From Pelagibacterium limicola (GTDB lineage Bacteria > Pseudomonadota > Alphaproteobacteria > Rhizobiales > Devosiaceae): a stretch of 64,000 bases of DNA. The notes under the pieces are model-generated. The model saw only the letters and a list, made by a program, of their open reading frames with translations. It was not told where the DNA came from and searched no databases. This document shows positions 1 through 64,000 of the stretch, one piece after another (position 1 is the first letter of the stretch; each line of letters begins with the position of its first letter). A program made the position numbers and the translations under genes. The stretch is from NCBI RefSeq assembly GCF_015694405.1, contig NZ_JADQDB010000006.1:186001-250000 (forward strand). The letters run 5' to 3'.

Positions 1-729
1 CACCAGCTTGAGCCCTATGATCCCCAAAAAAGCGAGGATCATCTTGTCGAACGCGGCCTGCGAAAGTTTTGAAGAAAGCCACTGGCCAACCGGCATGAAG
101 ATCATGATCGGGATCAGCGCCAGAAATCCCTGAAGCACCCATTCGGGCTTCAAGAGCCCCGCGATCCAGAGGCTTGGGAGATGCGCGGCGCCGAGCGCCA
201 GAAACATTGCCGATACGGCAAAGACATGTGCATCGCGCAGGAACTTCTGCGCGTGAATGAAGGTGACCCCGATCGGCGCCGAAATCCCCGTCGCCCCCTG
301 CAGGATCCCGGCCCCAAGCCCGGCCGGAATCGCCCAGCGCATGGCAGCATCAGAGCCGACGACAAAGCTCGGGCGCGCGATGCGGAAGACAAAATAGGCA
401 AGAAGCAACGCGCCCAGCGCGATCGAAAGTCCACGCTCGGGCGCGGTCGTCAAAAACCACACGCCGCCCGCAATTCCGACCACGCAGGCAACAAGCATGG
501 GGACAAGGAATTTCATCCCCGGATCGTGCCGCGCCGCGCCGAACTTTACCACCTGCCAGGCATTGGAAAAAAGAATCGGAATGACCAGCACGACGACGGC
601 GTGCTGAAGACCCATCACCGAAGCAATGAACGGCACGGCGATCAACGGCATCCCCATTCCCGTCGCCCCCTTGACCAGCGCGCCCGCACCGACAGCCGCG
701 AAAATGATGGCGAGGGTTGGAAAGTCCAT
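1..729 (-). CDS. TauE/SafE family sulfite/anion exporter (3' end beyond window)
   Basis: Inner-membrane permease of the TauE/SafE (DUF81) family, members of which export sulfite, sulfonates or related sulfur anions. Translation from the ATG at 729 stays open for 243 codons to the window edge, so the C-terminus is missing. The N-terminus reads MDFPTLAIIFAAVGAGALVK and continues with the family's glycine-rich KGATGMGMPLIA stretch; a second such repeat (GILQGATGISAPIG) lies near residue 165, the usual two-repeat plan, with about seven hydrophobic helices visible. It lies 97 bp downstream of the ArsR-type regulator on the same strand and probably shares its transcript. The sulfur context makes sulfite or thiosulfate export likely, but substrate cannot be read from sequence. 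Confidence 0.88.
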   Translation of the reverse strand, partial: MDFPTLAIIFAAVGAGALVKGATGMGMPLIAVPFIASVMGLQHAVVVLVIPILFSNAWQVVKFGAARHDPGMKFLVPMLVACVVGIAGGVWFLTTAPERGLSIALGALLLAYFVFRIARPSFVVGSDAAMRWAIPAGLGAGILQGATGISAPIGVTFIHAQKFLRDAHVFAVSAMFLALGAAHLPSLWIAGLLKPEWVLQGFLALIPIMIFMPVGQWLSSKLSQAAFDKMILAFLGIIGLKLV

Positions 730-826
730 GACGTGCGCTTCCGGAAAGATGAGGCGGGAAATCTGGTTAGCCCATACGGCAAAGGCACACAATTGTCATC
801 GGGCAGACCGGTCCCGAGGGCCGCTT

Positions 827-1141
827 TCAAGTGTCGCTCGGCGTACAGTAGATGCCATAGAGTGCCGTCAGCACTGTTTCCACCGCGTCCGAGGCCAGAG
901 AATAATATATCTGCTGTCCCGCGCGGCGCGTTTTGACAAACCCCAGCGAGCGCAGCTTGGCAAGGTGCTGGGAAAGTGGCGATTGCCCCAGGTCGACCCG
1001 AGCGCTCAATGCGCTCACCGTACACTCGCCCTTGAGCAGGTTGCACAGGATCATCAGCCGTTTGGGATTGCTCATGGCATCGAGAAGGCGCGTCGCCTCT
1101 TCGGCCTTTTCTGCGAGCTTTTCAATTTCCATATTGATCAT
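827..1141 (-). CDS. ArsR-family repressor, BigR/SqrR-like persulfide sensor
   Basis: A 104-residue winged-helix regulator. The DNA-recognition helix is visible as LGQSPLSQHLAKLRSLGFVK (about residues 51-70), followed by the beta-wing (RRAGQQIYYSL). Cysteines are at 33, 40 and 99; Cys40 (in KGEC) and Cys99 (near the C-terminus) sit where BigR/SqrR regulators carry the redox pair that forms a polysulfide bridge and releases DNA. That assignment rests on known family biology plus position. I chose the ATG at 1141 because AGAAG lies 8 nt upstream; ATG at 1132 is an alternative. A longer upstream reading adds residues unrelated to the family. It is divergent from the sulfur-handling genes that start at 1223 and likely represses them. 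Confidence 0.87.
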   Translation of the reverse strand: MINMEIEKLAEKAEEATRLLDAMSNPKRLMILCNLLKGECTVSALSARVDLGQSPLSQHLAKLRSLGFVKTRRAGQQIYYSLASDAVETVLTALYGIYCTPSDT

Positions 1142-1142
1142 C

Positions 1143-1156
1143 TTAGAATCTTCTAA
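1143..1156. promoter_or_regulatory. Hyphenated palindrome, candidate operator of the ArsR/BigR-like repressor
   Basis: TTAGAA-TC-TTCTAA is a perfect 6+6 inverted repeat inside an AT-rich stretch (1143-1168) that contrasts with the GC-rich surroundings. It lies between the divergent regulator and the sulfur genes, and overlaps the regulator's Shine-Dalgarno region. ArsR-family dimers bind such AT-rich inverted repeats; that this one binds is inferred. Confidence 0.55.
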
Positions 1157-1222
1157 TATATGAATATACGGCACAGCACGGGATTTGACCAGCCCCGCGG
1201 CTCCGAACAAAAGGAGATACAC

Positions 1223-1444
1223 TTGACCGCTAATATCGGCCCATACGATCGCCTTATCCGCGCCATTACGGGTATTGCGCTTATAGCCGCTGCTTTTTTC
1301 TCCCGCCTGCCGGTTTTTGACAACCCGGCCCTGCAATGGGGAGCAGCGATCCTCGGCGCGATTCTCATCCTGACGGCCCTGATCCGGTTCTGCCCTCTTT
1401 ATCTTCCCTTACGACTTTCGACCATCAAGGTACGCAACCAATGA
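1223..1444 (+). CDS. DUF2892 (YgaP-like) small inner-membrane protein
   Basis: A 73-residue protein with two predicted transmembrane helices and the DUF2892 signature: an N-terminal YDRLIRAITGIALI segment and a C-terminal RFCPLYLPL segment. DUF2892 proteins often accompany rhodaneses, persulfide dioxygenases and YeeE/YedE transporters. The start is set at TTG 1223 because AAGGAGAT lies directly upstream at 1211-1218; an in-frame extension to 1160 would run into the operator region and looks non-family. The stop overlaps the next ATG (ATGA), so the two are translationally coupled. Exact function is unknown; a role at the membrane in sulfur trafficking is inferred from context. Confidence 0.85.
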   Translation: MTANIGPYDRLIRAITGIALIAAAFFSRLPVFDNPALQWGAAILGAILILTALIRFCPLYLPLRLSTIKVRNQ

Positions 1445-1869
1445 CTGAATTTACTCCGGTCCCGGCGCTGCTCGGCGGCGCCCTGATCGGCGTTTCCGCC
1501 GTCCTTCTCATGGCCTTTCATGGCCGGATTGCCGGAATGACCGGCATCCTGTCAGGCCTCGTCCCTCCGTTCTCCGGCGATTGGGGCTGGCGCGCCGCTT
1601 TTATTGGTGGCGCCGTCTTCGCGCCCGTCCTGCTCGGCGCCGTGGCGGGCGACATGGTCGCCTTTCAAAGCGAGGTTCCGGCACTCTGGCTTGTCCTTGG
1701 CGGCCTGATCGTGGGCGCTGGTGTCTACTATGGGTCCGGCTGCACGTCCGGGCATGGGGTCTGCGGCATCGCACGGCTTTCCCCGCGCTCGATCGTTGCC
1801 ACCTTCGTCTTCATGACTTCGACGGCGGCCACGGTCTATCTGATCCGCCACGTGCTGGGAGGGTTCTAG
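1441..1869 (+). CDS. YeeE/YedE family transporter, first half (PmpA-like)
   Basis: A 142-residue membrane protein of the YeeE/YedE family, whose full-length members import thiosulfate-type sulfur compounds. It carries the characteristic GSGCTSGHGVCGIARLS segment, with both cysteines, near residues 99-115. Only half of a canonical YeeE is present; the following gene supplies the other half, as in the two-protein PmpA/PmpB arrangement. About four hydrophobic helices are visible. Its start overlaps the DUF2892 stop and its stop is one base before the next ATG, so the genes form one translational unit. Substrate is not determined by sequence. Confidence 0.87.
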   Translation: MTEFTPVPALLGGALIGVSAVLLMAFHGRIAGMTGILSGLVPPFSGDWGWRAAFIGGAVFAPVLLGAVAGDMVAFQSEVPALWLVLGGLIVGAGVYYGSGCTSGHGVCGIARLSPRSIVATFVFMTSTAATVYLIRHVLGGF

Positions 1870-1870
1870 G

Positions 1871-2314
1871 ATGATCCGCCTTATCCCCGCCCTTGCGACA
1901 GGCATGATCTTTGGCACTGGCATCGTGCTTTCTGGGATGTCCAACCCTACCAAAGTGCTCAACTTCTTTGACTTTGCCGGAACCTGGGATGCTTCGCTCG
2001 CGCTGGTCATGGCTGCCGCACTCGCTGTGACTGCCATCGGCTATCGCACCGTGCTCAAACGCCCCGCGCCGGTCTTTGACAAGGTTTTCCATCTGCCCTC
2101 GGGGCGCCGGATCGATATCCCGCTTGTCGGCGGTGCCGCGGTTTTCGGTATCGGATGGGGCATTACCGGCTTCTGCCCTGGTGGAGCCATTCCAGCGCTC
2201 GGGCTTTTAGAAGCCGACGCCGTGATTTTCACCGGATCGATGATCGGCGGCATTGCCTTGGCCCGGTTCATCCGCCACACCCGCGCCGCTTCGCTTGCCG
2301 CCCGCTCCGCATAA
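1871..2314 (+). CDS. YeeE/YedE family transporter, second half (PmpB-like, DUF6691)
   Basis: A 147-residue membrane protein that complements the preceding half-transporter. Two family motifs are visible: GTGIVLSGMSNPTKVLNFFD near residues 15-34, and GWGITGFCPGGAIPAL near residues 95-110, with the conserved cysteine of the second pseudo-repeat. About four hydrophobic helices are present. It begins one base after the upstream stop and is followed after 18 bp by the persulfide dioxygenase gene, with AAAGGA in the gap. Together with its partner it probably moves thiosulfate, sulfide or a polysulfide-like species across the inner membrane; the substrate is inferred. Confidence 0.87.
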   Translation: MIRLIPALATGMIFGTGIVLSGMSNPTKVLNFFDFAGTWDASLALVMAAALAVTAIGYRTVLKRPAPVFDKVFHLPSGRRIDIPLVGGAAVFGIGWGITGFCPGGAIPALGLLEADAVIFTGSMIGGIALARFIRHTRAASLAARSA

Positions 2315-2332
2315 AATAAAGGAACCCCCGCA

Positions 2333-3229
2333 ATGCCCGTTCCCCTTCCCTTCACGCCCAATCTCTCGGTCATGCCCGAAGTGGTCGCCTTTTTCGACGA
2401 ACCGACCAACACGATCTCCTATATCGTGCGGGACCCGGCCTCGAACGCCTGCGCGGTGATCGATTCGGTGATGGACATCGATTACGCGGCCGGCCGCATC
2501 ACCTATGACGGCGCCGATCGTATCATCGCCCATATCGAGGAAAAGGGGTGGACGCTCGAATGGCTGATCGAGACCCACGTCCACGCCGACCATCTTTCGG
2601 CCGCGCCCTATATCCAGTCCAAGCTCGGCGGCAGGATCGGGATCGGCGAAAACATCACCATCGTCCAGAACACGTTTGGCAAGATCTTCAACGAAGGCAC
2701 CGAATTCCAGCGCGACGGCTCCCAGTTCGACCGGTTGTTCAAGGACGGCGACAGCTATCGCATCGGCATGATGACGGCCTATGCCATGCACACCCCCGGT
2801 CACACACCTGCCTGCATGACCCATGTCGTGGGCGACGCCGCCTTTGTCGGAGACACCTTGTTCATGCCCGACGGCGGTTCGGCCCGCGCCGACTTCCCCG
2901 GAGGGGACGCCCGTACACTCTACCGTTCGATAAAGCGCGTGCTCGCCCTGCCACGCGAAACCCGGCTCTTCATGTGCCATGACTACGGACCGAACGGGCG
3001 CGACATTCTCTGGGAAACCACCGTTGGCGACGAAATCGACCACAATATCCATGTGGGCAGGGATACCGACGAGGATACGTTCGTGAGGATGCGTGAAGAG
3101 CGCGATGCGACCCTCGCCATGCCGAAACTCATCATCCCTTCGCTACAGGTCAATATGCGTGCCGGCCAGCTTCCCCCCAAGGACGAAGGCGGCGGGACGT
3201 TCCTCAAGGTGCCGGTGAACAAGCTCTGA
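2333..3229 (+). CDS. MBL-fold persulfide dioxygenase, ETHE1/Blh-like
   Basis: A 298-residue metallo-beta-lactamase-fold protein of the ETHE1/Blh group, non-heme iron enzymes that oxidise glutathione persulfide to sulfite and glutathione. Metal-site motifs are visible in order: THVHADH (residues 81-87), HTPGHT (153-158, metal ligand His157), GDTLF (Asp174) and CHDYGP (His216). No DUF442 domain is fused at the N-terminus, unlike the Blh protein of the Agrobacterium/Xylella bigR operon; a separate DUF442 gene follows at 3325. The product sulfite would be a natural substrate for the TauE exporter across the divergent promoter. Assignment is firm for the family, good for the activity. Confidence 0.9.
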   Translation: MPVPLPFTPNLSVMPEVVAFFDEPTNTISYIVRDPASNACAVIDSVMDIDYAAGRITYDGADRIIAHIEEKGWTLEWLIETHVHADHLSAAPYIQSKLGGRIGIGENITIVQNTFGKIFNEGTEFQRDGSQFDRLFKDGDSYRIGMMTAYAMHTPGHTPACMTHVVGDAAFVGDTLFMPDGGSARADFPGGDARTLYRSIKRVLALPRETRLFMCHDYGPNGRDILWETTVGDEIDHNIHVGRDTDEDTFVRMREERDATLAMPKLIIPSLQVNMRAGQLPPKDEGGGTFLKVPVNKL

Positions 3230-3274
3230 TCCGCTCCCCAAACTGACCTCGAACCGCTCCTCCCTCCTTTTCAG

Positions 3275-3317
3275 CCCCCCTTCCGGGGGGAGGAGCACCC
3301 CTTTTCCTTTTTTTGGA
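3275..3317 (+). terminator. Strong C6/G6 hairpin with T-rich tail
   Basis: CCCCCC-TTCC-GGGGGG is followed by AGGAGC and then by two T-rich runs reaching to the next gene's Shine-Dalgarno. A competing longer pairing (GCTCCTCC with GGAGGAGC) is possible. It looks like an intrinsic terminator or a partial read-through site inside the sulfur operon, between the dioxygenase and the DUF442 gene. Confidence 0.55.
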
Positions 3318-3324
3318 GACCCGA

Positions 3325-3684
3325 ATGTTTTCCTTTCTCAAATCAGGGATCGGCTCGCTCAATATGCGCCGGATCGGTGAACACTATGCCGTCATGGGAC
3401 AGATCGCGCCCGCTCAGATCCCCAGCATCGCCCAGGCGGGCTTTAAATCCATCCTCTGCGCTCGCCCCGACGGAGAAGACCACGGCCAGCCCAAATTCGA
3501 CGAGATCGCGGCGGCTGCGAAGGCGGCAGGTATCGAAATCGTTCATATTCCGGTTTCCGGAATGCTTGGCGAGGGCCAGATCATCCGCTTTCACGAGGCG
3601 TGGGAGAAAATGCCCAAGCCCATGCTCGCCTATTGCCGCTCGGGCGGCCGCGCCAGTGCGCTCTACCAGACGCTTTCTCGCTGA
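3325..3684 (+). CDS. DUF442/TIGR01244 phosphatase- or sulfurtransferase-like protein
   Basis: A 119-residue protein of the DUF442 (TIGR01244) family, which has a dual-specificity-phosphatase/rhodanese-like fold. The active-site loop is visible as YCRSGGRAS with Cys104 and Arg110, matching the CX5R signature. In bigR-operon Blh proteins this domain is fused to the dioxygenase and has sulfurtransferase activity; here it is free-standing, 95 bp downstream of the dioxygenase and beyond a hairpin. ATG 3325 is chosen because GGAG lies 6 nt upstream. It probably delivers or removes sulfane sulfur in concert with the dioxygenase. Confidence 0.86.
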   Translation: MFSFLKSGIGSLNMRRIGEHYAVMGQIAPAQIPSIAQAGFKSILCARPDGEDHGQPKFDEIAAAAKAAGIEIVHIPVSGMLGEGQIIRFHEAWEKMPKPMLAYCRSGGRASALYQTLSR

Positions 3685-3692
3685 CCGCCACG

Positions 3693-5432
3693 ATGAGGCT
3701 CAAGACCGTTCTGCCCGTTCTCGATTGGGGTCGGCGCTATAACCGCCAGACTCTCACAAGCGATCTCGTCGCGGCGGTGATCGTTACGATCATGCTCATC
3801 CCCCAGTCGCTGGCCTATGCGCTATTGGCAGGCTTGCCCCCTGAGATGGGCCTTTACGCCTCGATCCTGCCGCTCATCGCCTATGCGCTTTTCGGCACCT
3901 CGACGACGCTCGCCGTCGGCCCGGTCGCCGTCGTGTCCTTGATGACCGCCGCTGCCGTCGGTCGCGTAGCCGCAGAAGGAACGGCCGATTACGCCAGTGC
4001 TGCCATTGTACTCGCCATGCTCTCGGGACTCTTTCTTCTGGCAATGGGCGCGCTCCGCCTCGGCTTCATCGCAAACTTTCTCTCCCACCCGGTCATTGCC
4101 GGTTTTATTACAGCCTCGGGGATCATCATTGCGACCAGCCAGCTCGGCGGTCTTTTGGGCATAACGGTCGGCGGACACGCCATGCCCGAGCTCCTCGCTT
4201 CGCTCCTGGCGCATATCCGTGAGATCAACTGGCCGACGCTGGCGATCGGGGGCCTGTCGCTTGCCCTGCTCTTGTGGATCCGGCTCGACCTTGGGAACTG
4301 GCTCAAACGCTTGTCTGTTCCCGACGGCGCTGCACGCTTGATCGTGCGCGCTGGCCCTGTGCTCGTCATTGCCGTGACCATGGGCCTTTCGGTCTGGCTG
4401 GATCTGGGCCGAAACGGCGTCGCCCTTGTGGGAGACGTGCCGCAAGGCCTGCCGATGCTGTCCTTGCCGGGCATCACCCTCGAATTGATTCTCGCTCTTG
4501 CCCTACCCGCAGCCATTCTCTCGCTCGTGGGGTTCGTCGAATCGGTCTCGGTCGCCCAGACCCTGGCCGCACGGCGCCGCGAGCGAATCGAACCCGATCA
4601 GGAGCTGATCGGGCTTGGCACAGCCAATATCGCAGCCTCGCTTGGGGGCGGCTATCCGGTGACGGGCGGGTTCGCGCGGTCGGTCGTCAATTTCGACGCC
4701 GGCGCCGCAACCCCCGCTGCCGGTGCCTTCACCGCCATCGGCATCGCTCTGGCAACCCTCCTTTTGACCCCATTTCTTGCCATTCTGCCCAAGGCGACAC
4801 TGGCGGCAACCATTGTCGTTGCCGTCCTCAGCCTCATCGACTTCACGATCCTCAAGCGCGCGTGGATATATTCGAAAGCCGATTTCCTCGCCGTCGCCGC
4901 AACGCTGGCCGGTACGCTCGTTTTGGGCGTCGAAACCGGCATTGCGCTGGGTGTCGGTCTTTCGATCATCGTCTTCCTTTACCGCTCCTCGCGTCCCCAC
5001 GCGGCGATTGTCGGCCGGGTGCCTGGAACCGAGCACTTCCGCAATATCAAGCGTCACGCGGTCGAAACCGTCTCCGGCGTGCTCTCGATCCGTGTCGATG
5101 AAAGCCTCTATTTCGCAAATGCCCGCTATCTCGAAGACCTGGTAACCGGGGAGGCGTTAAGGACCGAAGGCCTGACCGACGTCATTCTGATGTGCTCGGC
5201 CGTCAACGCCATTGACATGTCGGCCCTCGAAAGCCTCGAGGCGATCAACGAGCGGCTACGGGACATGAACGTGCGCCTGCACCTTTCCGAGGTCAAAGGA
5301 CCGGTCATGGACCGCCTCGCAACCGCGAGCTTCCTCTCCACCCTCACCGGAAGCGTCCACCTCAGCCAGCATCAGGCCATAAGCCAAATAACTGCCAGCC
5401 GGCAGGGACCAACCGGTACGCAAAAGAGCTGA
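3693..5432 (+). CDS. SulP-family sulfate/anion transporter with STAS domain
   Basis: A 579-residue SLC26/SulP transporter. The N-terminal two-thirds is a multi-helix membrane domain with family motifs IPQSLAYALLAGLPPEMGLY (about residues 33-52) and GTSTTLAVGPVAVVSLMTA; the last ~130 residues form a cytoplasmic STAS domain (LSIRVDESLYFANARYLED and a VNAIDMSALESL segment). Start ATG 3693 lies 9 bp after the upstream stop; no convincing Shine-Dalgarno is visible, so translation may depend on coupling. Transport of sulfate fits the sulfur island, although SulP proteins also carry bicarbonate and other anions. Confidence 0.9.
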   Translation: MRLKTVLPVLDWGRRYNRQTLTSDLVAAVIVTIMLIPQSLAYALLAGLPPEMGLYASILPLIAYALFGTSTTLAVGPVAVVSLMTAAAVGRVAAEGTADYASAAIVLAMLSGLFLLAMGALRLGFIANFLSHPVIAGFITASGIIIATSQLGGLLGITVGGHAMPELLASLLAHIREINWPTLAIGGLSLALLLWIRLDLGNWLKRLSVPDGAARLIVRAGPVLVIAVTMGLSVWLDLGRNGVALVGDVPQGLPMLSLPGITLELILALALPAAILSLVGFVESVSVAQTLAARRRERIEPDQELIGLGTANIAASLGGGYPVTGGFARSVVNFDAGAATPAAGAFTAIGIALATLLLTPFLAILPKATLAATIVVAVLSLIDFTILKRAWIYSKADFLAVAATLAGTLVLGVETGIALGVGLSIIVFLYRSSRPHAAIVGRVPGTEHFRNIKRHAVETVSGVLSIRVDESLYFANARYLEDLVTGEALRTEGLTDVILMCSAVNAIDMSALESLEAINERLRDMNVRLHLSEVKGPVMDRLATASFLSTLTGSVHLSQHQAISQITASRQGPTGTQKS

Positions 5433-5450
5433 TCATTGGATAGAAAAGCA

Positions 5451-5470
5451 AAAGGGCCTTGCGGCCCTTT
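5451..5470 (-). terminator. Intrinsic terminator downstream of tRNA-Gly
   Basis: On the minus strand AAAGGGCC-GCAA-GGCCCTTT forms a perfect 8-bp stem followed by TGCTTTTC. It terminates the tRNA transcript and could also act on the convergent SulP gene. A smaller hairpin (CAAGGC/GCCTTG) lies between it and the tRNA. Confidence 0.75.
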
Positions 5471-5500
5471 GATCCCAAGGCTTTCCGCCTTGAGCAATTT

Positions 5501-5575
5501 TGGAGCGGGCGATGAGATTCGAACTCACGACCCTAACCTTGGCAAGGTTATGCTCTACCCCTGAGCTACGCCCGC
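5501..5575 (-). tRNA. tRNA-Gly (anticodon GCC)
   Basis: The minus strand begins with acceptor GCGGGCG, has D-arm TAGCTCAGGGGTAGAGCA, anticodon loop TTGCCAA (anticodon GCC), T-arm GAGTTCGAATCTC, matching acceptor CGCCCGC, discriminator T and an encoded CCA end. All four stems pair. It decodes GGC/GGU glycine codons, heavily used in this GC-rich genome. Confidence 0.97.
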
Positions 5576-5766
5576 ACTCCACTCGCATGCCCCCTTGGCG
5601 GCACCGCGATGCGCGCCTATATGCCCAACCGCGAGGACAATTGCAACCCATAAATTTGCCCGCTCGCGAACCCGACTTTGCGCCCTTCCGTCCCATGGTG
5701 TAAGGGTCTCGGACATGGATTGCTGCAGGCCCGCGCGGGCCGCCCCAACTGCAACAAGGCAAGAAA

Positions 5767-6714
5767 ATGGACCTGCGTTCGACACCAACCTCCACTTCTC
5801 ACGGCGCTCAGCCGGCCGATGCACCGATAAAGGATTCCGACACTGCCCGTTTTCAGGCCGATGTGCTGGAAGCCTCGCTCAGCCGGCCGGTGCTTGTGGA
5901 TTTCTGGGCCCCGTGGTGCGGGCCGTGCCGGCAGCTGACCCCGGCCCTCGAAAAGGTTGTCACCGCCAATAAGGGCAAAATCGCCCTGGTCAAGATCAAT
6001 GTCGACGAGAACCAAGCGCTGGCCGGACAGATGGGCGTGCAGTCCATCCCGGCCGTGTTCGCCTTTCTTGGCGGGCGGCCGGTCGATGCCTTCATGGGCG
6101 TCAAGCCCGAATCGGAAGTCGCCCGCTTCGCAGACAAGCTGATCGAAGCCGCCGCGCGCGCCGGGATCGGGGGTCCCGACGAGGCCGAGCGGCAAATCTC
6201 TGCGGCACTCGAGGCTGCCGGCGCAGCGCTTGCGGACAAGGACTACCAGCGCGCGTACCAGATCTTTTCCGCCGTTCTCCAGCACGCGCCGGAGACGCCC
6301 GAGGCGGTCATCGGCATCGCCACCATCCAGTTCGAGACCGGCGATCTCGATGGGGCGGAGGAGACACTCAACCTTCTTGCCCCCGACAAGACCGCCCCTG
6401 AGGCAGACGCGCTCCGGAAATCGATCGCCCTCGCGCGCGAGGCCGCCAAGCTCGGCGATCCGGTGGCCCTCGAGGCCCGGCTCACCAACGATCCCGACGA
6501 TCATCAGGCGCGGTTCGATCTTGCCATGATCTTTAACGCGCGCGGCCTCCGGATCGAGGCGGCCACCGAATTGGTCGCCATCATGAAGCGCGATCGCGAA
6601 TGGGCTGACGACGGCGCGCGCAAGAAGCTGCTCGAACTTTTCGAAGCCTGGGGCCCCAAGGATCCAGCGACCGTCAAGGGGCGCCGCCTGCTCTCCTCGG
6701 TGCTGTTTCGCTAA
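5767..6714 (+). CDS. YbbN-like thioredoxin-fold co-chaperone with TPR domain
   Basis: A 315-residue protein with an N-terminal thioredoxin domain (about 25-130) bearing an intact WCGPC active site (Cys51, Cys54) and a C-terminal region (about 150-310) resembling the tetratricopeptide part of YbbN/CnoX. YbbN homologues protect chaperone clients and work with DnaK and GroEL; E. coli YbbN has a SXXC site, whereas this one keeps CXXC and may be redox-active. The length fits the ~300-residue alphaproteobacterial members. It stands alone after the tRNA and is followed by a Lon N-domain gene, as is common in this order. Confidence 0.88.
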   Translation: MDLRSTPTSTSHGAQPADAPIKDSDTARFQADVLEASLSRPVLVDFWAPWCGPCRQLTPALEKVVTANKGKIALVKINVDENQALAGQMGVQSIPAVFAFLGGRPVDAFMGVKPESEVARFADKLIEAAARAGIGGPDEAERQISAALEAAGAALADKDYQRAYQIFSAVLQHAPETPEAVIGIATIQFETGDLDGAEETLNLLAPDKTAPEADALRKSIALAREAAKLGDPVALEARLTNDPDDHQARFDLAMIFNARGLRIEAATELVAIMKRDREWADDGARKKLLELFEAWGPKDPATVKGRRLLSSVLFR

Positions 6715-6752
6715 AGGCACGCGCCCGCGCCCGAAAAGAAAGGACCGGAAAG

Positions 6753-7412
6753 ATGCGCCGACCCGCTTCCATAAGCGACCTGCCGCAAATGCTGGCGCTC
6801 TTCCCGCTTTCGCGCGCGCTTTTGCTGCCCGGAACGCACCGTCCGCTCAATATATTCGAGCCGCGCTTCGTCGAGATGATCGATGATTGTTTGGCCGGCA
6901 ATCGCCTCATCGGGCTGATCCAGCCGCGTGATACCGAAGAGGAAGCGCCCCGGGGGGCCGTACCGCTCGAGCCCGTGGGGTGCATAGGCCGGCTGGTCCA
7001 GTTCGAAGAACAGGCAGAAAACCGCTATCTCGTTGTTTTCGAAGGTGTGTGCCGATTCGAGCCTGTGGAAGAACTTGCCGTAGCCACCCCATATCGGCAG
7101 GCGCGCATTTCAACCGCGAGATTTGCTTCCGATTTCACGCCCGACTTCGGCGCCGACAGGGTCGATCGCAATCGGCTGCTTGCCGTGCTGCGCGAATACG
7201 CCGATTTTGCCCAGATCGAGGTCGATTGGGACGATGTCGAGGACACCGCAACCGGCGAACTCGTCAATCTCGCCGCCATGCTCAGCCCCTACGGCGCCCG
7301 CGAGAAGCAGGCCCTGCTGGAAGCACCGACCGTTTTCGAACGCGCCGAAACCGTCATGGCGCTCGCCGAGATGGAAATGGCGCGTGCCCGAACAGGGGCC
7401 ATCCTGCAATGA
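6753..7412 (+). CDS. Lon substrate-binding (N-terminal) domain protein
   Basis: A 219-residue protein made only of the LON peptidase N-terminal (PUA-like/ASKHA) domain, without AAA+ or protease parts. The segment LFPLSRALLLPGTHRPLNIF near residues 16-35 is the diagnostic start of this domain. Free-standing LON-N proteins are widespread in alphaproteobacteria; their role is not established, though substrate recognition or turnover control is often proposed. Its stop overlaps the next start codon (ATGA), so it is coupled to the UPF0434 gene. Confidence 0.87.
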   Translation: MRRPASISDLPQMLALFPLSRALLLPGTHRPLNIFEPRFVEMIDDCLAGNRLIGLIQPRDTEEEAPRGAVPLEPVGCIGRLVQFEEQAENRYLVVFEGVCRFEPVEELAVATPYRQARISTARFASDFTPDFGADRVDRNRLLAVLREYADFAQIEVDWDDVEDTATGELVNLAAMLSPYGAREKQALLEAPTVFERAETVMALAEMEMARARTGAILQ

Positions 7413-7648
7413 GCGGAGAGGAAAAGCGGCACTCGCTCGATCCGCGGACCCTCGAAATGCTTGTCTGCCCGGTCACCAAGACCCGGCTGGTCCTGTCCCC
7501 GGATAGCACCGAACTGGTCTCGCTGGTCGCCCGCTATGCCTTTCCGATCAGGAAAGGCGTGCCGCTTCTTGTCATCGATGCCGCCCGCAAGATCGACGAG
7601 GATGAAGCCGAGCGGCTCCGCCACCGTCCCGACCCGCAGCCCGACTGA
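7409..7648 (+). CDS. UPF0434/Trm112-like small protein
   Basis: A 79-residue protein of the UPF0434 (Trm112-like) family. The core LEMLVCPVTKTRLVLSPDS and the later YAFPIRKGVPLLV are the two family signatures. In eukaryotes Trm112 activates methyltransferases via a zinc knuckle; as in many proteobacterial members only one cysteine of the knuckle is left here. Translationally coupled to the Lon N-domain gene. Bacterial function is not settled. Confidence 0.87.
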   Translation: MSGEEKRHSLDPRTLEMLVCPVTKTRLVLSPDSTELVSLVARYAFPIRKGVPLLVIDAARKIDEDEAERLRHRPDPQPD

Positions 7649-7650
7649 AC

Positions 7651-8856
7651 CTAGAGCGGCAGCCCCTTGAGGAGCCGCGCGCCCGATATGCCCGCGGCGT
7701 GCCCCATGATTGCCGATTTGACCGGCCCGGACCGCTCGACGAGGGATAGTCCGAAATCGCGGACCGCGCGCACCGCCGCCGAATCGTTCGAAAACAGCCG
7801 GTTGAGCCCGTCCGTCGCCGCCGCCATCAACCCGGTATCGGTCGCCCGCGCCCTTTCGTAACGCGCCAGCACGTCGGCTTGCCCGTGATCGAGGCCGAGC
7901 CGCATGGCGTCGAGAACGATCTCGGCCAGCACCGCGACGTCCCGGAGCCCCAGATTGAGCCCCTGGCCGGCCAGCGGATGGATGACATGCGCTGCATCCC
8001 CGACAAGGGCCAGCCGCGGCGCCACGAATCGCCGCGCGATCGAAAGGCGCAGGGGAAATGCCTGCACCTCGTCGACGACCTCGACGCGGCCCAGCGTCGC
8101 CCCCATTACCGATTCGATCACCGGAGCAAGCTCACCGGGGGCCATTTTGGCGAGCGCGACGGCGCGATTGGACTTTTCGGTCCAGACAAGCGACGAAAAA
8201 TTGCCCTTGAGCGGGAGCGAAGCAAAGGGCCCCGATGGACGGAAGTGCTCGTAAGCGGTGTCCTCATGCGCCAGTGTATGAGAAATGGTCGTGACGATCC
8301 CCGACTGCCGGTAATCATGGGCGAACACCCCTATTCCCGCCATCTTGCGCAGCTCCGATTGCCCGCCATCGGCCGCCACCGCCAGCGGCGCGGCGTAAAC
8401 CCGACCATCTTCAAGTCGCACGTGGGCAAGCCCGCCCTCGCCGGAATACCCGGCCACGCTGCCCGGCTCGACCACCTCGATTAGACTTGCCGCGGCGATC
8501 AGGGACTGAGCGCTCGCGCGATTGGGCACCATATGCGCGAACGGATCGCCCCCTGCTCTCTCCTCCCCGAAATTGAGGAACACCGGTCGGGTCAGGTCCT
8601 GACCGCCCGAATCGGTGATTTTCATCCTGGCGATGGGATTGGCATCCTCTGCCATACCGTCCCAGACCCCCATGGCCCGGAACATGCGGACGACCCCTGC
8701 AGCGATCGCCGAGGCCCGCGCGTCCTTGGGCACCGACATTTCCCGCCTGTCGATCAGCGCGATCCGCACCCCAGGCGCAAACCGCCCCAGCGCCAGGCCC
8801 AGGGAAAGCCCCACCGGCCCGCCTCCGACGATGACGATATCGTAGCGCTGAGCCAT
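7651..8856 (-). CDS. FAD-dependent UbiH/UbiF/COQ6-family hydroxylase
   Basis: A 401-residue flavoprotein monooxygenase of the ubiquinone-biosynthesis hydroxylase family, acting on the polyprenyl-benzoquinone ring. Visible motifs: N-terminal dinucleotide-binding IVGGGPVGLSLGLALG, and GDAAHVIHPLAGQGLNLGLRD near residues 290-310, which is the second FAD motif typical of UbiH/COQ6. ATG 8856 is preferred over an upstream in-frame codon because it starts the Rossmann strand directly (MAQRYDIVIVGGG). The specific ring position cannot be assigned from sequence. It converges on the UPF0434 gene with a 2-bp gap. Confidence 0.87.
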   Translation of the reverse strand: MAQRYDIVIVGGGPVGLSLGLALGRFAPGVRIALIDRREMSVPKDARASAIAAGVVRMFRAMGVWDGMAEDANPIARMKITDSGGQDLTRPVFLNFGEERAGGDPFAHMVPNRASAQSLIAAASLIEVVEPGSVAGYSGEGGLAHVRLEDGRVYAAPLAVAADGGQSELRKMAGIGVFAHDYRQSGIVTTISHTLAHEDTAYEHFRPSGPFASLPLKGNFSSLVWTEKSNRAVALAKMAPGELAPVIESVMGATLGRVEVVDEVQAFPLRLSIARRFVAPRLALVGDAAHVIHPLAGQGLNLGLRDVAVLAEIVLDAMRLGLDHGQADVLARYERARATDTGLMAAATDGLNRLFSNDSAAVRAVRDFGLSLVERSGPVKSAIMGHAAGISGARLLKGLPL

Positions 8857-9157
8857 GACGAGTGACCTTATCGAAGAGAACCTATCTTCCCAGCATCGCA
8901 TCCGCGCCCATCGTGGGCAACCGGGCCCAACGCCGCATGGCAGATTCTAACTGCTGCAAAATTGTTCACCACGTGCCGAAGCTTGCGCTCACTATGCCTA
9001 AAATTTGGGCATAGGTGATTGTGTCGGGATTGCGGCTGCACGGCGGCGCATCGATCAAACCGTTAAATATCAGTAACTTGCGATTCGAAAATGCCGGTTG
9101 GCATGGCTCTTGAGTCTGGTGAACGCGTGTCAGGTGCGGAATCGGAAAGGAGCACCC
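8857..9157. other. Divergent intergenic region, hydroxylase / glnK
   Basis: This 301-bp gap separates the two divergent genes. Apart from the sigma-54-like promoter at 9098-9113 and the glnK Shine-Dalgarno (AAAGGAG, 9146-9152), I see no gene, tRNA or strong hairpin. The middle (about 8945-9090) is less GC-rich than the coding sequence on either side. Confidence 0.7.
9098..9113 (+). promoter_or_regulatory. Near-consensus sigma-54 promoter of glnK-amtB
   Basis: TTGGCATGGCTCTTGA has the -24 GG (9100-9101) separated by exactly 10 bp from the -12 dinucleotide, here GA instead of the canonical GC. The 45-bp distance to the glnK start and the nitrogen-control context support it; glnK-amtB operons are classic NtrC/RpoN targets. 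Confidence 0.55.
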
Positions 9158-9496
9158 ATGAAACTGCTTGTTGCAATCATTAAGCCGTCACGGCTCGAGG
9201 AGGTTCGCCAGGCTTTGAACTCGCTCGATGTGCACGGCATGACCGTCACCGAAGTCAAGGGATATGGGCGCCAGAAGGGTCACTCCGAAATCTATCGCGG
9301 GACCGAATACGCCGTTCACTTCCTGCCCAAACTGAAGGTTGAGATCGCTGTGGACGCCAGCCAGGTCGACGCAGTTGCCAGCGCCATAAAGGAAGCCGCC
9401 CAGACGGGCCGCATCGGTGACGGCAAGATTTTCATCCTGGATCTCGAACAGGCCGTCCGCATCCGCACCGGGGAAACCGGTGTCGAAGCGCTCTAG
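9158..9496 (+). CDS. glnK: Nitrogen regulatory P-II protein GlnK
   Basis: A 112-residue P-II signal protein that binds ATP/ADP/2-oxoglutarate and blocks AmtB when nitrogen is plentiful. Tyr51, the uridylylation site, is present in the T-loop (EIYRGTEY). The C-terminal signature (GRIGDGKIFI) is intact. The start is ATG 9158, preceded by AAAGGAG; an upstream in-frame reading adds a non-family leader. Followed after 30 bp by amtB, the standard partner. Confidence 0.95.
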   Translation: MKLLVAIIKPSRLEEVRQALNSLDVHGMTVTEVKGYGRQKGHSEIYRGTEYAVHFLPKLKVEIAVDASQVDAVASAIKEAAQTGRIGDGKIFILDLEQAVRIRTGETGVEAL

Positions 9497-9526
9497 GCCT
9501 GGCGCACATTTAGGAGAAAAACCACA

Positions 9527-10894
9527 ATGACTGCGTTCAAAATGTCAAAGATCGTCGGCACCGCGGCGCTTGCCGCCCTGCTCGTCGCACTTCCCGCGCT
9601 CGGCCAGGATGCCGAAGTGGCCGAAGAAGCTCTCGAAGTCGTCGAAACCCTCTCCGAGGGTGTTTCCGCCGACGTCGTCTTTATCCTCAATTCGTTCCTG
9701 ATGATTCTCGGCGGCATCCTCGTCATGTGGATGGCGGCCGGTTTCGCCATGCTCGAGGCCGGACTTGTCCGCACCAAGAACGTCTCGATGCAGCTGGTCA
9801 AGAACGTCTCGCTGTTTTCGATCGCAGCGGTCGCCTACTATGCCCTTGGCTACATCCTCATGTATCCGGGCGACGCCTGGATGGCGGACGGCTGGCTCGG
9901 TGCCATCGGCATTGCCGTGCTCGAACCGGTCGGCGTAACGGCGGATGCCGCCGATGCCTTCGATTACGCCTCTACCAGTTCGGACTTCTTCTTCCAGGTG
10001 ATGTTCGTGGCCACCGCCGCGTCCATTGTCTCGGGTACACTGGCCGAGCGCATCAAGCTGCTGCCCTTCCTTATCTTCACCCTGATCCTTACCGCGGTCA
10101 TCTATCCCATCCAGGGTTCCTGGACCTGGGGTGAAGGCTGGCTGGACGCTGCCGGCTTTTCGGACTTTGCCGGCTCGACCATCGTTCACTCGGTAGGCGG
10201 ATGGGCCGCACTCGCCGGCGCGATACTCCTGGGCGCTCGCAAGGGCAAGTACAACCCGGATGGTACCGTCAATGCCATGCCCGGCTCGTCCATGCCGCTC
10301 GCCGCGCTCGGCACTTTCATCCTCTGGCTCGGCTGGTTCGGCTTTAACGGGGCGTCCCAGCTCGCCATGGGTTCGGTGGGCGACGTGGCCGATGTCGGTC
10401 GCATCATGGCCAATACCAACACCGCCGCCGCCGGCGGCGCCCTCGCGGCCCTCATTCTGACCTCGGTCATCTACAAGAAGGTCGACCTGACCTTTGTCCT
10501 CAACGGCGCTCTTGCCGGTCTCGTCTCGATCACCGCTGAACCGCTCACCCCGGGCCTCGGGACCGCGACGCTCATCGGCGCCGTCGGTGGCGTGATCGTC
10601 GTCGTTGCCGTGCCGCTGCTTGACCGGCTCAAGATCGACGACGTCGTGGGTGCGATTCCCGTCCACCTTCTGGCCGGCATCTGGGGCACGCTGATCGTGC
10701 CGCTGACCAATCCCAATGCCAATATCGGCTCGCAGATCACCGGCATCCTTGCCATTGGCGTCTTCGTCTTTGTCGTCAGCCTCGTGGTCTGGGCAATCCT
10801 CAAGGCCACGGTCGGCCTGCGTCCCTCGGAGGACGACGAGGCGCTCGGGCTCGACAAGGCTGAAGTGGGCGTCGAGGCCTATCCCGAGTTCTGA
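9527..10894 (+). CDS. amtB: Ammonium transporter AmtB
   Basis: A 455-residue Amt/Rh channel conducting ammonium across the inner membrane. It begins with a cleavable signal peptide (cleavage near ALPALGQ-DA) and has about 11 helices. The pore twin histidines are visible in TIVHSVGGWAALAG and IPVHLLAGIWGT, and the signature FNGAS-containing segment is present. An acidic loop (EVAEEALEVVETLSEG) follows the signal peptide. Co-transcribed with glnK, whose trimer plugs the channel. The operon ends at the hairpin series between 10908 and 11096. Confidence 0.96.
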   Translation: MTAFKMSKIVGTAALAALLVALPALGQDAEVAEEALEVVETLSEGVSADVVFILNSFLMILGGILVMWMAAGFAMLEAGLVRTKNVSMQLVKNVSLFSIAAVAYYALGYILMYPGDAWMADGWLGAIGIAVLEPVGVTADAADAFDYASTSSDFFFQVMFVATAASIVSGTLAERIKLLPFLIFTLILTAVIYPIQGSWTWGEGWLDAAGFSDFAGSTIVHSVGGWAALAGAILLGARKGKYNPDGTVNAMPGSSMPLAALGTFILWLGWFGFNGASQLAMGSVGDVADVGRIMANTNTAAAGGALAALILTSVIYKKVDLTFVLNGALAGLVSITAEPLTPGLGTATLIGAVGGVIVVVAVPLLDRLKIDDVVGAIPVHLLAGIWGTLIVPLTNPNANIGSQITGILAIGVFVFVVSLVVWAILKATVGLRPSEDDEALGLDKAEVGVEAYPEF

Positions 10895-10907
10895 TCCATT
10901 TCATCCC

Positions 10908-10937
10908 GGTTCCGGGCGGCCAATGCTGCCCGGAACC
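10908..10937 (+). other. GC-rich hairpin just after amtB
   Basis: GGTTCCGGGCGGC-CAAT-GCTGCCCGGAACC pairs over 13 bp with one G-U. No T-tract follows, so it is a 3'-end stabilising stem rather than a complete intrinsic terminator. Confidence 0.6.
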
Positions 10938-10953
10938 TACCGCCGGAAACGGC

Positions 10954-11034
10954 GTGCAGCCCGTATCCCTCTTTAGACCCCACATCCAAAGAGGCCTTCC
11001 CACTCGCAAATCAGCATACGGGCTGCACTCTTTT
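10954..11034 (+). terminator. Nested long stem-loop ending in a T-run
   Basis: Outer arms GTGCAGCCCGTAT (10954-10966) and ATACGGGCTGCAC (11016-11028) are perfectly complementary; inside them CCTCTTT (10968-10974) pairs with AAAGAGG (10988-10994). The right outer arm is followed by TCTTTTT. The ~75-nt size is much larger than a usual terminator, and a small structured RNA is an alternative. Confidence 0.55.
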
Positions 11035-11060
11035 TCCGACGCCTCCTCCCAAGGCGGACA

Positions 11061-11096
11061 AAGGCCTGCCGGGCAAAGCTGGCAGGCCTTTTTCTT
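11061..11096 (+). terminator. Canonical intrinsic terminator of glnK-amtB region
   Basis: AAGGCCTGCC-(10 nt)-GGCAGGCCTT is a perfect 10-bp stem followed by TTTC. It lies 90 bp before ftsK and separates the two transcription units. Confidence 0.85.
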
Positions 11097-11185
11097 GCGT
11101 CGTTTTTATGCCGGACGCTAAGCCCGGGTTAACCATGGGCCGGTAGTCTCGCGCCAAAGTACTGCGTTCAAGGCTCGGCTTATTC

Positions 11186-13780
11186 ATGACCCTGCACCCG
11201 TCCTCGCACCTCGACGACCGGCATTCGGCCGCCCCGGTGCTCTCGATCACCATTCCGCTGCGCCTCATCGGCATTCTCATTGCCGCCCTGTCGGTCATGG
11301 CGTTGGCGGCTTTGGCCTCGTGGTCGGTGGACGATCCGAGCTTTTCCTATGCCACCGACAAGCGGCCGGAAAACTGGCTCGGCTTTGCCGGCGCGGTGTA
11401 TGCCGATTTCGCCTTCCAGCTTTTGGGCCTCGCCGCGCTTTTGATGCTGATTCCCCCGCTCGTCTGGGCGCTTGCGCTCATCAGGCGCGTGCCGCCCGCC
11501 TATATGGGCCTGCGGATGGGCGGCTGGATCGTCGGCACGGTCCTGGCGACCGGATTTTTCGCCTGCTTCCCAGTCCCCCAGAGCTGGCCATTGCCGCTCG
11601 GGTTGGGAGGCTTTTCCGGCACCGGATTCACCAATCTTTACGTCTGGACATTCGGCGGGCCCGCGGAAGGCTTCGGCGCCGCGATCTTCGCTGCGGTCCT
11701 TGCCGTCCCAAGCCTCGGACTGATCTGGCTTTCCGCCCGCACGCGCCCTCCCTTCGAGGCCGAACCGCGCCTGCCTACGGCACGGGGTAAGGCGCAGCCA
11801 AAGCCGGCCGCTGCCCGCACAGCGCCCGAACCGCAGATCGAGGAGGACGACGATCGCGCTGGGTTCGGGGATGTGATTCTGGGCTATCTCGCCCATTGGG
11901 GCTTCGTGCTCAAGGGATTCTTCAAGCGTCTCGCCGCGCGCTCCAAGCCCGAACCCGATCCGCGCTCCGGCTGGCAAAACACCGACTTCGAGCCCCAGCT
12001 CGACCGCGCCATTGCCCCGCCCCGCCGCGAGCCCGATCTTGGTCCTGCCGGGCGCACGGCCTATCGGGACGATGACGACGATTATTATGCCGAGTCCGAT
12101 GACGAGCCCGTGCAGCGCGGTCGTAACGAAAACGATGACGACATCGCACGTCTGATCGTCGAGGAAAACCGTGTGCCCGGACCCCGTGTGGCCGCACCGG
12201 CGCCCCGGCCGGCGCCGTCCCACCGTACCATGCGCGAAGCGCAAGGCTCGCTCCTGCCGGCCGAAGGGTTCGAACTGCCCCCTCTCGACCTGCTGGCGAT
12301 GCCACGCGCCAATCAGCTTTCCCCCGAACACCTCCCCGAGGCGCTTGAGGAGAACGCCAAGCAGCTCGAAGGCGTTCTCGAGGATTTCGGCGTCAAGGGC
12401 GACATCATCAACGTCCGCCCCGGCCCGGTGGTGACGCTCTACGAACTTGAACCGGCCCCCGGCATCAAGTCGTCCCGCGTCATTTCCCTCGCCGACGATA
12501 TCGCACGCTCGATGAGCGCCATCTCGGCCCGCGTCGCGGTCGTCCCCGGCCGCAACGCCATCGGCATCGAATTGCCCAACAAGACCCGGGAAACCGTTTA
12601 CCTGCGCGAACTGCTCGCTTCGGCAGATTACGACAAGGCCAAGGCCAAGCTCCCGATCTGCCTCGGCAAGACCATCGGTGGCGAGCCGATCATCGTCGAT
12701 CTGGCGCGCATGCCCCATCTTCTGATCGCCGGCACCACCGGATCGGGCAAGTCGGTCGGCATCAACACGATGATCCTTTCGCTCCTGTACAAGATGTCGC
12801 CCGAGCAGTGCCGTCTGATCATGATCGACCCCAAGATGCTGGAATTGTCCGTCTATGACGGCATCCCGCACCTCCTCACCCCGGTGGTCACCGACCCCTC
12901 CAAGGCCGTCGTCGCGCTCAAATGGGCCGTCCGCGAGATGGAGGATCGCTACAAGAAGATGAGCAAGGTCGGCGTACGCAATATCGATGGGTTCAACGCC
13001 CGCATCGCCGAAGCCGCCGCCAAGGGCGAGGTCATCACCCGCACCGTCCAGACCGGGTTCGACCGCGAGACTGGCGAAGCCATTTTCGAATCGGAAGAGT
13101 TCGATCTCCAGCCCCTGCCCTATATCGTCGTCATCGTCGACGAGATGGCCGATCTGATGATGGTGGCCGGCAAGGATATCGAGGGTGCCATCCAGCGCCT
13201 CGCCCAGATGGCCCGCGCCGCCGGTATTCACCTGATCATGGCCACCCAGCGTCCCTCGGTCGACGTCATCACGGGTACGGTGAAGGCAAACTTCCCCACC
13301 CGCGTCTCCTTTCAGGTGACCTCCAAGATCGACAGCCGTACCATCCTTGGCGAGCAGGGCGCCGAACAACTCCTCGGCAACGGCGACATGCTTTACATGG
13401 CGGGCGGCGGGCGCATCAAGCGACTGCACGGTGCCTTTGTCGCCGATGGCGAGGTCGAGGACATCGTCTCGCATCTCAAGAGCCAGGGCACCCCCGAATA
13501 TCTCGATTCGATCACCACCGAGGACGATGACGGCTCGATGGGCGGGTTTGACGATGACGGCGGGTTCGGTGGATCGGGCGACGAGCTTTACGACAAGGCC
13601 GTCAACATCGTTCTCACCGACAAGAAGGCCTCGACCTCCTATATCCAGCGGCGCCTCTCGGTCGGCTACAACAAGGCTGCCTCCCTCATCGAGCGCATGG
13701 AACAGGAGGGGATCATTTCCCCGGCCAACCATGCCGGCAAGCGCGAGGTGCTGATCGGTGACAATGCGGATGGATATTGA
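11186..13780 (+). CDS. ftsK: DNA translocase FtsK
   Basis: An 864-residue septal DNA pump. The N-terminal ~190 residues contain about four membrane helices. A charged linker (about 200-370) follows, then the RecA-like motor with Walker A GTTGSGKS (from residue 516) and Walker [11 protein letters not shown] (near 646). The C-terminal gamma winged-helix domain ([20 protein letters not shown], from about 807) recognises polarity sequences and activates XerCD. It helps clear chromosome termini from the closing septum. No clear Shine-Dalgarno precedes the ATG. It is followed by lolA, a common neighbour in alphaproteobacteria. Confidence 0.95.
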
Positions 13781-13902
13781 CCGGGGGCAACTCACGACCC
13801 CGGTCACGATTTGCTGAGCGCCGCCATCCGATATCTGCCGTAATCGGCTTTTAAACACCTGTGCCAAGGGGCAAAGTGCAAAAGCCTTTCGGAGACGTCC
13901 TG

Positions 13903-14532
13903 ATGATTCGCCTCAAAGCCTTGCTGGTTCTTCTTGCTGCAACGCTCCTGCTGTCCGCACCGGCGGCGGCCCAGACCCGATCCCTCTCCGCCGATGAGGA
14001 GTTCATCCTCCAGGAGCTTTCGGACCACAACACCGCCATCCGCACCATGGCGGGCCGGTTCGTCCAGGTCGATAGCCAGGGCGGGCAGATCGAGGGTACT
14101 TTCTTTCTCAAACGCCCCAATTTCGTGCGTTTCCGCTACGCACCGCCCAGCCGTGAAGAAATCATCTCCCAGGGCCGGGGCTTTTACGTCATCGACCGCG
14201 AGCAGCGCACCCAATACGCCTATGCGCAGGATCACGTGCCCCTGCGCCAGTTCCTGGGCGAGCAGGTTTCCCTGATCACCACCAATCTCTCCGATGTCGT
14301 CATGAGCGAAACCCATGTCGCGGTCATGATCACCGACGACAGCCCGATCGGGACGGTGCAGGTCTCGCTGATCTTTGACCGGGCGACGCTCGATCTCGTG
14401 CAATGGAGCCTCATCGAGCCTTCCGGCGTCGAGACGACGTTCTCGATCCAGGAAACCGAGAAAAACGTCGATATTCCGGACCATTATTTCTATATCGATC
14501 CCACTTACCGCTCGGTCGCCTCGCCACAATAG
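13903..14532 (+). CDS. lolA: LolA-like outer-membrane lipoprotein carrier
   Basis: A 209-residue periplasmic protein that shuttles lipoproteins from LolCDE to the outer membrane. It begins with a signal peptide (MIRLKALLVLLAATLL, cleavage after APAAAQ). The mature part has LolA family features: TMAGRFVQVDSQGGQIEGTF, KRPNFVRFRY and VIDREQRTQYAY, consistent with the half-open beta-barrel. ATG 13903 is used because GGAGACG lies upstream and it begins the signal peptide; an upstream GTG would put 14 polar residues ahead of it. Located after ftsK. Confidence 0.87.
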   Translation: MIRLKALLVLLAATLLLSAPAAAQTRSLSADEEFILQELSDHNTAIRTMAGRFVQVDSQGGQIEGTFFLKRPNFVRFRYAPPSREEIISQGRGFYVIDREQRTQYAYAQDHVPLRQFLGEQVSLITTNLSDVVMSETHVAVMITDDSPIGTVQVSLIFDRATLDLVQWSLIEPSGVETTFSIQETEKNVDIPDHYFYIDPTYRSVASPQ

Positions 14533-14556
14533 GCAGCCGGGGTTTACCTCGGGCCA

Positions 14557-14600
14557 ATGCTCGGAGATAAGGGGAATCGTCATTTTCCCTCTCCGAGCAT
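14557..14600. other. Long perfect stem-loop between lolA and xthA
   Basis: ATGCTCGGAGA (14557-14567) and TCTCCGAGCAT (14590-14600) are fully complementary, with extra inner pairing of GGGGAA with TTCCCT. The right arm ends 3 nt before the xthA ATG and no T-run follows, so it would cover the xthA ribosome-binding region in RNA. Confidence 0.6.
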
Positions 14601-14603
14601 CCC

Positions 14604-15404
14604 ATGCCTTCGCTTGCCACCTGGAACATCAATTCCGTCCGGCTCCGTCTGCCCATCGTCCTCGAATTCCTGGCCACCTACGCGCCCGATGTCCTGTGCC
14701 TGCAGGAGATCAAATGCACCAACGACCAGTTTCCCGCCCGGGCGCTGGACGATGCTGGCTATATCCATCAGGCGGTGCACGGCCAGAAGGGCTATCACGG
14801 GGTTGCCATTCTCTCGAAAGTGCCGCTGGACGAGATCGCGACGAGAGGTTTCTGCGGCATACCGGACAGCCGCCACATCTCGGCCCGACTCGATCTGGGG
14901 CACGGTCCGATGACCGTGCACAATTTCTATATCCCGGCCGGGGGTGACGAACCGGACCCGGAGATCAATCCCAAATTCCGCCACAAGCTCGATTTTCTCG
15001 CCGAAATGCAGGAGTGGTTTGATGATCTCGTTTTCGACCGCGGCCAGTTGATCTGCGGGGACTTCAACGTGGCGCCGCACGAAAACGACGTCTGGAGCCA
15101 CAAACAACTCCTCAAGATTGTCTCGCACACGCCCGTCGAAACCGAAGCGCTGGACCGCCTGCTCGCCCGACGCAATTGGGTCGATCTCGTGCGCCAGCAC
15201 ATCCCTATAGAGGAAAAGGTCTATTCCTGGTGGAGCTACCGGGCCAAGGACTGGGACCTCTCGGACCGCGGCCGCCGGCTCGACCATATCTGGGGAACGC
15301 GCGACGTCGCTGCCCATGCCCGCGCCGCCCATATCCTGCGTCCGGCCCGCGGGTGGTCGGACAAGCCCTCCGACCACGTGCCGGTCATCGTCGAATTTGC
15401 CTGA
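14604..15404 (+). CDS. xthA: Exodeoxyribonuclease III
   Basis: A 266-residue AP endonuclease/3'-5' exonuclease of the ExoIII (EEP) family for base-excision repair. Catalytic motifs in order: ATWNINSVRLRL, LCLQEIKC (metal-binding Glu), ICGDFNVAPHEND (Asp/Asn) and SDHVPVIVEF (Asp-His at the C-terminus). Length matches the family. The start MPSLATWN is where family members start, although no Shine-Dalgarno is visible and a stable hairpin ends 3 nt upstream. Confidence 0.94.
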   Translation: MPSLATWNINSVRLRLPIVLEFLATYAPDVLCLQEIKCTNDQFPARALDDAGYIHQAVHGQKGYHGVAILSKVPLDEIATRGFCGIPDSRHISARLDLGHGPMTVHNFYIPAGGDEPDPEINPKFRHKLDFLAEMQEWFDDLVFDRGQLICGDFNVAPHENDVWSHKQLLKIVSHTPVETEALDRLLARRNWVDLVRQHIPIEEKVYSWWSYRAKDWDLSDRGRRLDHIWGTRDVAAHARAAHILRPARGWSDKPSDHVPVIVEFA

Positions 15405-15416
15405 TCGGAAGTTTAA

Positions 15417-15453
15417 GTGAACGAATTGAACGGATTTCGTATAATTCGTTCAC
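15417..15453. other. Perfect 11-bp inverted repeat between convergent genes
   Basis: GTGAACGAATT (15417-15427) and AATTCGTTCAC (15443-15453) are separated by 15 nt. It lies between the ends of xthA and the cNMP-binding gene and probably protects or terminates both transcripts; a T-tract is lacking on both sides. Confidence 0.55.
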
Positions 15454-15478
15454 GAATACGACGAGGCGTCGAGACTTT

Positions 15479-15925
15479 TCACCGTGTGAAGCGGGACGCC
15501 AATCCCGTAACGCGATCGAGATAATTGACGAGATCGTGGCGCAGGATGGCAGCGACGCTTTCCGCGAGCGGGGGATCGGAACGCAGGATTTTCAGGAACG
15601 GCTCGCGGGGCACGAATAAAAGTTCGGACGAACGCCGCGCCACTACGGTTTCGGCGCGCGGTCGCGTAAGCATCAGGCCCATCTCTCCGACGAGAGCAGG
15701 GGGATCGATGATGAAGCGCCCGCTGTCGGTTTGGGTCTCGCGGGCTTCGAGCTGGCCCGAAACCAGGACATAGGCCCCGTTTGCCGCCACGCCGGCCTCA
15801 AAGATCACGTCGCCGGGCGCAACCGAAAGGGCTTCGGACGCAAACGCCAAAAGCTTGAGTTGCTCGTCATCGAAATCGGCAAAGAAGTCGAGCGCCCTGA
15901 ATGCGCCGGACTCGTCAAATGCCAT
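15479..15925 (-). CDS. Cyclic nucleotide-binding domain protein
   Basis: A 148-residue single-domain cNMP-binding (CAP_ED) protein with no DNA-binding domain. The phosphate-binding-cassette region is visible as PALVGEMGLMLTRPRAETVVA, with the GE and RA elements expected for cyclic-nucleotide contact. It lies 119 bp downstream of an OmpR-type regulator on the same strand. From memory, a similar pair sits in Brucella (OtpR/CenR locus, partner annotated as a cAMP-dependent kinase regulatory subunit); I could not check this. The ligand and partner are unknown. Confidence 0.85.
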   Translation of the reverse strand: MAFDESGAFRALDFFADFDDEQLKLLAFASEALSVAPGDVIFEAGVAANGAYVLVSGQLEARETQTDSGRFIIDPPALVGEMGLMLTRPRAETVVARRSSELLFVPREPFLKILRSDPPLAESVAAILRHDLVNYLDRVTGLASRFTR

Positions 15926-16044
15926 CGTGCTGCCCCCGCAAGCGATACTGCAGCCACATTCTTGGCATATTTCGCCAAAAGGTCAAAGACTTGGCGATTT
16001 TGGACCCATGCGGGCGCGCCTTGCCCGCGAACGATCCCACCGGT

Positions 16045-16728
16045 CTAGGGGACGAGCCGGTAGCCGCCTTCCTCAGTAACAAGGAGCCGAGCGTTGGAAG
16101 GATCGCGCTCGATCTTCTGGCGTAAGCGATAGATATGGGTTTCGAGCGTATGGGTGGTGACGCGGTTGTTATACCCCCAAACCTCCGAGAGGAGGATATC
16201 GCGCGATATGGTCCGGGGGCCCTGGCGATAAAGGTATTTCAGAATCGAGGTTTCCTTGTCGGTGAGGCGGATCTTGGCCCCTTCGCCGTTCTCGAGCAGC
16301 TTGGCCGCCGGCTGGAACCTGTAGGGCCCGATGGAGAAAACCACGTCCTCGCTCTGGTCATGCTGGCGCAGCGCGGTGCGCACTCGGGCCAGCAGCACGG
16401 GGAAGCGGAAGGGCTTGGTCACATAGTCGTTGGCCCCGCTCTCGAGCCCCAGCACCTCATCGGCCTCGGTGTCCTGCCCGGTAAGCATGATGACCGGCGC
16501 GCGGAATCCTTCCTTGCGCATGATCTTGAGCGCCTCCCGCCCGTCCATGTCGGGGAGGCCGACATCGAGCAGCATCAAATCGAGTGTCTCTCCTCGGGCG
16601 GTTTCACGCGCGGCGGCGGCGGTGCCGGCTTCAAGGAGTGTAAATTCTCCCAATGGCTCGAACTGCTCGCGCAGAAGCGATCGCAACTCGGCGTCATCAT
16701 CAACGATCAGCAGGCGGCGCTTATTCAT
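16045..16728 (-). CDS. OmpR/PhoB-family response regulator (CenR/OtpR-like?)
   Basis: A 227-residue two-component regulator. The receiver domain (1-120) has the acidic pair DDD at 10-12, phospho-acceptor Asp55 (LMLLDVGLPD) and the KPF lysine loop. The C-terminal winged helix (about 130-225) shows LTDKETSILKYLYRQGPRTI and THTLETHIYRLRQKIE. ATG 16728 begins the receiver; an upstream in-frame extension adds basic residues without homology. No histidine kinase is adjacent, so it is an orphan here. Context resembles that of the envelope-stress regulator CenR/OtpR of alphaproteobacteria, but identity is tentative. Confidence 0.9.
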   Translation of the reverse strand: MNKRRLLIVDDDAELRSLLREQFEPLGEFTLLEAGTAAAARETARGETLDLMLLDVGLPDMDGREALKIMRKEGFRAPVIMLTGQDTEADEVLGLESGANDYVTKPFRFPVLLARVRTALRQHDQSEDVVFSIGPYRFQPAAKLLENGEGAKIRLTDKETSILKYLYRQGPRTISRDILLSEVWGYNNRVTTHTLETHIYRLRQKIERDPSNARLLVTEEGGYRLVP

Positions 16729-16844
16729 TCCGAGCCCTCTAGACCTTTTTGCGTGGCGGCCGTTCGGCAGCAAACGGCTGGTTTTCCATATGTTTATCTA
16801 CGTATAAATATGGCGGGTCAGCGGGCGGACCGATCAAATCGCCG

Positions 16845-17519
16845 TTACCGTTCGCCGAACAGCGCCGATCCCACCCGCACCTGGGTCGCCCCCATGAGAA
16901 CGGCGGTTTCGAAATCCGCGCTCATACCCATGGAAAGCTTTTGTACGCCAGCCTGTTCCGCCAGGGCCGCCAGTTGTGCGAAAAATGGGCCCGCAGGGAG
17001 TTCCGCTGGCGGAATACACATAAGCCCCACCACCTCGAGCCCATGGACCGTTCGGCATCGGGCGACAAAATCCTTAGTCTCCGCAACAGCGATTCCGGCC
17101 TTTTGCGGTTCGGCTCCGATATTGACCTGAACAAAACACGGCAGGCGCCGGCCTTGCCTTTGCATTTCCTCGGACAGCACCCTGGCCAGCTTTTCGCGAT
17201 CCACGCTCTCGATGCAGTCGAAAAGAGCAACCGCGTCCCTGGCCTTGTTGGTCTGGAGTGGCCCGATGAAGTGCAGCATGATGTCGGGATATTGCGCCTT
17301 GAGCGCGGGCCATTTGACTTGCGCCTCCTGCACCCGGTTTTCGCCGAAAACCCGGTGGCCGACCTCGAGCAAGGGCACAATGGCCTCCGGGTCGAAGGTT
17401 TTCGAGACGGCCACGAGGTCGGGCGCTTTTCCCGCGCCGATTCGCCTGGCGGCGCGGGCGATGCGATCATTTATGGCAGCTAGGCGCTCTGCGGCGGATT
17501 CCGGGGTACTCTGGGGCAT
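16845..17519 (-). CDS. YggS/PROSC family PLP-homeostasis protein
   Basis: A 224-residue single-domain TIM-barrel protein binding pyridoxal phosphate, with roles in PLP and amino-acid homeostasis. The PLP lysine is in LVAVSKTFDPEAI (about residue 40). Other family motifs are FGENRVQEAQVKW, HFIGPLQTNKAR and LSMGMSADFETAV near the C-terminus. Full length for the family. It is divergent from leuS, as often seen in this order. Confidence 0.93.
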   Translation of the reverse strand: MPQSTPESAAERLAAINDRIARAARRIGAGKAPDLVAVSKTFDPEAIVPLLEVGHRVFGENRVQEAQVKWPALKAQYPDIMLHFIGPLQTNKARDAVALFDCIESVDREKLARVLSEEMQRQGRRLPCFVQVNIGAEPQKAGIAVAETKDFVARCRTVHGLEVVGLMCIPPAELPAGPFFAQLAALAEQAGVQKLSMGMSADFETAVLMGATQVRVGSALFGER

Positions 17520-17600
17520 CAGCGGAGTTGACCTCGCTTGGCTTTTCTGGTGATGGTCCCCTACCCAAATCCACGGTCAATCGAGAAGTCAAGGACCGGC

Positions 17601-20243
17601 ATGCCCATCATGGTCGAGCCCCAGGAAAAGAGCGCCGGCGACGCCCGGGCCGAGCGTTACAACCCGCGCGAGAGCGAGCCGTTCTGGCAGGGCGTGTGGT
17701 CGGAGCGCGAAAGCTTTGCCTCGCGCGAGAACGACACACGTGAACCTTATTACGTCCTTGAGATGTTCCCCTACCCCTCGGGCCGCATCCATATGGGCCA
17801 TGTGCGCAACTATACGATGGGCGATGTGGTCGCGCGCTTCCAGCGGGCCAAGGGGAAAAACGTACTCCACCCTATGGGTTGGGATGCCTTCGGCATGCCC
17901 GCGGAAAACGCGGCCATGGCCAATAGGGTCCATCCGCGCGAATGGACCTATGCAAACATCGCGGCAATGCGCAAGCAATTGCAATCAATGGGTTTTTCGC
18001 TCGATTGGGGCCGGGAGTTCGCGACCTGCGACGAGGATTATTACCACCGCCAGCAGATGCTGTTCCTCGATTTTCTTGAGAATGGCCTCGTTACCCGCAA
18101 GACCTCAAAGGTCAACTGGGACCCGGTGGACCAGACTGTCCTGGCCAATGAACAGGTGATCGACGGGCGCGGCTGGCGCTCGGGCGCGCTTGTCGAGCAG
18201 CGCGAGCTGACTCAGTGGTTCTTCAAGATTTCCGACTTTGCCGAAGACCTACTCGCTGGGCTCGATACGCTCGAGAATTGGCCGGAAAAGGTGCGGCTGA
18301 TGCAGCGCAACTGGATCGGGCGCTCCGAGGGACTGCGCATTCTTTTCGAAATCGTCGACGGCGGTACCGTCGAAGTGTTTACGACGCGCCCCGATACCTT
18401 GTTCGGTGCCTCCTTCATTGCGCTTTCGGCCGACCACCCCCTTGCGGCGGAACTCTCCAAGTCCGATCACGCGCTCAAGGCATTCGTTGCCGAATGCCGC
18501 CGTATGGGGACGGCCGCCGAAGCAATCGAGACGGCGGAAAAAAAGGGTTACAGAACCCCCCTGACGGTCAGGCACCCTGTGATCGAGGGGGCTACGCTCC
18601 CGGTATACGTCGCCAACTTCGTCCTCATGGAGTATGGAACCGGCGCCATTTTCGGCTGCCCGGCGCACGACCAACGGGATCTCGATTTCGCCAACGCTTA
18701 CGGCTTGCCGGTCTTTCCGGTCGTGCTGCCCGAAGGGGAAAGCGCGGAAACATTCGCTGTAACCACAGAGGCTTATACCGGTCCGGGCATTGCCTTCAAT
18801 TCGGGTTTCCTTGATGGGCTGGCGATCGACGACGCCAAGGAGAAGATCGCCTCCGTCCTCGAAGCCCGCACCATAGAGGGCGCGCCGCAAGCCACCCGGC
18901 AGGTCAATTACCGCCTGCGCGATTGGGGCATTTCGCGTCAGCGCTATTGGGGATGCCCGATCCCGGTGATCCACTGCGAGGTGTGCGGGGTCGTCCCCGT
19001 GCCCAAAAAGGATCTGCCGGTGCGCCTGCCCGAGGACGTCGAATTCGACACACCCGGCAACCCGCTCGACCGGCACCCAACCTTCCGCAACGTCGATTGT
19101 CCGCAATGCGGCGCGCCAGCTCGGCGCGAAACCGACACGATGGACACCTTCGTTGATTCGTCCTGGTACTTCGCGCGCTTTACCGCGCCACATGCCGATG
19201 CGCCGACGATTCCGTCCCTCGCGGACAAGTGGCTGCCGGTCGACCAGTATATAGGCGGGATCGAGCACGCGATCCTCCACCTGCTCTATTCGCGCTTTTT
19301 CACCCGCGCGATGCAAAAATGCGGTCACCTGGACGTCGCCGAACCCTTCAAGGGGCTCTTCACCCAGGGCATGGTCACGCATGAAACCTACCGCGACGCC
19401 AAGGGCGAATGGGTGGCGCCCGCCGATGTCCGCATCGAGACGTCCGAGGGTGTTCGCATCGCCCGGCATCTTGCGACCGGCACCGAGATCGCCATCGGTT
19501 CGGTCGAGAAGATGTCGAAGTCCAAGAAAAACGTGGTCGATCCCGATGAGATGATCGCAACCTATGGTGCCGATACGGCGCGCTGGTTCGTCCTCTCCGA
19601 TTCGCCTCCCGAACGTGACGTCCAATGGACCGAGGCGGGCATCGAGGGCGCCTGGCGTTTTGTTCAGCGTGTCTGGAAGCTCGTCAATGACGCCCGGGCG
19701 GTGATCGAGCTTCCTGCCCAGCCCGGCGGCGGCGATGCGGTCGCAAGCGAAATGCTCAAGGTTGCCCATCGGGCCACCGCCCATGTGGGCAGCGACATCG
19801 CCGGCTTGCGGTTTAACCGCGCCGTCGCCCAGATCCACGAGTTCGCCAACGCCATCTCCCGTTTCATCAATGAAATGGACCCATCACCGGCCGAGGTCCG
19901 TATCGAGGCGCTCCGCGTCGCCGTGACCCGCCTCGTGCAGCTGATTGCGCCGATGATGCCGCACCTGGCCGAAAGTTGCTGGCGGATCTTGGGATACGAA
20001 TCGCTCGTCTGCGATACGCCATGGCCCGAGGCTGATCCAAGCTACCTCGTTGACGATACGGTGGTCCTGGCCGTGCAGGTCAACGGCAAGCGCCGCGGCG
20101 AGATCGAAGTGGCAAAAGATGCGCCGAATGCCGACGTCGAGGCAAAAGCCTTGTCACTGGAAGCAGTTGCGCGCATTCTCGGGACGAACCCGCCGCGAAA
20201 GGTAATCGTCGTGCCCAACAGGATCGTCAATGTGGTGGCCTAG
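17601..20243 (+). CDS. leuS: Leucyl-tRNA synthetase
   Basis: An 880-residue class I synthetase charging tRNA-Leu. The HIGH motif is HMGH at about residue 64, and KMSKSKKN begins near 637. The CP1 editing domain lies between them ([12 protein letters not shown] and [12 protein letters not shown]). A zinc-type insert with CEVCG and CPQCG is visible. ATG 17601 has AAGGA 5 nt upstream; ATG 17610 is also possible. A longer in-frame reading back to 17538 adds a non-family leader. Heads an operon with lptE and holA. Confidence 0.96.
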
Positions 20244-20727
20244 CATCCGTAACGGCGCGCTCGGCATGATCGCACTGGCCGCCCTCGTCCTTTCCGGTTG
20301 CACGGTGACCCCTCTGCACGCGGACCGTACGACGGTGGGATCCGGCGCGCGCCCGATGGCCTATGCCGTGCCGTCCTCCCGGCTCGAGCAGGTTGTCTAT
20401 CAGACCCTGGCCGCCCGGCTCGGCACCGCACGCGGCGAAAACGCGTTGCAGTTGACGGCGAGTGTTTCGGTCTCCCAGTCCCGTATCGGGCTCTCGAACC
20501 CTCCGTCTCCTGTGGTCGACCGTCAGATCGTCGCGACCATCCGTTATCGCGTTGAAAGAGAAGGCGAAATTGTAGCCTCGGGCACACGAACGGGCACCTC
20601 GGGCTATCGCTCCACCGGACAGATCGTCGCAGACGATGCCGCGCGGCAGAATGCGGACGAAGAGGCGGTGCGCGCCGCTACACAGGCGGTTATCGCCGCA
20701 CTCCTGTCTGATCCTGCTTTGCAATGA
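20230..20727 (+). CDS. lptE: LPS-assembly lipoprotein LptE
   Basis: A 165-residue outer-membrane lipoprotein that plugs the LptD barrel during lipopolysaccharide export. A signal peptide ends in the lipobox LVLSGC, giving lipid-modified Cys24. The remainder is the LptE fold ([16 protein letters not shown] and the [13 protein letters not shown] segment). The start overlaps the leuS stop by 14 bp, and its own stop overlaps holA (ATGA). The leuS-lptE-holA order is well conserved across proteobacteria, which supports the call despite weak sequence conservation. Confidence 0.88.
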
Positions 20728-21746
20728 CGGCGCTCAAAGGCAAGGACATCGCCGCTTTCCTTGCCCGGCCTGACCTCTCACAAGGGCTGGTTCTCGTCTA
20801 TGGGCCCGATGCCGGCCTTGTCAGCGAAAATGCTGGCCTTGTCGTCAAACGGCAGATGGGAGAAAATCCCGATCCGGAGTCGCTCATCACCCTGCAGATG
20901 AGCGAGATCGAGGCCGATCCGCAACGCCTGGGGATCGAGACGCGCACGCCCTCGCTTTTCGGAGGCGACAGGCTGATCCGCATCCGCAACGCAAACAACA
21001 AGCTCGCCCCGACGCTGGCCGAATTGCTCGATGAGGGCCTTCCTGTGCTTGTTGTTGTCGAAGGCGGCGATTTCAAGCCTTCGGAGGCCCTACGGAAGCT
21101 CGCCGAAGCCCGAAAGGATGCCCGTGCGCTGCCCTGTTATGCCGATACCGGCCAGGCCGTCGATCTACTGATCCGCCAGACCCTGGCGGAAAACAAGATC
21201 CGCTCGGAACCCGATCTCGCGCCACTGTTGCGCGACATGCTCGGCAATGACCGCCAAGTGACGCGTCGTGAACTCGAAAAGCTCGTGCTTTATGCGGGCG
21301 AAGGCGGCACCCTCACCCGCGACGATGTACTGGCCCTCTGCGGTGACAACGGAGCACTAGCACTCGATGCGATGGTCGATGCCATCGGGACAGGCCATGC
21401 AGGCAGGCTCGACGATGCGATGATCCGCGCGGGTGCCGCAGGCACCGACGCGCAGCGTCTCCTCGCCGTTGCGCTAGGCCATTTTTCGCGCTTGCGCGCG
21501 ATGCGTGCGGAAATCGACGCGGGGGCGACGGCTGACCAGGTTCTTGCCCGCGCCACTCCGCGCGTCCATTTTTCCCGCAAGTCGGCATTGGAACAGCAAT
21601 TGCGGCTATGGACCGATTCCAGCCTGGCGGCGGCCTGCGCGCGTCTCGCCGGCGCTATCGCGCAAAGCCGCAAGACCGCCCCGCTGGCGCCGGCCATAGC
21701 GCGCCAAGCCCTGCTCGCGATCTGCATGGCCGCGGCCCGCCGGTAA
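20724..21746 (+). CDS. holA: DNA polymerase III delta subunit
   Basis: A 340-residue clamp-loader subunit that opens the beta clamp. The N-terminal region has the expected LVLVYGPDAGLVSENA and later SLFGGDRLIRIRN motifs; the C-terminal third has the delta collar domain (DAMVDAIGTGHAGRLDDAM). Length is normal. Coupled to lptE by a 4-bp overlap. It converges on parB, with 69 bp between them holding a parS-like site. Confidence 0.93.
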   Translation: MTALKGKDIAAFLARPDLSQGLVLVYGPDAGLVSENAGLVVKRQMGENPDPESLITLQMSEIEADPQRLGIETRTPSLFGGDRLIRIRNANNKLAPTLAELLDEGLPVLVVVEGGDFKPSEALRKLAEARKDARALPCYADTGQAVDLLIRQTLAENKIRSEPDLAPLLRDMLGNDRQVTRRELEKLVLYAGEGGTLTRDDVLALCGDNGALALDAMVDAIGTGHAGRLDDAMIRAGAAGTDAQRLLAVALGHFSRLRAMRAEIDAGATADQVLARATPRVHFSRKSALEQQLRLWTDSSLAAACARLAGAIAQSRKTAPLAPAIARQALLAICMAAARR

Positions 21747-21788
21747 TTTATTACGTAATTTCAAAGACTTGAAAGAAAACCCGCGCAA

Positions 21789-21804
21789 TGTTTCACATGA
21801 AACG
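21789..21804. promoter_or_regulatory. parS-like ParB-binding site (centre variant)
   Basis: TGTTTCACATGAAACG matches the parS consensus TGTTTCACGTGAAACA at 14 of 16 positions; the centre G is changed to A. It lies between holA and parB, 12 bp from the parB stop codon. Confidence 0.65.
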
Positions 21805-21815
21805 CGGCGCTTCGC

Positions 21816-22694
21816 TTAGCCAATCAACCGCGAGCAGACGAGGTCGAGTTGGTCGAGCGTCTTGTAGCGGATTTCAAGTTTGCCGCCCTTGTCCTTGTGA
21901 TCGAGGGTGACAGAAAGCCCCAGCGTGTCGGAAAGCTGCTTTTCCAGCGCCAAGGTATCGGCGTCCTTGACCGCAGGCGAGCGCGGCGCCGAGGGAACCC
22001 CCTTGCGGGCTTCGGTGTCTTTCTGGTGCAGTGCTTCGGCCTCGCGGACCGAAAGACCAGCCGAAACGATGCGATGCGCCAGGCCGAGCGGGTCTTCCGA
22101 AGTAATGAGGGTGCGGGCGTGACCCGCCGTCAATTCACCGCGCTCGAGCATGGACTGCACTTCGGCTGGCAGTTTCAAAAGCCGCAGTGTGTTCGCGACA
22201 TGGGAGCGCGACTTGCCGATGACCTGCGCAAGATCCTGCTGCGTGTATTCGAACTGTTCGATCAGCTGCCCGTAACCCTGCGCCTCTTCGAGCGGGTTAA
22301 GGTCGGCGCGCTGGACGTTTTCGATAATGGCTAGCTCGAGCGCTTCCTTATCATCCACCTCGCGGACGATGACCGGAACTTCATGCAAGCCGGCGCGCTG
22401 TGCGGCTCGCCACCGCCGCTCGCCCGCAATAATCTCGAACACATCGGGCCCTTGATCGCTCGGTCGCACCAGAAGCGGCTGCATCACGCCTTTTTCGCGA
22501 ATCGAATTGGTGAGATCCTCGAGAAGCTCGGGATCGAAACCCTTGCGCGGATTGGCCCGGCTCGCGATGATGAATTCGACCGGCAGGCGGCGCACGCCCG
22601 AACCGGTATCGGCCTGCCGCGGCGCGTCGACTGGGGTCATGTCGCCGATAAGCGCGGCGAGACCGCGACCGAGACGCGAGGGTTTATCGTTCAT
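21816..22694 (-). CDS. parB: Chromosome-partitioning protein ParB
   Basis: A 292-residue ParB/Noc-type CTPase clamp that loads at parS and spreads. N-terminal RLGRGLAALIGD is the usual ParA-stimulating leader. The CTP-binding GERRWRAAQRAGL box (near residues 95-107) and the HTH segment QQDLAQVIGKSRSHVANTLR are clear, and the C-terminus is the dimerisation region. ATG 22694 is chosen because GGAGAG lies 8 nt upstream; ATG 22709 would overlap the parA stop. Acts on the parS sites in this window to segregate the origin. Confidence 0.96.
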   Translation of the reverse strand: MNDKPSRLGRGLAALIGDMTPVDAPRQADTGSGVRRLPVEFIIASRANPRKGFDPELLEDLTNSIREKGVMQPLLVRPSDQGPDVFEIIAGERRWRAAQRAGLHEVPVIVREVDDKEALELAIIENVQRADLNPLEEAQGYGQLIEQFEYTQQDLAQVIGKSRSHVANTLRLLKLPAEVQSMLERGELTAGHARTLITSEDPLGLAHRIVSAGLSVREAEALHQKDTEARKGVPSAPRSPAVKDADTLALEKQLSDTLGLSVTLDHKDKGGKLEIRYKTLDQLDLVCSRLIG

Positions 22695-22705
22695 GGTACT
22701 CTCCA

Positions 22706-23506
22706 TCATGCGGCCCGCAGCTGCCGCTCACGCTTGATGACCTCGGTGGCCAGCCGCAGATAAGCTTGGCTACCAGCGCATTTGAGATCATAAAGCAGAG
22801 CTGGCTTGCCATAGCTCGGCGCCTCGCTCAAGCGCACATTGCGCGGGATGACCGTGTCGTAGACAAGCCCGCCCATATGCTCGCGCACATCGCTCAGAAC
22901 TTGCTCCGAAAGATTGTTGCGCTTGTCGTACATGGTCATCACCACGCCCTGGATCGAAAGCGCGGGATTGAGCGTGGAGCGAATTTGCTCAATTGTTTGA
23001 AGCAGTTGGCTTAAACCCTCAAGAGCAAAGAACTCGCACTGCAACGGCACCAGCACAGCATGAGCAGCCGTGAGGGCATTGATCGTCAGAAGGTTGAGCG
23101 AAGGTGGGCAATCGACCAGCACATAGGTCACGGGCTTACCGTCGATCAAAACCTCTCCGACGTTCCGCAGAGCCTCACGTAACCGGAAAGCGCGGTCGCG
23201 TTCGGTGGCAATGGTCAATTCCACGCCAAGAAGGTCCATCGTCGAGGGGACGACCGCCACATTGGGTACGCTGGTTGCCACAGTGGCATCGGCCACGCTC
23301 GCCTCACCCAATAGCAAATCATACGAGGAACGCTCGCGCTGTTGCCGCGACAGACCTAGTCCCGTCGAAGCATTGCCTTGCGGGTCGAGATCTACGATCA
23401 GCACACGCTCTCCGATCGCCGCAAGCGCAGTAGCGAGATTGATCGCGGTCGTCGTCTTGCCGACGCCGCCCTTTTGATTGGCAAGGGTTAATATACGCGG
23501 ATGCAT
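22706..23506 (-). CDS. parA: Chromosome-partitioning ATPase ParA
   Basis: A 266-residue deviant-Walker ATPase that moves ParB-parS complexes. KGGVGKTTT (residues 12-20) is the deviant P-loop with the signature lysine; LIVDLDPQGNAST and VLVDCPPSLNLLTINAL are the other nucleotide-site motifs. The start is ATG 23506, preceded by GGAGG. Overlaps parB by a few bases in one operon with rsmG and mnmG upstream, the classic origin-proximal order. Confidence 0.96.
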   Translation of the reverse strand: MHPRILTLANQKGGVGKTTTAINLATALAAIGERVLIVDLDPQGNASTGLGLSRQQRERSSYDLLLGEASVADATVATSVPNVAVVPSTMDLLGVELTIATERDRAFRLREALRNVGEVLIDGKPVTYVLVDCPPSLNLLTINALTAAHAVLVPLQCEFFALEGLSQLLQTIEQIRSTLNPALSIQGVVMTMYDKRNNLSEQVLSDVREHMGGLVYDTVIPRNVRLSEAPSYGKPALLYDLKCAGSQAYLRLATEVIKRERQLRAA

Positions 23507-23539
23507 GTGGCCTCCGGCCCCGATGGGGCCCATTCCAGA

Positions 23540-24208
23540 TCACGCGATCCGCTCAAGGCTCGAAATCTCGAGAATTACACCCTGGGGATCGACTATACTT
23601 TGATGCTTTACCACAGCCGTGCGCCAGACTGAATCCGCCTCACGCATTTCTTCACCATATTCCCGCCCCTTATGCAGAAAAGCCGTTGTGCCTGGCTGCC
23701 AGAAATGAGCGAGATAGCCGAAAAGCATAGGCAAACCGGCCAATGCACGCGCTGTAAGCACGTGAACGGCGCCCATTTCAGCAATGTCGACCTCTTCGAT
23801 CCGTTGGGCGTGAACGGTCGCGGGAAGCCCAAGCTCGCGGACGATGGCCTTCAAAAACGCACATTTGCGGGTGCGGGACTCGATCAAATGGAGGTGAACA
23901 GGGCGGTTCTTGAGAGCAATTGCCAAAGGCAAGGCGGGAAATCCGCCACCAGAGCCGATATCCACGATCCTGGCCGGCGTTTGCGCCGCGATATGGGCCT
24001 CGATTAGCGGCAAGAGCTGGAGCGAATCGAGAATGTGCCGTTCCCACAGCGCGCCCACTGTTTCACGTGAAACGAGATTCTGCATGTGCTGCCATTTTTC
24101 GAGGCTGGCGCAAAACCGTTCCAGATCGGCTTGAACCTCCGCCTGCCTACGCCCGAAACTTGTGGCGAAGGGGGCGAGTGACCCTGTTTTGTCGGCTAGG
24201 ATGGTCAC
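23540..24208 (-). CDS. rsmG: 16S rRNA m7G527 methyltransferase RsmG (GidB)
   Basis: A 222-residue SAM-dependent methyltransferase that modifies G527 of 16S rRNA. Motif I is [16 protein letters not shown] (about 92-107) and [13 protein letters not shown] follows. The conserved NLVSRET segment is encoded by a parS sequence (24059-24074), as in many bacteria. Start overlaps the mnmG stop (ATGA), so the genes are translationally coupled. Confidence 0.95.
24059..24074. promoter_or_regulatory. parS site inside rsmG
   Basis: TGTTTCACGTGAAACG matches the parS consensus at 15 of 16 positions, the best match in the window. It encodes VSRET of RsmG. It lies 0.5 kb from parA. Confidence 0.88.
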
Positions 24209-26070
24209 CCGGCCTTCCTCTCCATCGTGCCCCGCCGGATGACCGCGAGGATGAGTGTCAGCGCCGCAGGTGTCACCCCCTCGATTCGCTGCGCCTGGGC
24301 AATGGTCTGAGGCCGGGCAGCAAGGAGCTTTTGCTTCATCTCGTTCGAAAGCCCCGGCAGCGCGGCGTAGTCGAGCCAGGCCGGGATCTCGCGCGCCTCA
24401 TCGCGCCGCACTGCCTCGACGTCTTCCTTCTGGCGTTCGAGATAGACCGAATATTGCGCGTCAATAGCTAGTTGATCGTAAGTCTCTGGCTTTATTGATG
24501 AAATTTCCGGCCAGATGGTTTCGACTGCTACCCGTGCAACGTCCGGATAGCTCATCAACTCGAATGCAGAGCGGCGAACGCCGTCGGCATTGACATTGAC
24601 CCCGGCCTTGCGCGCCTCGGTGGGCGAGACGGTCAGCGACCTCAGGAGCAGACGCCCACGCTCCAGGGACTGCCGGCGCTCAAGGAAATGCTCCCGGCGG
24701 CGTTCTCCCACCAGGCCCACATCGATCCCCAATTGGGTCAGCCGCTGGTCCGCGTTGTCCACCCGGAGATGGAGCCGGAATTCCGCGCGCGACGTGAACA
24801 TGCGATAAGGCTCGGTTACGCCCCGCGAGATCAGATCATCGATCATGACGCCGAGATAGGAATTGGTGCGCGAAAGGACTAAGGGCTCCCGCCCAAGGGC
24901 GGCAAGCGCTGCATTGGCTCCAGCGAGCAGCCCTTGGGCAGCGGCTTCCTCATAACCGGTCGTTCCATTGATCTGTCCGGCAAGATAGAGCCCCGGCAGA
25001 GCGCGCAACATCAAGGCCGGTGTCAGTTCACGCGGGTCGACATGATCGTATTCTATCGCGTAACCAGCACGCTTGATGGCGACGTTCTCCAGCCCCGGCA
25101 TGGTCTTGAGAAAGGCAAGTTGCACATCTTCAGGCAGCGACGTGGAGAGTCCGTTGGGGTAGATCGTCGGATCGTCCAACCCCTCTGGCTCGAGGAAAAC
25201 CAGATGGCTGTCCCGATCTGAAAAGCGCACAATCTTGTCTTCGATCGAAGGGCAATAGCGTGGCCCCCTTGATTGAATGCGACCAGAATACATTGCGGAT
25301 TTCGCAAGATTTTCCGAAATGATGCGGTGCGCCGCGACATTGGTTCGAGTTTCGTAACACGCGATTTGCGTGATTTCGATCGTCTCTGTTAGAGCCGAGA
25401 ACGGTTCGGGTGGGTTGTCGCCCATCTGGGGCTCAAGGACGGAAAAATCGATTGAATGAGCGTCAAGCCGCGGCGGGGTCCCGGTCTTGAGCCGGCCAAG
25501 CTGAAGCCCGAGCGCCTCAAGGCGTTCGGACAAACCGAGGACCGGTTTTTCGCCTGCCCTCCCCGCCGGGATGGTTTCCTCGCCACGGTGTATCAGGCCC
25601 CGCAGGAAGGTGCCGGTCGTGAGAACGACGGCCTTGGCCATAATCCGGCGTCCGTCAAGCAGGACGACGCCGCGCACTTTACCATCGGCGACGATGAGAT
25701 CGTCGACTTCCCCTTCGACGATCTCGAGATGTGGAGTGGCCAGGAGTTCTGCCTGCATAGCCTCGCGATAAAGCTTGCGGTCCTCCTGTGCACGCGGACC
25801 GCGCACGGCGGGTCCCTTGCGGCGATTGAGGACGCGGAACTGGATGCCACCCTTGTCGGCGATACGGCCCATCAGACCATCAAGCGCGTCGATCTCGCGC
25901 ACCAGATGCCCCTTGCCGAGCCCTCCAATAGCTGGGTTGCAACTCATCTCGCCAACGGTCGCGAAGCGGTGGGTAACGAGTGCCGTCGCAACCCCAAGCC
26001 TGGCCGATGCCGCAGCGGCCTCCGCCCCGGCATGTCCGCCACCGACAATGATAACGCCGTAATCGTTCAT
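24205..26070 (-). CDS. mnmG: tRNA-modifying flavoprotein MnmG (GidA)
   Basis: A 621-residue FAD protein that, with MnmE, installs (carboxymethyl)aminomethyl groups on wobble uridine-34 of tRNA. N-terminal FAD motif [14 protein letters not shown] (about 6-19), then [20 protein letters not shown] and [11 protein letters not shown]. The C-terminal helical tail for MnmE contact is present ([20 protein letters not shown]). Length is standard. In operon with rsmG-parA-parB downstream; parS sites lie upstream. Confidence 0.96.
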
Positions 26071-26143
26071 GGCTCTTGAGTCTTGTTCTGCCGCGCGCGT
26101 GGGGCCGAGGCCCTAAGTTCCCTTGCCGCAAAGCGCGCTTTGA

Positions 26144-26159
26144 TGTTTCACGTGAATCG
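26144..26159. promoter_or_regulatory. parS site (mnmE-mnmG intergenic, copy 1)
   Basis: TGTTTCACGTGAATCG matches parS at 14 of 16 positions. One half-site carries GATTC instead of GTTTC on the opposite strand. It lies 36 bp from an identical copy. Confidence 0.83.
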
Positions 26160-26179
26160 CGCCACGCATAATTCAATCG

Positions 26180-26195
26180 TGTTTCACGTGAATCG
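26180..26195. promoter_or_regulatory. parS site (mnmE-mnmG intergenic, copy 2)
   Basis: TGTTTCACGTGAATCG is identical to the copy at 26144. Two exact copies 36 bp apart, both non-coding, argue for selection. Confidence 0.83.
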
Positions 26196-26220
26196 CCGAT
26201 ACTCCTGCAGAGCTAAAGCG

Positions 26221-26236
26221 CGTTCCACGTGAATCA
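26221..26236. promoter_or_regulatory. parS-like site overlapping the mnmE stop
   Basis: CGTTCCACGTGAATCA matches parS at 13 of 16 positions. Its reverse complement TGATTCACGTGGAACG is exactly the site found at 52769 and differs by one base from that at 62953. The last three bases form the mnmE stop codon. Confidence 0.7.
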
Positions 26237-27553
26237 TTTGCCGATACAGAATCCGGCAAATAACCGGTCCAGTACTGCCTCGCTGTCGATCAGGCCGATC
26301 AGGCCAGCGAGCCTGTCGGACGCTCGGCGCAAATCTTCGGCGCAGATCTCGGCATGTGCGAAATGCGCCAATGCCCCTTTTACGTCGTCGACTGCCGCTT
26401 CGATCGCCATGCGATCGCGCATATGGCTGATGAGAACGGGTTCACCTGCACCGAAGCGGTCTTCCATATGGCTTTGCAGCCGGTTTAGCAAGTCGCCAAT
26501 ACCCTCGCCGGTATTGGTCGAGATTGCAAAATCGACGGAAGTTCTGGTCGGGCCGAGATCTGATTTTGTAGCGATAGTCCAAACCGGGGTATCGCCTTTC
26601 ACCTCTGAGGGGATGCCGGCATCCGCATCGGGGGCAATCAGCCACAAAACGAGATCGGCGGAAGTCATCGCCGTTCGCGCCCTGCGAATGCCTTCGGCTT
26701 CGGCAAGGCTACCAGTTTCGCGCAGGCCGGCGGTGTCCGTGAGGATCACTAGGGAGCCACCGAGATCGATGGCAACATCCTTGGTATCGCGTGTCGTACC
26801 GGCTTCGGCCGTGACGATGGCCAGGTCGGACCCTGCCAAAGCATTGAGAAGGCTTGATTTTCCGGCATTGGGCGCACCAGCGAGCACGACGCTAAAACCT
26901 TCACGGACAATGCGGCCACGCTCGAAACCTGAAAACGCTTCCTCCATGCTTGCGGCGAGCGCGGCTAGTCCGTCCGAGAAATGCGCTGGTAGGGCAAAGG
27001 GGACGTCATCCTCGTCGGAAAAGTCGAGATGGGCTTCGATTTCGGCGCGTGCGGCAAGGAGCTCGTTGCGCCACGTGACCACGAGGGTTGACAGCTCGCC
27101 TTCAAGGCGCGCAAGCGCCTGCCGGCGCTGGTGTTCCGTTTCCGCGGCAAGCAGGTCACCCAGGCCTTCGATGGCCGTCAGATCGAGCTTGCCGTTTTCG
27201 AAGGCGCGTCGGGCAAAATCTCCCGGACCGGCAAGCGAAATTCCCGGCATTCCGCATAGCGTCGCAAGGATGGCCTTGATCCCGGCGGGCGAGCCGTGCA
27301 CCTGCAACTCCGCGCAGTCCTCGCCTGTAAAGGAATTGGGCGCCGGAAAGACCGCGACCATTCCTCTGTCGAGAAAAACGCCGGTTTGCGGATCGATGAG
27401 CGAAACTAGAGAGAGGCGCCGGGGCGGCGGCAGACCACCGCACAGTTCGCGCACCGCATCCAGGGCTGCGGAACCTGAAAGACGTATCACCGCGACGCCG
27501 GAAGGCAAGCTGCCGGACGACAGCGCAACAATGGTCTTCGATTGTCCGGTCAC
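26234..27553 (-). CDS. mnmE: tRNA modification GTPase MnmE (TrmE)
   Basis: A 439-residue GTPase partner of MnmG in wobble-uridine modification. The N-terminal formyl-THF-binding domain starts with TIVALSSG; the G1 motif GAPNAGKSSLLNALAGSD and the TRD/DTAGLRE elements are clear; the C-terminus ends with the catalytic FCIGK. The start is GTG 27553; no in-frame ATG lies nearby upstream and the Shine-Dalgarno is weak, so the exact start is less certain than the gene. Confidence 0.94.
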   Translation of the reverse strand: MTGQSKTIVALSSGSLPSGVAVIRLSGSAALDAVRELCGGLPPPRRLSLVSLIDPQTGVFLDRGMVAVFPAPNSFTGEDCAELQVHGSPAGIKAILATLCGMPGISLAGPGDFARRAFENGKLDLTAIEGLGDLLAAETEHQRRQALARLEGELSTLVVTWRNELLAARAEIEAHLDFSDEDDVPFALPAHFSDGLAALAASMEEAFSGFERGRIVREGFSVVLAGAPNAGKSSLLNALAGSDLAIVTAEAGTTRDTKDVAIDLGGSLVILTDTAGLRETGSLAEAEGIRRARTAMTSADLVLWLIAPDADAGIPSEVKGDTPVWTIATKSDLGPTRTSVDFAISTNTGEGIGDLLNRLQSHMEDRFGAGEPVLISHMRDRMAIEAAVDDVKGALAHFAHAEICAEDLRRASDRLAGLIGLIDSEAVLDRLFAGFCIGK

Positions 27554-27636
27554 GTCCGGCCCGTCATCCGTTTCTATAGGCTCAGCGGCTCAAATAGTCG
27601 CGGAGCCGCACACCTGCAAGGCCACAGTGCGGCCGG

Positions 27637-28902
27637 TCAGGTGTTCATCGAATCGAAGAATTCGGAGTTCGACTTGGTCTGCCGGAGCTTATCGAGCAGG
27701 AATTCCATCGCATCGATGGTGCCCATGGGGTTGAGGATACGCCGAAGCACATACATCTTGCGCAGGATATCGGGCTCAACCAGCAGCTCTTCCTTACGGG
27801 TGCCGGACTTGGTGACGTCAATGGCCGGGAAGACGCGCTTGTCCGAAACCTTGCGGTCGAGGACAATTTCAGAATTGCCCGTGCCCTTGAATTCTTCGAA
27901 GATCACTTCGTCCATGCGGCTGCCGGTGTCGATCAGCGCCGTGGAGATGATTGTAAGCGAGCCGCCATCCTCGATATTGCGCGCAGCGCCAAAGAAGCGC
28001 TTGGGACGTTGGAGTGCATTGGCATCGACACCGCCCGTCAGCACCTTGCCCGAAGAGGGCACGACGGTGTTGTAGGCACGGCCGAGGCGCGTGATCGAAT
28101 CGAGGAGGATCACCACGTCCCGCTTGTGTTCGACAAGACGCTTGGCCTTCTCAATGACCATTTCTGCGACCTGGACGTGGCGCGAAGCGGGCTCATCGAA
28201 GGTCGAAGAAATAACCTCTCCCTTGACCGAGCGCTGCATGTCGGTGACTTCCTCGGGGCGCTCGTCGATCAGAAGCACGATGAGGTAACATTCGGGGTGA
28301 TTGGTTGCGATCGATTGTGCGATATTTTGCAACAATACGGTTTTACCGGTACGTGGAGGCGCAACAATCAGTGCGCGCTGGCCCTTGCCGAGTGGGGCAA
28401 CCAGGTCGATAACCCGGGCCGAGCGATCCTTGACCGTGGGATCGCCGATCTCCATGCGCAGCCGCTCATCGGGATAAAGCGGCGTCAGATTGTCGAAGTT
28501 GATCTTGTGACGGACCTTTTCGGGGTCCTCGAAATTGATCGTATTGACCTTTAAAAGCGCAAAATAGCGCTCGCCTTCCTTGGGGGACCGGATCTGTCCC
28601 TCGACCGTATCGCCTGTTCTTAAACCAAACCGTCGGATCTGGGATGGGCTGACGTAAATATCGTCGGGCCCGGGGAGATAATTGACGTCGGGAGATCGCA
28701 GAAACCCGAACCCGTCGGGAAGTACTTCGACCACGCCTTCGCCGATGATTTCGACGTCCCGGGTCGCCATTTGTTTGAGGATCGCAAACATCAATTCCTG
28801 CTTGCGCAGGGTATTGGCGTTTTCGATTTCGAGCTCTTCGGCAAAGGACTGCAATTCGGCCGGAGATTTGGCCTTGAGGTCCCTGAGCTTCATGAATTCC
28901 AT
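27637..28902 (-). CDS. rho: Transcription termination factor Rho
   Basis: A 421-residue hexameric RNA helicase that terminates transcription. Contains the N-terminal helix bundle ([20 protein letters not shown]), RNA-binding cold-shock-like domain ([19 protein letters not shown]), P-loop [12 protein letters not shown] (near residues 180-191), and [15 protein letters not shown] plus [11 protein letters not shown]. Length is the family norm. ATG 28902 is used; the in-frame ATG 28893 is an alternative. Lies between hemJ and mnmE on the origin-left arm. Confidence 0.97.
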
Positions 28903-29076
28903 GATCAGCCTTTGGAGGGATTAAGAGGACAAGAGATTAAGGGGAAAAGGCGCGGGTGTTCGCCGCTTGAGGTCACAACGAATGCGTGAGTTGGCGACTC
29001 CATAAACCATTCACGGGGGCGATTGCAAGCATAACCATCTTAAATGCCAACGGCCCACGATCCATATCGCGTCCGG

Positions 29077-29511
29077 TCAAAACGGCTTGACGATCACGGC
29101 CACCACAATGACGATCATCAGCACCGTCGGAATCTCGTTGATGGCCCGGAAATAGCGCGCCGAATTCGTATTCCTGTCCGCGGCAAAAGCCTTCTGGTGG
29201 CGGGTAAGGACGCCGTGGAACCCCGAAAGCGCGATGACGAAAACCGCCTTGAGCCACATCCAGCCCTGCGAAAAGTCGACCACCCCGAAGTAAAAGGCCA
29301 GCGTGAGCCCGAAGATCCAGCTTGCGATCATTGCCGGAGTGGTTATGCCTTTAAGAAGCCGCCGCTCCATGACCTTGAAGGTCTCGGACATTTCGGACCC
29401 CGGCGCGGCATCGGCGTGATAGACGAAAAGCCGCGGCAAATAGAGCGACCCGGCCATCCAGGCAATGACCGAGATGACATGCGCCGAAAGCGTGATGGCG
29501 TACCAGTTCAT
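29077..29511 (-). CDS. hemJ: Protoporphyrinogen oxidase HemJ
   Basis: A 144-residue inner-membrane protein of the HemJ (UPF0093) family, converting protoporphyrinogen IX to protoporphyrin IX. Four hydrophobic helices are visible. Conserved residues include the His in SAHVISVIAWMAGSLYLPRLFVYH and the lysine in GWMWLKAVFVI. Its start overlaps the hemE stop (ATGA), coupling two steps of haem synthesis. Confidence 0.93.
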   Translation of the reverse strand: MNWYAITLSAHVISVIAWMAGSLYLPRLFVYHADAAPGSEMSETFKVMERRLLKGITTPAMIASWIFGLTLAFYFGVVDFSQGWMWLKAVFVIALSGFHGVLTRHQKAFAADRNTNSARYFRAINEIPTVLMIVIVVAVIVKPF

Positions 29512-30545
29512 TGTTTTACGATCTCAATGAGGCGGGCGACGTTTTCGATAGGCGTCTGCGGCACGATGCCGTGTCCGAGATTGAAAATATGCGGGCGATT
29601 GGAAAAGGCCTCGACGATCTCTTGGGCGCGCGCCTCCATCTGCGGACCCCCGGCAACAAGCCGCAGCGGATCGAGATTGCCTTGAACCGCAAACTGCGCC
29701 GGCAATACGCTGTCGGCAAAAGCAAGCGGGGTGGCGTAATCGAGACCGATAACGTTAACCCCCGTCTCCCTTGCGTAACGGCCGATCAGGCCGGCCGCAC
29801 CGCGCGGAAATCCGGTGATCACCGCATCGGGTACCGCGGCCCGCACCTTCTCGACCAGAGCCTTGTTGGGGGCGAGCACATAGGTTTCAAAAGCCAGTTC
29901 ATCGAGATTGAGGGCCCAGCTTTCAAATATCTGCACCATATCGGCGCCCGCCGAGAGCTGAGCGATGAGATAATCGGCAGAGACATCGACGAGGAGCGTC
30001 ATCAACCGAGCGAAAGCATCGGGATATTGTAGCGCGAAAAGCCGTGCTGCCGCTTGATCGGACGAGCCCCTGCCCCCGATCATATAAGTCGCCACTGTCC
30101 AAGGGGCCCCGCAGAAACCGATAAGCGTTTTTTCGGGCGCGAGCGCGGACTTGATTCGTCCAAGCGTTTCAAAGACCGGGGCGAGATTTGCCATTGCCAT
30201 ATCCGGGTCGAGCCGCCCGAGCGTATCCGTGGTTATCGGTTCGAGCACCGGCCCTTCTCCCGTTTCAAAGCGAACCGATTGGCCCAGCGCATCGGGAATG
30301 ACGAGGATATCGGAAAAAAGGATTGCTGCGTCCAGATCGAAGCGCCGCAGGGGTTGCAGTGTTACCTCCGTTGCGAGTTCTGGCGCATAGCAAAGATCGA
30401 GAAAGCTTCCGGCCTTTTCTCGGACCTGCCTGTACTCGGGGAGATATCGCCCGGCCTGGCGCATGATCCAGACGGGCGGCCTGGCCTGGCGGATGCCGCG
30501 GGCGGTATCGAGCAATGGTTTTCCGGTTGGGTCTGGGCTGGTCAT
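29508..30545 (-). CDS. hemE: Uroporphyrinogen decarboxylase
   Basis: A 345-residue decarboxylase that converts uroporphyrinogen III to coproporphyrinogen III. Signatures PPVWIMRQAGRYLPEYR (with the catalytic arginines) and GFCGAPWTVATYMI are present. ATG 30545 is chosen because AGGGAG lies 7 nt upstream and the protein then matches family length; an in-frame reading back to 30659 adds a lysine-rich leader with no homology and enters the origin region. hemE adjacent to the origin is a hallmark of alphaproteobacterial chromosomes such as Caulobacter. Confidence 0.96.
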   Translation of the reverse strand: MTSPDPTGKPLLDTARGIRQARPPVWIMRQAGRYLPEYRQVREKAGSFLDLCYAPELATEVTLQPLRRFDLDAAILFSDILVIPDALGQSVRFETGEGPVLEPITTDTLGRLDPDMAMANLAPVFETLGRIKSALAPEKTLIGFCGAPWTVATYMIGGRGSSDQAAARLFALQYPDAFARLMTLLVDVSADYLIAQLSAGADMVQIFESWALNLDELAFETYVLAPNKALVEKVRAAVPDAVITGFPRGAAGLIGRYARETGVNVIGLDYATPLAFADSVLPAQFAVQGNLDPLRLVAGGPQMEARAQEIVEAFSNRPHIFNLGHGIVPQTPIENVARLIEIVKQ

Positions 30546-30760
30546 TTGCTCCCTTGCGGGCAATGCACCGGGCTGGCGGTGATCGTCCTTAGAAAGACTC
30601 TCTAAAAGAGTCTGTTTCTTCTTCTTGTCTGTGTTTTGCACCAATTGCGCCAAGCCCACAACCGGAGGGCTTGAGACGGCTGCTGCGGCATGGTGCCCCG
30701 CTCACCTCTGGGGATATGGCCGGCCGACCTACGACGAAAAACGCGCCAAACAACCGTTCT

Positions 30761-30775
30761 TTAAGGTTTTGTTAA
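30761..30775. promoter_or_regulatory. CtrA box 1 in oriC
   Basis: TTAAGGTTTTGTTAA is an exact TTAA-N7-TTAA, the full CtrA-binding consensus. In Caulobacter phosphorylated CtrA bound at the origin blocks DnaA-driven initiation. Confidence 0.85.
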
Positions 30776-30796
30776 CCTTTGGGCCTGTGAATTCCT

Positions 30797-30811
30797 TTAA
30801 CATTTCGTTAA
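30797..30811. promoter_or_regulatory. CtrA box 2 in oriC
   Basis: TTAACATTTCGTTAA is an exact TTAA-N7-TTAA, 36 bp after box 1 in start-to-start distance, so on a similar helix face. Like boxes 1 and 3 it ends in GTTAACC. Confidence 0.85.
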
Positions 30812-30879
30812 CCTCAATGCCGGCATCACCCGATGCGTTTTCCCCGCTATTGTCACCAGCCCTGATTCCGGCCCACAGC

Positions 30880-30894
30880 TTAACCATCTGTTAA
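30880..30894. promoter_or_regulatory. CtrA box 3 in oriC
   Basis: TTAACCATCTGTTAA is an exact TTAA-N7-TTAA, 83 bp after box 2. It sits just before the second TGGGGATAT copy. Confidence 0.85.
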
Positions 30895-30970
30895 CCAAAT
30901 CTGGCTTGATGGGGATATTTCCGCCCTAGGGATGCGATTGCCGTCCTATCGCTTTCCTTGTGGGCACCGA

Positions 30971-30979
30971 TGTGGAAAA
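30971..30979 (-). promoter_or_regulatory. DnaA box in oriC
   Basis: On the minus strand TTTTCCACA fits the DnaA consensus TTWTNCACA at every position. It is the only full match I see in the region; DnaA boxes in alphaproteobacterial origins are often degenerate. Confidence 0.65.
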
Positions 30980-31012
30980 ACCGTCGCGAGAATCCCGCGA
31001 CAAGGCCTTTCC

Positions 31013-31621
31013 ATGCTGATCCTGGCGTCCAATAGCCCAACGCGCAAAACCCTGCTCGAAGCTGTGGGTATGCCATTTTCGGTCATCACGGCGCCCATCG
31101 ACGAGCGTGCAATCGAGCACGGGTTAACGAGAGAAGGCGCAACCAAGGCGCAGATCGCGCTAGCGCTTGCCAAAGCCAAGGCCCTCGCCGTCAGCTCCGC
31201 CCGGCTCGATGCGATTGTTATCGGCGCCGACCAGACGCTCTCCTGCGGCGCGCTGGACATCCACAAGCCCGATTCACGTGAAACGGCAAAACGGCAACTG
31301 CTCTCCCTGGCCGGAAAGACCCATCAACTGCACGCGGCTGCAGCGCTGGCAAAAAACGGAGAAATCCTGTGGTCGACGGTCGACAGCGTCGAGTTGTCCA
31401 TGCGTGAAATATCGGATGCCGAACTCGATGCCATACTCGACCTCGAGGGAGAGGCAATATTGTCCTCGGTCGGTGGATATCGGCTCGAAGGCCCGTCGGT
31501 GCGGCTTTTCCAAAGCGTGAGGGGTGATTATTTCACGGTCCTGGGCCTGCCTCTCTTGCCCCTGCTCTCCGGCCTGCGCCAGATTGCACCCGAACTCTTC
31601 TTGCCTGCGATGCCCCAATGA
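31013..31621 (+). CDS. maf: Maf-family nucleotide pyrophosphatase
   Basis: A 202-residue house-cleaning pyrophosphatase that hydrolyses modified or non-canonical nucleoside triphosphates. The signature MLILASNSPTRKTLLE at the N-terminus and GADQTLSCGALDIHKP (about residues 63-78) are typical. ATG 31013 begins the family motif, with AAGG upstream; a longer in-frame leader lies in oriC and is not family-like. First gene of the rightward arm, coupled to aroE by ATGA overlap. Confidence 0.93.
   Translation: MLILASNSPTRKTLLEAVGMPFSVITAPIDERAIEHGLTREGATKAQIALALAKAKALAVSSARLDAIVIGADQTLSCGALDIHKPDSRETAKRQLLSLAGKTHQLHAAAALAKNGEILWSTVDSVELSMREISDAELDAILDLEGEAILSSVGGYRLEGPSVRLFQSVRGDYFTVLGLPLLPLLSGLRQIAPELFLPAMPQ
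31270..31285. promoter_or_regulatory. parS-like site inside maf
   Basis: CGATTCACGTGAAACG matches parS at 13 of 16 positions and, read on the other strand, resembles the intergenic copies at 26144 and 26180. It encodes DSRET using serine TCA, a codon little used in nearby genes. Confidence 0.55.
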
Positions 31622-32448
31622 CCAGAAAAGCCTTCGTCATCGGCCACCCAATCGGCCACTCCAAATCGCCGCTGATCCACGGCAGCTGGCTTCGCGATTA
31701 CGGGATCGACGGCACCTACGAAGCCATCGACATCGCCCCCGAAGCCTTGCCCGAATTCATCGACCGCCTGCGCGAGGGAGAATTTGCGGGAGGCAATGCC
31801 ACCATCCCGCACAAGGAAGCCTTATTGGGACATTGTGACGCGGTCGATCCGCTCGCTAAAGACATCGGCGCCGTCAACACCCTCGAAATGAGGGGCGGGA
31901 AAATCCTCGGATCGAATACCGACTATCTCGGTTTCCTCGCCAATCTCGATGCCAATGCGCCGGGGTGGGACGCCGGGCTAAAAACCGCGATCGTTCTTGG
32001 GGCAGGGGGCGCGGCTCGCGCGATTCTCGCGGCCCTGCGGGCGCGAAACATCCCCCGGGTTCTCGTCCTCAATCGCGGTCTTGCGCGTGCGCGCAACCTT
32101 GCCGACCATTTCGGGTCGAGCATCGTGCCGGCGCGGCTCGCCGATTTTTCCGCGCTGGCGCCTGACGCCGGGCTGGTTGTCAACACCAGTTCGGTTGGCA
32201 TGGGCGGCTCACGCTTTGAAGGTCTCGACCTTGCGGTGTTGCCCGCCGGGGCGGTGGTCAACGACATCGTTTATACCCCCCTTGTCACCCCGCTCCTTGC
32301 CGATGCAGCAACGCTTGGCTTGCGGGTTGTCGACGGGCTGGGCATGCTGCTCCATCAGGCAGTGCCCGGTTTTGCGGCCTGGTTCGGGGTGACCCCCGCC
32401 GTCACGCCTGCATTGCGGGAGCGCGTTCTTCAGGCGATGGGACAATGA
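31618..32448 (+). CDS. aroE: Shikimate dehydrogenase
   Basis: A 276-residue NADPH enzyme reducing 3-dehydroshikimate in aromatic amino-acid synthesis. The substrate site GHPIGHSKSPLIHGSWL is at the N-terminus, with the catalytic NATIPHKEALL following and the GAGGAARAILAAL dinucleotide motif near residue 127. Coupled by 4-bp overlaps to maf and coaE; the maf-aroE-coaE-dnaQ run is the standard right arm next to the alphaproteobacterial origin. Confidence 0.95.
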   Translation: MTRKAFVIGHPIGHSKSPLIHGSWLRDYGIDGTYEAIDIAPEALPEFIDRLREGEFAGGNATIPHKEALLGHCDAVDPLAKDIGAVNTLEMRGGKILGSNTDYLGFLANLDANAPGWDAGLKTAIVLGAGGAARAILAALRARNIPRVLVLNRGLARARNLADHFGSSIVPARLADFSALAPDAGLVVNTSSVGMGGSRFEGLDLAVLPAGAVVNDIVYTPLVTPLLADAATLGLRVVDGLGMLLHQAVPGFAAWFGVTPAVTPALRERVLQAMGQ

Positions 32449-33044
32449 GGATGCTGCGCGTAGGGTTGACCGGATCCATGGCGACCGGAAAAACTACCGT
32501 TCTCAACGCTGTTGCCGATCTGGGCATTCCCACCCATTCGGCAGACGAAGCCGTGCATGCTCTTTACGCGGGCGAGGCGGCTCCTCTGATCGAAACGGCG
32601 TTTCCCGGCACGACGGCTGGAGGTGTCGTCGACCGCGCCGCGCTGGCCGCGGTCCTGGCCGATCAACCCGAACGCCTTGGCGAACTTGAATCTCTGATCC
32701 ACCCGCTGGTGCGGGAAATGGCGATGGCGTTTTTCGATGCTGCCGAGGCAGCGGGCGCCGATATGGCGGTGGTCGAGGTTCCGCTTCTTTTTGAAACCGG
32801 GGCGCTTTACGGGCTCGACAAGGTGATCGTCACCGCTTGCGATCCGGAGATTCAACGCGTTCGCGCCCTTGCCCGGCCGGGAATGACGGGGGAAAAGTTC
32901 GCCTTTCTGCTTTCCCGACAGCTCGATCAGGACGAGAAAAGAAAACGCGCCGATGTCGTCATCGACACCTCGGGGACGATGGAAGAAACGGTTGCAAGGA
33001 CAAAAGCGGCCATTGCGTCGCTGCGCGCCGGAAATGGCGAATAA
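32445..33044 (+). CDS. coaE: Dephospho-CoA kinase
   Basis: A 199-residue P-loop kinase performing the last step of CoA synthesis. P-loop GLTGSMATGKTTV (residues 6-18), later VVEVPLLFETG and the CDPEIQRVRAL lid region match the family. Overlaps the aroE stop by 4 bp. Length is normal. Confidence 0.95.
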   Translation: MRMLRVGLTGSMATGKTTVLNAVADLGIPTHSADEAVHALYAGEAAPLIETAFPGTTAGGVVDRAALAAVLADQPERLGELESLIHPLVREMAMAFFDAAEAAGADMAVVEVPLLFETGALYGLDKVIVTACDPEIQRVRALARPGMTGEKFAFLLSRQLDQDEKRKRADVVIDTSGTMEETVARTKAAIASLRAGNGE

Positions 33045-33059
33045 GGCTAGGGTACCACA

Positions 33060-33752
33060 ATGCTGCGCGAGATCGTCCTCGATACCGAGACCACCGGCCT
33101 TTCTCCGCAGGGCGGCGACAGGCTGGTCGAAATCGGCTGCGTCGAACTCGTCAATCACGTGCCCACTGGGCAGAACCACCATGTCTACATCAATCCCGAG
33201 CGCGATATGCCCGAGGAGGCCTTTCGCGTGCACGGGCTTTCCGACGAATTCCTGCGCGACAAGCCCCGCTTTGCCGAAATCGCACCGGGATTTCTCGATT
33301 TCATTGCCGATTCGCCCCTCATCATTCACAACGCGCCCTTCGACATGGGGTTTTTGAACGCCGAACTCGAATGGTGTGGGCGGCCGCGGCTGGTCAATCC
33401 GGTGATCGATACGGTGATGCTGGCGCGCAAGATCCATCCTGGCGCGCGGGTTAGCCTTGACGCCCTCTGCAAGCATTACGGGATCGATAATTCCCGCCGC
33501 ACGCTGCACGGAGCGCTGCTCGATTCCGAAATTCTCGCCGAGGTTTATCTCGAGTTGATCGGCGGCCGGCAGGTGGCGTTGGCGCTTTCTGCCGAAGTCT
33601 TGTCCGCACGGCATGAGGCTGGCGGCCGCATGCCTGCCCGCCAGCGTCCCGCGCCTTTGCCGCCACGCGGCTCGGCGGCGGAAGTCGAGGCGCACCGCGC
33701 CTTTATAGCCGAAATGGGCGAAAAAGCCCTCTGGGCGCAATACGAAAGCTGA
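33060..33752 (+). CDS. dnaQ: DNA polymerase III epsilon subunit (3'-5' proofreading exonuclease)
   Basis: A 230-residue DEDDh exonuclease that proofreads replication. Exo I is [11 protein letters not shown], Exo II is the [11 protein letters not shown] segment (about 93-103), and Exo III contains [17 protein letters not shown]. The C-terminal tail would contact the polymerase alpha subunit. 15 bp separate it from coaE in the same operon; a bidirectional terminator follows. Confidence 0.95.
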
Positions 33753-33758
33753 AAGAAA

Positions 33759-33780
33759 AACTCCGGCCGGGGCCGGGGTT
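33759..33780. terminator. Bidirectional intrinsic terminator, dnaQ / secB
   Basis: AACTCCGGCC pairs with GGCCGGGGTT (one G-U). On the minus strand the stem is followed by TTTCTTTC, ideal for secB; on the plus strand CTAGTCTTTTCC follows, serving dnaQ. Confidence 0.75.
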
Positions 33781-33809
33781 CTAGTCTTTTCCCTCAAAGG
33801 GACGAAAGG

Positions 33810-34343
33810 TCAGTTGACCGTGGTCGGTGCGCCGTCCTGGGCCGCCTGCTTCTGCTTTTCGGCGGCTGCCGCAAGGTTCCGGCGGAACAGCGCAAGGAAA
33901 TCAACCGGCTCGAGCATGAGGGGCGGGAAGCCGCCCTGCTGGATCGTCGAGGCGAGCACCTGGCGCGCGAACGGGAAGATCAGCCGCGGGCCTTCGACCA
34001 TCAAAAGCGCGCTGAGCTGGTTTTCCGGGATGTTCTTGACCCGGAAAAGCCCGCCATAGACGAGCTCGAGCGCGTAGATGACGCTGCCCTGGCGCTCGGT
34101 CTTGACATTGAGGCCCAATTCCACCGCATAGGTGTCGTCGGCCTGCTTTTTGACCTGGACGTTGATATTGACGTTCGAGGTGGGCTGCTGGGCGCCCGGC
34201 AGGAGCGAGGCGGGGGCGTTGGGGCTCTCAAAGCTCAAGTCGCGTATATACTGGCCGATGATTCCAAAGGAGGGAGCCTGTGCGGGATCGACGGCGCCGG
34301 AATCGATTGCCGGTGTTTCCGGGTTGGGGGTGTCCTCAGCCAT
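33810..34343 (-). CDS. secB: Protein-export chaperone SecB
   Basis: A 177-residue tetrameric chaperone that keeps preproteins unfolded for SecA. The core QYIRDLSFESPNAP, VNINVQVKK and the C-terminal GGFPPLMLEPVDFLALF are clear family signatures. ATG 34343 has AAGGA upstream and starts an acidic leader; a longer in-frame reading adds unrelated residues. fxsA lies upstream on the same strand. Confidence 0.95.
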   Translation of the reverse strand: MAEDTPNPETPAIDSGAVDPAQAPSFGIIGQYIRDLSFESPNAPASLLPGAQQPTSNVNINVQVKKQADDTYAVELGLNVKTERQGSVIYALELVYGGLFRVKNIPENQLSALLMVEGPRLIFPFARQVLASTIQQGGFPPLMLEPVDFLALFRRNLAAAAEKQKQAAQDGAPTTVN

Positions 34344-34477
34344 ATCTGTCCTTCTCGGGGTTCCGGTGTAATGCCCCACCATGCCCTTTGAGCCCGGCGC
34401 GGCCATGTTGGCCGTCTGGCTAGCACTTTTGGCCAGGCTTCACAAGGCGAGGCGGATTGGCCCTTCGCGCCGGACGT

Positions 34478-34906
34478 TCAGCGGAAGGAATCGGAATCGA
34501 GGTCAATCGATTTGATGCCCGGTCCGGGGTTGGACGGCCGATAGGTAGTAACGACCACCATGTTACGGCTCAGAGCCGAATAAATGGCGTCGCGGACGGC
34601 CGGGATGAGCAGCACGAAACCCACGGCATCCGTAATAAAGCCGGGCACCAGAAGCAGCACGCCGGCAATGGCCAGCATCATGCCGCCCGCGAAATTCCGG
34701 GCCGGGATTTCCCCGCGCGCCATCATCGCGCGGGAATCGATGATGAGCCCCATGCCCTGCCAGCGCACGATGAGAAGACCCGCTGCCGCGGTGGCAATGA
34801 TGGCGCCAAGGGTTGCCAATATGCCGATCTGTCCGCCGACCCAGATGAAGCCGGCGATTTCGAGAAACGGCACAAGCAGGATCGAAACGAGGATGATGCG
34901 GCGCAT
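34478..34906 (-). CDS. fxsA: FxsA-family inner-membrane protein
   Basis: A 142-residue membrane protein of the FxsA family (E. coli FxsA, when overproduced, relieves phage T7 exclusion by F). It begins with a hydrophobic segment PFLEIAGFIWVGGQIGILAT and has the later motif LLLVPGFITDAVGFVLLIPAVRD, both typical. Three to four helices are present and the C-terminal tail is hydrophilic. Divergent from the Tim44-like gene, separated by 216 bp. Cellular role is unclear. Confidence 0.9.
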   Translation of the reverse strand: MRRIILVSILLVPFLEIAGFIWVGGQIGILATLGAIIATAAAGLLIVRWQGMGLIIDSRAMMARGEIPARNFAGGMMLAIAGVLLLVPGFITDAVGFVLLIPAVRDAIYSALSRNMVVVTTYRPSNPGPGIKSIDLDSDSFR

Positions 34907-35122
34907 TTGGCTCCCTTTTCGAAGGTTGATCGCGTATGCTTGTACGGCTATCGGCGTGCGAAGGTGGTTTGCACGGCCCGATTGCTTATATATAGGTCAA
35001 CCAGACCTTCGTTGCGACCCATCCATGGTCTTTGCTCGACCCGGCAGGAACCGGATCGCCGGGCGGCGTTTTAAAAGTCATGGGCCGGGATCGGACCCGT
35101 ATGGGAGTTAAAGAAAGAGACC

Positions 35123-35842
35123 ATGGGCGATTTTCTCGATTTCCCCACCGTCATCGTCATCGTCGTCGCCGTCGTGGTGCTTTTGCGCCTGCGCTCGGTT
35201 CTGGGCACGCGTACGGGCAATGAGCGCCCGCCCTCACAGCGCTACGAAAGCATTTCGCGCTCCCGGCCCGATAATGACGACACCGTTGTGCCGCTCCCGA
35301 CGCGAAAGACGCAGACGATCGACGCCGATGCCGAGCGTGCCCAGCGCAAGCTTGAGGCTGAAATCGAGAAATATTCGGTCGGCAAGCCCGAACTCGCCCG
35401 CGGGCTCGCCGCGGTTGCCGACGCCGACGCCAATTTCACCCCCAAGAGTTTCATCGAGGGCGCCAAGGCGGCTTACGAGATGATCGTTACCGCGTACGCT
35501 TCGGGCGATCGCAAGACGCTCAAAATGCTGCTCGACAAGGAGGTCTACGACAGTTTCGAGGCCGCCATTTCCGAACGCGAATCGGCGGGGCATACTGTCG
35601 AATTCACCTTTGTCGGGCTTTCCAATATCGAATTCACCGAGGTTGAACTCGACAAGCGCAATGCGATCGTGACCCTGAGGATCGATGCCGAAGTCGTGTC
35701 GATCACCCGCGACGCCGCTGGCGACGTCATCGAAGGCGCCCCCGGCCAGGTTGTTGCCATCGCCGACGAGTGGACGTTCATGCGCAACACCCGCTCGCGC
35801 GATCCCAATTGGAAGCTCGTCGCGACCAACGACCTCGAATAG
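35123..35842 (+). CDS. Tim44/TimA-like membrane-anchored protein
   Basis: A 239-residue protein with one N-terminal membrane anchor (VIVIVVAVVVLLRLRSVLG) and a C-terminal Tim44-like domain (about 105-235), as in alphaproteobacterial TimA, related to the mitochondrial import motor component Tim44. The segment FIEGAKAAYEMIVTAYASGD is the conserved domain start. It commonly neighbours the Smr and HTH genes next to secB in this order. Bacterial function is not well defined; involvement in envelope protein handling is inferred. Confidence 0.87.
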   Translation: MGDFLDFPTVIVIVVAVVVLLRLRSVLGTRTGNERPPSQRYESISRSRPDNDDTVVPLPTRKTQTIDADAERAQRKLEAEIEKYSVGKPELARGLAAVADADANFTPKSFIEGAKAAYEMIVTAYASGDRKTLKMLLDKEVYDSFEAAISERESAGHTVEFTFVGLSNIEFTEVELDKRNAIVTLRIDAEVVSITRDAAGDVIEGAPGQVVAIADEWTFMRNTRSRDPNWKLVATNDLE

Positions 35843-35865
35843 GTCCGGCCGGGGTTTTTCGCTCC

Positions 35866-36480
35866 ATGGCCCGCAGACCACCCGGACCCGGAAAAAGCAA
35901 GAGGTCCCGGGCCGTGCGCGATTGGCATCTGTGGACCGCGGTGGGCCGCACCGTCGATCCATTGTCGAACCGCAAGAGCGCCGATCCCAAGTCCACCCTG
36001 CTCGAGGCGCTCGAACACCCTGCAGAACGGGAGAGCAAAAGCGAGGCGCCGCAGGCCCCTCGATTTGCCGCCGTCCCTATGCCTTCCAAGGCCCCGCTGA
36101 TCGCGGCCTCGAAAGTTGCTCCCGCGCAGAAATCGATAGAACCCAATCTCAAGCGCCGTGTCGTCCGTGGGCGCGAGCCCATCGATGCAACGCTCGATCT
36201 GCATGGGATGACCCAGGACAAGGCGCAGGTTGCGCTCGAAGCCTTCGTGCTTTCGCGTGCTGCGCGCGGCGACCGCACGTTGCTGGTCATCACCGGCAAG
36301 GGCATCAAGAAGACGGGCTATCTCCAGCTCGAACAGAAGGGCGTGCTGCGCGAAATGGTGCCCTTGTGGCTGGGCACGCCCAAGCTTGGTCCCCTTGTCG
36401 CGGGGATCGAGACGGCCCACCAGTCCCACGGCGGCGGCGGCGCTCTTTATGTGCGTTTGAAACGCGGGAGGGAGCGATGA
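35866..36480 (+). CDS. Smr (MutS2 C-terminal-like) domain protein
   Basis: A 204-residue protein with a basic, proline-rich N-terminus and a C-terminal Smr domain (about 105-200). LDLHGMTQDKA carries the catalytic-type LDLHG motif and ITGKGIKKTG the GxG loop. Smr domains nick DNA or RNA; stand-alone proteins of this type have been linked to ribosome-rescue-related cleavage in some bacteria, but the role here is not known. ATG 35866 avoids overlap with the Tim44-like gene. Stop overlaps the next ATG. Confidence 0.87.
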   Translation: MARRPPGPGKSKRSRAVRDWHLWTAVGRTVDPLSNRKSADPKSTLLEALEHPAERESKSEAPQAPRFAAVPMPSKAPLIAASKVAPAQKSIEPNLKRRVVRGREPIDATLDLHGMTQDKAQVALEAFVLSRAARGDRTLLVITGKGIKKTGYLQLEQKGVLREMVPLWLGTPKLGPLVAGIETAHQSHGGGGALYVRLKRGRER

Positions 36481-36845
36481 CGCCATTGGGCGCCAAGCTG
36501 CGACGGCTGCGCGACGAGCGCGGCATCGCGCTCAAGGACATGGCCAAGGCGCTCAATGTCTCGAGCGCCTACCTTTCCGCCCTCGAGCATGGACGCCGGG
36601 GCAAGCCGACCTGGTTCCTCGTCCAGCGCATTATCGCTTACTTTAACGTCATCTGGGACGAGGCCGAGGAAATCCAGCGCCTCGCCGAGATTTCCGATCC
36701 CAAGCCGGCCATAGACACATCCGGCATGGCCCCGGAGGCGACCGAGCTCGCCAACGTGCTGGCCCGCGAAATCGGCAGGCTTACGCCGGCCGATCTCAAG
36801 GCGCTGCGCGACGATATCGTTCGCCGCGCGGTCAGAAGAACCTAA
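36477..36845 (+). CDS. XRE-family helix-turn-helix regulator
   Basis: A 122-residue protein with an N-terminal Cro/CI HTH ([20 protein letters not shown] and [17 protein letters not shown], about residues 4-45) and a C-terminal region without a recognised sensor. Start ATG 36477 overlaps the Smr stop (ATGA), which together with frame and composition defines it. It converges on hslU with a 4-bp overlap. Conserved beside the Smr gene in Hyphomicrobiales; targets are unknown. Confidence 0.88.
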
Positions 36846-38155
36846 AGCACGTAGCGCGAAAGATCGGCGTCACCGGCCATCTTGCCCACTGTCTCGCGCA
36901 CGACGTCGCCGGTGATGGTCAGTGTCGTGCCCGCCTTGTCGGTGGCGGTGAACGAGATGTCTTCGACAAGCTTTTCCATGACGGTCTGGAGCCGCCGCGC
37001 ACCGATATTTTCCACCGACCCGTTGACTGAGACCGCGACGTCGGCAATCGCCTCGATGGCGTCGGGGGTAAATTCGAGCGTTACCTCCTCTGTGCCCATC
37101 AGCGCGACGTATTGCCGGATCAGCGAATATTCCGTGTCCGAAAGAATGCGCACGAAATCCTCGCGCGTCAGCGCCCGCAGTTCCACCCGGATTGGCAGGC
37201 GGCCCTGCAGTTCGGGCAGAAGGTCCGAGGGTTTGGAGACATGGAAGGCCCCCGAGGCGATGAAAAGGACATGATCGGTCTTGACCGGGCCGTATTTGGT
37301 CGCGACCGTCGTCCCCTCGATAAGCGGCAGGAGATCGCGCTGCACGCCTTCGCGTGACGGCCCCCCCGTCACCCCGCCTTCGCGCGCGGCCACCTTGTCG
37401 ATCTCGTCGAGAAAGACGATGCCGTGGTTTTCCACCAGCTCGATGGCTTCGGCGACCAGCTTGTCCTGGTCGAGCAGCTTGTCTGCCTCCTGGTCGATGA
37501 GAATGGCGTAGCTGTCGCGGACCTTGACCGTGCGCTTGGTGCCCTTGGCCCCAAACGCCTTGCCCAGCATGTCGGAAATATTGATCATCCCTCCGCCGCC
37601 GCCCGGCATGCCGGGAATGTCGAACATCGGAAAACCCTGCTGGGGCGAGGTGACCTCGATCTCGATGTCCTTGTCGTCGAGTTCGTTGGCACGCAGCTTC
37701 TTGCGGAAGGCCTCCCGGGTCGACGGCGTCGCCGACTGGCCGACCAACGCGTCGATGACCCGCTCCTCGGCATTGAGATGGGCCTTGGCCTTTACCTCGG
37801 CGCGCTTTTTCTCCTTGATCAGCACCAGCCCGTCCTCGACGAGATCGCGGATCATCTGCTCGACATCGCGCCCCACATAGCCCACCTCGGTGAACTTCGT
37901 CGCCTCAACCTTGACGAACGGCGCCTGGGCGAGCCGGGCCAGCCTTCGCGAAATCTCGGTCTTGCCCACGCCCGTCGGCCCGATCATCAGGATGTTCTTG
38001 GGGCTGACCTCGCGGCGCATGTCCTCGGGGAGCTGCTGGCGGCGCCAGCGGTTGCGCAACGCAATGGCGACGGCGCGCTTGGCATCGGACTGCCCGACGA
38101 TATAGCGGTCGAGCTCGGAAACGATCTCGCGGGGGGAGAAACTGTTTTCACTCAT
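36842..38155 (-). CDS. hslU: HslU ATPase of the HslUV protease
   Basis: A 437-residue AAA+ unfoldase that feeds HslV. N-terminal [21 protein letters not shown]-loop [15 protein letters not shown] (about 60-74), Walker [12 protein letters not shown] and the conserved C-terminal SRYVL needed to dock into HslV are all present. The I-domain is of normal size. Lies just after the frameshifted acetyltransferase gene. Confidence 0.97.
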
Positions 38156-38667
38156 CTAACGGCCTTCTTTGTCCAGAAAGCACATCATATGGTGCTCATC
38201 GATAAATTTGCCATCCACCAGCAAGGCCCGCGGCTGCGTGCCATAGGTGGTGAATCCGAACCGCCCGTAAAGCTGCTGGGCGGGAATATTCTCGACCCCC
38301 ACACCCAAGTGCACCTGCAGAACCCCGGCGCTCCTGGCATGGGCGAGGGCCGCGCCGATGAGAAGATCGGAAGCACCACGCCCGCGCGCCTCGGGGCGGA
38401 CATAACCCCCCAAAAGCCAGCCGCGATGCTGGACTTTGATCCAGTCTCGGGGGAAAAATTGGCGCTGCCGACCAGTCTATCGCCGTCAAAAACGCCGAAA
38501 AAGGCCCGCGATCCGGCGAGGAGACTGACCCATTCGGACGCCGGTCGCGCCTGCGCTTCCTCCGTCGCCTCGCCGAAAGCATGCGGCGCGTCGGCAAGCG
38601 CAAAGAGCCGCAAGGCACGATAGGCTTCGGCATCGTCTGCAGTGAGCCGGCGTACGGCGAACGCCAT
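38156..38667 (-). pseudogene. GNAT acetyltransferase, frameshifted at a homopolymer run
   Basis: Reading from ATG 38667, the first part (MAFAVRRLTADDAEAYRALR through IAAGFWG) is a GNAT N-terminus, but that frame then degenerates. The second half continues in another frame as GGYVRPEARGRGASDLLIGA (the acetyl-CoA-binding R-x-x-G-x-G/A motif) through to the stop at 38156. The switch coincides with a run of six C on the plus strand (38406-38411); a seventh would restore one ORF of about 170 codons. A GNAT gene at this place between hslV and hslU is common in Hyphomicrobiales. It may be a real inactivation, a slippage-controlled gene or a sequencing error. Confidence 0.85.
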
Positions 38668-39192
38668 CTACGAGGTCTCAAGCGTTTCGATGGTTACGTC
38701 GGCATTGGTATAAACGCAGATATCGGCGGCTATCTTCATCGCCTTCCGCGCAGTCTCCTCGGCGCTCTTGTCCGTTTCGGCCAGCGCGCGCGCTGCCGCC
38801 AGGGCGTAGTTGCCGCCCGACCCGATCGCTGCGATACCGTCTTCGGGCGAAAGCACGTCGCCCGTGCCGGTGAGGATCAGCGTATCGGACTTGTCGACGA
38901 CGATCATCATGGCTTCGAGCCGGCGCAGATAGCGGTCGGTCCGCCAGTCCTTGGCCAGTTCGACACAGGCCCGCATCAGCTGTCCGGGATATTGCTCGAG
39001 CTTGGCTTCGAGCCGCTCGGAAAGCGTGAAAGCGTCGGCAGTCGCCCCGGCAAATCCGGCAATCACCGAACCCCCAGCCAGCCGCCGCACCTTTTTGGCC
39101 GAATGCTTCATGACCGTCTGGCCCAGCGAAACCTGTCCGTCACCGGCCACCACGACCGAATTGCCCTTGCGAACCGATACGATTGTCGTCAT
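38668..39192 (-). CDS. hslV: HslV peptidase of the HslUV protease
   Basis: A 174-residue proteasome-like peptidase. Thr2 after the initiator Met is the nucleophile ([10 protein letters not shown]); [20 protein letters not shown] and [14 protein letters not shown] are further signatures. Directly abuts the acetyltransferase reading frame. A copy of the dispersed palindromic element (39216-39274) lies just upstream, so its promoter must be inside or beyond that repeat. Confidence 0.96.
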
Positions 39193-39215
39193 CGGGGATT
39201 AGCCTTCCATTTTCC

Positions 39216-39274
39216 GGAGCGTTTTCGGGAAAAATGGGTACCACCTTTCCGGTTCGAAAACGCGACAAATCAAA
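39216..39274. repeat. Dispersed palindromic repeat, copy A
   Basis: Begins GAGCGTTTTCGGG and ends GAAAACGCGACAAA, with GGTACC in the middle, forming an imperfect inverted repeat. It aligns without gaps to the element at 44174. Sequences of this type (GCGTTTTC...GAAAACGC) are, as I recall, abundant between genes in Rhizobiales genomes. Confidence 0.8.
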
Positions 39275-39421
39275 TATGCAGCGCCTTGAGATCAGCGCGC
39301 CGTTGGCCCTTTATTTAGGATCGCACGGCATAAATGCAAATCGCCGGGTGCGCGCCGGGGCTTTTCGCCCGGGCCATGACCTGTTACAGCGTCCGCGAGC
39401 CATTTCTGGAGGGCCGGGCCC

Positions 39422-40009
39422 ATGCGCAAGGCAAGCCTTGAGCGCAAGACCAACGAAACCGCCATTTCCATCACCGTCGATCTCGACGGCACGGGCAAGC
39501 GCACGATCGAGACCGGGGTCGGGTTTTTCGACCACATGCTCGACCAGCTCGCGCGCCACTCCCTGGTGGATATGACCATAACTGCCAAGGGAGATCTTCA
39601 TATCGACGATCACCACACGGTGGAAGACGTGGGCATTGCGCTGGGCATGGCGTTCCGCGAGGCGTTGGCCGAGAAAAAGGGCATCGTGCGTTACGGGTCG
39701 TGCGACCTCGTGATGGACGGCACCAAATCCTCGGTTGCGCTCGATCTTTCCGGCCGCGCCTTTCTCGTCTGGCGCGTGGCGTTCACCAGTCCCAAGATCG
39801 GCGATTTCGATACCGAACTGGTCCGCGAGTTTTTCCAGGCTTTTGCGGCCAATGCCGGTATCACGCTTCATGCCGAGCTGGTCTATGGCGATAACAACCA
39901 CCATATTGCCGAGAGCCTGTTCAAGGCACTGGCAAGGGCGCTGAGGCAGGCCGTCGAGATCGATCCGCGCATGAGCGGGGAAATCCCTTCGACTAAGGGC
40001 GCGCTGTAA
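39422..40009 (+). CDS. hisB: Imidazoleglycerol-phosphate dehydratase
   Basis: A 195-residue monofunctional IGPD for the seventh step of histidine synthesis. The manganese-binding motifs [15 protein letters not shown] and [14 protein letters not shown], and later [17 protein letters not shown], are intact. No phosphatase domain is fused, as is usual in alphaproteobacteria. First gene of the his cluster running to coaA. Confidence 0.96.
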
Positions 40010-40036
40010 TATCATCCCCCTACGGGATTTCCGGTT

Positions 40037-40405
40037 ATGAGCATTTTCGCAATCCATTCGCGGCCCGAAGAAGGGCCGGAGGCCATCGAGGCGGTGCCCG
40101 AGCGCTTCGTCTGGTCGGCCTTCCTGTTCACCCCCTTCTGGGCGCTGGCAAAGCATGCCTGGGCGTTCCTTGCGCTCTGGCTTCTCGTTGTTGCCATCCT
40201 TGCCATTGCGCATGCCCAGATCGGGGTTGAGGCAGCTGCCACGCTTTACGGCCTCTTTGCGCTCTGGAGCGGTTTTGCAGCCCCCGGAATCATCAACCGC
40301 ACCTTGATGCGGGCCGGTTGGCTTGCGCATGGCGATCTGGCCGCGTCGGACCGTGAAACGGCCGAGCGGGCATGGCTCGAAAGGGTTTATGGAGCGGCCA
40401 GGTGA
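40037..40405 (+). CDS. DUF2628 membrane protein
   Basis: A 122-residue protein with about three hydrophobic segments and the DUF2628 pattern ([21 protein letters not shown]). It stands between hisB and hisH, where many Hyphomicrobiales carry a DUF2628 gene, and overlaps the hisH GTG start. No biochemical role in histidine synthesis is known; its place is probably positional linkage. Confidence 0.85.
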
Positions 40406-41052
40406 GCGAAACCGTCGCCATTATCGATTACGGCGCGGGCAATCTGCGTTCGGCGGAAAAAGCCTTTGCCCGCGCTGCAGAAGCGACCGGGGCTGAAATC
40501 GTCGTCACCGCCGATGCCGGTCTGGTCGCCCGCGCAGACCGCATCGTTCTCCCCGGCGTCGGTGCCTTCGCCGATTGCATGGCGGGGCTCGAGGCCGTGC
40601 CGGGCATGATCGAGGTGCTCGAAGAGGCGGTGATAAAATCCGCGCGGCCCTTTTTCGGCATTTGCGTGGGGATGCAGCTTCTGGCGAGCGTCGGCCGTGA
40701 GAAGATCGAAACCGAGGGGCTCGGCTGGATTCCCGGCGCCGTCGAAAAAATCACGCCAGCGGACCCGACACTCAAGATCCCGCATATGGGCTGGAATACG
40801 CTCGTGCTTGATCGGCCCCATATCCTGTTCGACGGGGTCGAAACGGGGCCCGATGGCCTTCATGCCTATTTCGTCCATTCCTATCATTTCGCGCTCGACG
40901 ATAACGCCGACCGTGTCGCGACCGCCGATTATGGTGGGCCGATCACCGCGGCGGTCGGACGCGGCAATGTCTTCGGCACCCAGTTCCACCCCGAAAAGAG
41001 CCAGGCACTCGGTCTTGCGCTCATCGGCAATTTTTTGAGGTGGAAACCATGA
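40402..41052 (+). CDS. hisH: Imidazole glycerol phosphate synthase, glutaminase subunit
   Basis: A 216-residue class I glutamine amidotransferase giving ammonia to HisF. Nucleophile Cys88 is in [11 protein letters not shown]; the catalytic His-Glu is in [11 protein letters not shown] near the C-terminus. The start is GTG 40402 ([14 protein letters not shown]), overlapping the previous stop as GTGA and preceded by GGAG. Overlaps hisA by 4 bp. Confidence 0.95.
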
Positions 41053-41783
41053 TTCTCTTTCCCGCCATCGATCTCAAAGACGGCCAGTGCGTGCGCCTCA
41101 GGCTTGGCGACATGGACCAGGCGACGGTGTTTAACGATGATCCGGCAGCGCAGGCCAAAAGCTTCGAGGAGCAGGGGTTTAAATATCTCCACGTCGTCGA
41201 TCTCAACGGCGCGTTTGCGGGTGAGAGCGTCAACGGAAAGGCGGTCGAGGCAATTCTCAACGCCGTCGAATTCCCCGTCCAGCTCGGCGGCGGAATCCGT
41301 ACCCTTGCCCATATCGAAAGCTGGCTTGAAAAGGGATTAGCCCGCGTCATCCTCGGCACCGTCGCCGTGCGCGATCCCGAACTGGTCAAGGCCGCCTGCA
41401 AGGCGTTCCCCGGCCGGGTCGCGGTGGGGATCGATGCGCGCGCCGGCAAGGTCGCCGTCGAGGGATGGGCCGAGACATCCGAACTGACCGCTATCGAATT
41501 GGCAAAGCGCTTCGAGGGCGCTGGCGTTGCCGCGATCATCTATACCGATATCGACCGCGATGGCGTGCTCGCCGGAATCAACTGGGCCTCGACGCTCGAC
41601 CTGGCCAATGCCACTTCCATCCCCGTCATCGCCTCGGGCGGTCTTGCCTCGATGGACGACATCAGGCGGATGACCGAGCCCGATGCGCAAATTCTCGAAG
41701 GCGCCATATCGGGGCGCGCGCTTTACGACGGGCGCATTGATTCACGTGAAGCACTCGCCGTCCTGAAAGCCTCCGGAAAATGA
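41049..41783 (+). CDS. hisA: ProFAR isomerase
   Basis: A 244-residue TIM-barrel isomerase. [17 protein letters not shown] carries the first catalytic Asp and [14 protein letters not shown] the second-half Asp. ATG 41049 overlaps the hisH stop. A parS-like sequence lies within the last codons (41738-41753). Coupled downstream to a small membrane protein gene. Confidence 0.95.
41738..41753. promoter_or_regulatory. parS-like site at the 3' end of hisA
   Basis: TGATTCACGTGAAGCA matches parS at 14 of 16 positions. It encodes DSREA with serine TCA, the same unusual codon pair (TCA CGT) seen at the maf site. Confidence 0.55.
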
Positions 41784-42115
41784 CCGCTTCGCGGCCGGTT
41801 CGGTTTCCCTGGAAACTGCATCTCGTGATCGTTGCCGTCATCGTCCTTGTCCCCCTGCTGCCCGTGATTTCCGTCATCATTGCTTCCATCATCGCCGAGA
41901 CCAATGGCTGCCGGCTCGATGAGGCAGGGTCCTACCCCTGTGTCGTCATGGGTCGCGATCTGGGAAGCCTTCTGGCGGTCATGTTCGTGCTCGGCTGGTT
42001 CGCGCTGGCGACTTTGCCGCTCGGGGCGACCGGGCTGGCCATATGGCTGGTTGGCCTTCTGGCACATCTGGTGTACCACCACCGCAGGCGCTTCCGATCC
42101 GGACTCAGACCATGA
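41780..42115 (+). CDS. Small unnamed membrane protein within the his operon
   Basis: A 111-residue protein with two to three hydrophobic helices: residues about 14-38 and 60-98. Between them is a short loop with [20 protein letters not shown], where two cysteines flank an acidic stretch and could form a periplasmic disulfide. The same loop pattern (NGC...PC.V.G.D.G) recurs, from memory, in small uncharacterised bacterial membrane proteins. Starts and ends with 4-bp overlaps to hisA and hisF, so it is surely translated. Function unknown; I see no sign of a histidine-pathway role. Confidence 0.83.
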
Positions 42116-42885
42116 CATTGAAAGCCCGCATCATCCCCTGCCTCGACGTCAAGGACGGCCGCGTCGTCAAGGGCGTAAACTTCGTCGATTTGCGCGATGC
42201 CGGCGATCCGGTCGAGGCGGCCATCGCCTACGATGCCGCCGGCGCCGACGAATTGTGTTTCCTCGATATCGCCGCCTCCCATGAGGGGCGCGAGACGATT
42301 TTCGATGTCGTTGCACGGACCGCCGAGCACTGCTTCATGCCCGTGACAGTGGGCGGTGGCGTGCGGTCGGTCGAGGACATCCGCAAGCTCCTGCTCTCTG
42401 GAGCCGACAAGGTCTCGATCAATTCCGCTGCCGTTGCCGACCCCGATTTCGTGGCGCGCGCCGCCGACAAGTTCGGGAATCAGTGCATCGTCGTTTCGGT
42501 CGACGCCAAGCGCGGCGGGTCGGGAAGCTGGGAAATCTTCACCCATGGCGGGCGCAATCCCACGGGGATCAATGCGGTCGAATTCGCCGTCCGTGCCGCC
42601 GAACGCGGCGCGGGCGAGCTGCTCGTCACCTCGATGGACCGAGACGGCACGAAATCGGGTTTCGACATCGGCTTGACACGCACCATCGCCGACGCGGTGG
42701 ACGTACCCGTCATCGCCTCGGGCGGGGTCGGGACGCTCGATCATCTGGTCGAGGGCATCCGCGATGGGCATGCGACGGCGGTTCTCGCCGCCTCGATCTT
42801 TCACTTCGGCACCTATACGATAGAGGCGGCCAAAGCCCATATGGCAGAGGCGGGCATTCCGATGCGCCTCGACCGGGCCGCCTGA
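42112..42885 (+). CDS. hisF: Imidazole glycerol phosphate synthase, cyclase subunit
   Basis: A 257-residue TIM-barrel cyclase pairing with His[19 protein letters not shown] holds the first catalytic Asp; [13 protein letters not shown] the second; phosphate-binding loops [11 protein letters not shown] and [11 protein letters not shown] are clear. ATG 42112 overlaps the preceding stop. Confidence 0.96.
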
Positions 42886-42894
42886 GGGGGGACT

Positions 42895-43215
42895 ATGCGT
42901 TTTACCATTGAGGCGCTCGACGCCCGGCTGGCCGAGCGGGCCAAGGCCTCGCCCGAGGACTCCTATACGGCAAAGCTCATTGCCGGGGGCGTCGAAAAAT
43001 GCGCCCAGAAGCTCGGAGAGGAGGCGGTTGAAACCGTGATCGCCGCGCTTTCCGAGGACCCTACCGAACTCGTCAAGGAAAGCGCCGACCTCCTTTACCA
43101 CCTCCTCGTGCTCCTGCGCGCCAAGGGTATCAGCCTCTCGCATGTCAGTGCCGAGCTCGACCGGCGCACGGCGATGAGCGGGCTGGCCGAAAAGGCCGCG
43201 CGGGATGGAGCCTGA
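42895..43215 (+). CDS. hisE: Phosphoribosyl-ATP pyrophosphatase
   Basis: A 106-residue all-alpha MazG-like enzyme for the second step of histidine synthesis. [20 protein letters not shown] and [14 protein letters not shown] hold the acidic metal-binding residues. GGGGG precedes the ATG. The cyclohydrolase hisI is separate and not in the window, typical for the group. Confidence 0.94.
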
Positions 43216-43226
43216 GCCGGACCCCG

Positions 43227-44174
43227 ATGCCCCATAAGCTCAAATACGCACCCTATATCACCTTCACGCTGGCCGAATGGGCGCGGCTGAGGGCCGACGA
43301 GCCGATGACGCTCGACGCCAGCGATATCGATCATCTGCGCGCGCTCAACGATCCGATCTCGCTCGCTGAAGCTGAAATCGTCTATCTGCCTCTGACGCGG
43401 CTGCTGACCTTTTACGTCGAGGCCGTGCAGGGCCTCCACGCGGTCTCAACGCGATTCCTGGGGCATAATGGCGCCAAGGTGCCTTTCATTATCGGTGTCG
43501 CCGGATCGGTGGCGGTGGGCAAGTCGACGACGGCGCGTATCCTGCGCGCGCTTTTGCGCCGCTGGCCGTCCTCCCCGCGCGTCGATCTCGTCACGACCGA
43601 CGGGTTTCTTTACCCCAACAAGGTACTGACCGAACGCGGGCTGATGGAGCGCAAGGGATTTCCCGAAAGCTACGACCGCGCAGCCTTCGTCAACTTTCTT
43701 GCGGCCATCAAGTCGGGTCAGCCCAAGGTCTCTGCCCCCGTCTATTCGCACCTCGTCTATGACGTCGTGCCCGGCGAAAAAGTGGTGGTCGACAATCCCG
43801 ACATCCTGATCGTCGAGGGGCTCAACATTCTCCAGCCCGGCGACCTGCCGAAATCCGGCACCCCCATCGTCTTTGCTTCCGATTTCATCGATTTCTCGAT
43901 TTATATCGATGCCGACGAGGATGTGCTTGAAACCTGGTATGTCGAGCGGTTCATGAAGCTGCGCGAAACTGCCTTCCGCGACCCCAAGAGCTTCTTTACC
44001 CGTTTTGCCGAACTCTCCGAACCAGCGGCGGTGGCGACCGCGCAGACGATCTGGCAGAACATCAACCTGCCCAATCTGAGAGAAAATATCCTGCCCACAC
44101 GCAGCCGCGCCCACCTCGTTCTGAAAAAAGGCGCCGACCATGCAATCCACGAAGTGGTGCTGAGGAAGATCTAG
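43227..44174 (+). CDS. coaA: Pantothenate kinase (type I)
   Basis: A 315-residue P-loop kinase that commits pantothenate to CoA. P-loop [18 protein letters not shown] (about 90-107), then [12 protein letters not shown] and [11 protein letters not shown] are the family motifs. Gene order hisE-coaA is standard in Hyphomicrobiales. With coaE at 32.4 kb, the window encodes the first and last steps of CoA synthesis. Followed immediately by repeat copy B. Confidence 0.96.
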
Positions 44175-44279
44175 AGCGTTTTCGGCGACAGTGGATACCA
44201 CTTATGCGGTTTGAAAACGCGGCAAATACCAACCCGGAGCTCCCATTCCGATTTCGATCGGAATGGAAAACGCCCTAGA
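44174..44279. repeat. Dispersed palindromic repeat, copy B (longer form)
   Basis: GAGCGTTTTCGGC...TGAAAACGCGGCAAA aligns gap-free with copy A (39216-39274). It continues with a second palindrome (CCATTCCGAT-TTCG-ATCGGAATGG, about 44244-44267) and ends in GAAAACGCCCTAGA. This tail is missing from copy A. It separates coaA from the convergent kinase gene. Confidence 0.8.
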
Positions 44280-45276
44280 CCGCGATCCCCTCGCCCCGCG
44301 CGAGGACCTTCAAGTCCGCCACCGGCCGCGCGCCGATATGGGAGATGACTTCCGAGGCCGCAAGGCAACCCAGCCGCAGCGCTTCTTCCATCGATTGCCC
44401 GCGTGCATTGGCAAGAAGGAACCCGGCGGCGAAGAGATCGCCCGCGCCGGTGACGTCCACCACCTCGGGCACGGGAAACGCGGGCACCGAAACGATCTCG
44501 CCCTCAGCAATCGCCATCGCCCCGCGCGAACCCATCGTCACGGCCGCGACCTCGGCGTCCTTGGCGAGTTCGCGTACGGCCGTGTTGATGTTGTCGGTCT
44601 GGTAAAGCGCCTTGGCTTCCTCGATATTGGCAAAGACGTAATCCATCGTCTTTGAGCGGATGAGATCGAGAAACTCGACACGGTAGCGATTGACGCAGAA
44701 CGGGTCCGATAGCGTGATCGCCGCGGCGCGTTCGTTCTTGTGCGCGAAATGGGCCGCCTTGATGAAGGCTTTTTTGGCTTCGGGGGGATCCCAGAGATAC
44801 CCCTCCATATAGGTGACCGCCGCACCACCGATGGTCTCCTCGACGATGTCGGCTTCCATGAGCTGCTGGCTGGCGCCGAGATAGGTGTTCATGGTGCGCT
44901 CGCCATCGGGCGTGACGAGGATCATCGAGCGTGCCGTTGCGGCACCGTCCCGCAAATCCGGCGTAGCAAAATGGATGCCGTTGTCGTCGAAATCGGCGCG
45001 GAAAACCGCGCCCAGTTCGTCATCGGCCACCTTGCCCACAAACGCAGCCCGCCCGCCAAGCGCGGCAACGCCCGCCGCGGTATTGGCTGCCGACCCCCCC
45101 GGAATCATCTTTTTTGCTGCAGGCATGCGCGCATAAAGATCGGCCGAGCGTTCGGCTTCGATCAGATGCATGATCGACTTGGTCATGCCTTCTTCCGCGA
45201 TGAAGGCGTCGGTAACGGGAGCGATCACGTCGACAATCGCGTTGCCGATGGTCAGAACGTCGAACCTCGTGGACAT
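44275..45276 (-). CDS. Adenosine kinase, PfkB family
   Basis: A 333-residue ribokinase-fold kinase. MIPGGSAANTAAGVAALGGR is the first PfkB signature and VVDVTGAGDLFAAGFLLA the second, with the catalytic Asp. This subgroup is annotated as adenosine kinase in Hyphomicrobiales; other nucleoside or sugar substrates cannot be excluded. ATG 45276 follows GGAG; an in-frame GTG two codons upstream is less likely. Confidence 0.88.
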   Translation of the reverse strand: MSTRFDVLTIGNAIVDVIAPVTDAFIAEEGMTKSIMHLIEAERSADLYARMPAAKKMIPGGSAANTAAGVAALGGRAAFVGKVADDELGAVFRADFDDNGIHFATPDLRDGAATARSMILVTPDGERTMNTYLGASQQLMEADIVEETIGGAAVTYMEGYLWDPPEAKKAFIKAAHFAHKNERAAAITLSDPFCVNRYRVEFLDLIRSKTMDYVFANIEEAKALYQTDNINTAVRELAKDAEVAAVTMGSRGAMAIAEGEIVSVPAFPVPEVVDVTGAGDLFAAGFLLANARGQSMEEALRLGCLAASEVISHIGARPVADLKVLARGEGIAV

Positions 45277-45339
45277 CGGCACTCCGGATTTGCCAGTTTG
45301 CTCTTCGCTTAAGCCAAGCTCGGCATCAACGCAACCAAC

Positions 45340-45996
45340 TCATGCGGTGGTCTTGGCGGGATAGCGGCACCAGTTCGCGATGATGCAGTTGGGGCAATCG
45401 GGCTTGCGTGCCTTGCATACATAGCGCCCGTGAAGGATCAGCCAGTGATGAGCGTGCAGCAGGTATTGCTTGGGCACACGGGCTTCGAGCTTGGTTTCGA
45501 CCTCGAGGGGGGTCTTGCCGGGAGCGATTCCCGTCCGGTTGCCGACGCGGAAAAGATGGGTGTCGACCGCAATCGTGGGCTGGCCAAAACCGATATTGAG
45601 CACCACATTGGCTGTCTTGCGCCCCACCCCGGGGAGCTTTTCGAGGGCTTCTCGCGTTGCGGGAACCTCGCTTTCGTGTTCGGCAATCAGAGCCTTGGAC
45701 AGGAGGAACACGTTTTTGGCCTTGTTGCGGTAAAGGCCGATGGTCTTGATGTGTTCGCGAATTTTTTCTTCGCCCAGCGCCACCATCTTTTCGGGGCTGT
45801 CGGCAACGGCAAACAGCGCCTTTGTCGCCTTGTTGACCCCGACATCGGTCGCTTGCGCTGAAAGGACGACGGCGACGAGCAAGGTGAAGATATTGACGTA
45901 GTCGAGCTCCCCCTTGGGCTCGGGATTGGCGCGCGAGAAGGCTTCAAAGATCTCGGCGATCTCGACATTGGAGGGCGTGTGGTGTCGGGGGCTCAC
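45340..45996 (-). CDS. nth: Endonuclease III
   Basis: A 218-residue DNA glycosylase/AP lyase removing oxidised pyrimidines. HhH motif LPGVGRKTANVVL with the catalytic Lys, followed by VDTHLFRVGNRTG with the Asp. The [4Fe-4S] cluster cysteines 194, 201, 204 and 210 have the exact C-X6-C-X2-C-X5-C spacing. The start codon is GTG 45996 with a poor Shine-Dalgarno, so the N-terminal few residues are uncertain. Divergent from the DUF2244 gene. Confidence 0.95.
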   Translation of the reverse strand: MSPRHHTPSNVEIAEIFEAFSRANPEPKGELDYVNIFTLLVAVVLSAQATDVGVNKATKALFAVADSPEKMVALGEEKIREHIKTIGLYRNKAKNVFLLSKALIAEHESEVPATREALEKLPGVGRKTANVVLNIGFGQPTIAVDTHLFRVGNRTGIAPGKTPLEVETKLEARVPKQYLLHAHHWLILHGRYVCKARKPDCPNCIIANWCRYPAKTTA

Positions 45997-46078
45997 GGGA
46001 AGGGGGGCTTTGCCATTGTGTTTTTGTCTTTATGGTCTTTTAGTTGAGGGGTGAGAGAGAGCAACCCCCGTTTCGTCA

Positions 46079-46564
46079 ATGACCGACGCCGCGATTGAAA
46101 AGCAAAGCCCGCTCTTTTCGGCCCTTTTGACCCCGCACAGGGCGATGAGCAGAAAGGCTATCCGCTGGGTGGTGGCTATTGCCGCCATCCTCGCTTCGAT
46201 CCCTGGGGTCACCTTTTATGCCATGGGCGCATGGCCGGTCGTGGGGCTCCTGGGCGTCGATATCCTCGCGCTCTGGTGGGCGCTCTCCGCATCGCTCAAA
46301 TCGGGCGAGGCCTATGAGGAAATAACCCTCTGGCCGGACGCGCTCGATATCCGGCGTGTCAACCCGCGAGGCAGGGAGACGCATTTTTCATTCAACCCGT
46401 TTTACGTGCGCTTTTCGGTGGTGCGCGACAATGAAAACCGGGTGACGGCGCTGAAATTGATGACGCGCGGCAAGCAAACCGAAATCGGCCGCTTCCTGAC
46501 GCCCTATGACAAGGACCAGTTCGCCAGAACCTTTGCGGATGCGCTCCGCCGCGCGAAGGGCTAA
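46079..46564 (+). CDS. DUF2244 membrane protein
   Basis: A 161-residue protein with two hydrophobic helices (about 28-70) and a soluble C-terminal half rich in beta-forming residues, in the DUF2244 pattern (LTPHRAMSRKAIRWVV, then EEITLWPDALDIRR). nth-DUF2244-ada neighbours are common in Hyphomicrobiales. Function unknown. Confidence 0.85.
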   Translation: MTDAAIEKQSPLFSALLTPHRAMSRKAIRWVVAIAAILASIPGVTFYAMGAWPVVGLLGVDILALWWALSASLKSGEAYEEITLWPDALDIRRVNPRGRETHFSFNPFYVRFSVVRDNENRVTALKLMTRGKQTEIGRFLTPYDKDQFARTFADALRRAKG

Positions 46565-46620
46565 AAAGACGGCGTAAAAATCGGGTCGCCGCGCCGCCGC
46601 TCTGCGCCTATTGTCGGATC

Positions 46621-47499
46621 ATGAACATGAACCTTGCCATTCCGACCCCAGAACTGACCGCGCCGCAGACCTATGAGAGGATCGCGCGGGCCATCGAATA
46701 TCTATCGGTTCCCCGCCCGGAGACCCCCGATATCGCGGGGCTTGCCAACGCGCTTTCGATGAGCGAACGCGCGCTGGTCGATATGTTCCGCAAGTGGTGC
46801 GGGCTGACGCCCAAGAGCTTTGCTCAGGCCGTTGCCCTCGATCACGCCCGAAAACTCCTGCGCGAGAACATGAGCGTCCTCGATACGACCTTCGAGGTCG
46901 GGCTTTCCGGGCCTTCGCGCCTTCACGACCTTTTCGTCACCTATGACGCGGTACCGCCCGGCATTTATCGCGCCAAGGGCGCCGGGCTCGACATGACCTG
47001 GGGATACGCCCCCTCGCCCTTCGGGCTCGCCGTGCTCGTCACCACTCAATATGGGGTAGCGGGCATCGCCTTTGCCGATGAAGGCCGTGAACAGGCTGCC
47101 TTCGAGGACCTTGCCAACCGCTGGCCGAAGGCGAACTACCGGCGCGACGATGCCGCGATCGTTCCCATCGCCAGACGGATTTTCGATCCTCTTCACTGGG
47201 ATCCCGAACAGCCGGTGCGGCTCGTGATGATCGGCAGCCAGTTCGAAATCAAGGTCTGGGAGACGCTTCTGAAGGTGCCGACCGGCCGGGCCTCGACCTA
47301 TGGCGAAATCGCCCGCTCGCTCGGCCGCCCGTCCGCAGCGCGGGCCGTGGGCCGCGCGGTGGGCCGCAACCCGATTTCCTTTGTCGTTCCCTGCCACCGC
47401 ATTCTCGGCTCGACCGGCGCACTGACCGGCTACCACTGGGGCATCTTGCGCAAACGTGCGATTCTTGGCTGGGAGGCCGGGCTGGTCCTGGGCGCGTAA
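46621..47499 (+). CDS. Ada-like fusion: AraC HTH and O6-methylguanine-DNA methyltransferase
   Basis: A 292-residue two-domain protein. Residues 15-115 form an AraC-type DNA-binding domain (LANALSMSERALVDMFRKWC); residues about 120-290 are the methyltransferase with acceptor Cys258 in VPCHRILGSTG and the HTH GRASTYGEIARSLGRP. It lacks the N-terminal four-cysteine zinc domain that senses methyl-phosphotriesters in E. coli Ada, so induction by that route is not expected. Repairs O6-alkylguanine and may regulate genes. Confidence 0.9.
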   Translation: MNMNLAIPTPELTAPQTYERIARAIEYLSVPRPETPDIAGLANALSMSERALVDMFRKWCGLTPKSFAQAVALDHARKLLRENMSVLDTTFEVGLSGPSRLHDLFVTYDAVPPGIYRAKGAGLDMTWGYAPSPFGLAVLVTTQYGVAGIAFADEGREQAAFEDLANRWPKANYRRDDAAIVPIARRIFDPLHWDPEQPVRLVMIGSQFEIKVWETLLKVPTGRASTYGEIARSLGRPSAARAVGRAVGRNPISFVVPCHRILGSTGALTGYHWGILRKRAILGWEAGLVLGA

Positions 47500-47561
47500 G
47501 GTCATTTTTCCTCACGGGCCATCGCGAAACCGATGACGGGCTGAAGCAGCCTATGGATTTT

Positions 47562-47579
47562 CCACGCCCTTGGGCGTGG
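47562..47579. other. Short perfect hairpin between convergent ada-like gene and gpmA
   Basis: CCACGCCC-TT-GGGCGTGG is a perfect 8-bp palindromic stem, 62 bp after one stop and 55 bp from the other. Neither side has a clear T-tract after the stem. Confidence 0.5.
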
Positions 47580-47634
47580 GCGGCCGAATCGTCGCCGAGG
47601 TCCCTGCCGTGCGCGTCCGGTACTGCCGGCCGGA

Positions 47635-48249
47635 CTACAATTCCTCGGTTGAAACCCTTTTGCCGTCCGCATCGATGCCATAGACAATCGGCGCACCGGT
47701 GGCGATTTCGCGTTTGAGGATCGCCTCCTCGTCGAGCCCTTCGAGCTTCATCACCAATGCGCGCAGCGAATTGCCGTGGGCGGTGACGAGAACGGTCTTG
47801 CCGGCCTTGACCAGCGGCTCGATCTCCGCGGTGTAATAGGGCAGGACGCGCGCGGCAGTGTCCTTGAGGCTCTCCCCGCCCGGCGGAGGCACGTCATAGG
47901 AGCGGCGCCAGATATGGACCTGTTCCTCGCCCCATTTTTCCCGCGCATCGTCCTTGTTGAGCCCGGCGAGATCGCCATAGTCGCGCTCGTTGAGCTTCTG
48001 GCTGCGGTGGATCGTGAAGTCGGTTATGCCCATTTCATCGAGCATCAGATCGAGAGTGCGCTGGGCGCGGGAAAGCGCCGAGGTGAAATAGGCATCGGGC
48101 ACGACGCCCTTGGCCTTGAGCGCCTGCCCGGCCTTTTTCGCTTCCTCGACGCCCAGCTCGGTCAGCCCCGGGTTCTTCCAGCCGGTGAAGAGGTTTTTGA
48201 GATTCCACTCGCTCTGGCCGTGGCGCACGAGAATGAGGGTGCCGGTCAT
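47635..48249 (-). CDS. gpmA: 2,3-bisphosphoglycerate-dependent phosphoglycerate mutase
   Basis: A 204-residue histidine-phosphatase-fold mutase of glycolysis. The phospho-histidine is in [12 protein letters not shown] at the N-terminus; [14 protein letters not shown] and [16 protein letters not shown] (second catalytic His) follow. Shorter than the ~250-residue E. coli enzyme but normal for alphaproteobacteria. ATG 48249 starts the motif; a longer in-frame leader overlaps dapB and is not family-like. Confidence 0.93.
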
Positions 48250-48275
48250 GATCCGCCTTTCAAACGATTTTTCAG

Positions 48276-49082
48276 CTAGAGGCCGAGCACGTCGGCCATC
48301 GAATACAGTCCCTTGGGCTTGTCCGCCGCCCACAGCGCGGCCTTGACCGCGCCATTGGCAAAGAGCGCCCGGTCCTCGGCGACATGGGAGAGAACGAGCC
48401 GTTCGGCAGGACCGGCAAGGATCACTGAATGATCCCCGATCACCGAGCCGCCACGGAGCGTGGCAAAGCCGATTGTGCCCTCGTCCCGGGCACCAGTGTG
48501 CCCTTCGCGTGCCATAACGGCATTGTCCCTGAGCGCAATATTGCGGCCCGCCGCCGCCGCCTCGCCCAGGAGCAGCGCCGTACCCGACGGCGCGTCGACC
48601 TTGTTGCGGTGGTGCATTTCGAGGATTTCGATATCGAAATCGGGCCCAAGGCTTTGTGCGGCGCGCTGGACGAGTGCGGCAAGCAGGTTGATGCCAAGGC
48701 TCATATTGCCCGACTTGACGATCCGCGCGCCCGCCTCAGCGGCTGCGGCAATTGCCGTATCATCCGCTTCCGAACATCCCGTCGTGCCGATGATATGGAC
48801 GAGCCCACGCTTCGCGGTCTCGCTGGCCAGGGCAACGCTAGCGGCGGGAACCGTAAAGTCGATCAGCGCATCGGCAGCATCGAGCGCGGCTGAAACATCG
48901 TCGCCAATCGCAACGCCCAGCGGCTCGAGCCCGGCATGAACCCCGGCATCCTTGCCGGCGAGCGCTGATCCGGCTCGATCGAACGCAGCAACGAGCTCGG
49001 TTTCGGCATTGGCAACGACGGCCCGGATATTGGCGGCGCCCATGCGCCCGCCCGCCCCGGCAATTGCGATTTTCAATACCAT
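48276..49082 (-). CDS. dapB: 4-Hydroxy-tetrahydrodipicolinate reductase
   Basis: A 268-residue NAD(P)H enzyme of lysine and meso-diaminopimelate synthesis. The nucleotide-binding [11 protein letters not shown] lies at residues 4-14, and the catalytic [15 protein letters not shown] near 155-170 has the His-His and Lys. ATG 49082 follows GAGGGGG. Together with its wall-precursor product it feeds peptidoglycan. Between gpmA and pyrF on the same strand. Confidence 0.95.
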
Positions 49083-49092
49083 CGCCCCCTCC

Positions 49093-49779
49093 TCACGCCG
49101 CCGCCATTTCCGCAAGGATTGCCTGAGCCGTCTGGCGCGGGCCGGGGGCCCTTACAATCGGGCGGGCGACGACCAGATGGCTTGCACCCGCACGCAAGGC
49201 ATCGAGCGGCGTCATCACGCGCTTCTGGTCGCCGATTTCGTCGCCCGCCGGCCTGATGCCCGGCGTGACGATGGCCATATCCGGCCCGACGATTTCCCTT
49301 ATGCGCTGTGCCTCGAAGGCGGACGCAACGACGCCGCCCATGCCGGCATCGCGCGCCTGGGCCGCGCGCCGTGCCACAAGGTCTTCGATGCTCACGCTAT
49401 AACCGGCATCCTCGAGATCGGCCTGATCCATCGAGGTGAGGACGGTGACCCCCAGAAGACAAAGCGAAGAGCCTTGGGCGGCCCGCACAGCCGCCGTCAT
49501 CGCCTTGGGATAGGCATGCAGGGTGAGCATCGTGGCGCCCGTTTCGGCGATCGCCGCGACCCCCTTTTCGACCGTATTGTCGATATCGAGGAGCTTGAGG
49601 TCGAAAAAAACGCGTTTTCCAGCTTTGAGCAGCGCCTTGCCGACAGCGAGCCCCTCCCCGCCATAAATGAGCTGGTAGCCGATCTTGAAAAAATCGGCGA
49701 CCCCGTCGAGCTTTTCGATAACCGCCTCGGCTTCCCCGCGCGTGGAAACATCCAGCCCGACGATCAACTCTCCGGCCAT
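49093..49779 (-). CDS. pyrF: Orotidine 5'-phosphate decarboxylase
   Basis: A 228-residue TIM-barrel decarboxylase for the last step of UMP synthesis. [14 protein letters not shown] at the start, [15 protein letters not shown] with the catalytic Lys-Asp pair, and [14 protein letters not shown] are visible. ATG 49779 is preferred to one 15 bp upstream because GGGAG is well placed for neither but the family begins here. Confidence 0.95.
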
Positions 49780-50363
49780 TGGCAGCGCTCCCATTTCTCA
49801 ATGGGTGTCCACTCGCACAACAATCGGCGGCTGGCAAGGGTGAAGGCATAGGCGTTGCCGGCGCCCTTCTGATCGTGGATGCGATCTATCGCTTGATGCG
49901 CAAGGGCGCAGCGGAGCAGCGTGCCGACCGCCCCATGGCCCACGAAAAGAACCGGCTTGGCGGGATCGTTCCCGAGAAGTGCGCGCTCGACCGCAGCGAC
50001 AATCCTTGTCTGTGCGACCTGAGCCGTTTCCCAACCCATGACGGAGCGGTCAGGAGCTGCGAAAAAGGCATCGGCAAGTGCCTCGAACCGGTCGGGCGGT
50101 ACAAAGCCTGTCGCCGAGCGATCGTTCTCGCCCATCTCGGGGTCATGCGCGACGGCGAGCTCGAGAAGGTCCCCGATGATCCCCGCCGTTTCGAGCGCCT
50201 TGGTTTCAGTGCTCGAAACGATCCTTGAGATGCCTTGGGTTTGCAGCTTCCTGCCGAAAATATCGGCCCGCTCTCGTCCCTTCTTCGAGAGGCGCCATTG
50301 CGGGACCGGAATGTCAGGAGCGATTTCGACCTCCGGATGGGAGAGATAGATGGCAAAGCCCAT
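49764..50363 (-). CDS. Histidine phosphatase family protein
   Basis: A 199-residue phosphoglycerate-mutase-fold protein ([20 protein letters not shown], then [16 protein letters not shown] and [19 protein letters not shown]). The first catalytic element is changed: the usual RHG is replaced by SHP, while the second His (GHGAVG) is kept. Its C-terminal codons overlap pyrF by 16 bp and its start overlaps the FMN-reductase stop. The phosphatase may therefore use a divergent site; substrate unknown. Confidence 0.8.
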
Positions 50364-50914
50364 CAGACGCCGCCGCGCGAAAAATGGGTCAATTCCCCGA
50401 TCATCCGGTCGATCTTCCTGTTGATCGCCTTTTCCGCGATGTCGCCCTCTTCGGTGAAGGCAGAGCTCGCAGGGCCGATGCCCAGAAGAGTCGGTACGAC
50501 AAGCGTTCCGATCTTGGTGAGCGAATCCCGCAAGTGCGATTGCGCCCAGATCGTCCCGTATTTGCCCGAGGACACCCCGCCTATCCCGAAAACCGAACTT
50601 TCGAACGGCCACGGCTCAACTCGTGAAAGCCAGGTCAGTGCATTGACCAGCAGGGGCGGAAGCCCGCCATTATATTCGGGCGTCGCGATGAAGACGATGT
50701 TGTGGCTGACGAAAAGCCTGGCCAGTCTGATCGCGGTTTGGGGCACGTTGTCGGGCTCGAGATCCTCGTTGAAGATCGGCATCTCGAAGTCCTTGAGCGA
50801 GACCGGGGTGACCTCGACCCCGGCTGCCCTGAGGCGCGCACCCATGATATCGGCCAGTTTCTGGTTGAACGACCCGGTGCGGATCGATCCCGATAGCGTG
50901 AGCGCCGTTGGCAT
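50363..50914 (-). CDS. NADPH-dependent FMN reductase family protein
   Basis: A 183-residue flavodoxin-like protein. LTLSGSIRTGSFNQKLADIM is the phosphate-binding loop and VFIATPEYNGGLPPLLVNALTW the flavin-binding signature of the FMN-reductase/azoreductase group. ATG 50914 follows AGAGGGA. Overlaps the downstream phosphatase gene (ATGA). Likely reduces flavin or quinones using NAD(P)H; substrate unassigned. Confidence 0.88.
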   Translation of the reverse strand: MPTALTLSGSIRTGSFNQKLADIMGARLRAAGVEVTPVSLKDFEMPIFNEDLEPDNVPQTAIRLARLFVSHNIVFIATPEYNGGLPPLLVNALTWLSRVEPWPFESSVFGIGGVSSGKYGTIWAQSHLRDSLTKIGTLVVPTLLGIGPASSAFTEEGDIAEKAINRKIDRMIGELTHFSRGGV

Positions 50915-51028
50915 GGCGGTAATCCCTCTTTTCATGTGCAGCCATTGCCCTATCATTTAGGCCAGCCATCGCGCCGGCCGCAAGGGAGGGCCTTCGCCGG
51001 GCGCCGATTGGCTTTTTGGGGGATTGGG

Positions 51029-51406
51029 ATGCTGCTCTTTCACGCCGCCTGGGTGCTGACGGTTACCTTTACGATCTCGATTGCTTACGAGGCCTGGCGC
51101 ACCCTGAGACGCGGGCACGTGTCCGAACACGATTCGGTCGCTGCCTTCATCAAGGGTCTGCCCATTTACGGCATTGCCGTCCTGGCGATCGCCCTGATGT
51201 TCTTGAACGTGCCCGCCGCGAACTGGATCGGGCTTGCGCTGGCGCTGGCGGGGATAGGTGTCTCGATCTTTTACTACAACCCCACGATCATGATGGTCCG
51301 CGCGCCGGAGGTGATCGACTGGATCGAGGACATGGTCTTCACCGGCCTGCTGTTCATCGCGGCCGCGATCCTCATCTATGACATTACGGGGTTTACGCTC
51401 AGCTAG
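51029..51406 (+). CDS. Small hypothetical membrane protein
   Basis: A 125-residue protein with about four hydrophobic helices (residues 1-25, 47-65, 68-88, 102-122). I do not recognise the family. ATG 51029 begins the first helix after GGGGGATTGGG; a longer in-frame start at 50936 adds 31 polar residues. It converges on dnaJ with a 2-bp gap and is divergent from the FMN reductase. Codon usage and GC match the neighbours, so it is probably real. Confidence 0.7.
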   Translation: MLLFHAAWVLTVTFTISIAYEAWRTLRRGHVSEHDSVAAFIKGLPIYGIAVLAIALMFLNVPAANWIGLALALAGIGVSIFYYNPTIMMVRAPEVIDWIEDMVFTGLLFIAAAILIYDITGFTLS

Positions 51407-51408
51407 TC

Positions 51409-52530
51409 TTAGGCCTCGAACATTTTCTTGAGCTTGTCGAAAAATCCGTCCGAAGTGGGCGAGGTCTGGGCGTTTGAAATCGCCTGGAATTCTTCCAGAA
51501 GCTCGCGCTGGCGCGAGGTGAGCTTTTGCGGCGTCTCGACATCGAGCTGGACGTAGAGATCACCCACCTGCGTCGAACGGAGCACTGGCATGCCCTTGCC
51601 CTTGAGCCGTATCCGGTTGCCAGGCTGGGTACCGGGCTCGACCTTGACGCGCGCTCGCGTACCCTCAAGCGTGGGGACCTCGAAATCGCCCCCGAGCGCT
51701 GCCGTGACCATCGAGATCGGCACCCGCGCGTAAAGATCGGCGCCGTCGCGCTGGAAAAGCTGGTGCGGACGGACGGATACGAAAATGTAGAGATCGCCGG
51801 CCGGGCCTCCGCGCAGACCCGCCTCGCCCTCGCCGCCAAGACGGATGCGCGTCCCGTCCTCTATGCCCTTGGGGATATCGACCGAAAGCGTGCGGCTTTT
51901 CTGCTTGCGCCCCTGCCCGTGACAGTCCGTGCAGGGCTGGTCCATCGTCTGTCCCCGCCCATGGCATTGCGGGCATGTCTGCTGGATGGTGAAAAAGCCC
52001 TGGCTTGCGCGGACCTTGCCGTGCCCGTTGCACATCCGGCAGGTGGAAAACCCCGTTCCCGGCTTGGCCCCCGACCCCTCGCAGGTCTCGCAATGAATGA
52101 GCGTGGGGACGTCGATATCGACGGTCGCGCCGGTGAAGGCGTCTTCTAGCGTGATTTCGAGATTGTAGCGCAGGTCCGAGCCGCGCTGGCGACCGTCGCG
52201 CTGGCGCTGGCGGCCGCCACCCATGAAATCGCCGAAGATGTCCTCGAAGATATCCGACATCGAGGAGGAGAAATCGGCCCCGAAACCGTGACCGTTGGCA
52301 CCGCCGTTGAAGGCGGCATGTCCGAACCGGTCATAGGCAGCGCGCTTTTGCGGGTCCTTGAGCGTATCGTAGGCTTCCGAGACTTCCTTGAATTTGGCTT
52401 CCGCTTCCCTGTCGCCTGGATTGCGGTCGGGGTGAAACTGCATGGCGAGCTTGCGATAGGCCGATTTGAGCGCGGCTTCATCGCACGCCTTGTCGACCCC
52501 GAGCACGGAATAGAAATCTGCCTTGGACAT
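51409..52530 (-). CDS. dnaJ: Chaperone DnaJ
   Basis: A 373-residue type I Hsp40. The J domain has HPD in [14 protein letters not shown] (about 27-40), followed by a Gly/Phe region. Four CXXCXGXG zinc repeats are visible ([32 protein letters not shown]). C-terminal client-binding domains follow. ATG 52530 begins [11 protein letters not shown]; a longer in-frame leader back to 52650 is not family-like. Separated from dnaK by 254 bp that include a terminator, so it may have its own promoter. Confidence 0.96.
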
Positions 52531-52738
52531 CAGGATCGCGTCCCGCCAAATGAAGTGGAGGGACAGGTAAGGGACGGTTTCAAGATCATCTCTTGCGCCA
52601 AACCAACCGTTCGTTTGTTCATATCTGGGAAGGCCTGCGCATTGTCGCAAGTCTTCCAGTTGTGCCCGACAGGTAAGGGCCGGTGTCGCCTGTTACCATA
52701 GTGAGGCCCTAAAATGCCAGCATCGCCGGCTGGACAAA

Positions 52739-52761
52739 GGCCCCGGATCCGATCCGGGGCC
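52739..52761 (-). terminator. Intrinsic terminator after dnaK
   Basis: GGCCCCGGAT-(3 nt)-ATCCGGGGCC is a perfect 10-bp stem. On the minus strand it is followed by TTTGTCC, a short T-run. It lies 24 bp past the dnaK stop, before dnaJ. Confidence 0.7.
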
Positions 52762-52768
52762 CTGGCGG

Positions 52769-52784
52769 TGATTCACGTGGAACG
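52769..52784. promoter_or_regulatory. parS-like site abutting the dnaK stop
   Basis: TGATTCACGTGGAACG matches parS at 13 of 16 positions and is the exact reverse complement of the site at 26221-26236. It occupies the 16 bp directly after the dnaK stop codon, 22 kb from oriC. Confidence 0.65.
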
Positions 52785-54698
52785 CTACGCCGACTTCTTG
52801 TCGTCGTCGTCCTTGACCTCTTCGAAGTCAGCATCCACCACGTCGTCTTCGGCGGCTGCGTCGCGCGCTGCATCGGCTTCTGCGGCCTCTGCCTGCGAAG
52901 CCTGGTACATGGCTTCTCCGAGCTTCATCGAGGCCTGCGCCAGAAGGCTGGCCTTCTCCTTGATCGCTTCGGCATCGTCGCCCTCGATCGCCGACTTGGT
53001 GGCAGCCACCGCCGCTTCGATCTCGGACCTCACATCGGCGGAAACCTTGTCGCCGTGCTCTGCGAGCGATTTTTCGGTCGAATGAACGAGGCTTTCGGCC
53101 TGGTTCCTGGATTCGACGGTCTCGCGCCGCTTCTTGTCAGCTTCGGCATTGGCTTCGGCGTCCTTCACCATCTTTTCGATGTCGGCGTCCGAAAGCCCGC
53201 CCGAAGCCTGGATGCGGATCTGCTGCTCCTTGCCGGTACCCTTGTCCTTGGCCGAGACGTTGACGATGCCGTTGGCATCAATATCGAACGTCACCTCGAC
53301 CTGCGGCATGCCGCGCGGTGCGGGCGGGAGGCCAACGAGATCGAACTGGCCGAGCATCTTGTTGTCAGCCGCCATTTCGCGTTCGCCCTGGAAGACACGG
53401 ATGGTCACCGCCGACTGGTTGTCTTCGGCGGTTGAGAAGACCTGGCTTTTCTTGGTGGGGATGGTCGTGTTGCGGTCGATGAGGCGCGTGAAGACACCAC
53501 CGAGCGTTTCGATACCCAGCGAGAGCGGGGTCACGTCGAGCAGGAGCACGTCCTTGACATCGCCCTGCAGCACGCCGGCCTGGATAGCCGCGCCCATCGC
53601 CACCACCTCGTCGGGGTTCACCCCCTTGTGCGGCTCCTTGCCGAAGAAGTTCTTCACTTCTTCCTGCACCTTGGGCATGCGGGTCATGCCGCCAACCAGC
53701 ACAACTTCGTCGATTTCGCCGGCCGAGATTCCCGCATCCTTGAGGGCCGCACGGCAGGGATCGATGGTGCGCTTGATGAGATCCTCGACGATCGATTCGA
53801 ACTTAGCGCGCGTGAGTTTGAGCTGAAGGTGCTTGGGGCCCGAGGCGTCCGCCGTGATGAACGGCAGGTTCACTTCGGTCTGCGACGACGAGGAGAGCTC
53901 GATCTTGGCCTTTTCGGCGGCTTCCTTGAGCCGCTGCAGCGCCAGCTTGTCGCCCCTGAGGTCGATCCCCTGCTCCTTCTTGAACTCATCGGCAAGGTAG
54001 TCGACGAGCCGCATGTCGAAGTCCTCGCCACCGAGGAAGGTGTCGCCATTGGTCGATTTGACCTCAAATACGCCATCGCCGATCTCGAGGATCGAAATGT
54101 CGAACGTGCCGCCGCCAAGGTCGTAGACGGCGATGACACCCGATTCGCGCTTTTCGAGCCCATAGGCGAGAGCGGCGGCGGTCGGCTCGTTGATGATGCG
54201 CAGGACTTCAAGACCGGCGATCTTGCCCGCATCCTTGGTCGCCTGGCGCTGGCTGTCGTTGAAATAGGCCGGAACGGTGATGACGGCCTGTGTGACGGAC
54301 TCGCCCAGATAGCTCTCGGCGGTTTCCTTCATCTTCGTCAGGATCATCGCCGAAACCTCGGACGGCGAGTACGCCTTGCCCTCGACCTCGACCCAGGCAT
54401 CGCCGTTGCCGCCCTTGACGATCTTGAAGGGCACGAGCCCCTTGTCTTTCTCGACCATGGGATCGTCATACCGGCGCCCGATCAGGCGCTTGACCGCAAA
54501 CAGCGTGCCTTCGGGATTGGTCACCGCCTGGCGCTTGGCCGGCTGGCCGACGAGGCGTTCGCCGTCATTGGTGAAGGCGACCATCGAAGGCGTGGTGCGC
54601 GCGCCTTCTGCGTTTTCGATCACCTTGGGATTTTTGCCGTCCATGACGGCGACGCACGAATTGGTCGTGCCCAGATCGATACCGATTACCTTAGCCAT
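52785..54698 (-). CDS. dnaK: Chaperone DnaK (Hsp70)
   Basis: A 637-residue Hsp70. Begins [18 protein letters not shown]; the nucleotide-binding domain has [17 protein letters not shown] and [14 protein letters not shown]. The linker is [13 protein letters not shown] (DVLLLD), then the beta substrate domain and lid, ending in an acidic tail [12 protein letters not shown] for co-chaperone contact. Preceded by an RpoH-type promoter. Works with DnaJ and GrpE, both neighbours. Confidence 0.98.
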
Positions 54699-54841
54699 AA
54701 TAAGCCTCTCTTTTATGAGCGGACCCTTGGATTTGATCCGGTCTTCTCCCGCGCCCGTTTCGAGCGGCGTCGCGTCGGACCGGCCGGACCGGGTCCCTCA
54801 GGGGATACTCTGGTCAGCTGCCCGTTACCGGGCTTGGCTGG

Positions 54842-54872
54842 CTATATAAGGAGATGCCCCCTACCCTTCAAG
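54842..54872 (-). promoter_or_regulatory. RpoH (sigma-32) type heat-shock promoter of dnaK
   Basis: On the minus strand CTTGAA (54867-54872) is followed by a 16-17 bp spacer and CTTATATAG (54842-54850). This matches the alphaproteobacterial RpoH pattern CTTG-N17/18-CYTAT. It gives a leader of about 135 nt before dnaK. Confidence 0.65.
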
Positions 54873-54925
54873 CGCGCGGAGTGTTGGGGGGAAGTCTTTT
54901 TTACGGCGCTTCCGCACCGGCGTTC

Positions 54926-55561
54926 TCAGGCGGTCTTGTCGATGCCCTCTTGCGCCGGGGGCTCGTCCGGCCCGCCGGCGGCGCTGCCCCGCTTGGGGCC
55001 GCCCTTGGCCACGCCGACCATTGCCGGCCGCAGGACGCGTTCGCCGATGGCGAAACCGGCCTGCACGACCTGCACCACCGTACCTTCGGCGACCGAGGGA
55101 TCGGGCACCTCGAACATTGCCTGGTGGCGATGGGGATCGAATTTCTCGCCCTGGGCCTCGATTTGCGTAACACCATGCTTTTGCAGGAGGCGCTGCATTT
55201 CGCGCTCGGTCATCTCGATTCCCTCGATGAGGGATTTGAGTGTGCCTTCGGCACTTTCGCGGGCTTCTCCGGGCACCACCATAAGGGCGCGTGAAAGATT
55301 GTCAGTCGCCACCAGCATGTCGCGGGCAAACCCGGCGATAGCATAAGTGCGCGTATCGGCGATCTCGCGCTCGGTGCGCTTCCTGAGGTTTTCCATCTCG
55401 GCGGCCATGCGCAGAACCTTGTCGCGCAACTCGGCATTTTCCGCTTCTGCTGCCGCCAGAAGCGCCTCCGCGTTCGGCTCGGCCGCCGCTGCACCGTTAT
55501 CGGCCCCGGATTCCGGGGTTTCGTCCGCATTCGGTTTGGGCTCTTGATCGTCAGTCATCAT
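54926..55561 (-). CDS. grpE: Nucleotide-exchange factor GrpE
   Basis: A 211-residue DnaK exchange factor. An acidic, low-complexity N-terminus precedes a long coiled coil ([20 protein letters not shown]) and the beta domain ([40 protein letters not shown]). Both typical signatures are present. Two adjacent ATGs at 55561 and 55558 are possible starts. 227 bp separate it from dnaK with its own promoter. Confidence 0.96.
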
Positions 55562-55656
55562 AGAGGCTTCTTGAAAACTACCTATGGGGGAAAAAGACTG
55601 TCCGCCATATCGGCCAGCCGGACGAGGATTTCAACCCCTGATGCGCGACGCGCACA

Positions 55657-56748
55657 TTATGACTTGCGTCCGATCAGCCGCGAGACCACATGCGCGGTAT
55701 AATCCACCACCGGCACGATGCGTGCATAATTTAGCCGTGTCGGGCCGATAACCCCGAGCACGCCCACCACCTTGTCGTTGACGTCCTTGTAGGGCGAGAG
55801 CACCACCGAGGATCCCGAAAGCGAAAAGAGCTTGTTTTCCGAGCCGATGAAAATCCGAACCCCTTGCGCGATTTCGGCGTCGTTCAACAGCTCGATCAGT
55901 CCTTTTTTCGATTCGATCTCGTCGAAAAGCTGGCGCACGCGCGCGAGGTCCTCGGAGGCCATGGTATCATCGATGAGGTTTGCGCGGCCGCGCACGATCA
56001 GCGTCGGGGCCCCCGATTCGGCCTCGATCATCGAGGCGAGCCCGGCATCGACGAGCCGGCGCGTGATCTCGTCGAGCTCGCGCGCCTCGATTTCGCTCTG
56101 GGCCCGAATGGCATCGCGCGCCTGGCGGAGTGTCTTGCCCATCACATGATGGGCCAGGAAGTTTGACGCCTGTTGCAAGGCGCTCGGGGTAAGCCCCGGC
56201 GGCAGGGCGATGATGCGGTTTTCGACCTGACCGTCCTGTCCCACCAGCACCGCCATGGCGCGTTCGGGGTCGAGCCTTACAAATTCGATGTGTTTGAGGA
56301 CCATGTCGGCTTTGGCGGCGATCACCAGCCCGGCGCCATGCGAAAGGCCCGAGAGCAGCGCGCTCGCCTCGTTCAGCAGCTCCTCGACATTGCCGGCGCG
56401 CGCGCCGCCTTCGATATTGCGGGCAATGGCATCGCGCTCGGCCTCATCGACCGCGCCCACCTCAAGCATGGCATCGACGAAAAACCGCAACCCCTCCTGG
56501 GTTGGCGCCCGCCCCGCCGAGGTGTGGGGTGCCGCGATCAGCCCCAGTTCCTCGAGGTCCGCCATGACGTTGCGCACCGAGGCGGGCGAGAGCTGCATGT
56601 CGAGCATCTTGGAGATCGCGCGCGAGCCCACCGGTTCCCCGGTCTCGATATAGCGCTCGACGAGCCGCCGGAAAATGTCCTGGCTGCGCGTCGAAAGCGC
56701 TTCGAGGAACTCGGACGATCTTTGATCGGGCCTGTGCATATTCACCAT
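55657..56748 (-). CDS. hrcA: Heat-inducible transcription repressor HrcA
   Basis: A 363-residue repressor that binds CIRCE elements and is kept active by GroEL. N-terminal winged helix includes YIETGEPVGSRAISKMLDMQ and SPASVRNVMADLEELGLI; the AAPHTSAGRAPTQEGLRFFVD segment is diagnostic. The central and C-terminal GAF-like dimer domains follow. ATG 56748 or the in-frame ATG 56739 may be used. Divergent from rph, as in many alphaproteobacteria. No CIRCE was found in this window. Confidence 0.96.
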   Translation of the reverse strand: MVNMHRPDQRSSEFLEALSTRSQDIFRRLVERYIETGEPVGSRAISKMLDMQLSPASVRNVMADLEELGLIAAPHTSAGRAPTQEGLRFFVDAMLEVGAVDEAERDAIARNIEGGARAGNVEELLNEASALLSGLSHGAGLVIAAKADMVLKHIEFVRLDPERAMAVLVGQDGQVENRIIALPPGLTPSALQQASNFLAHHVMGKTLRQARDAIRAQSEIEARELDEITRRLVDAGLASMIEAESGAPTLIVRGRANLIDDTMASEDLARVRQLFDEIESKKGLIELLNDAEIAQGVRIFIGSENKLFSLSGSSVVLSPYKDVNDKVVGVLGVIGPTRLNYARIVPVVDYTAHVVSRLIGRKS

Positions 56749-56850
56749 TTAGGAGAAAACAGAATGCGCGCCAAGAGGAGCGTGCTTGTTCGGGGCGGCG
56801 CGAGGCGTTAAGAGGCGTTTAATCATAATTGACGAGCGGACATATCCCAT

Positions 56851-57573
56851 ATGCGGCCCAGCGGACGCGCTTTCGACCAGTTGCGCGAGATAACCCTTAC
56901 CCCCGGCGCGGCTCCACAGGCCGAAGGCTCGTGCCTCGTTGCCTTCGGCAATACGCGCGTATTATGCACGGCGACGGTCGAAACCTCGGTTCCCTCCTGG
57001 CGCCGCGGCATGGGACAAGGCTGGGTCACCGCTGAATACGGCATGCTCCCCCGCGCCACCGGGACGCGCACCCGACGCGAGGCGGCCGCAGGCAAGCAAT
57101 CGGGCCGCACGCAGGAAATCCAGCGTCTGATTGGGCGATCCCTGCGTGCAGTGGTCGATATGGGCAAGCTGGGCGAAAACCAGATCATTCTCGATTGCGA
57201 CGTATTGGAGGCCGATGGCGGCACCCGCACCGCCTCGATCACCGGTGCCTTTGTCGCGCTGAGGCAGGCGCTAAACTGGATGGGCGCGCGCGACCTCATC
57301 AAGGCCGATCCCGTCCGCGATCATGTCGCCGCGGTTTCATGCGGCATCTATCGCGGCACGCCCGTCCTCGATCTCGATTACCTCGAGGACAGCGAAGCTG
57401 AAACCGATGCCAATTTCGTCCTGACAGGCACCGGCAAATTCGTCGAGATCCAGGGGACCGCCGAGGGGGAACCGTTCTCCGCCGAGGAGTTTGCTGCCCT
57501 CACAGCGCTGGCGGGTAAAGGCATTCTCGAGCTGGTCGCCCTGCAAAAACAGGCGCTCGAGGCCGCCAAATGA
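56851..57573 (+). CDS. rph: Ribonuclease PH
   Basis: A 240-residue phosphorolytic 3'-5' exoribonuclease trimming tRNA precursors. [16 protein letters not shown] at the N-terminus, [20 protein letters not shown] with the phosphate-binding residues, and [19 protein letters not shown] are diagnostic. Overlaps rdgB by 4 bp; divergent from hrcA. Confidence 0.97.
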
Positions 57574-58205
57574 GCGGGCTCAAGCTGAACCGCGGCGAGA
57601 GGCTGGTGCTGGCCACCCACAACCACGGCAAGCTGGTCGAATTTCAGGACATGCTGGAAGGTTTCGGCCTCGATATTGTTTCGGCCGGAGAGCTTGGCCT
57701 CGATGAACCCGAAGAGACCGGCACGACCTTTGTCGAAAATGCACGTTTGAAGGCCCATGCGGCAGCAAAGGCGTCCGGGCAAATCGCGCTTTCCGATGAT
57801 TCGGGGATTTCGGTCGATGCGCTCGACGGCGCGCCCGGCGTCTATACCGCCGACTGGGCCGGGGTTCCGCGCAATTTTCAGAACGCCATGCAGAAGGTCG
57901 AGGATCTTCTGATCGAAAAGGGCGTCACCGCTCCGCATCAGCGCCGGGCGCAGTTCAACGCCGTGCTGTGCCTCGCCCATCCCGATGGGCGCGACACGAT
58001 ATTCGAAGGCATCTGCCCCGGAACGCTGATCTGGCCGCCGCGCGGCGAAATGGGACATGGCTACGACCCGATGTTCATGCCCGACGGGCACCAAAAGACC
58101 TTCGGCGAGATGACGGCGCAGGAAAAGCACGCTTGGGCGCCGGGTCGCACCGGGCTTTCCCACCGCGCCCGCGCCTTTGCAAAATTCGTCGAGGCCTCGC
58201 TTTGA
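57570..58205 (+). CDS. rdgB: dITP/XTP pyrophosphatase RdgB
   Basis: A 211-residue house-cleaning nucleotidase removing deaminated purine triphosphates. [18 protein letters not shown] at the start, [20 protein letters not shown] with the catalytic Asp, and [12 protein letters not shown] match the family. Overlaps rph (ATGA) and hemW (TTGA). Confidence 0.96.
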
Positions 58206-59353
58206 GCGCCAACACCGCCTTCGGGGTTTATGTCCATTGGCCGTTCTGCGCGGCCAAATGCCCTTATTGCGACTTCAATTCCCACGTCCATCACGGCGCC
58301 TTCGATGAGGAGAGCTTTGTAAAAGCTTACGTCAAGGAGATTGAGGCCACCGCGCGCCGCGCGCCGGGACGGCTGGTCGAATCGATTTTCTTCGGCGGCG
58401 GGACCCCCTCGCTGATGAACCCGAAATCCGCCGCAGCCATCCTCGATGCCATTGCCCGGAACTGGCAGGTGGCCGACAATGCCGAGGTGACGCTGGAGGC
58501 CAATCCCACATCCGTCGAGGCCGAGCGCTTTCGCGGCTACCGCGAGGCAGGCGTCAACCGCGTGTCGCTGGGCGTGCAGTCTCTAAGGCCCGAGCCGCTG
58601 GCAAAACTGGGACGACTCCATTCCGTCGATGACGCTGTGGCCGCCGTGCGGCTGGCGCAGTCGATCTTTGACCGCTCGAGCTTCGATATTATCTATGCCC
58701 GGCCAGACCAGACGCTCGAGGCATGGGACGATGAGTTGACAGACGCGCTGGCGCTTTCGGACGGGCACCTTTCGCTTTACCAGCTCACCATCGAATCGGG
58801 CACGCGCTATTTCGACCTCTTCCACGCCGGCAAACTCAAGATGCCCTCCGAGGACCTTTCGGCGGACATGTTCGAATTGACCCAGGAGCGAACCGCGGCC
58901 TATGGCCTCCCGGCCTACGAGATTTCCAATCATGCGAGGCCAGGACAGGAGAGCCGCCATAACCTCGTTTACTGGCGCTATGGCGAATATGCCGGCATCG
59001 GCCCCGGCGCCCATGGGCGGCTGCTGATCGGCGGGGTGCGCCACGCGACGGCCGCCGAAAAAATGCCGTTCAAATGGTGGGAAAAGGTGATGGAGACCGG
59101 TGACGGTCTGGTCGCCGACGATAATCTCACCTGGGACGAAGAGGGCGACGAATATCTGGTCATGGGCCTGAGACTGAGGGAAGGCATCGACCCCGGCCGT
59201 TATCAGGCCCTCGCCCGCCGCCCGCTGACCCAGGTCCAGATCAGCCATTTGATGGACATCGGCTTTATCGAGACCTTGCCCAACGGCCGCCTGCGGGTGA
59301 CCGAAAAGGGCTGGCCCGTGCTCGATGCCGTGGTCGCCGATCTGGCGGCCTAA
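58202..59353 (+). CDS. hemW: Radical SAM haem chaperone HemW
   Basis: A 383-residue radical-SAM protein of the HemW (oxygen-independent coproporphyrinogen-oxidase-like) family, now regarded as a haem-insertion factor. FCAAKCPYC (Cys16, Cys20, Cys23) is the [4Fe-4S] CX3CX2C motif, and FGGGTPSL follows. The extra cysteine of true HemN (CX3CX2CXC) is absent (CDFNS), supporting HemW. The start is TTG 58202, overlapping the rdgB stop as TTGA; no ATG is available nearby. Coupled translation is likely. Confidence 0.92.
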
Positions 59354-60660
59354 TAGGATCCTTGCACCAGGCTCGCCCCGACCGGCGGGATGGTATTTCC
59401 GCCAGACGAGGTGGCGCCTGTCGCCTGAGTTGTAATCCCGCCCAGCCGCGCCGGATCGGCGATTTGCGCCCCGCCCGCCGTGACCCGGTGGATCACCAGC
59501 CCGTATTCGCCGCGCCCGTCATAATGGAAACGGAATGGCCCATCGCGCCCGGAAAAGCCGGTGGGCGAGAGCAGAACCTGCGGGTTGTAGCGCGGCGCGG
59601 CTTGCGCGAGGGCCGGAGTGTTGGCGAGGAGGATCGCGGTGAAACCGATAGTTGCAAGCTGCTGTGGTGCGCCCCCGAACCGGGCGCGGTAGTCGGGCGC
59701 AATCGCAGCGAGCCCTGCCGGATCGATCACGGGATAAAAGGCCCCTTCGAGGTAGGCTTGGGCGGCAATGGCGCTGTCCCCGCTCCAGTCGCCCGACCCC
59801 AGAATGGTAATCCGCCCGCGGGGCACCTGCGCGGCTTGGAGCAGAATGCCAAAGCTCGGCGCCGTCGCCCGGTCGGGAAGAAAGAGCGTATCGATCTGAC
59901 CCGCCAGCAATTTCGGCACGAGCTGCTCGATCTGTTGTCGCGCCTGCGCCTCGTTGCCAAAGGAAAAGACCCCGCGCACCGGCATGCCCAACTCGCGCGC
60001 CGCGCTCTGGAACGCCGCGGAAAACGCCTCGCCATAGGCGTTCGCAGGGACCAGAGCCGCGGCCGTCTGCCGCCCCTGGCTCCGGGCAAAGGAGAGCGCC
60101 CGCATTGCCTCGGCTTCCGGCAGCACCGACAGCAGATAAACCCCCGGCCGGGCGATAATGGACGTGTTGGAAAATCCGATCATCGGGATATTTGCGGCCA
60201 GGGCGACCTCGCCCGCCGCCTGAACCGCGCCCGCGCGCAGCGGCCCCAGGATCAGGCTCGCCCCCTCGCTTACGGCCTCGCTTGCCGCCGCCCGTGCCCG
60301 CGATTCTGCGTTTCCCGTGTCCTTGAGGACGATGTGGATATGGGATGCGCCCGACCGCGCCGCAAAATCCATGGCCAACCGCGCGCCATTGGCAACCGCC
60401 CGGCCGGCACTCGCTGTGCCGTCCTGCCTCGAAAGCGGCAGGATCAACGCCACCCGCACCGGGCCGCTGCCGATAATTTCGCCCCGCGCGGGGGCGAGCG
60501 GCTGCGCCCCGGCGGAACCGGCCTGGGGCACGGGCATCGGGAAATCCCGTCCTGCCGGCAACCCGTAATCTGTCGACGGAGAGCAGGCTGCGGCCAGCAG
60601 CAGAGCTGCCCCGGCAACTAGGCGGGAAATTCTGCGAAACAGGCGTCCCTTTGCATTCAT
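59350..60660 (-). CDS. LppC/LpoA-like penicillin-binding-protein activator lipoprotein
   Basis: A 436-residue lipoprotein with signal peptide ending in LLAAACSPST (lipid Cys26), then a periplasmic-binding-protein type I fold (VALILPLSRQDG, IPMIGFSNTS, GSGDWSGD). Related to the C-terminal domain of E. coli LpoA, which activates PBP1A, but without its N-terminal TPR half. It may instead bind a ligand. Convergent with hemW and divergent from rsmI, the usual order. Confidence 0.85.
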   Translation of the reverse strand: MNAKGRLFRRISRLVAGAALLLAAACSPSTDYGLPAGRDFPMPVPQAGSAGAQPLAPARGEIIGSGPVRVALILPLSRQDGTASAGRAVANGARLAMDFAARSGASHIHIVLKDTGNAESRARAAASEAVSEGASLILGPLRAGAVQAAGEVALAANIPMIGFSNTSIIARPGVYLLSVLPEAEAMRALSFARSQGRQTAAALVPANAYGEAFSAAFQSAARELGMPVRGVFSFGNEAQARQQIEQLVPKLLAGQIDTLFLPDRATAPSFGILLQAAQVPRGRITILGSGDWSGDSAIAAQAYLEGAFYPVIDPAGLAAIAPDYRARFGGAPQQLATIGFTAILLANTPALAQAAPRYNPQVLLSPTGFSGRDGPFRFHYDGRGEYGLVIHRVTAGGAQIADPARLGGITTQATGATSSGGNTIPPVGASLVQGSY

Positions 60661-60712
60661 GGCCGGGAATCTGACCTGATTCGTCGCCTCGACAAAGCAT
60701 CCTGCCCCGCCT

Positions 60713-61627
60713 ATGAGTTTTTTAAGGCCTAGCGAGGACCGGGACTTGAGCCAGCAAAGCTATATGATCGGCAGCCATGTGATTGCGCCCGAGCGTCCGG
60801 GGCCGGGGCTCTATCTTGTGGCCACCCCCATCGGAAACCTGCGCGATATCACCCTGCGCGCCCTCGACATCCTGGCCGCCGCCGATCTCATTCTCTGCGA
60901 AGACACCCGCCATTCGGCGCGGCTCCTGGAGGCCTATGCCATCAAGACCCCGCGCTCACCGCTCCACGAGCATAACGAGCGCGCCCGCATCGGGGAAATC
61001 CTTGCCCGGCTCGAAAAAGGCGAAGTGATCGCGCTGGTTTCCGATGCCGGAACCCCGCTCCTTTCCGATCCGGGATTTCCGCTCGTCCGCGCCGCCCGCG
61101 AAAGGGATTTCGCGGTTTTCCCCGTTCCCGGCCCCTCAGCGCTGCTCGCGGCGTTGACCGGCGCCGGCTTGCCGACGGATTCCTTTGGTTTTTTCGGATT
61201 TCTACCGGCCAAGACCGGTCAGCGCATGAATGCGCTTGCGCCGCTGGCATCCCGGCCCGAAACCCTCGTCTTTTATGAATCGCCCCGGCGTCTGGGCCCT
61301 GCGCTCGCCGACATGGCCAAGGTTTTCGGCGCCGAAAGGCAGGCGGTTGTCGCGCTTGAATTGACAAAAAAATTCGAACGCTTCGTGCCGGGGCCGCTTG
61401 CGGACCTGGCCGAAAGTTTTGCCGAAGGGACCAAGGGCGAGGCCGTCATTCTCGTTGGCGGTGCTGGCAAGGGGGAAATCGCCGGAACGCAAGATTGGCA
61501 GGGTGAACTCGAAACGGCATTGGTCCAGATGCCATTGCGGGCCGCGGTCGATGAAATTACCACCCGCCACGCGCTCAAACGCAAGGATGTCTACGATGCC
61601 GCGCTTGCGCTCAAATCCGGGCGCTGA
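60713..61627 (+). CDS. rsmI: 16S rRNA C1402 2'-O-methyltransferase RsmI
   Basis: A 304-residue tetrapyrrole-methylase-fold enzyme. LYLVATPIGNLRDITLRALD, LCEDTRHSARLL, and VSDAGTPLLSDPGFPLV are the three family signatures. N-terminal ~30 residues precede the family start, so a later start is possible, for instance ATG 60764 (MIGSHVIAPERPGPG). Overlaps yraN. Confidence 0.95.
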   Translation: MSFLRPSEDRDLSQQSYMIGSHVIAPERPGPGLYLVATPIGNLRDITLRALDILAAADLILCEDTRHSARLLEAYAIKTPRSPLHEHNERARIGEILARLEKGEVIALVSDAGTPLLSDPGFPLVRAARERDFAVFPVPGPSALLAALTGAGLPTDSFGFFGFLPAKTGQRMNALAPLASRPETLVFYESPRRLGPALADMAKVFGAERQAVVALELTKKFERFVPGPLADLAESFAEGTKGEAVILVGGAGKGEIAGTQDWQGELETALVQMPLRAAVDEITTRHALKRKDVYDAALALKSGR

Positions 61628-61973
61628 AAAGCGCCGGGCCGAAAGGGCCGGCCGTCGCGCCGAAACGCTCGCTGCGCTTTATCTGCGCATGAAGCTCTTT
61701 CGCATCCTGGCCAAGCGGTTCAAGACCCCGGTTGGCGAAATCGATATCGTTGCCCGGCGCGGCAGACTGCTGGTCTTTGCGGAGGTCAAGCACCGCAAAA
61801 CGCCGGGCGCCGCTGCGCTCGAAGCGGTCCACCAAAGCCGAATAGCCCGCGCCGCCCAATGGTTCATGATGTCGAACCCGCAATTTTCGGGATTCGATTG
61901 CCGGATCGATGTCATCGTACTGGCGCCAGGCCACTGGCCGTACCATCTAGAGAACGCCTTTTCCGTTTCCTGA
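61596..61973 (+). CDS. UPF0102/YraN family nuclease-like protein
   Basis: About 125 residues with the YraN signature: [20 protein letters not shown], then [33 protein letters not shown] and FAEVK are the two acidic, endonuclease-like motifs (Holliday-junction resolvase-type fold). The start is uncertain: ATG 61596 overlaps rsmI by 32 bp; TTG 61605 is an alternative. Function unproven. rsmI-yraN-gshB is a conserved order. Confidence 0.82.
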
Positions 61974-61993
61974 TCCCCTTCCGGAGTTTTCTT

Positions 61994-62935
61994 ATGCCGC
62001 TTTCCATCGCCGTTCAGATGGACCCCATCGAAACCATCAATCCCCTTGGCGATTCGAGCTTTGCCCTGATGCTCGAGGCACAGAATCGCGGCCATACCCT
62101 GTTCTATTATACCCCTCAATCCCTAGCCCAGCGCGGCGACACCGTCACCGCCCGTGTCCACGCGATCGCGGTCGACGATAAGGACAAGGGCCTGCATTTC
62201 ACCCTTCGAGACTGGCAGAAAACCGATCTCTCTACGCTCGATGTCATCCTGCTCCGCCAGGATCCGCCCTTCGACATGAACTACATCACGACGACCCACA
62301 TGCTCGAGCGGATCCATCCCAAGACCCTTGTCGTCAACCACCCCGGGGAAGTGCGCAACGCGCCCGAAAAAATCCTTGTGACAAGCTTTCCCGAACTGAT
62401 GCCCGATACACTCATTACGCGCGACGAGCGGGAAATCCGCGAGTTCCGCGCCGAATTCGGCGATATCATCATCAAGCCCCTGTTCGGCAATGGCGGGGCG
62501 GGCGTGTTCCGCGTCAAGCCCGACGATGAAAATCTCGGCTCGCTTCTCGAGATGTTCAACGCCAATTTCCGCGAGCCCTTTATGGTCCAGCGCTATCTGC
62601 CCGAGGTGCGCAAGGGGGACAAGCGCATCATCCTCGTGGATGGCAAGCCCGCCGCCGGGCTCAATCGCGTGCCCCAGCCGGGCGAAGTGCGTTCCAATAT
62701 GCACGCCGGCGGACGGCCCGAGCTTTCCGAACTGACTAGACGCGAACACGAGATCTGCGAGATCATCGGCCCCGAACTCAAAAAGCGTGACCTCATATTT
62801 GTCGGCATCGACGTCATCGGCGACTACCTCACCGAGATCAACGTCACGTCTCCCACCGGTATCCGCGAAGTCCGCCGCTTTGGCGGACCCGACATCGCCG
62901 CCATGGTCTGGGACGCCATCGAGGGACGGCGCTAA
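61994..62935 (+). CDS. gshB: Glutathione synthetase
   Basis: A 313-residue ATP-grasp ligase joining gamma-glutamylcysteine and glycine. [20 protein letters not shown] at the start, [19 protein letters not shown] as glycine-rich ATP lid, and [20 protein letters not shown] near the C-terminus are diagnostic. ATG 61994 with CCGGAG upstream starts the family; a longer in-frame reading overlaps yraN. Its product glutathione is the acceptor for persulfide used by the 2.3-kb dioxygenase. Confidence 0.96.
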
Positions 62936-62952
62936 GGGCATGCTGGGTACAC

Positions 62953-62968
62953 TGATTCACGTGGAACA
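62953..62968. promoter_or_regulatory. parS-like site between gshB and the MarC-family gene
   Basis: TGATTCACGTGGAACA matches parS at 14 of 16 positions and differs in one base from the site at 52769. It lies 32 kb from oriC in a 45-bp gap. Confidence 0.65.
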
Positions 62969-62980
62969 GGGGGAGATCGC

Positions 62981-63607
62981 TTGAACGCCAGCTTTCTGGT
63001 CGCCTTTGCGACGTTTTTCGCAACTGTCGGCGTTGCCGACATCGCCTTCATCTTTGCGGGGCTGACCCAGAACAACACGGCGCGCGACCGATTTATTTTT
63101 GCAACGCGCGGCGTCCTGATCGCGACGGGCATCCTCTTGTTCTTCGGGGTGGTGGGAAACCTCATACTCGATCTCTTCGGCATCACCCTGCCGGCTCTGC
63201 GCGTCGCCGGCGGTATTCTCCTGCTGCTGATCGCCATCGACATGGTGTTTGCGCGGCATTCGGGTGGCACCGGTACGACGAGCGAAGAAGAGGAAGAGGG
63301 CATGACCCGCAATGATATCTCGGTCTTCCCGCTCGCCATGCCGCTACTCGCCGGACCTGGCGCGATCAGCGCGGTGATCCTGCTCACCACCGGGGCTAAC
63401 ACCGACTTCGAATTCTGGCTGGTGCTTCTGGCGCTCGTGGCAACGCTCTTTATCGCCTGGCTGACGCTGCTCGTTGCCATCCCCATCCAGAAACTCATGG
63501 GCCGCACGGGCCTCGCCGTGCTGACCCGCGTGGTCGGAATCCTGCTCGCAGCGCTCGCCGTCCAGTTCGTATTCGACGGCGTGCGCGATTCGGGGCTTCT
63601 GGGGTGA
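62981..63607 (+). CDS. MarC/UPF0016-like multi-helix membrane protein
   Basis: A 208-residue membrane protein with six hydrophobic helices in two pseudo-repeats. FVAL-type features are present as PLAMPLLAGPGAISAVILLT and GVADIAFIFAGLT, which point to the MarC family. A short acidic, Glu-rich loop (TTSEEEEEGM) separates the halves. The start is TTG 62981 with AGGGGGAG upstream. Transport function is unassigned. Confidence 0.85.
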   Translation: MNASFLVAFATFFATVGVADIAFIFAGLTQNNTARDRFIFATRGVLIATGILLFFGVVGNLILDLFGITLPALRVAGGILLLLIAIDMVFARHSGGTGTTSEEEEEGMTRNDISVFPLAMPLLAGPGAISAVILLTTGANTDFEFWLVLLALVATLFIAWLTLLVAIPIQKLMGRTGLAVLTRVVGILLAALAVQFVFDGVRDSGLLG

Positions 63608-63619
63608 GAAACTCCCCGC

Positions 63620-64000
63620 CTATTTGAGCGCGGTGCACCGCCCCTGGGCGGCAAGACGCAGATAGTTGCGCGGCTCGCAACCGGTGAGGAAGAACTGGAT
63701 CCACTCCTGTTCGTTGCCGTAATAGACATTACGATCCACCTCGCCCCTGACCCCAGGGACCGTGCCCGTCTGGGTATACTGCCAGAACGCCCACGGCCGG
63801 TTGCGATAACGCTCATGAGGCTGGGCCGCGACCGAGCGCAGCCACATCGGATTATCGAGCGGCACGCCCTCGAGAATGTCGCGGTGGAAATTGATGTCAG
63901 TGTAGATGATCGGCACCTTGCCGGTATGGGCTTCCATGCCGGCAAGCATGATGCGGATTTTCTCGAGCACCTCTTCGCGGCTCAGATTGGGGCGGCACGC
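63620..64000 (-). CDS. GH25-family lysozyme-like protein (5' end beyond window)
   Basis: The frame is open to the window edge, giving 126 C-terminal codons. VPIIYTDINFHRDIL and PWAFWQYTQTGTVPGVRGEVD are glycoside hydrolase family 25 signatures near the substrate groove, and a VDRN segment follows. GH25 enzymes cleave peptidoglycan. The N-terminus with the catalytic Asp and any signal peptide is missing, so localisation cannot be judged. Convergent with the MarC-family gene. Confidence 0.85.
   Translation of the reverse strand, partial: ACRPNLSREEVLEKIRIMLAGMEAHTGKVPIIYTDINFHRDILEGVPLDNPMWLRSVAAQPHERYRNRPWAFWQYTQTGTVPGVRGEVDRNVYYGNEQEWIQFFLTGCEPRNYLRLAAQGRCTALK

Follow-up and report, generated by a model that had tools for sequence, protein, structure and literature searches.

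A probable Caulobacter-type replication origin with conserved CtrA boxes between hemE and maf in a Devosiaceae genome

The hemE-maf gap and its sequence elements

The window, i.e. the whole stretch of DNA analyzed here, comprises 64 kb (G000:C8:186001-250000) of a genome of 3,472,577 bases (3.47 Mb) in 13 contigs. We take the family of this genome (f1) to be Devosiaceae, with which the names Devosia, Pelagibacterium and Cucumibacter among the best HemE hits agree. The closest named HemE was that of Pelagibacterium sediminicola (84% identity), among the best 80 of 299 named loci; these 80 loci were used for orientation and examples and stand outside the survey counts given below, although some belong to the same species as counted ones. 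The locus of interest is an intergenic gap at C8:216546-217012, which has parB, a parA-like gene, gidB, gidA, trmE, rho and hemE on its left and a maf-like gene, aroE and coaE on its right. As a first-pass annotation of this DNA had noticed, gene polarity flips outward at the gap (hemE is read leftward, and the maf-like gene, aroE and coaE rightward). The limits it gave, 30546-31012, were also correct: the coding part of hemE was read at 29511-30545 and the ATG of the maf-like gene at 31013. The features of the locus are as follows (window positions).

21816-22709, minus strand: parB (TIGR00180 above cut-off)
22706-23533, minus strand: parA-like gene (ParA/MinD-type ATPase models, below cut-off)
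24059..24074, no strand: best parS-like site, one mismatch
Starts 21789, 26144, 26180, 41738, 62953 and 72140 (the last outside the window): six further parS-like places, two mismatches
29077-29511: short hemJ-like gene, named by resemblance only
29511..30545, minus strand: hemE, uroporphyrinogen decarboxylase (TIGR01464 above cut-off)
30546..31012, no strand: hemE-maf gap, proposed oriC, from gene order and conserved CtrA, DnaA and GANTC words
30595..30613, no strand: hairpin AGACTCTCTAAAAGAGTCT, an inverted repeat holding two GANTC sites (30596-30600 and 30608-30612)
30614..30661, no strand: Devosiaceae-specific module of T-rich tract, TGTGTTTTG (30630-30638), AATT and CCACAA (30656-30661)
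30709..30717, minus strand: second copy of TGGGGATAT, position not conserved in the genus
30761..30775, plus strand: CtrA box 1, TTAAGGTTTTGTTAA, exact consensus, in register in the genus alignment
30797..30811, plus strand: CtrA box 2, TTAACATTTCGTTAA, exact consensus, in register in the genus alignment
30838..30846, plus strand: DnaA-like word TTTTCCCCG, one mismatch from TTWTCCMCA, column conserved in the genus
30850..30858, plus strand: degenerate DnaA-like word TTGTCACCA, from the genus alignment, TTGTCCACA or TTGTCCCCA in some relatives
30880..30894, plus strand: CtrA box 3, TTAACCATCTGTTAA, exact consensus, also read in the genus alignment
30910..30918, minus strand: TGGGGATAT (reverse ATATCCCCA), variant DnaA-like word, GGGGA column largely conserved in the genus
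30971..30979, minus strand: DnaA box TGTGGAAAA (reverse TTTTCCACA), one mismatch from TTATCCACA, TGTG(A/G)A conserved in the genus
31013..31621, plus strand: maf-like gene, ATG at 31013 (best NCBIfam matches Maf-like, below curated cut-off)

All three exact TTAA-N7-TTAA boxes that had been reported, at 30761, 30797 and 30880, were recovered. Four such words were observed in the 64 kb versus a mean of 0.09 in 100 shuffles, none of which reached 4, and the whole genome contains 26 such places, three of them inside a span of 134 bp in the gap. Along the gap, the order of elements is CtrA, CtrA, two DnaA-like words, CtrA, DnaA-like and DnaA. The 12 gaps aligned for the genus are mostly diverged, with islands of identity at the boxes, at the GANTC sites, at a T-rich tract with a CTGTGTTTTGCACCAATT-like word after it, at CCACAA and at the DnaA-like words; CtrA box 3 is exact in four of these 12 gaps (our own, L114, L118 and L124). 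GTTAACC does end all three boxes, as the first-pass annotation had stated, but the species-specific CtrA preference it read from this did not stand: the nearest relative (L114) also has GTTAACC in all three boxes, and it is found in only 13 of the 47 distinct Devosiaceae origin boxes, of which 33 have C after the second TTAA and 33 have G before it. We take GTTAACC as an ordinary preference that carries no species mark. Elsewhere in the genome, outside the window, two exact TTAA-N7-TTAA boxes whose starts are 17 bp apart (G000:C7:307358-307389; L013 and L014) form a candidate CtrA-controlled promoter.

The DnaA box noticed earlier is present at 30971-30979 and near-consensus (one mismatch from TTATCCACA), and both TGGGGATAT copies were found again at 30709 and 30910. 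One word of the gap is within one mismatch of TTATCCACA, and four are counted by a relaxed DnaA word. As to the hairpin, the stem at 30595-30613 exists, but it is not kept as such: two GANTC sites persist in 11 of 13 genus gaps, with a stem that is not always perfect. An RNA structure at this place was considered and rejected, its stability being not clearly above that of shuffles (z -1.41 on the plus and -0.89 on the minus strand). A second terminator-like stem of 10 pairs, on the minus strand and with GANTC near its middle, is located at 30981-31003, just after the DnaA box. The IHF word WATCAANNNNTTR, the one consensus searched, occurred once in 32 Devosiaceae stretches versus 0.5 expected and was absent from our own gap; an IHF site is not required for the functional claim made below. 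A search of 29000-32000 against Rfam gave two matches whose scores fell far short of the gathering score.

The genome encodes a CtrA with 83% identity to Caulobacter CtrA, and over the DNA-binding stretch, HLTGKEYQ to CKLRKKL, the two proteins agree letter for letter. Families of the CtrA network that are present include ChpT (PF10090), GcrA (PF07750, two proteins) and PF07323, which we take to be the RcdA family.

Conservation in Devosiaceae and other Hyphomicrobiales

The Devosiaceae sample contained 37 genomes, 33 of which had a HemE match and 32 of which were used (G019, with a split hemE, was left out). Loss of the boxes in close relatives had been named beforehand as an outcome that would refute the origin proposal. 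Exact CtrA boxes, 51 in total, were found within 500 bp upstream of hemE in 29 of the 32 genomes, while each of eight control spacings occurred in 0-1 of 32; the three genomes with no exact box in these 500 bp are L131, L139 and L140. Word enrichment was calculated in 450 bp upstream of hemE in the 32 Devosiaceae versus shuffles of the same stretches, and gave 51 versus 0.2 for CtrA boxes, 53 versus 2.3 for the DnaA word (at most one mismatch), 58 versus 5.4 for TCCACA, 57 versus 11.2 for TCCCCA and 115 versus 45.5 for GANTC, with no enrichment of permuted control words in these stretches. That the boxes arose by chance from the higher A+T content of the gap is a negligible prospect: our own gap does have a GC content of 0.54 versus about 0.60-0.65 over most of the window, but the shuffles and control spacings above retain almost no boxes. 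At least one GANTC is present in the first 110 bp in 32/32 Devosiaceae and at least two in 22/32.

The right-hand neighbor is less constant. In four Devosiaceae (L127, L134, L137 and L166), aroE directly follows the gap, about 485-540 bp from hemE, and no maf match was found in the 1.5 kb read beside it; one or two CtrA boxes are kept in these genomes despite the replacement of maf by aroE. No box was found past 500 bp from hemE in 115 genomes (at least 1.2 kb read in 114 of them).

A further element on the hemE side appears to be restricted to this family. The module, with its T-rich tract and [GT]GTGTTTTG-like word, was found in 28/32 Devosiaceae by a loose pattern and in 23/32 by the strict word, and CACAA follows in identical register in 27 of the 28; the strict word was present in 0/84 other Hyphomicrobiales and 0/28 families of other orders. 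In our own gap, the most A+T-rich 40 bp begin at 30589, at the gap edge. We propose that the module (30614-30661) is the unwinding side of the origin; alternatively, it might act as an unusual kind of hemE promoter. An assignment to DnaA-trio repeats was rejected since the triplet order, judged by eye, did not fit.

For other Hyphomicrobiales, 84 of 115 genomes with a HemE match were read and 83 counted (L162 offered 21 bp of upstream DNA), with the repeat loci L259, L274, L277 and L278 left out. The 84 genomes consist of 22 taken one per family, 21 best HemE matches plus one more, 20 mostly taken one per further family, and 20 later picks. An exact box was found within 500 bp upstream of hemE in 29/83 genomes and 16/46 families, counting exact boxes only, so that a genome scored as negative may still carry imperfect ones. 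Sampling was non-random: the last 20 picks were made once some of their families were known to be positive and others negative, and 16/46 families is therefore a safer figure than 29/83 genomes. Other spacings were found in 0-4 of the 83 genomes. Divided by GC content, boxes were present in 21/64 genomes at or above 0.45 (versus 0-2 for other spacings) and in 8/19 below 0.45 (versus 0-2). The presence or absence of boxes agrees within families beyond chance (6 discordant members, whereas permutations averaged 13.8 and only 5 of 20000 gave so low a value). Outside Hyphomicrobiales, where the best HemE matches of 28 out of 91 matched families were read, 3/28 families had an exact box. For the majority of the other sampled families, about 1.2-1.5 kb separate hemE from the start of the maf match, a distance that leaves room for the COG1806/RP001 gene which occupies this position in Caulobacter (PMC1914354).

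Proposed origin function and alternative explanations

The gap lies beside hemE and close to parAB and parS, as is typical of a Caulobacter-type oriC. All seven parS-like places found in the genome (at most two mismatches) fall within C8:207789-258155, about -9 to +41 kb from the gap, and a reversed parS control had no match in the genome; parS-like sites are also near the gap in two relatives, among the regions read. With a relaxed DnaA word, which was picked after viewing the alignment, the gap is the densest place in three regions of 326-448 kb (4 versus 3, 5 versus 3 and 5 versus 4). With the strict TTATCCACA (at most one mismatch), only in G018 does the gap come out as the top cluster; our own gap has one hit and that of G001 none.

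The first-pass annotation had expected a GC-skew minimum at 30.5-31.0 kb, which was not borne out: the cumulative skew of contig C8 reaches its lowest value 68.6 kb to the right. In C8, the polarity of GGGNAGGG, based on counts and on the stretches read, shows no switch at the gap (10006 of 20000 permutations did as well), and in G001 the sampled arms show opposite polarity. The minimum of a trained 7-mer polarity falls at +83, +179 or +246 kb, at a different distance in each of the three genomes. Its values in G001 are clearly negative left of about -40 kb; they are positive between 0 and +60 kb, and mixed beyond that as far as +280 kb. In G018, positive values are confined to about -20 to +40 kb and then give way to negative ones again, and in C8 the polarity is weak around the gap. 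Strand asymmetry can be reconciled with the gap but does not single it out. GC skew and GGGNAGGG polarity were too noisy or mixed to serve as origin locators, and were weighed against the origin reading. GC skew marks the chromosome arms poorly in G001, G018 and C8, and polarity is mixed up to about 300 kb around the G001 origin region; inversions around the origin could be one reason for this mixture.

The sequence shows sites that are enriched, conserved and independent of the right-hand gene, together with a parS/parAB neighborhood and genes for CtrA and for ChpT-, RcdA- and GcrA-family proteins. Our reading, at a probability of roughly three in four, is that the gap is oriC and that phosphorylated CtrA (CtrA~P) on three boxes alternating with DnaA-type words blocks DnaA until CtrA is dephosphorylated or degraded. 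That a Caulobacter-type origin locus with CtrA boxes is present in a Hyphomicrobiales genome (nearest named HemE, Pelagibacterium), as originally suggested, is in this respect supported by sequence. By analogy with Caulobacter, replication would start here, and CtrA~P would bind the boxes, keep DnaA away in the non-replicating state and so repress initiation. The phosphorelay and proteolysis would remove CtrA~P, whereupon DnaA could assemble and open the gap DNA, and methylation of the GANTC sites might report fork passage or replication state through CcrM.

A competing explanation also accepts the gap as the origin but assigns the boxes chiefly to the transcriptional control of hemE (or of a short gap RNA), so that any effect on initiation would be indirect. 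hemE is the neighbor throughout our survey, although it was also the search query, so this feature does not separate the two readings; the module at 30614-30661 could serve as a hemE promoter; and Caulobacter hemE transcription is reported to be tied to replication and repressible by CtrA (PMC8959179). The alternation of the boxes with DnaA-like words and the lack of a sigma-70-type promoter match in 30500-31050 argue against it, and we consider it unlikely. Less probable still, and by a good deal, is that the boxes regulate maf and that the origin is elsewhere in the region, e.g. closer to dnaA, which a dnaA motif puts at about +55 kb, or at the skew minimum. The skew and polarity minima to the right of the gap would suit such an arrangement, but they lie at different distances in the three genomes, and nowhere else in the three regions does the relaxed DnaA word cluster more densely than in the gap. 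A maf promoter is rated low because boxes remain in the four genomes where aroE has taken the place of maf.

A wider evolutionary scenario is possible, and we offer it tentatively, as something that may well prove wrong. Direct CtrA control of the origin may be patchy but common in Hyphomicrobiales, with individual families retaining or regaining it and Devosiaceae having it almost fixed; Sinorhizobium meliloti and Brucella would then represent loss and not the rule of the order; at the same time, Devosiaceae may have evolved their own module (GANTC, T-rich tract, KGTGTTTTG, AATT and CACAA in fixed register) as the unwinding side.

Comparison with known origins

In Caulobacter, the textbook case, it is CtrA gating of the origin that ties DNA replication to cell fate. 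What is new here is the family comparison of origin boxes across Hyphomicrobiales. Our literature search on CtrA and origins returned no title or abstract on Devosiaceae origins, within a coverage that mostly excluded subscription papers.

Among model Hyphomicrobiales, Pini et al. 2015 (PMC4433202) describe the S. meliloti origin as having no CtrA motif and not being bound, and Brilli et al. 2010 (PMC2877005) cite Brucella abortus CtrA as not binding the origin. Both organisms are like ours in belonging to this order and having CtrA, but they are reported to lack CtrA at the origin. Model species of the order are thus reported without direct CtrA gating, whereas Devosiaceae carry conserved origin boxes, and the presence of families with and without boxes in one order provides matched comparisons for gain and loss of direct CtrA control.

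More distant relatives offer further parallels. Rickettsia and Wolbachia origins were predicted from hemE and from CtrA and DnaA words, with a box number that varies among close kin, down to zero (PMC1914354); IHF words are present there, unlike here, and the boundary gene differs in Wolbachia. For Hyphomonas neptunium, PMC6650430 and PMC7200025 report that marker frequency peaks close to hemE, with parAB at a distance of about 7 kb, and that CtrA is bound beside the origin. That origin is experimental, whereas the Devosiaceae gap is known from sequence alone and is likened to it by description.

The closest model is Cori of Caulobacter crescentus, which PMC1914354 places between hemE and COG1806/RP001. 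Going by PMC1914354 and PMC8959179, the two loci share hemE as the left neighbor, several TTAA-N7-TTAA boxes among DnaA boxes, and a genome that encodes CtrA and DnaA. On the other hand, Cori contains five CtrA boxes plus an IHF site, whereas our gap has three exact boxes and IHF words are not enriched. It is abutted by maf (aroE in four relatives) in place of COG1806 and, unlike Cori, it carries a family-specific module and a GANTC pair on its hemE side.
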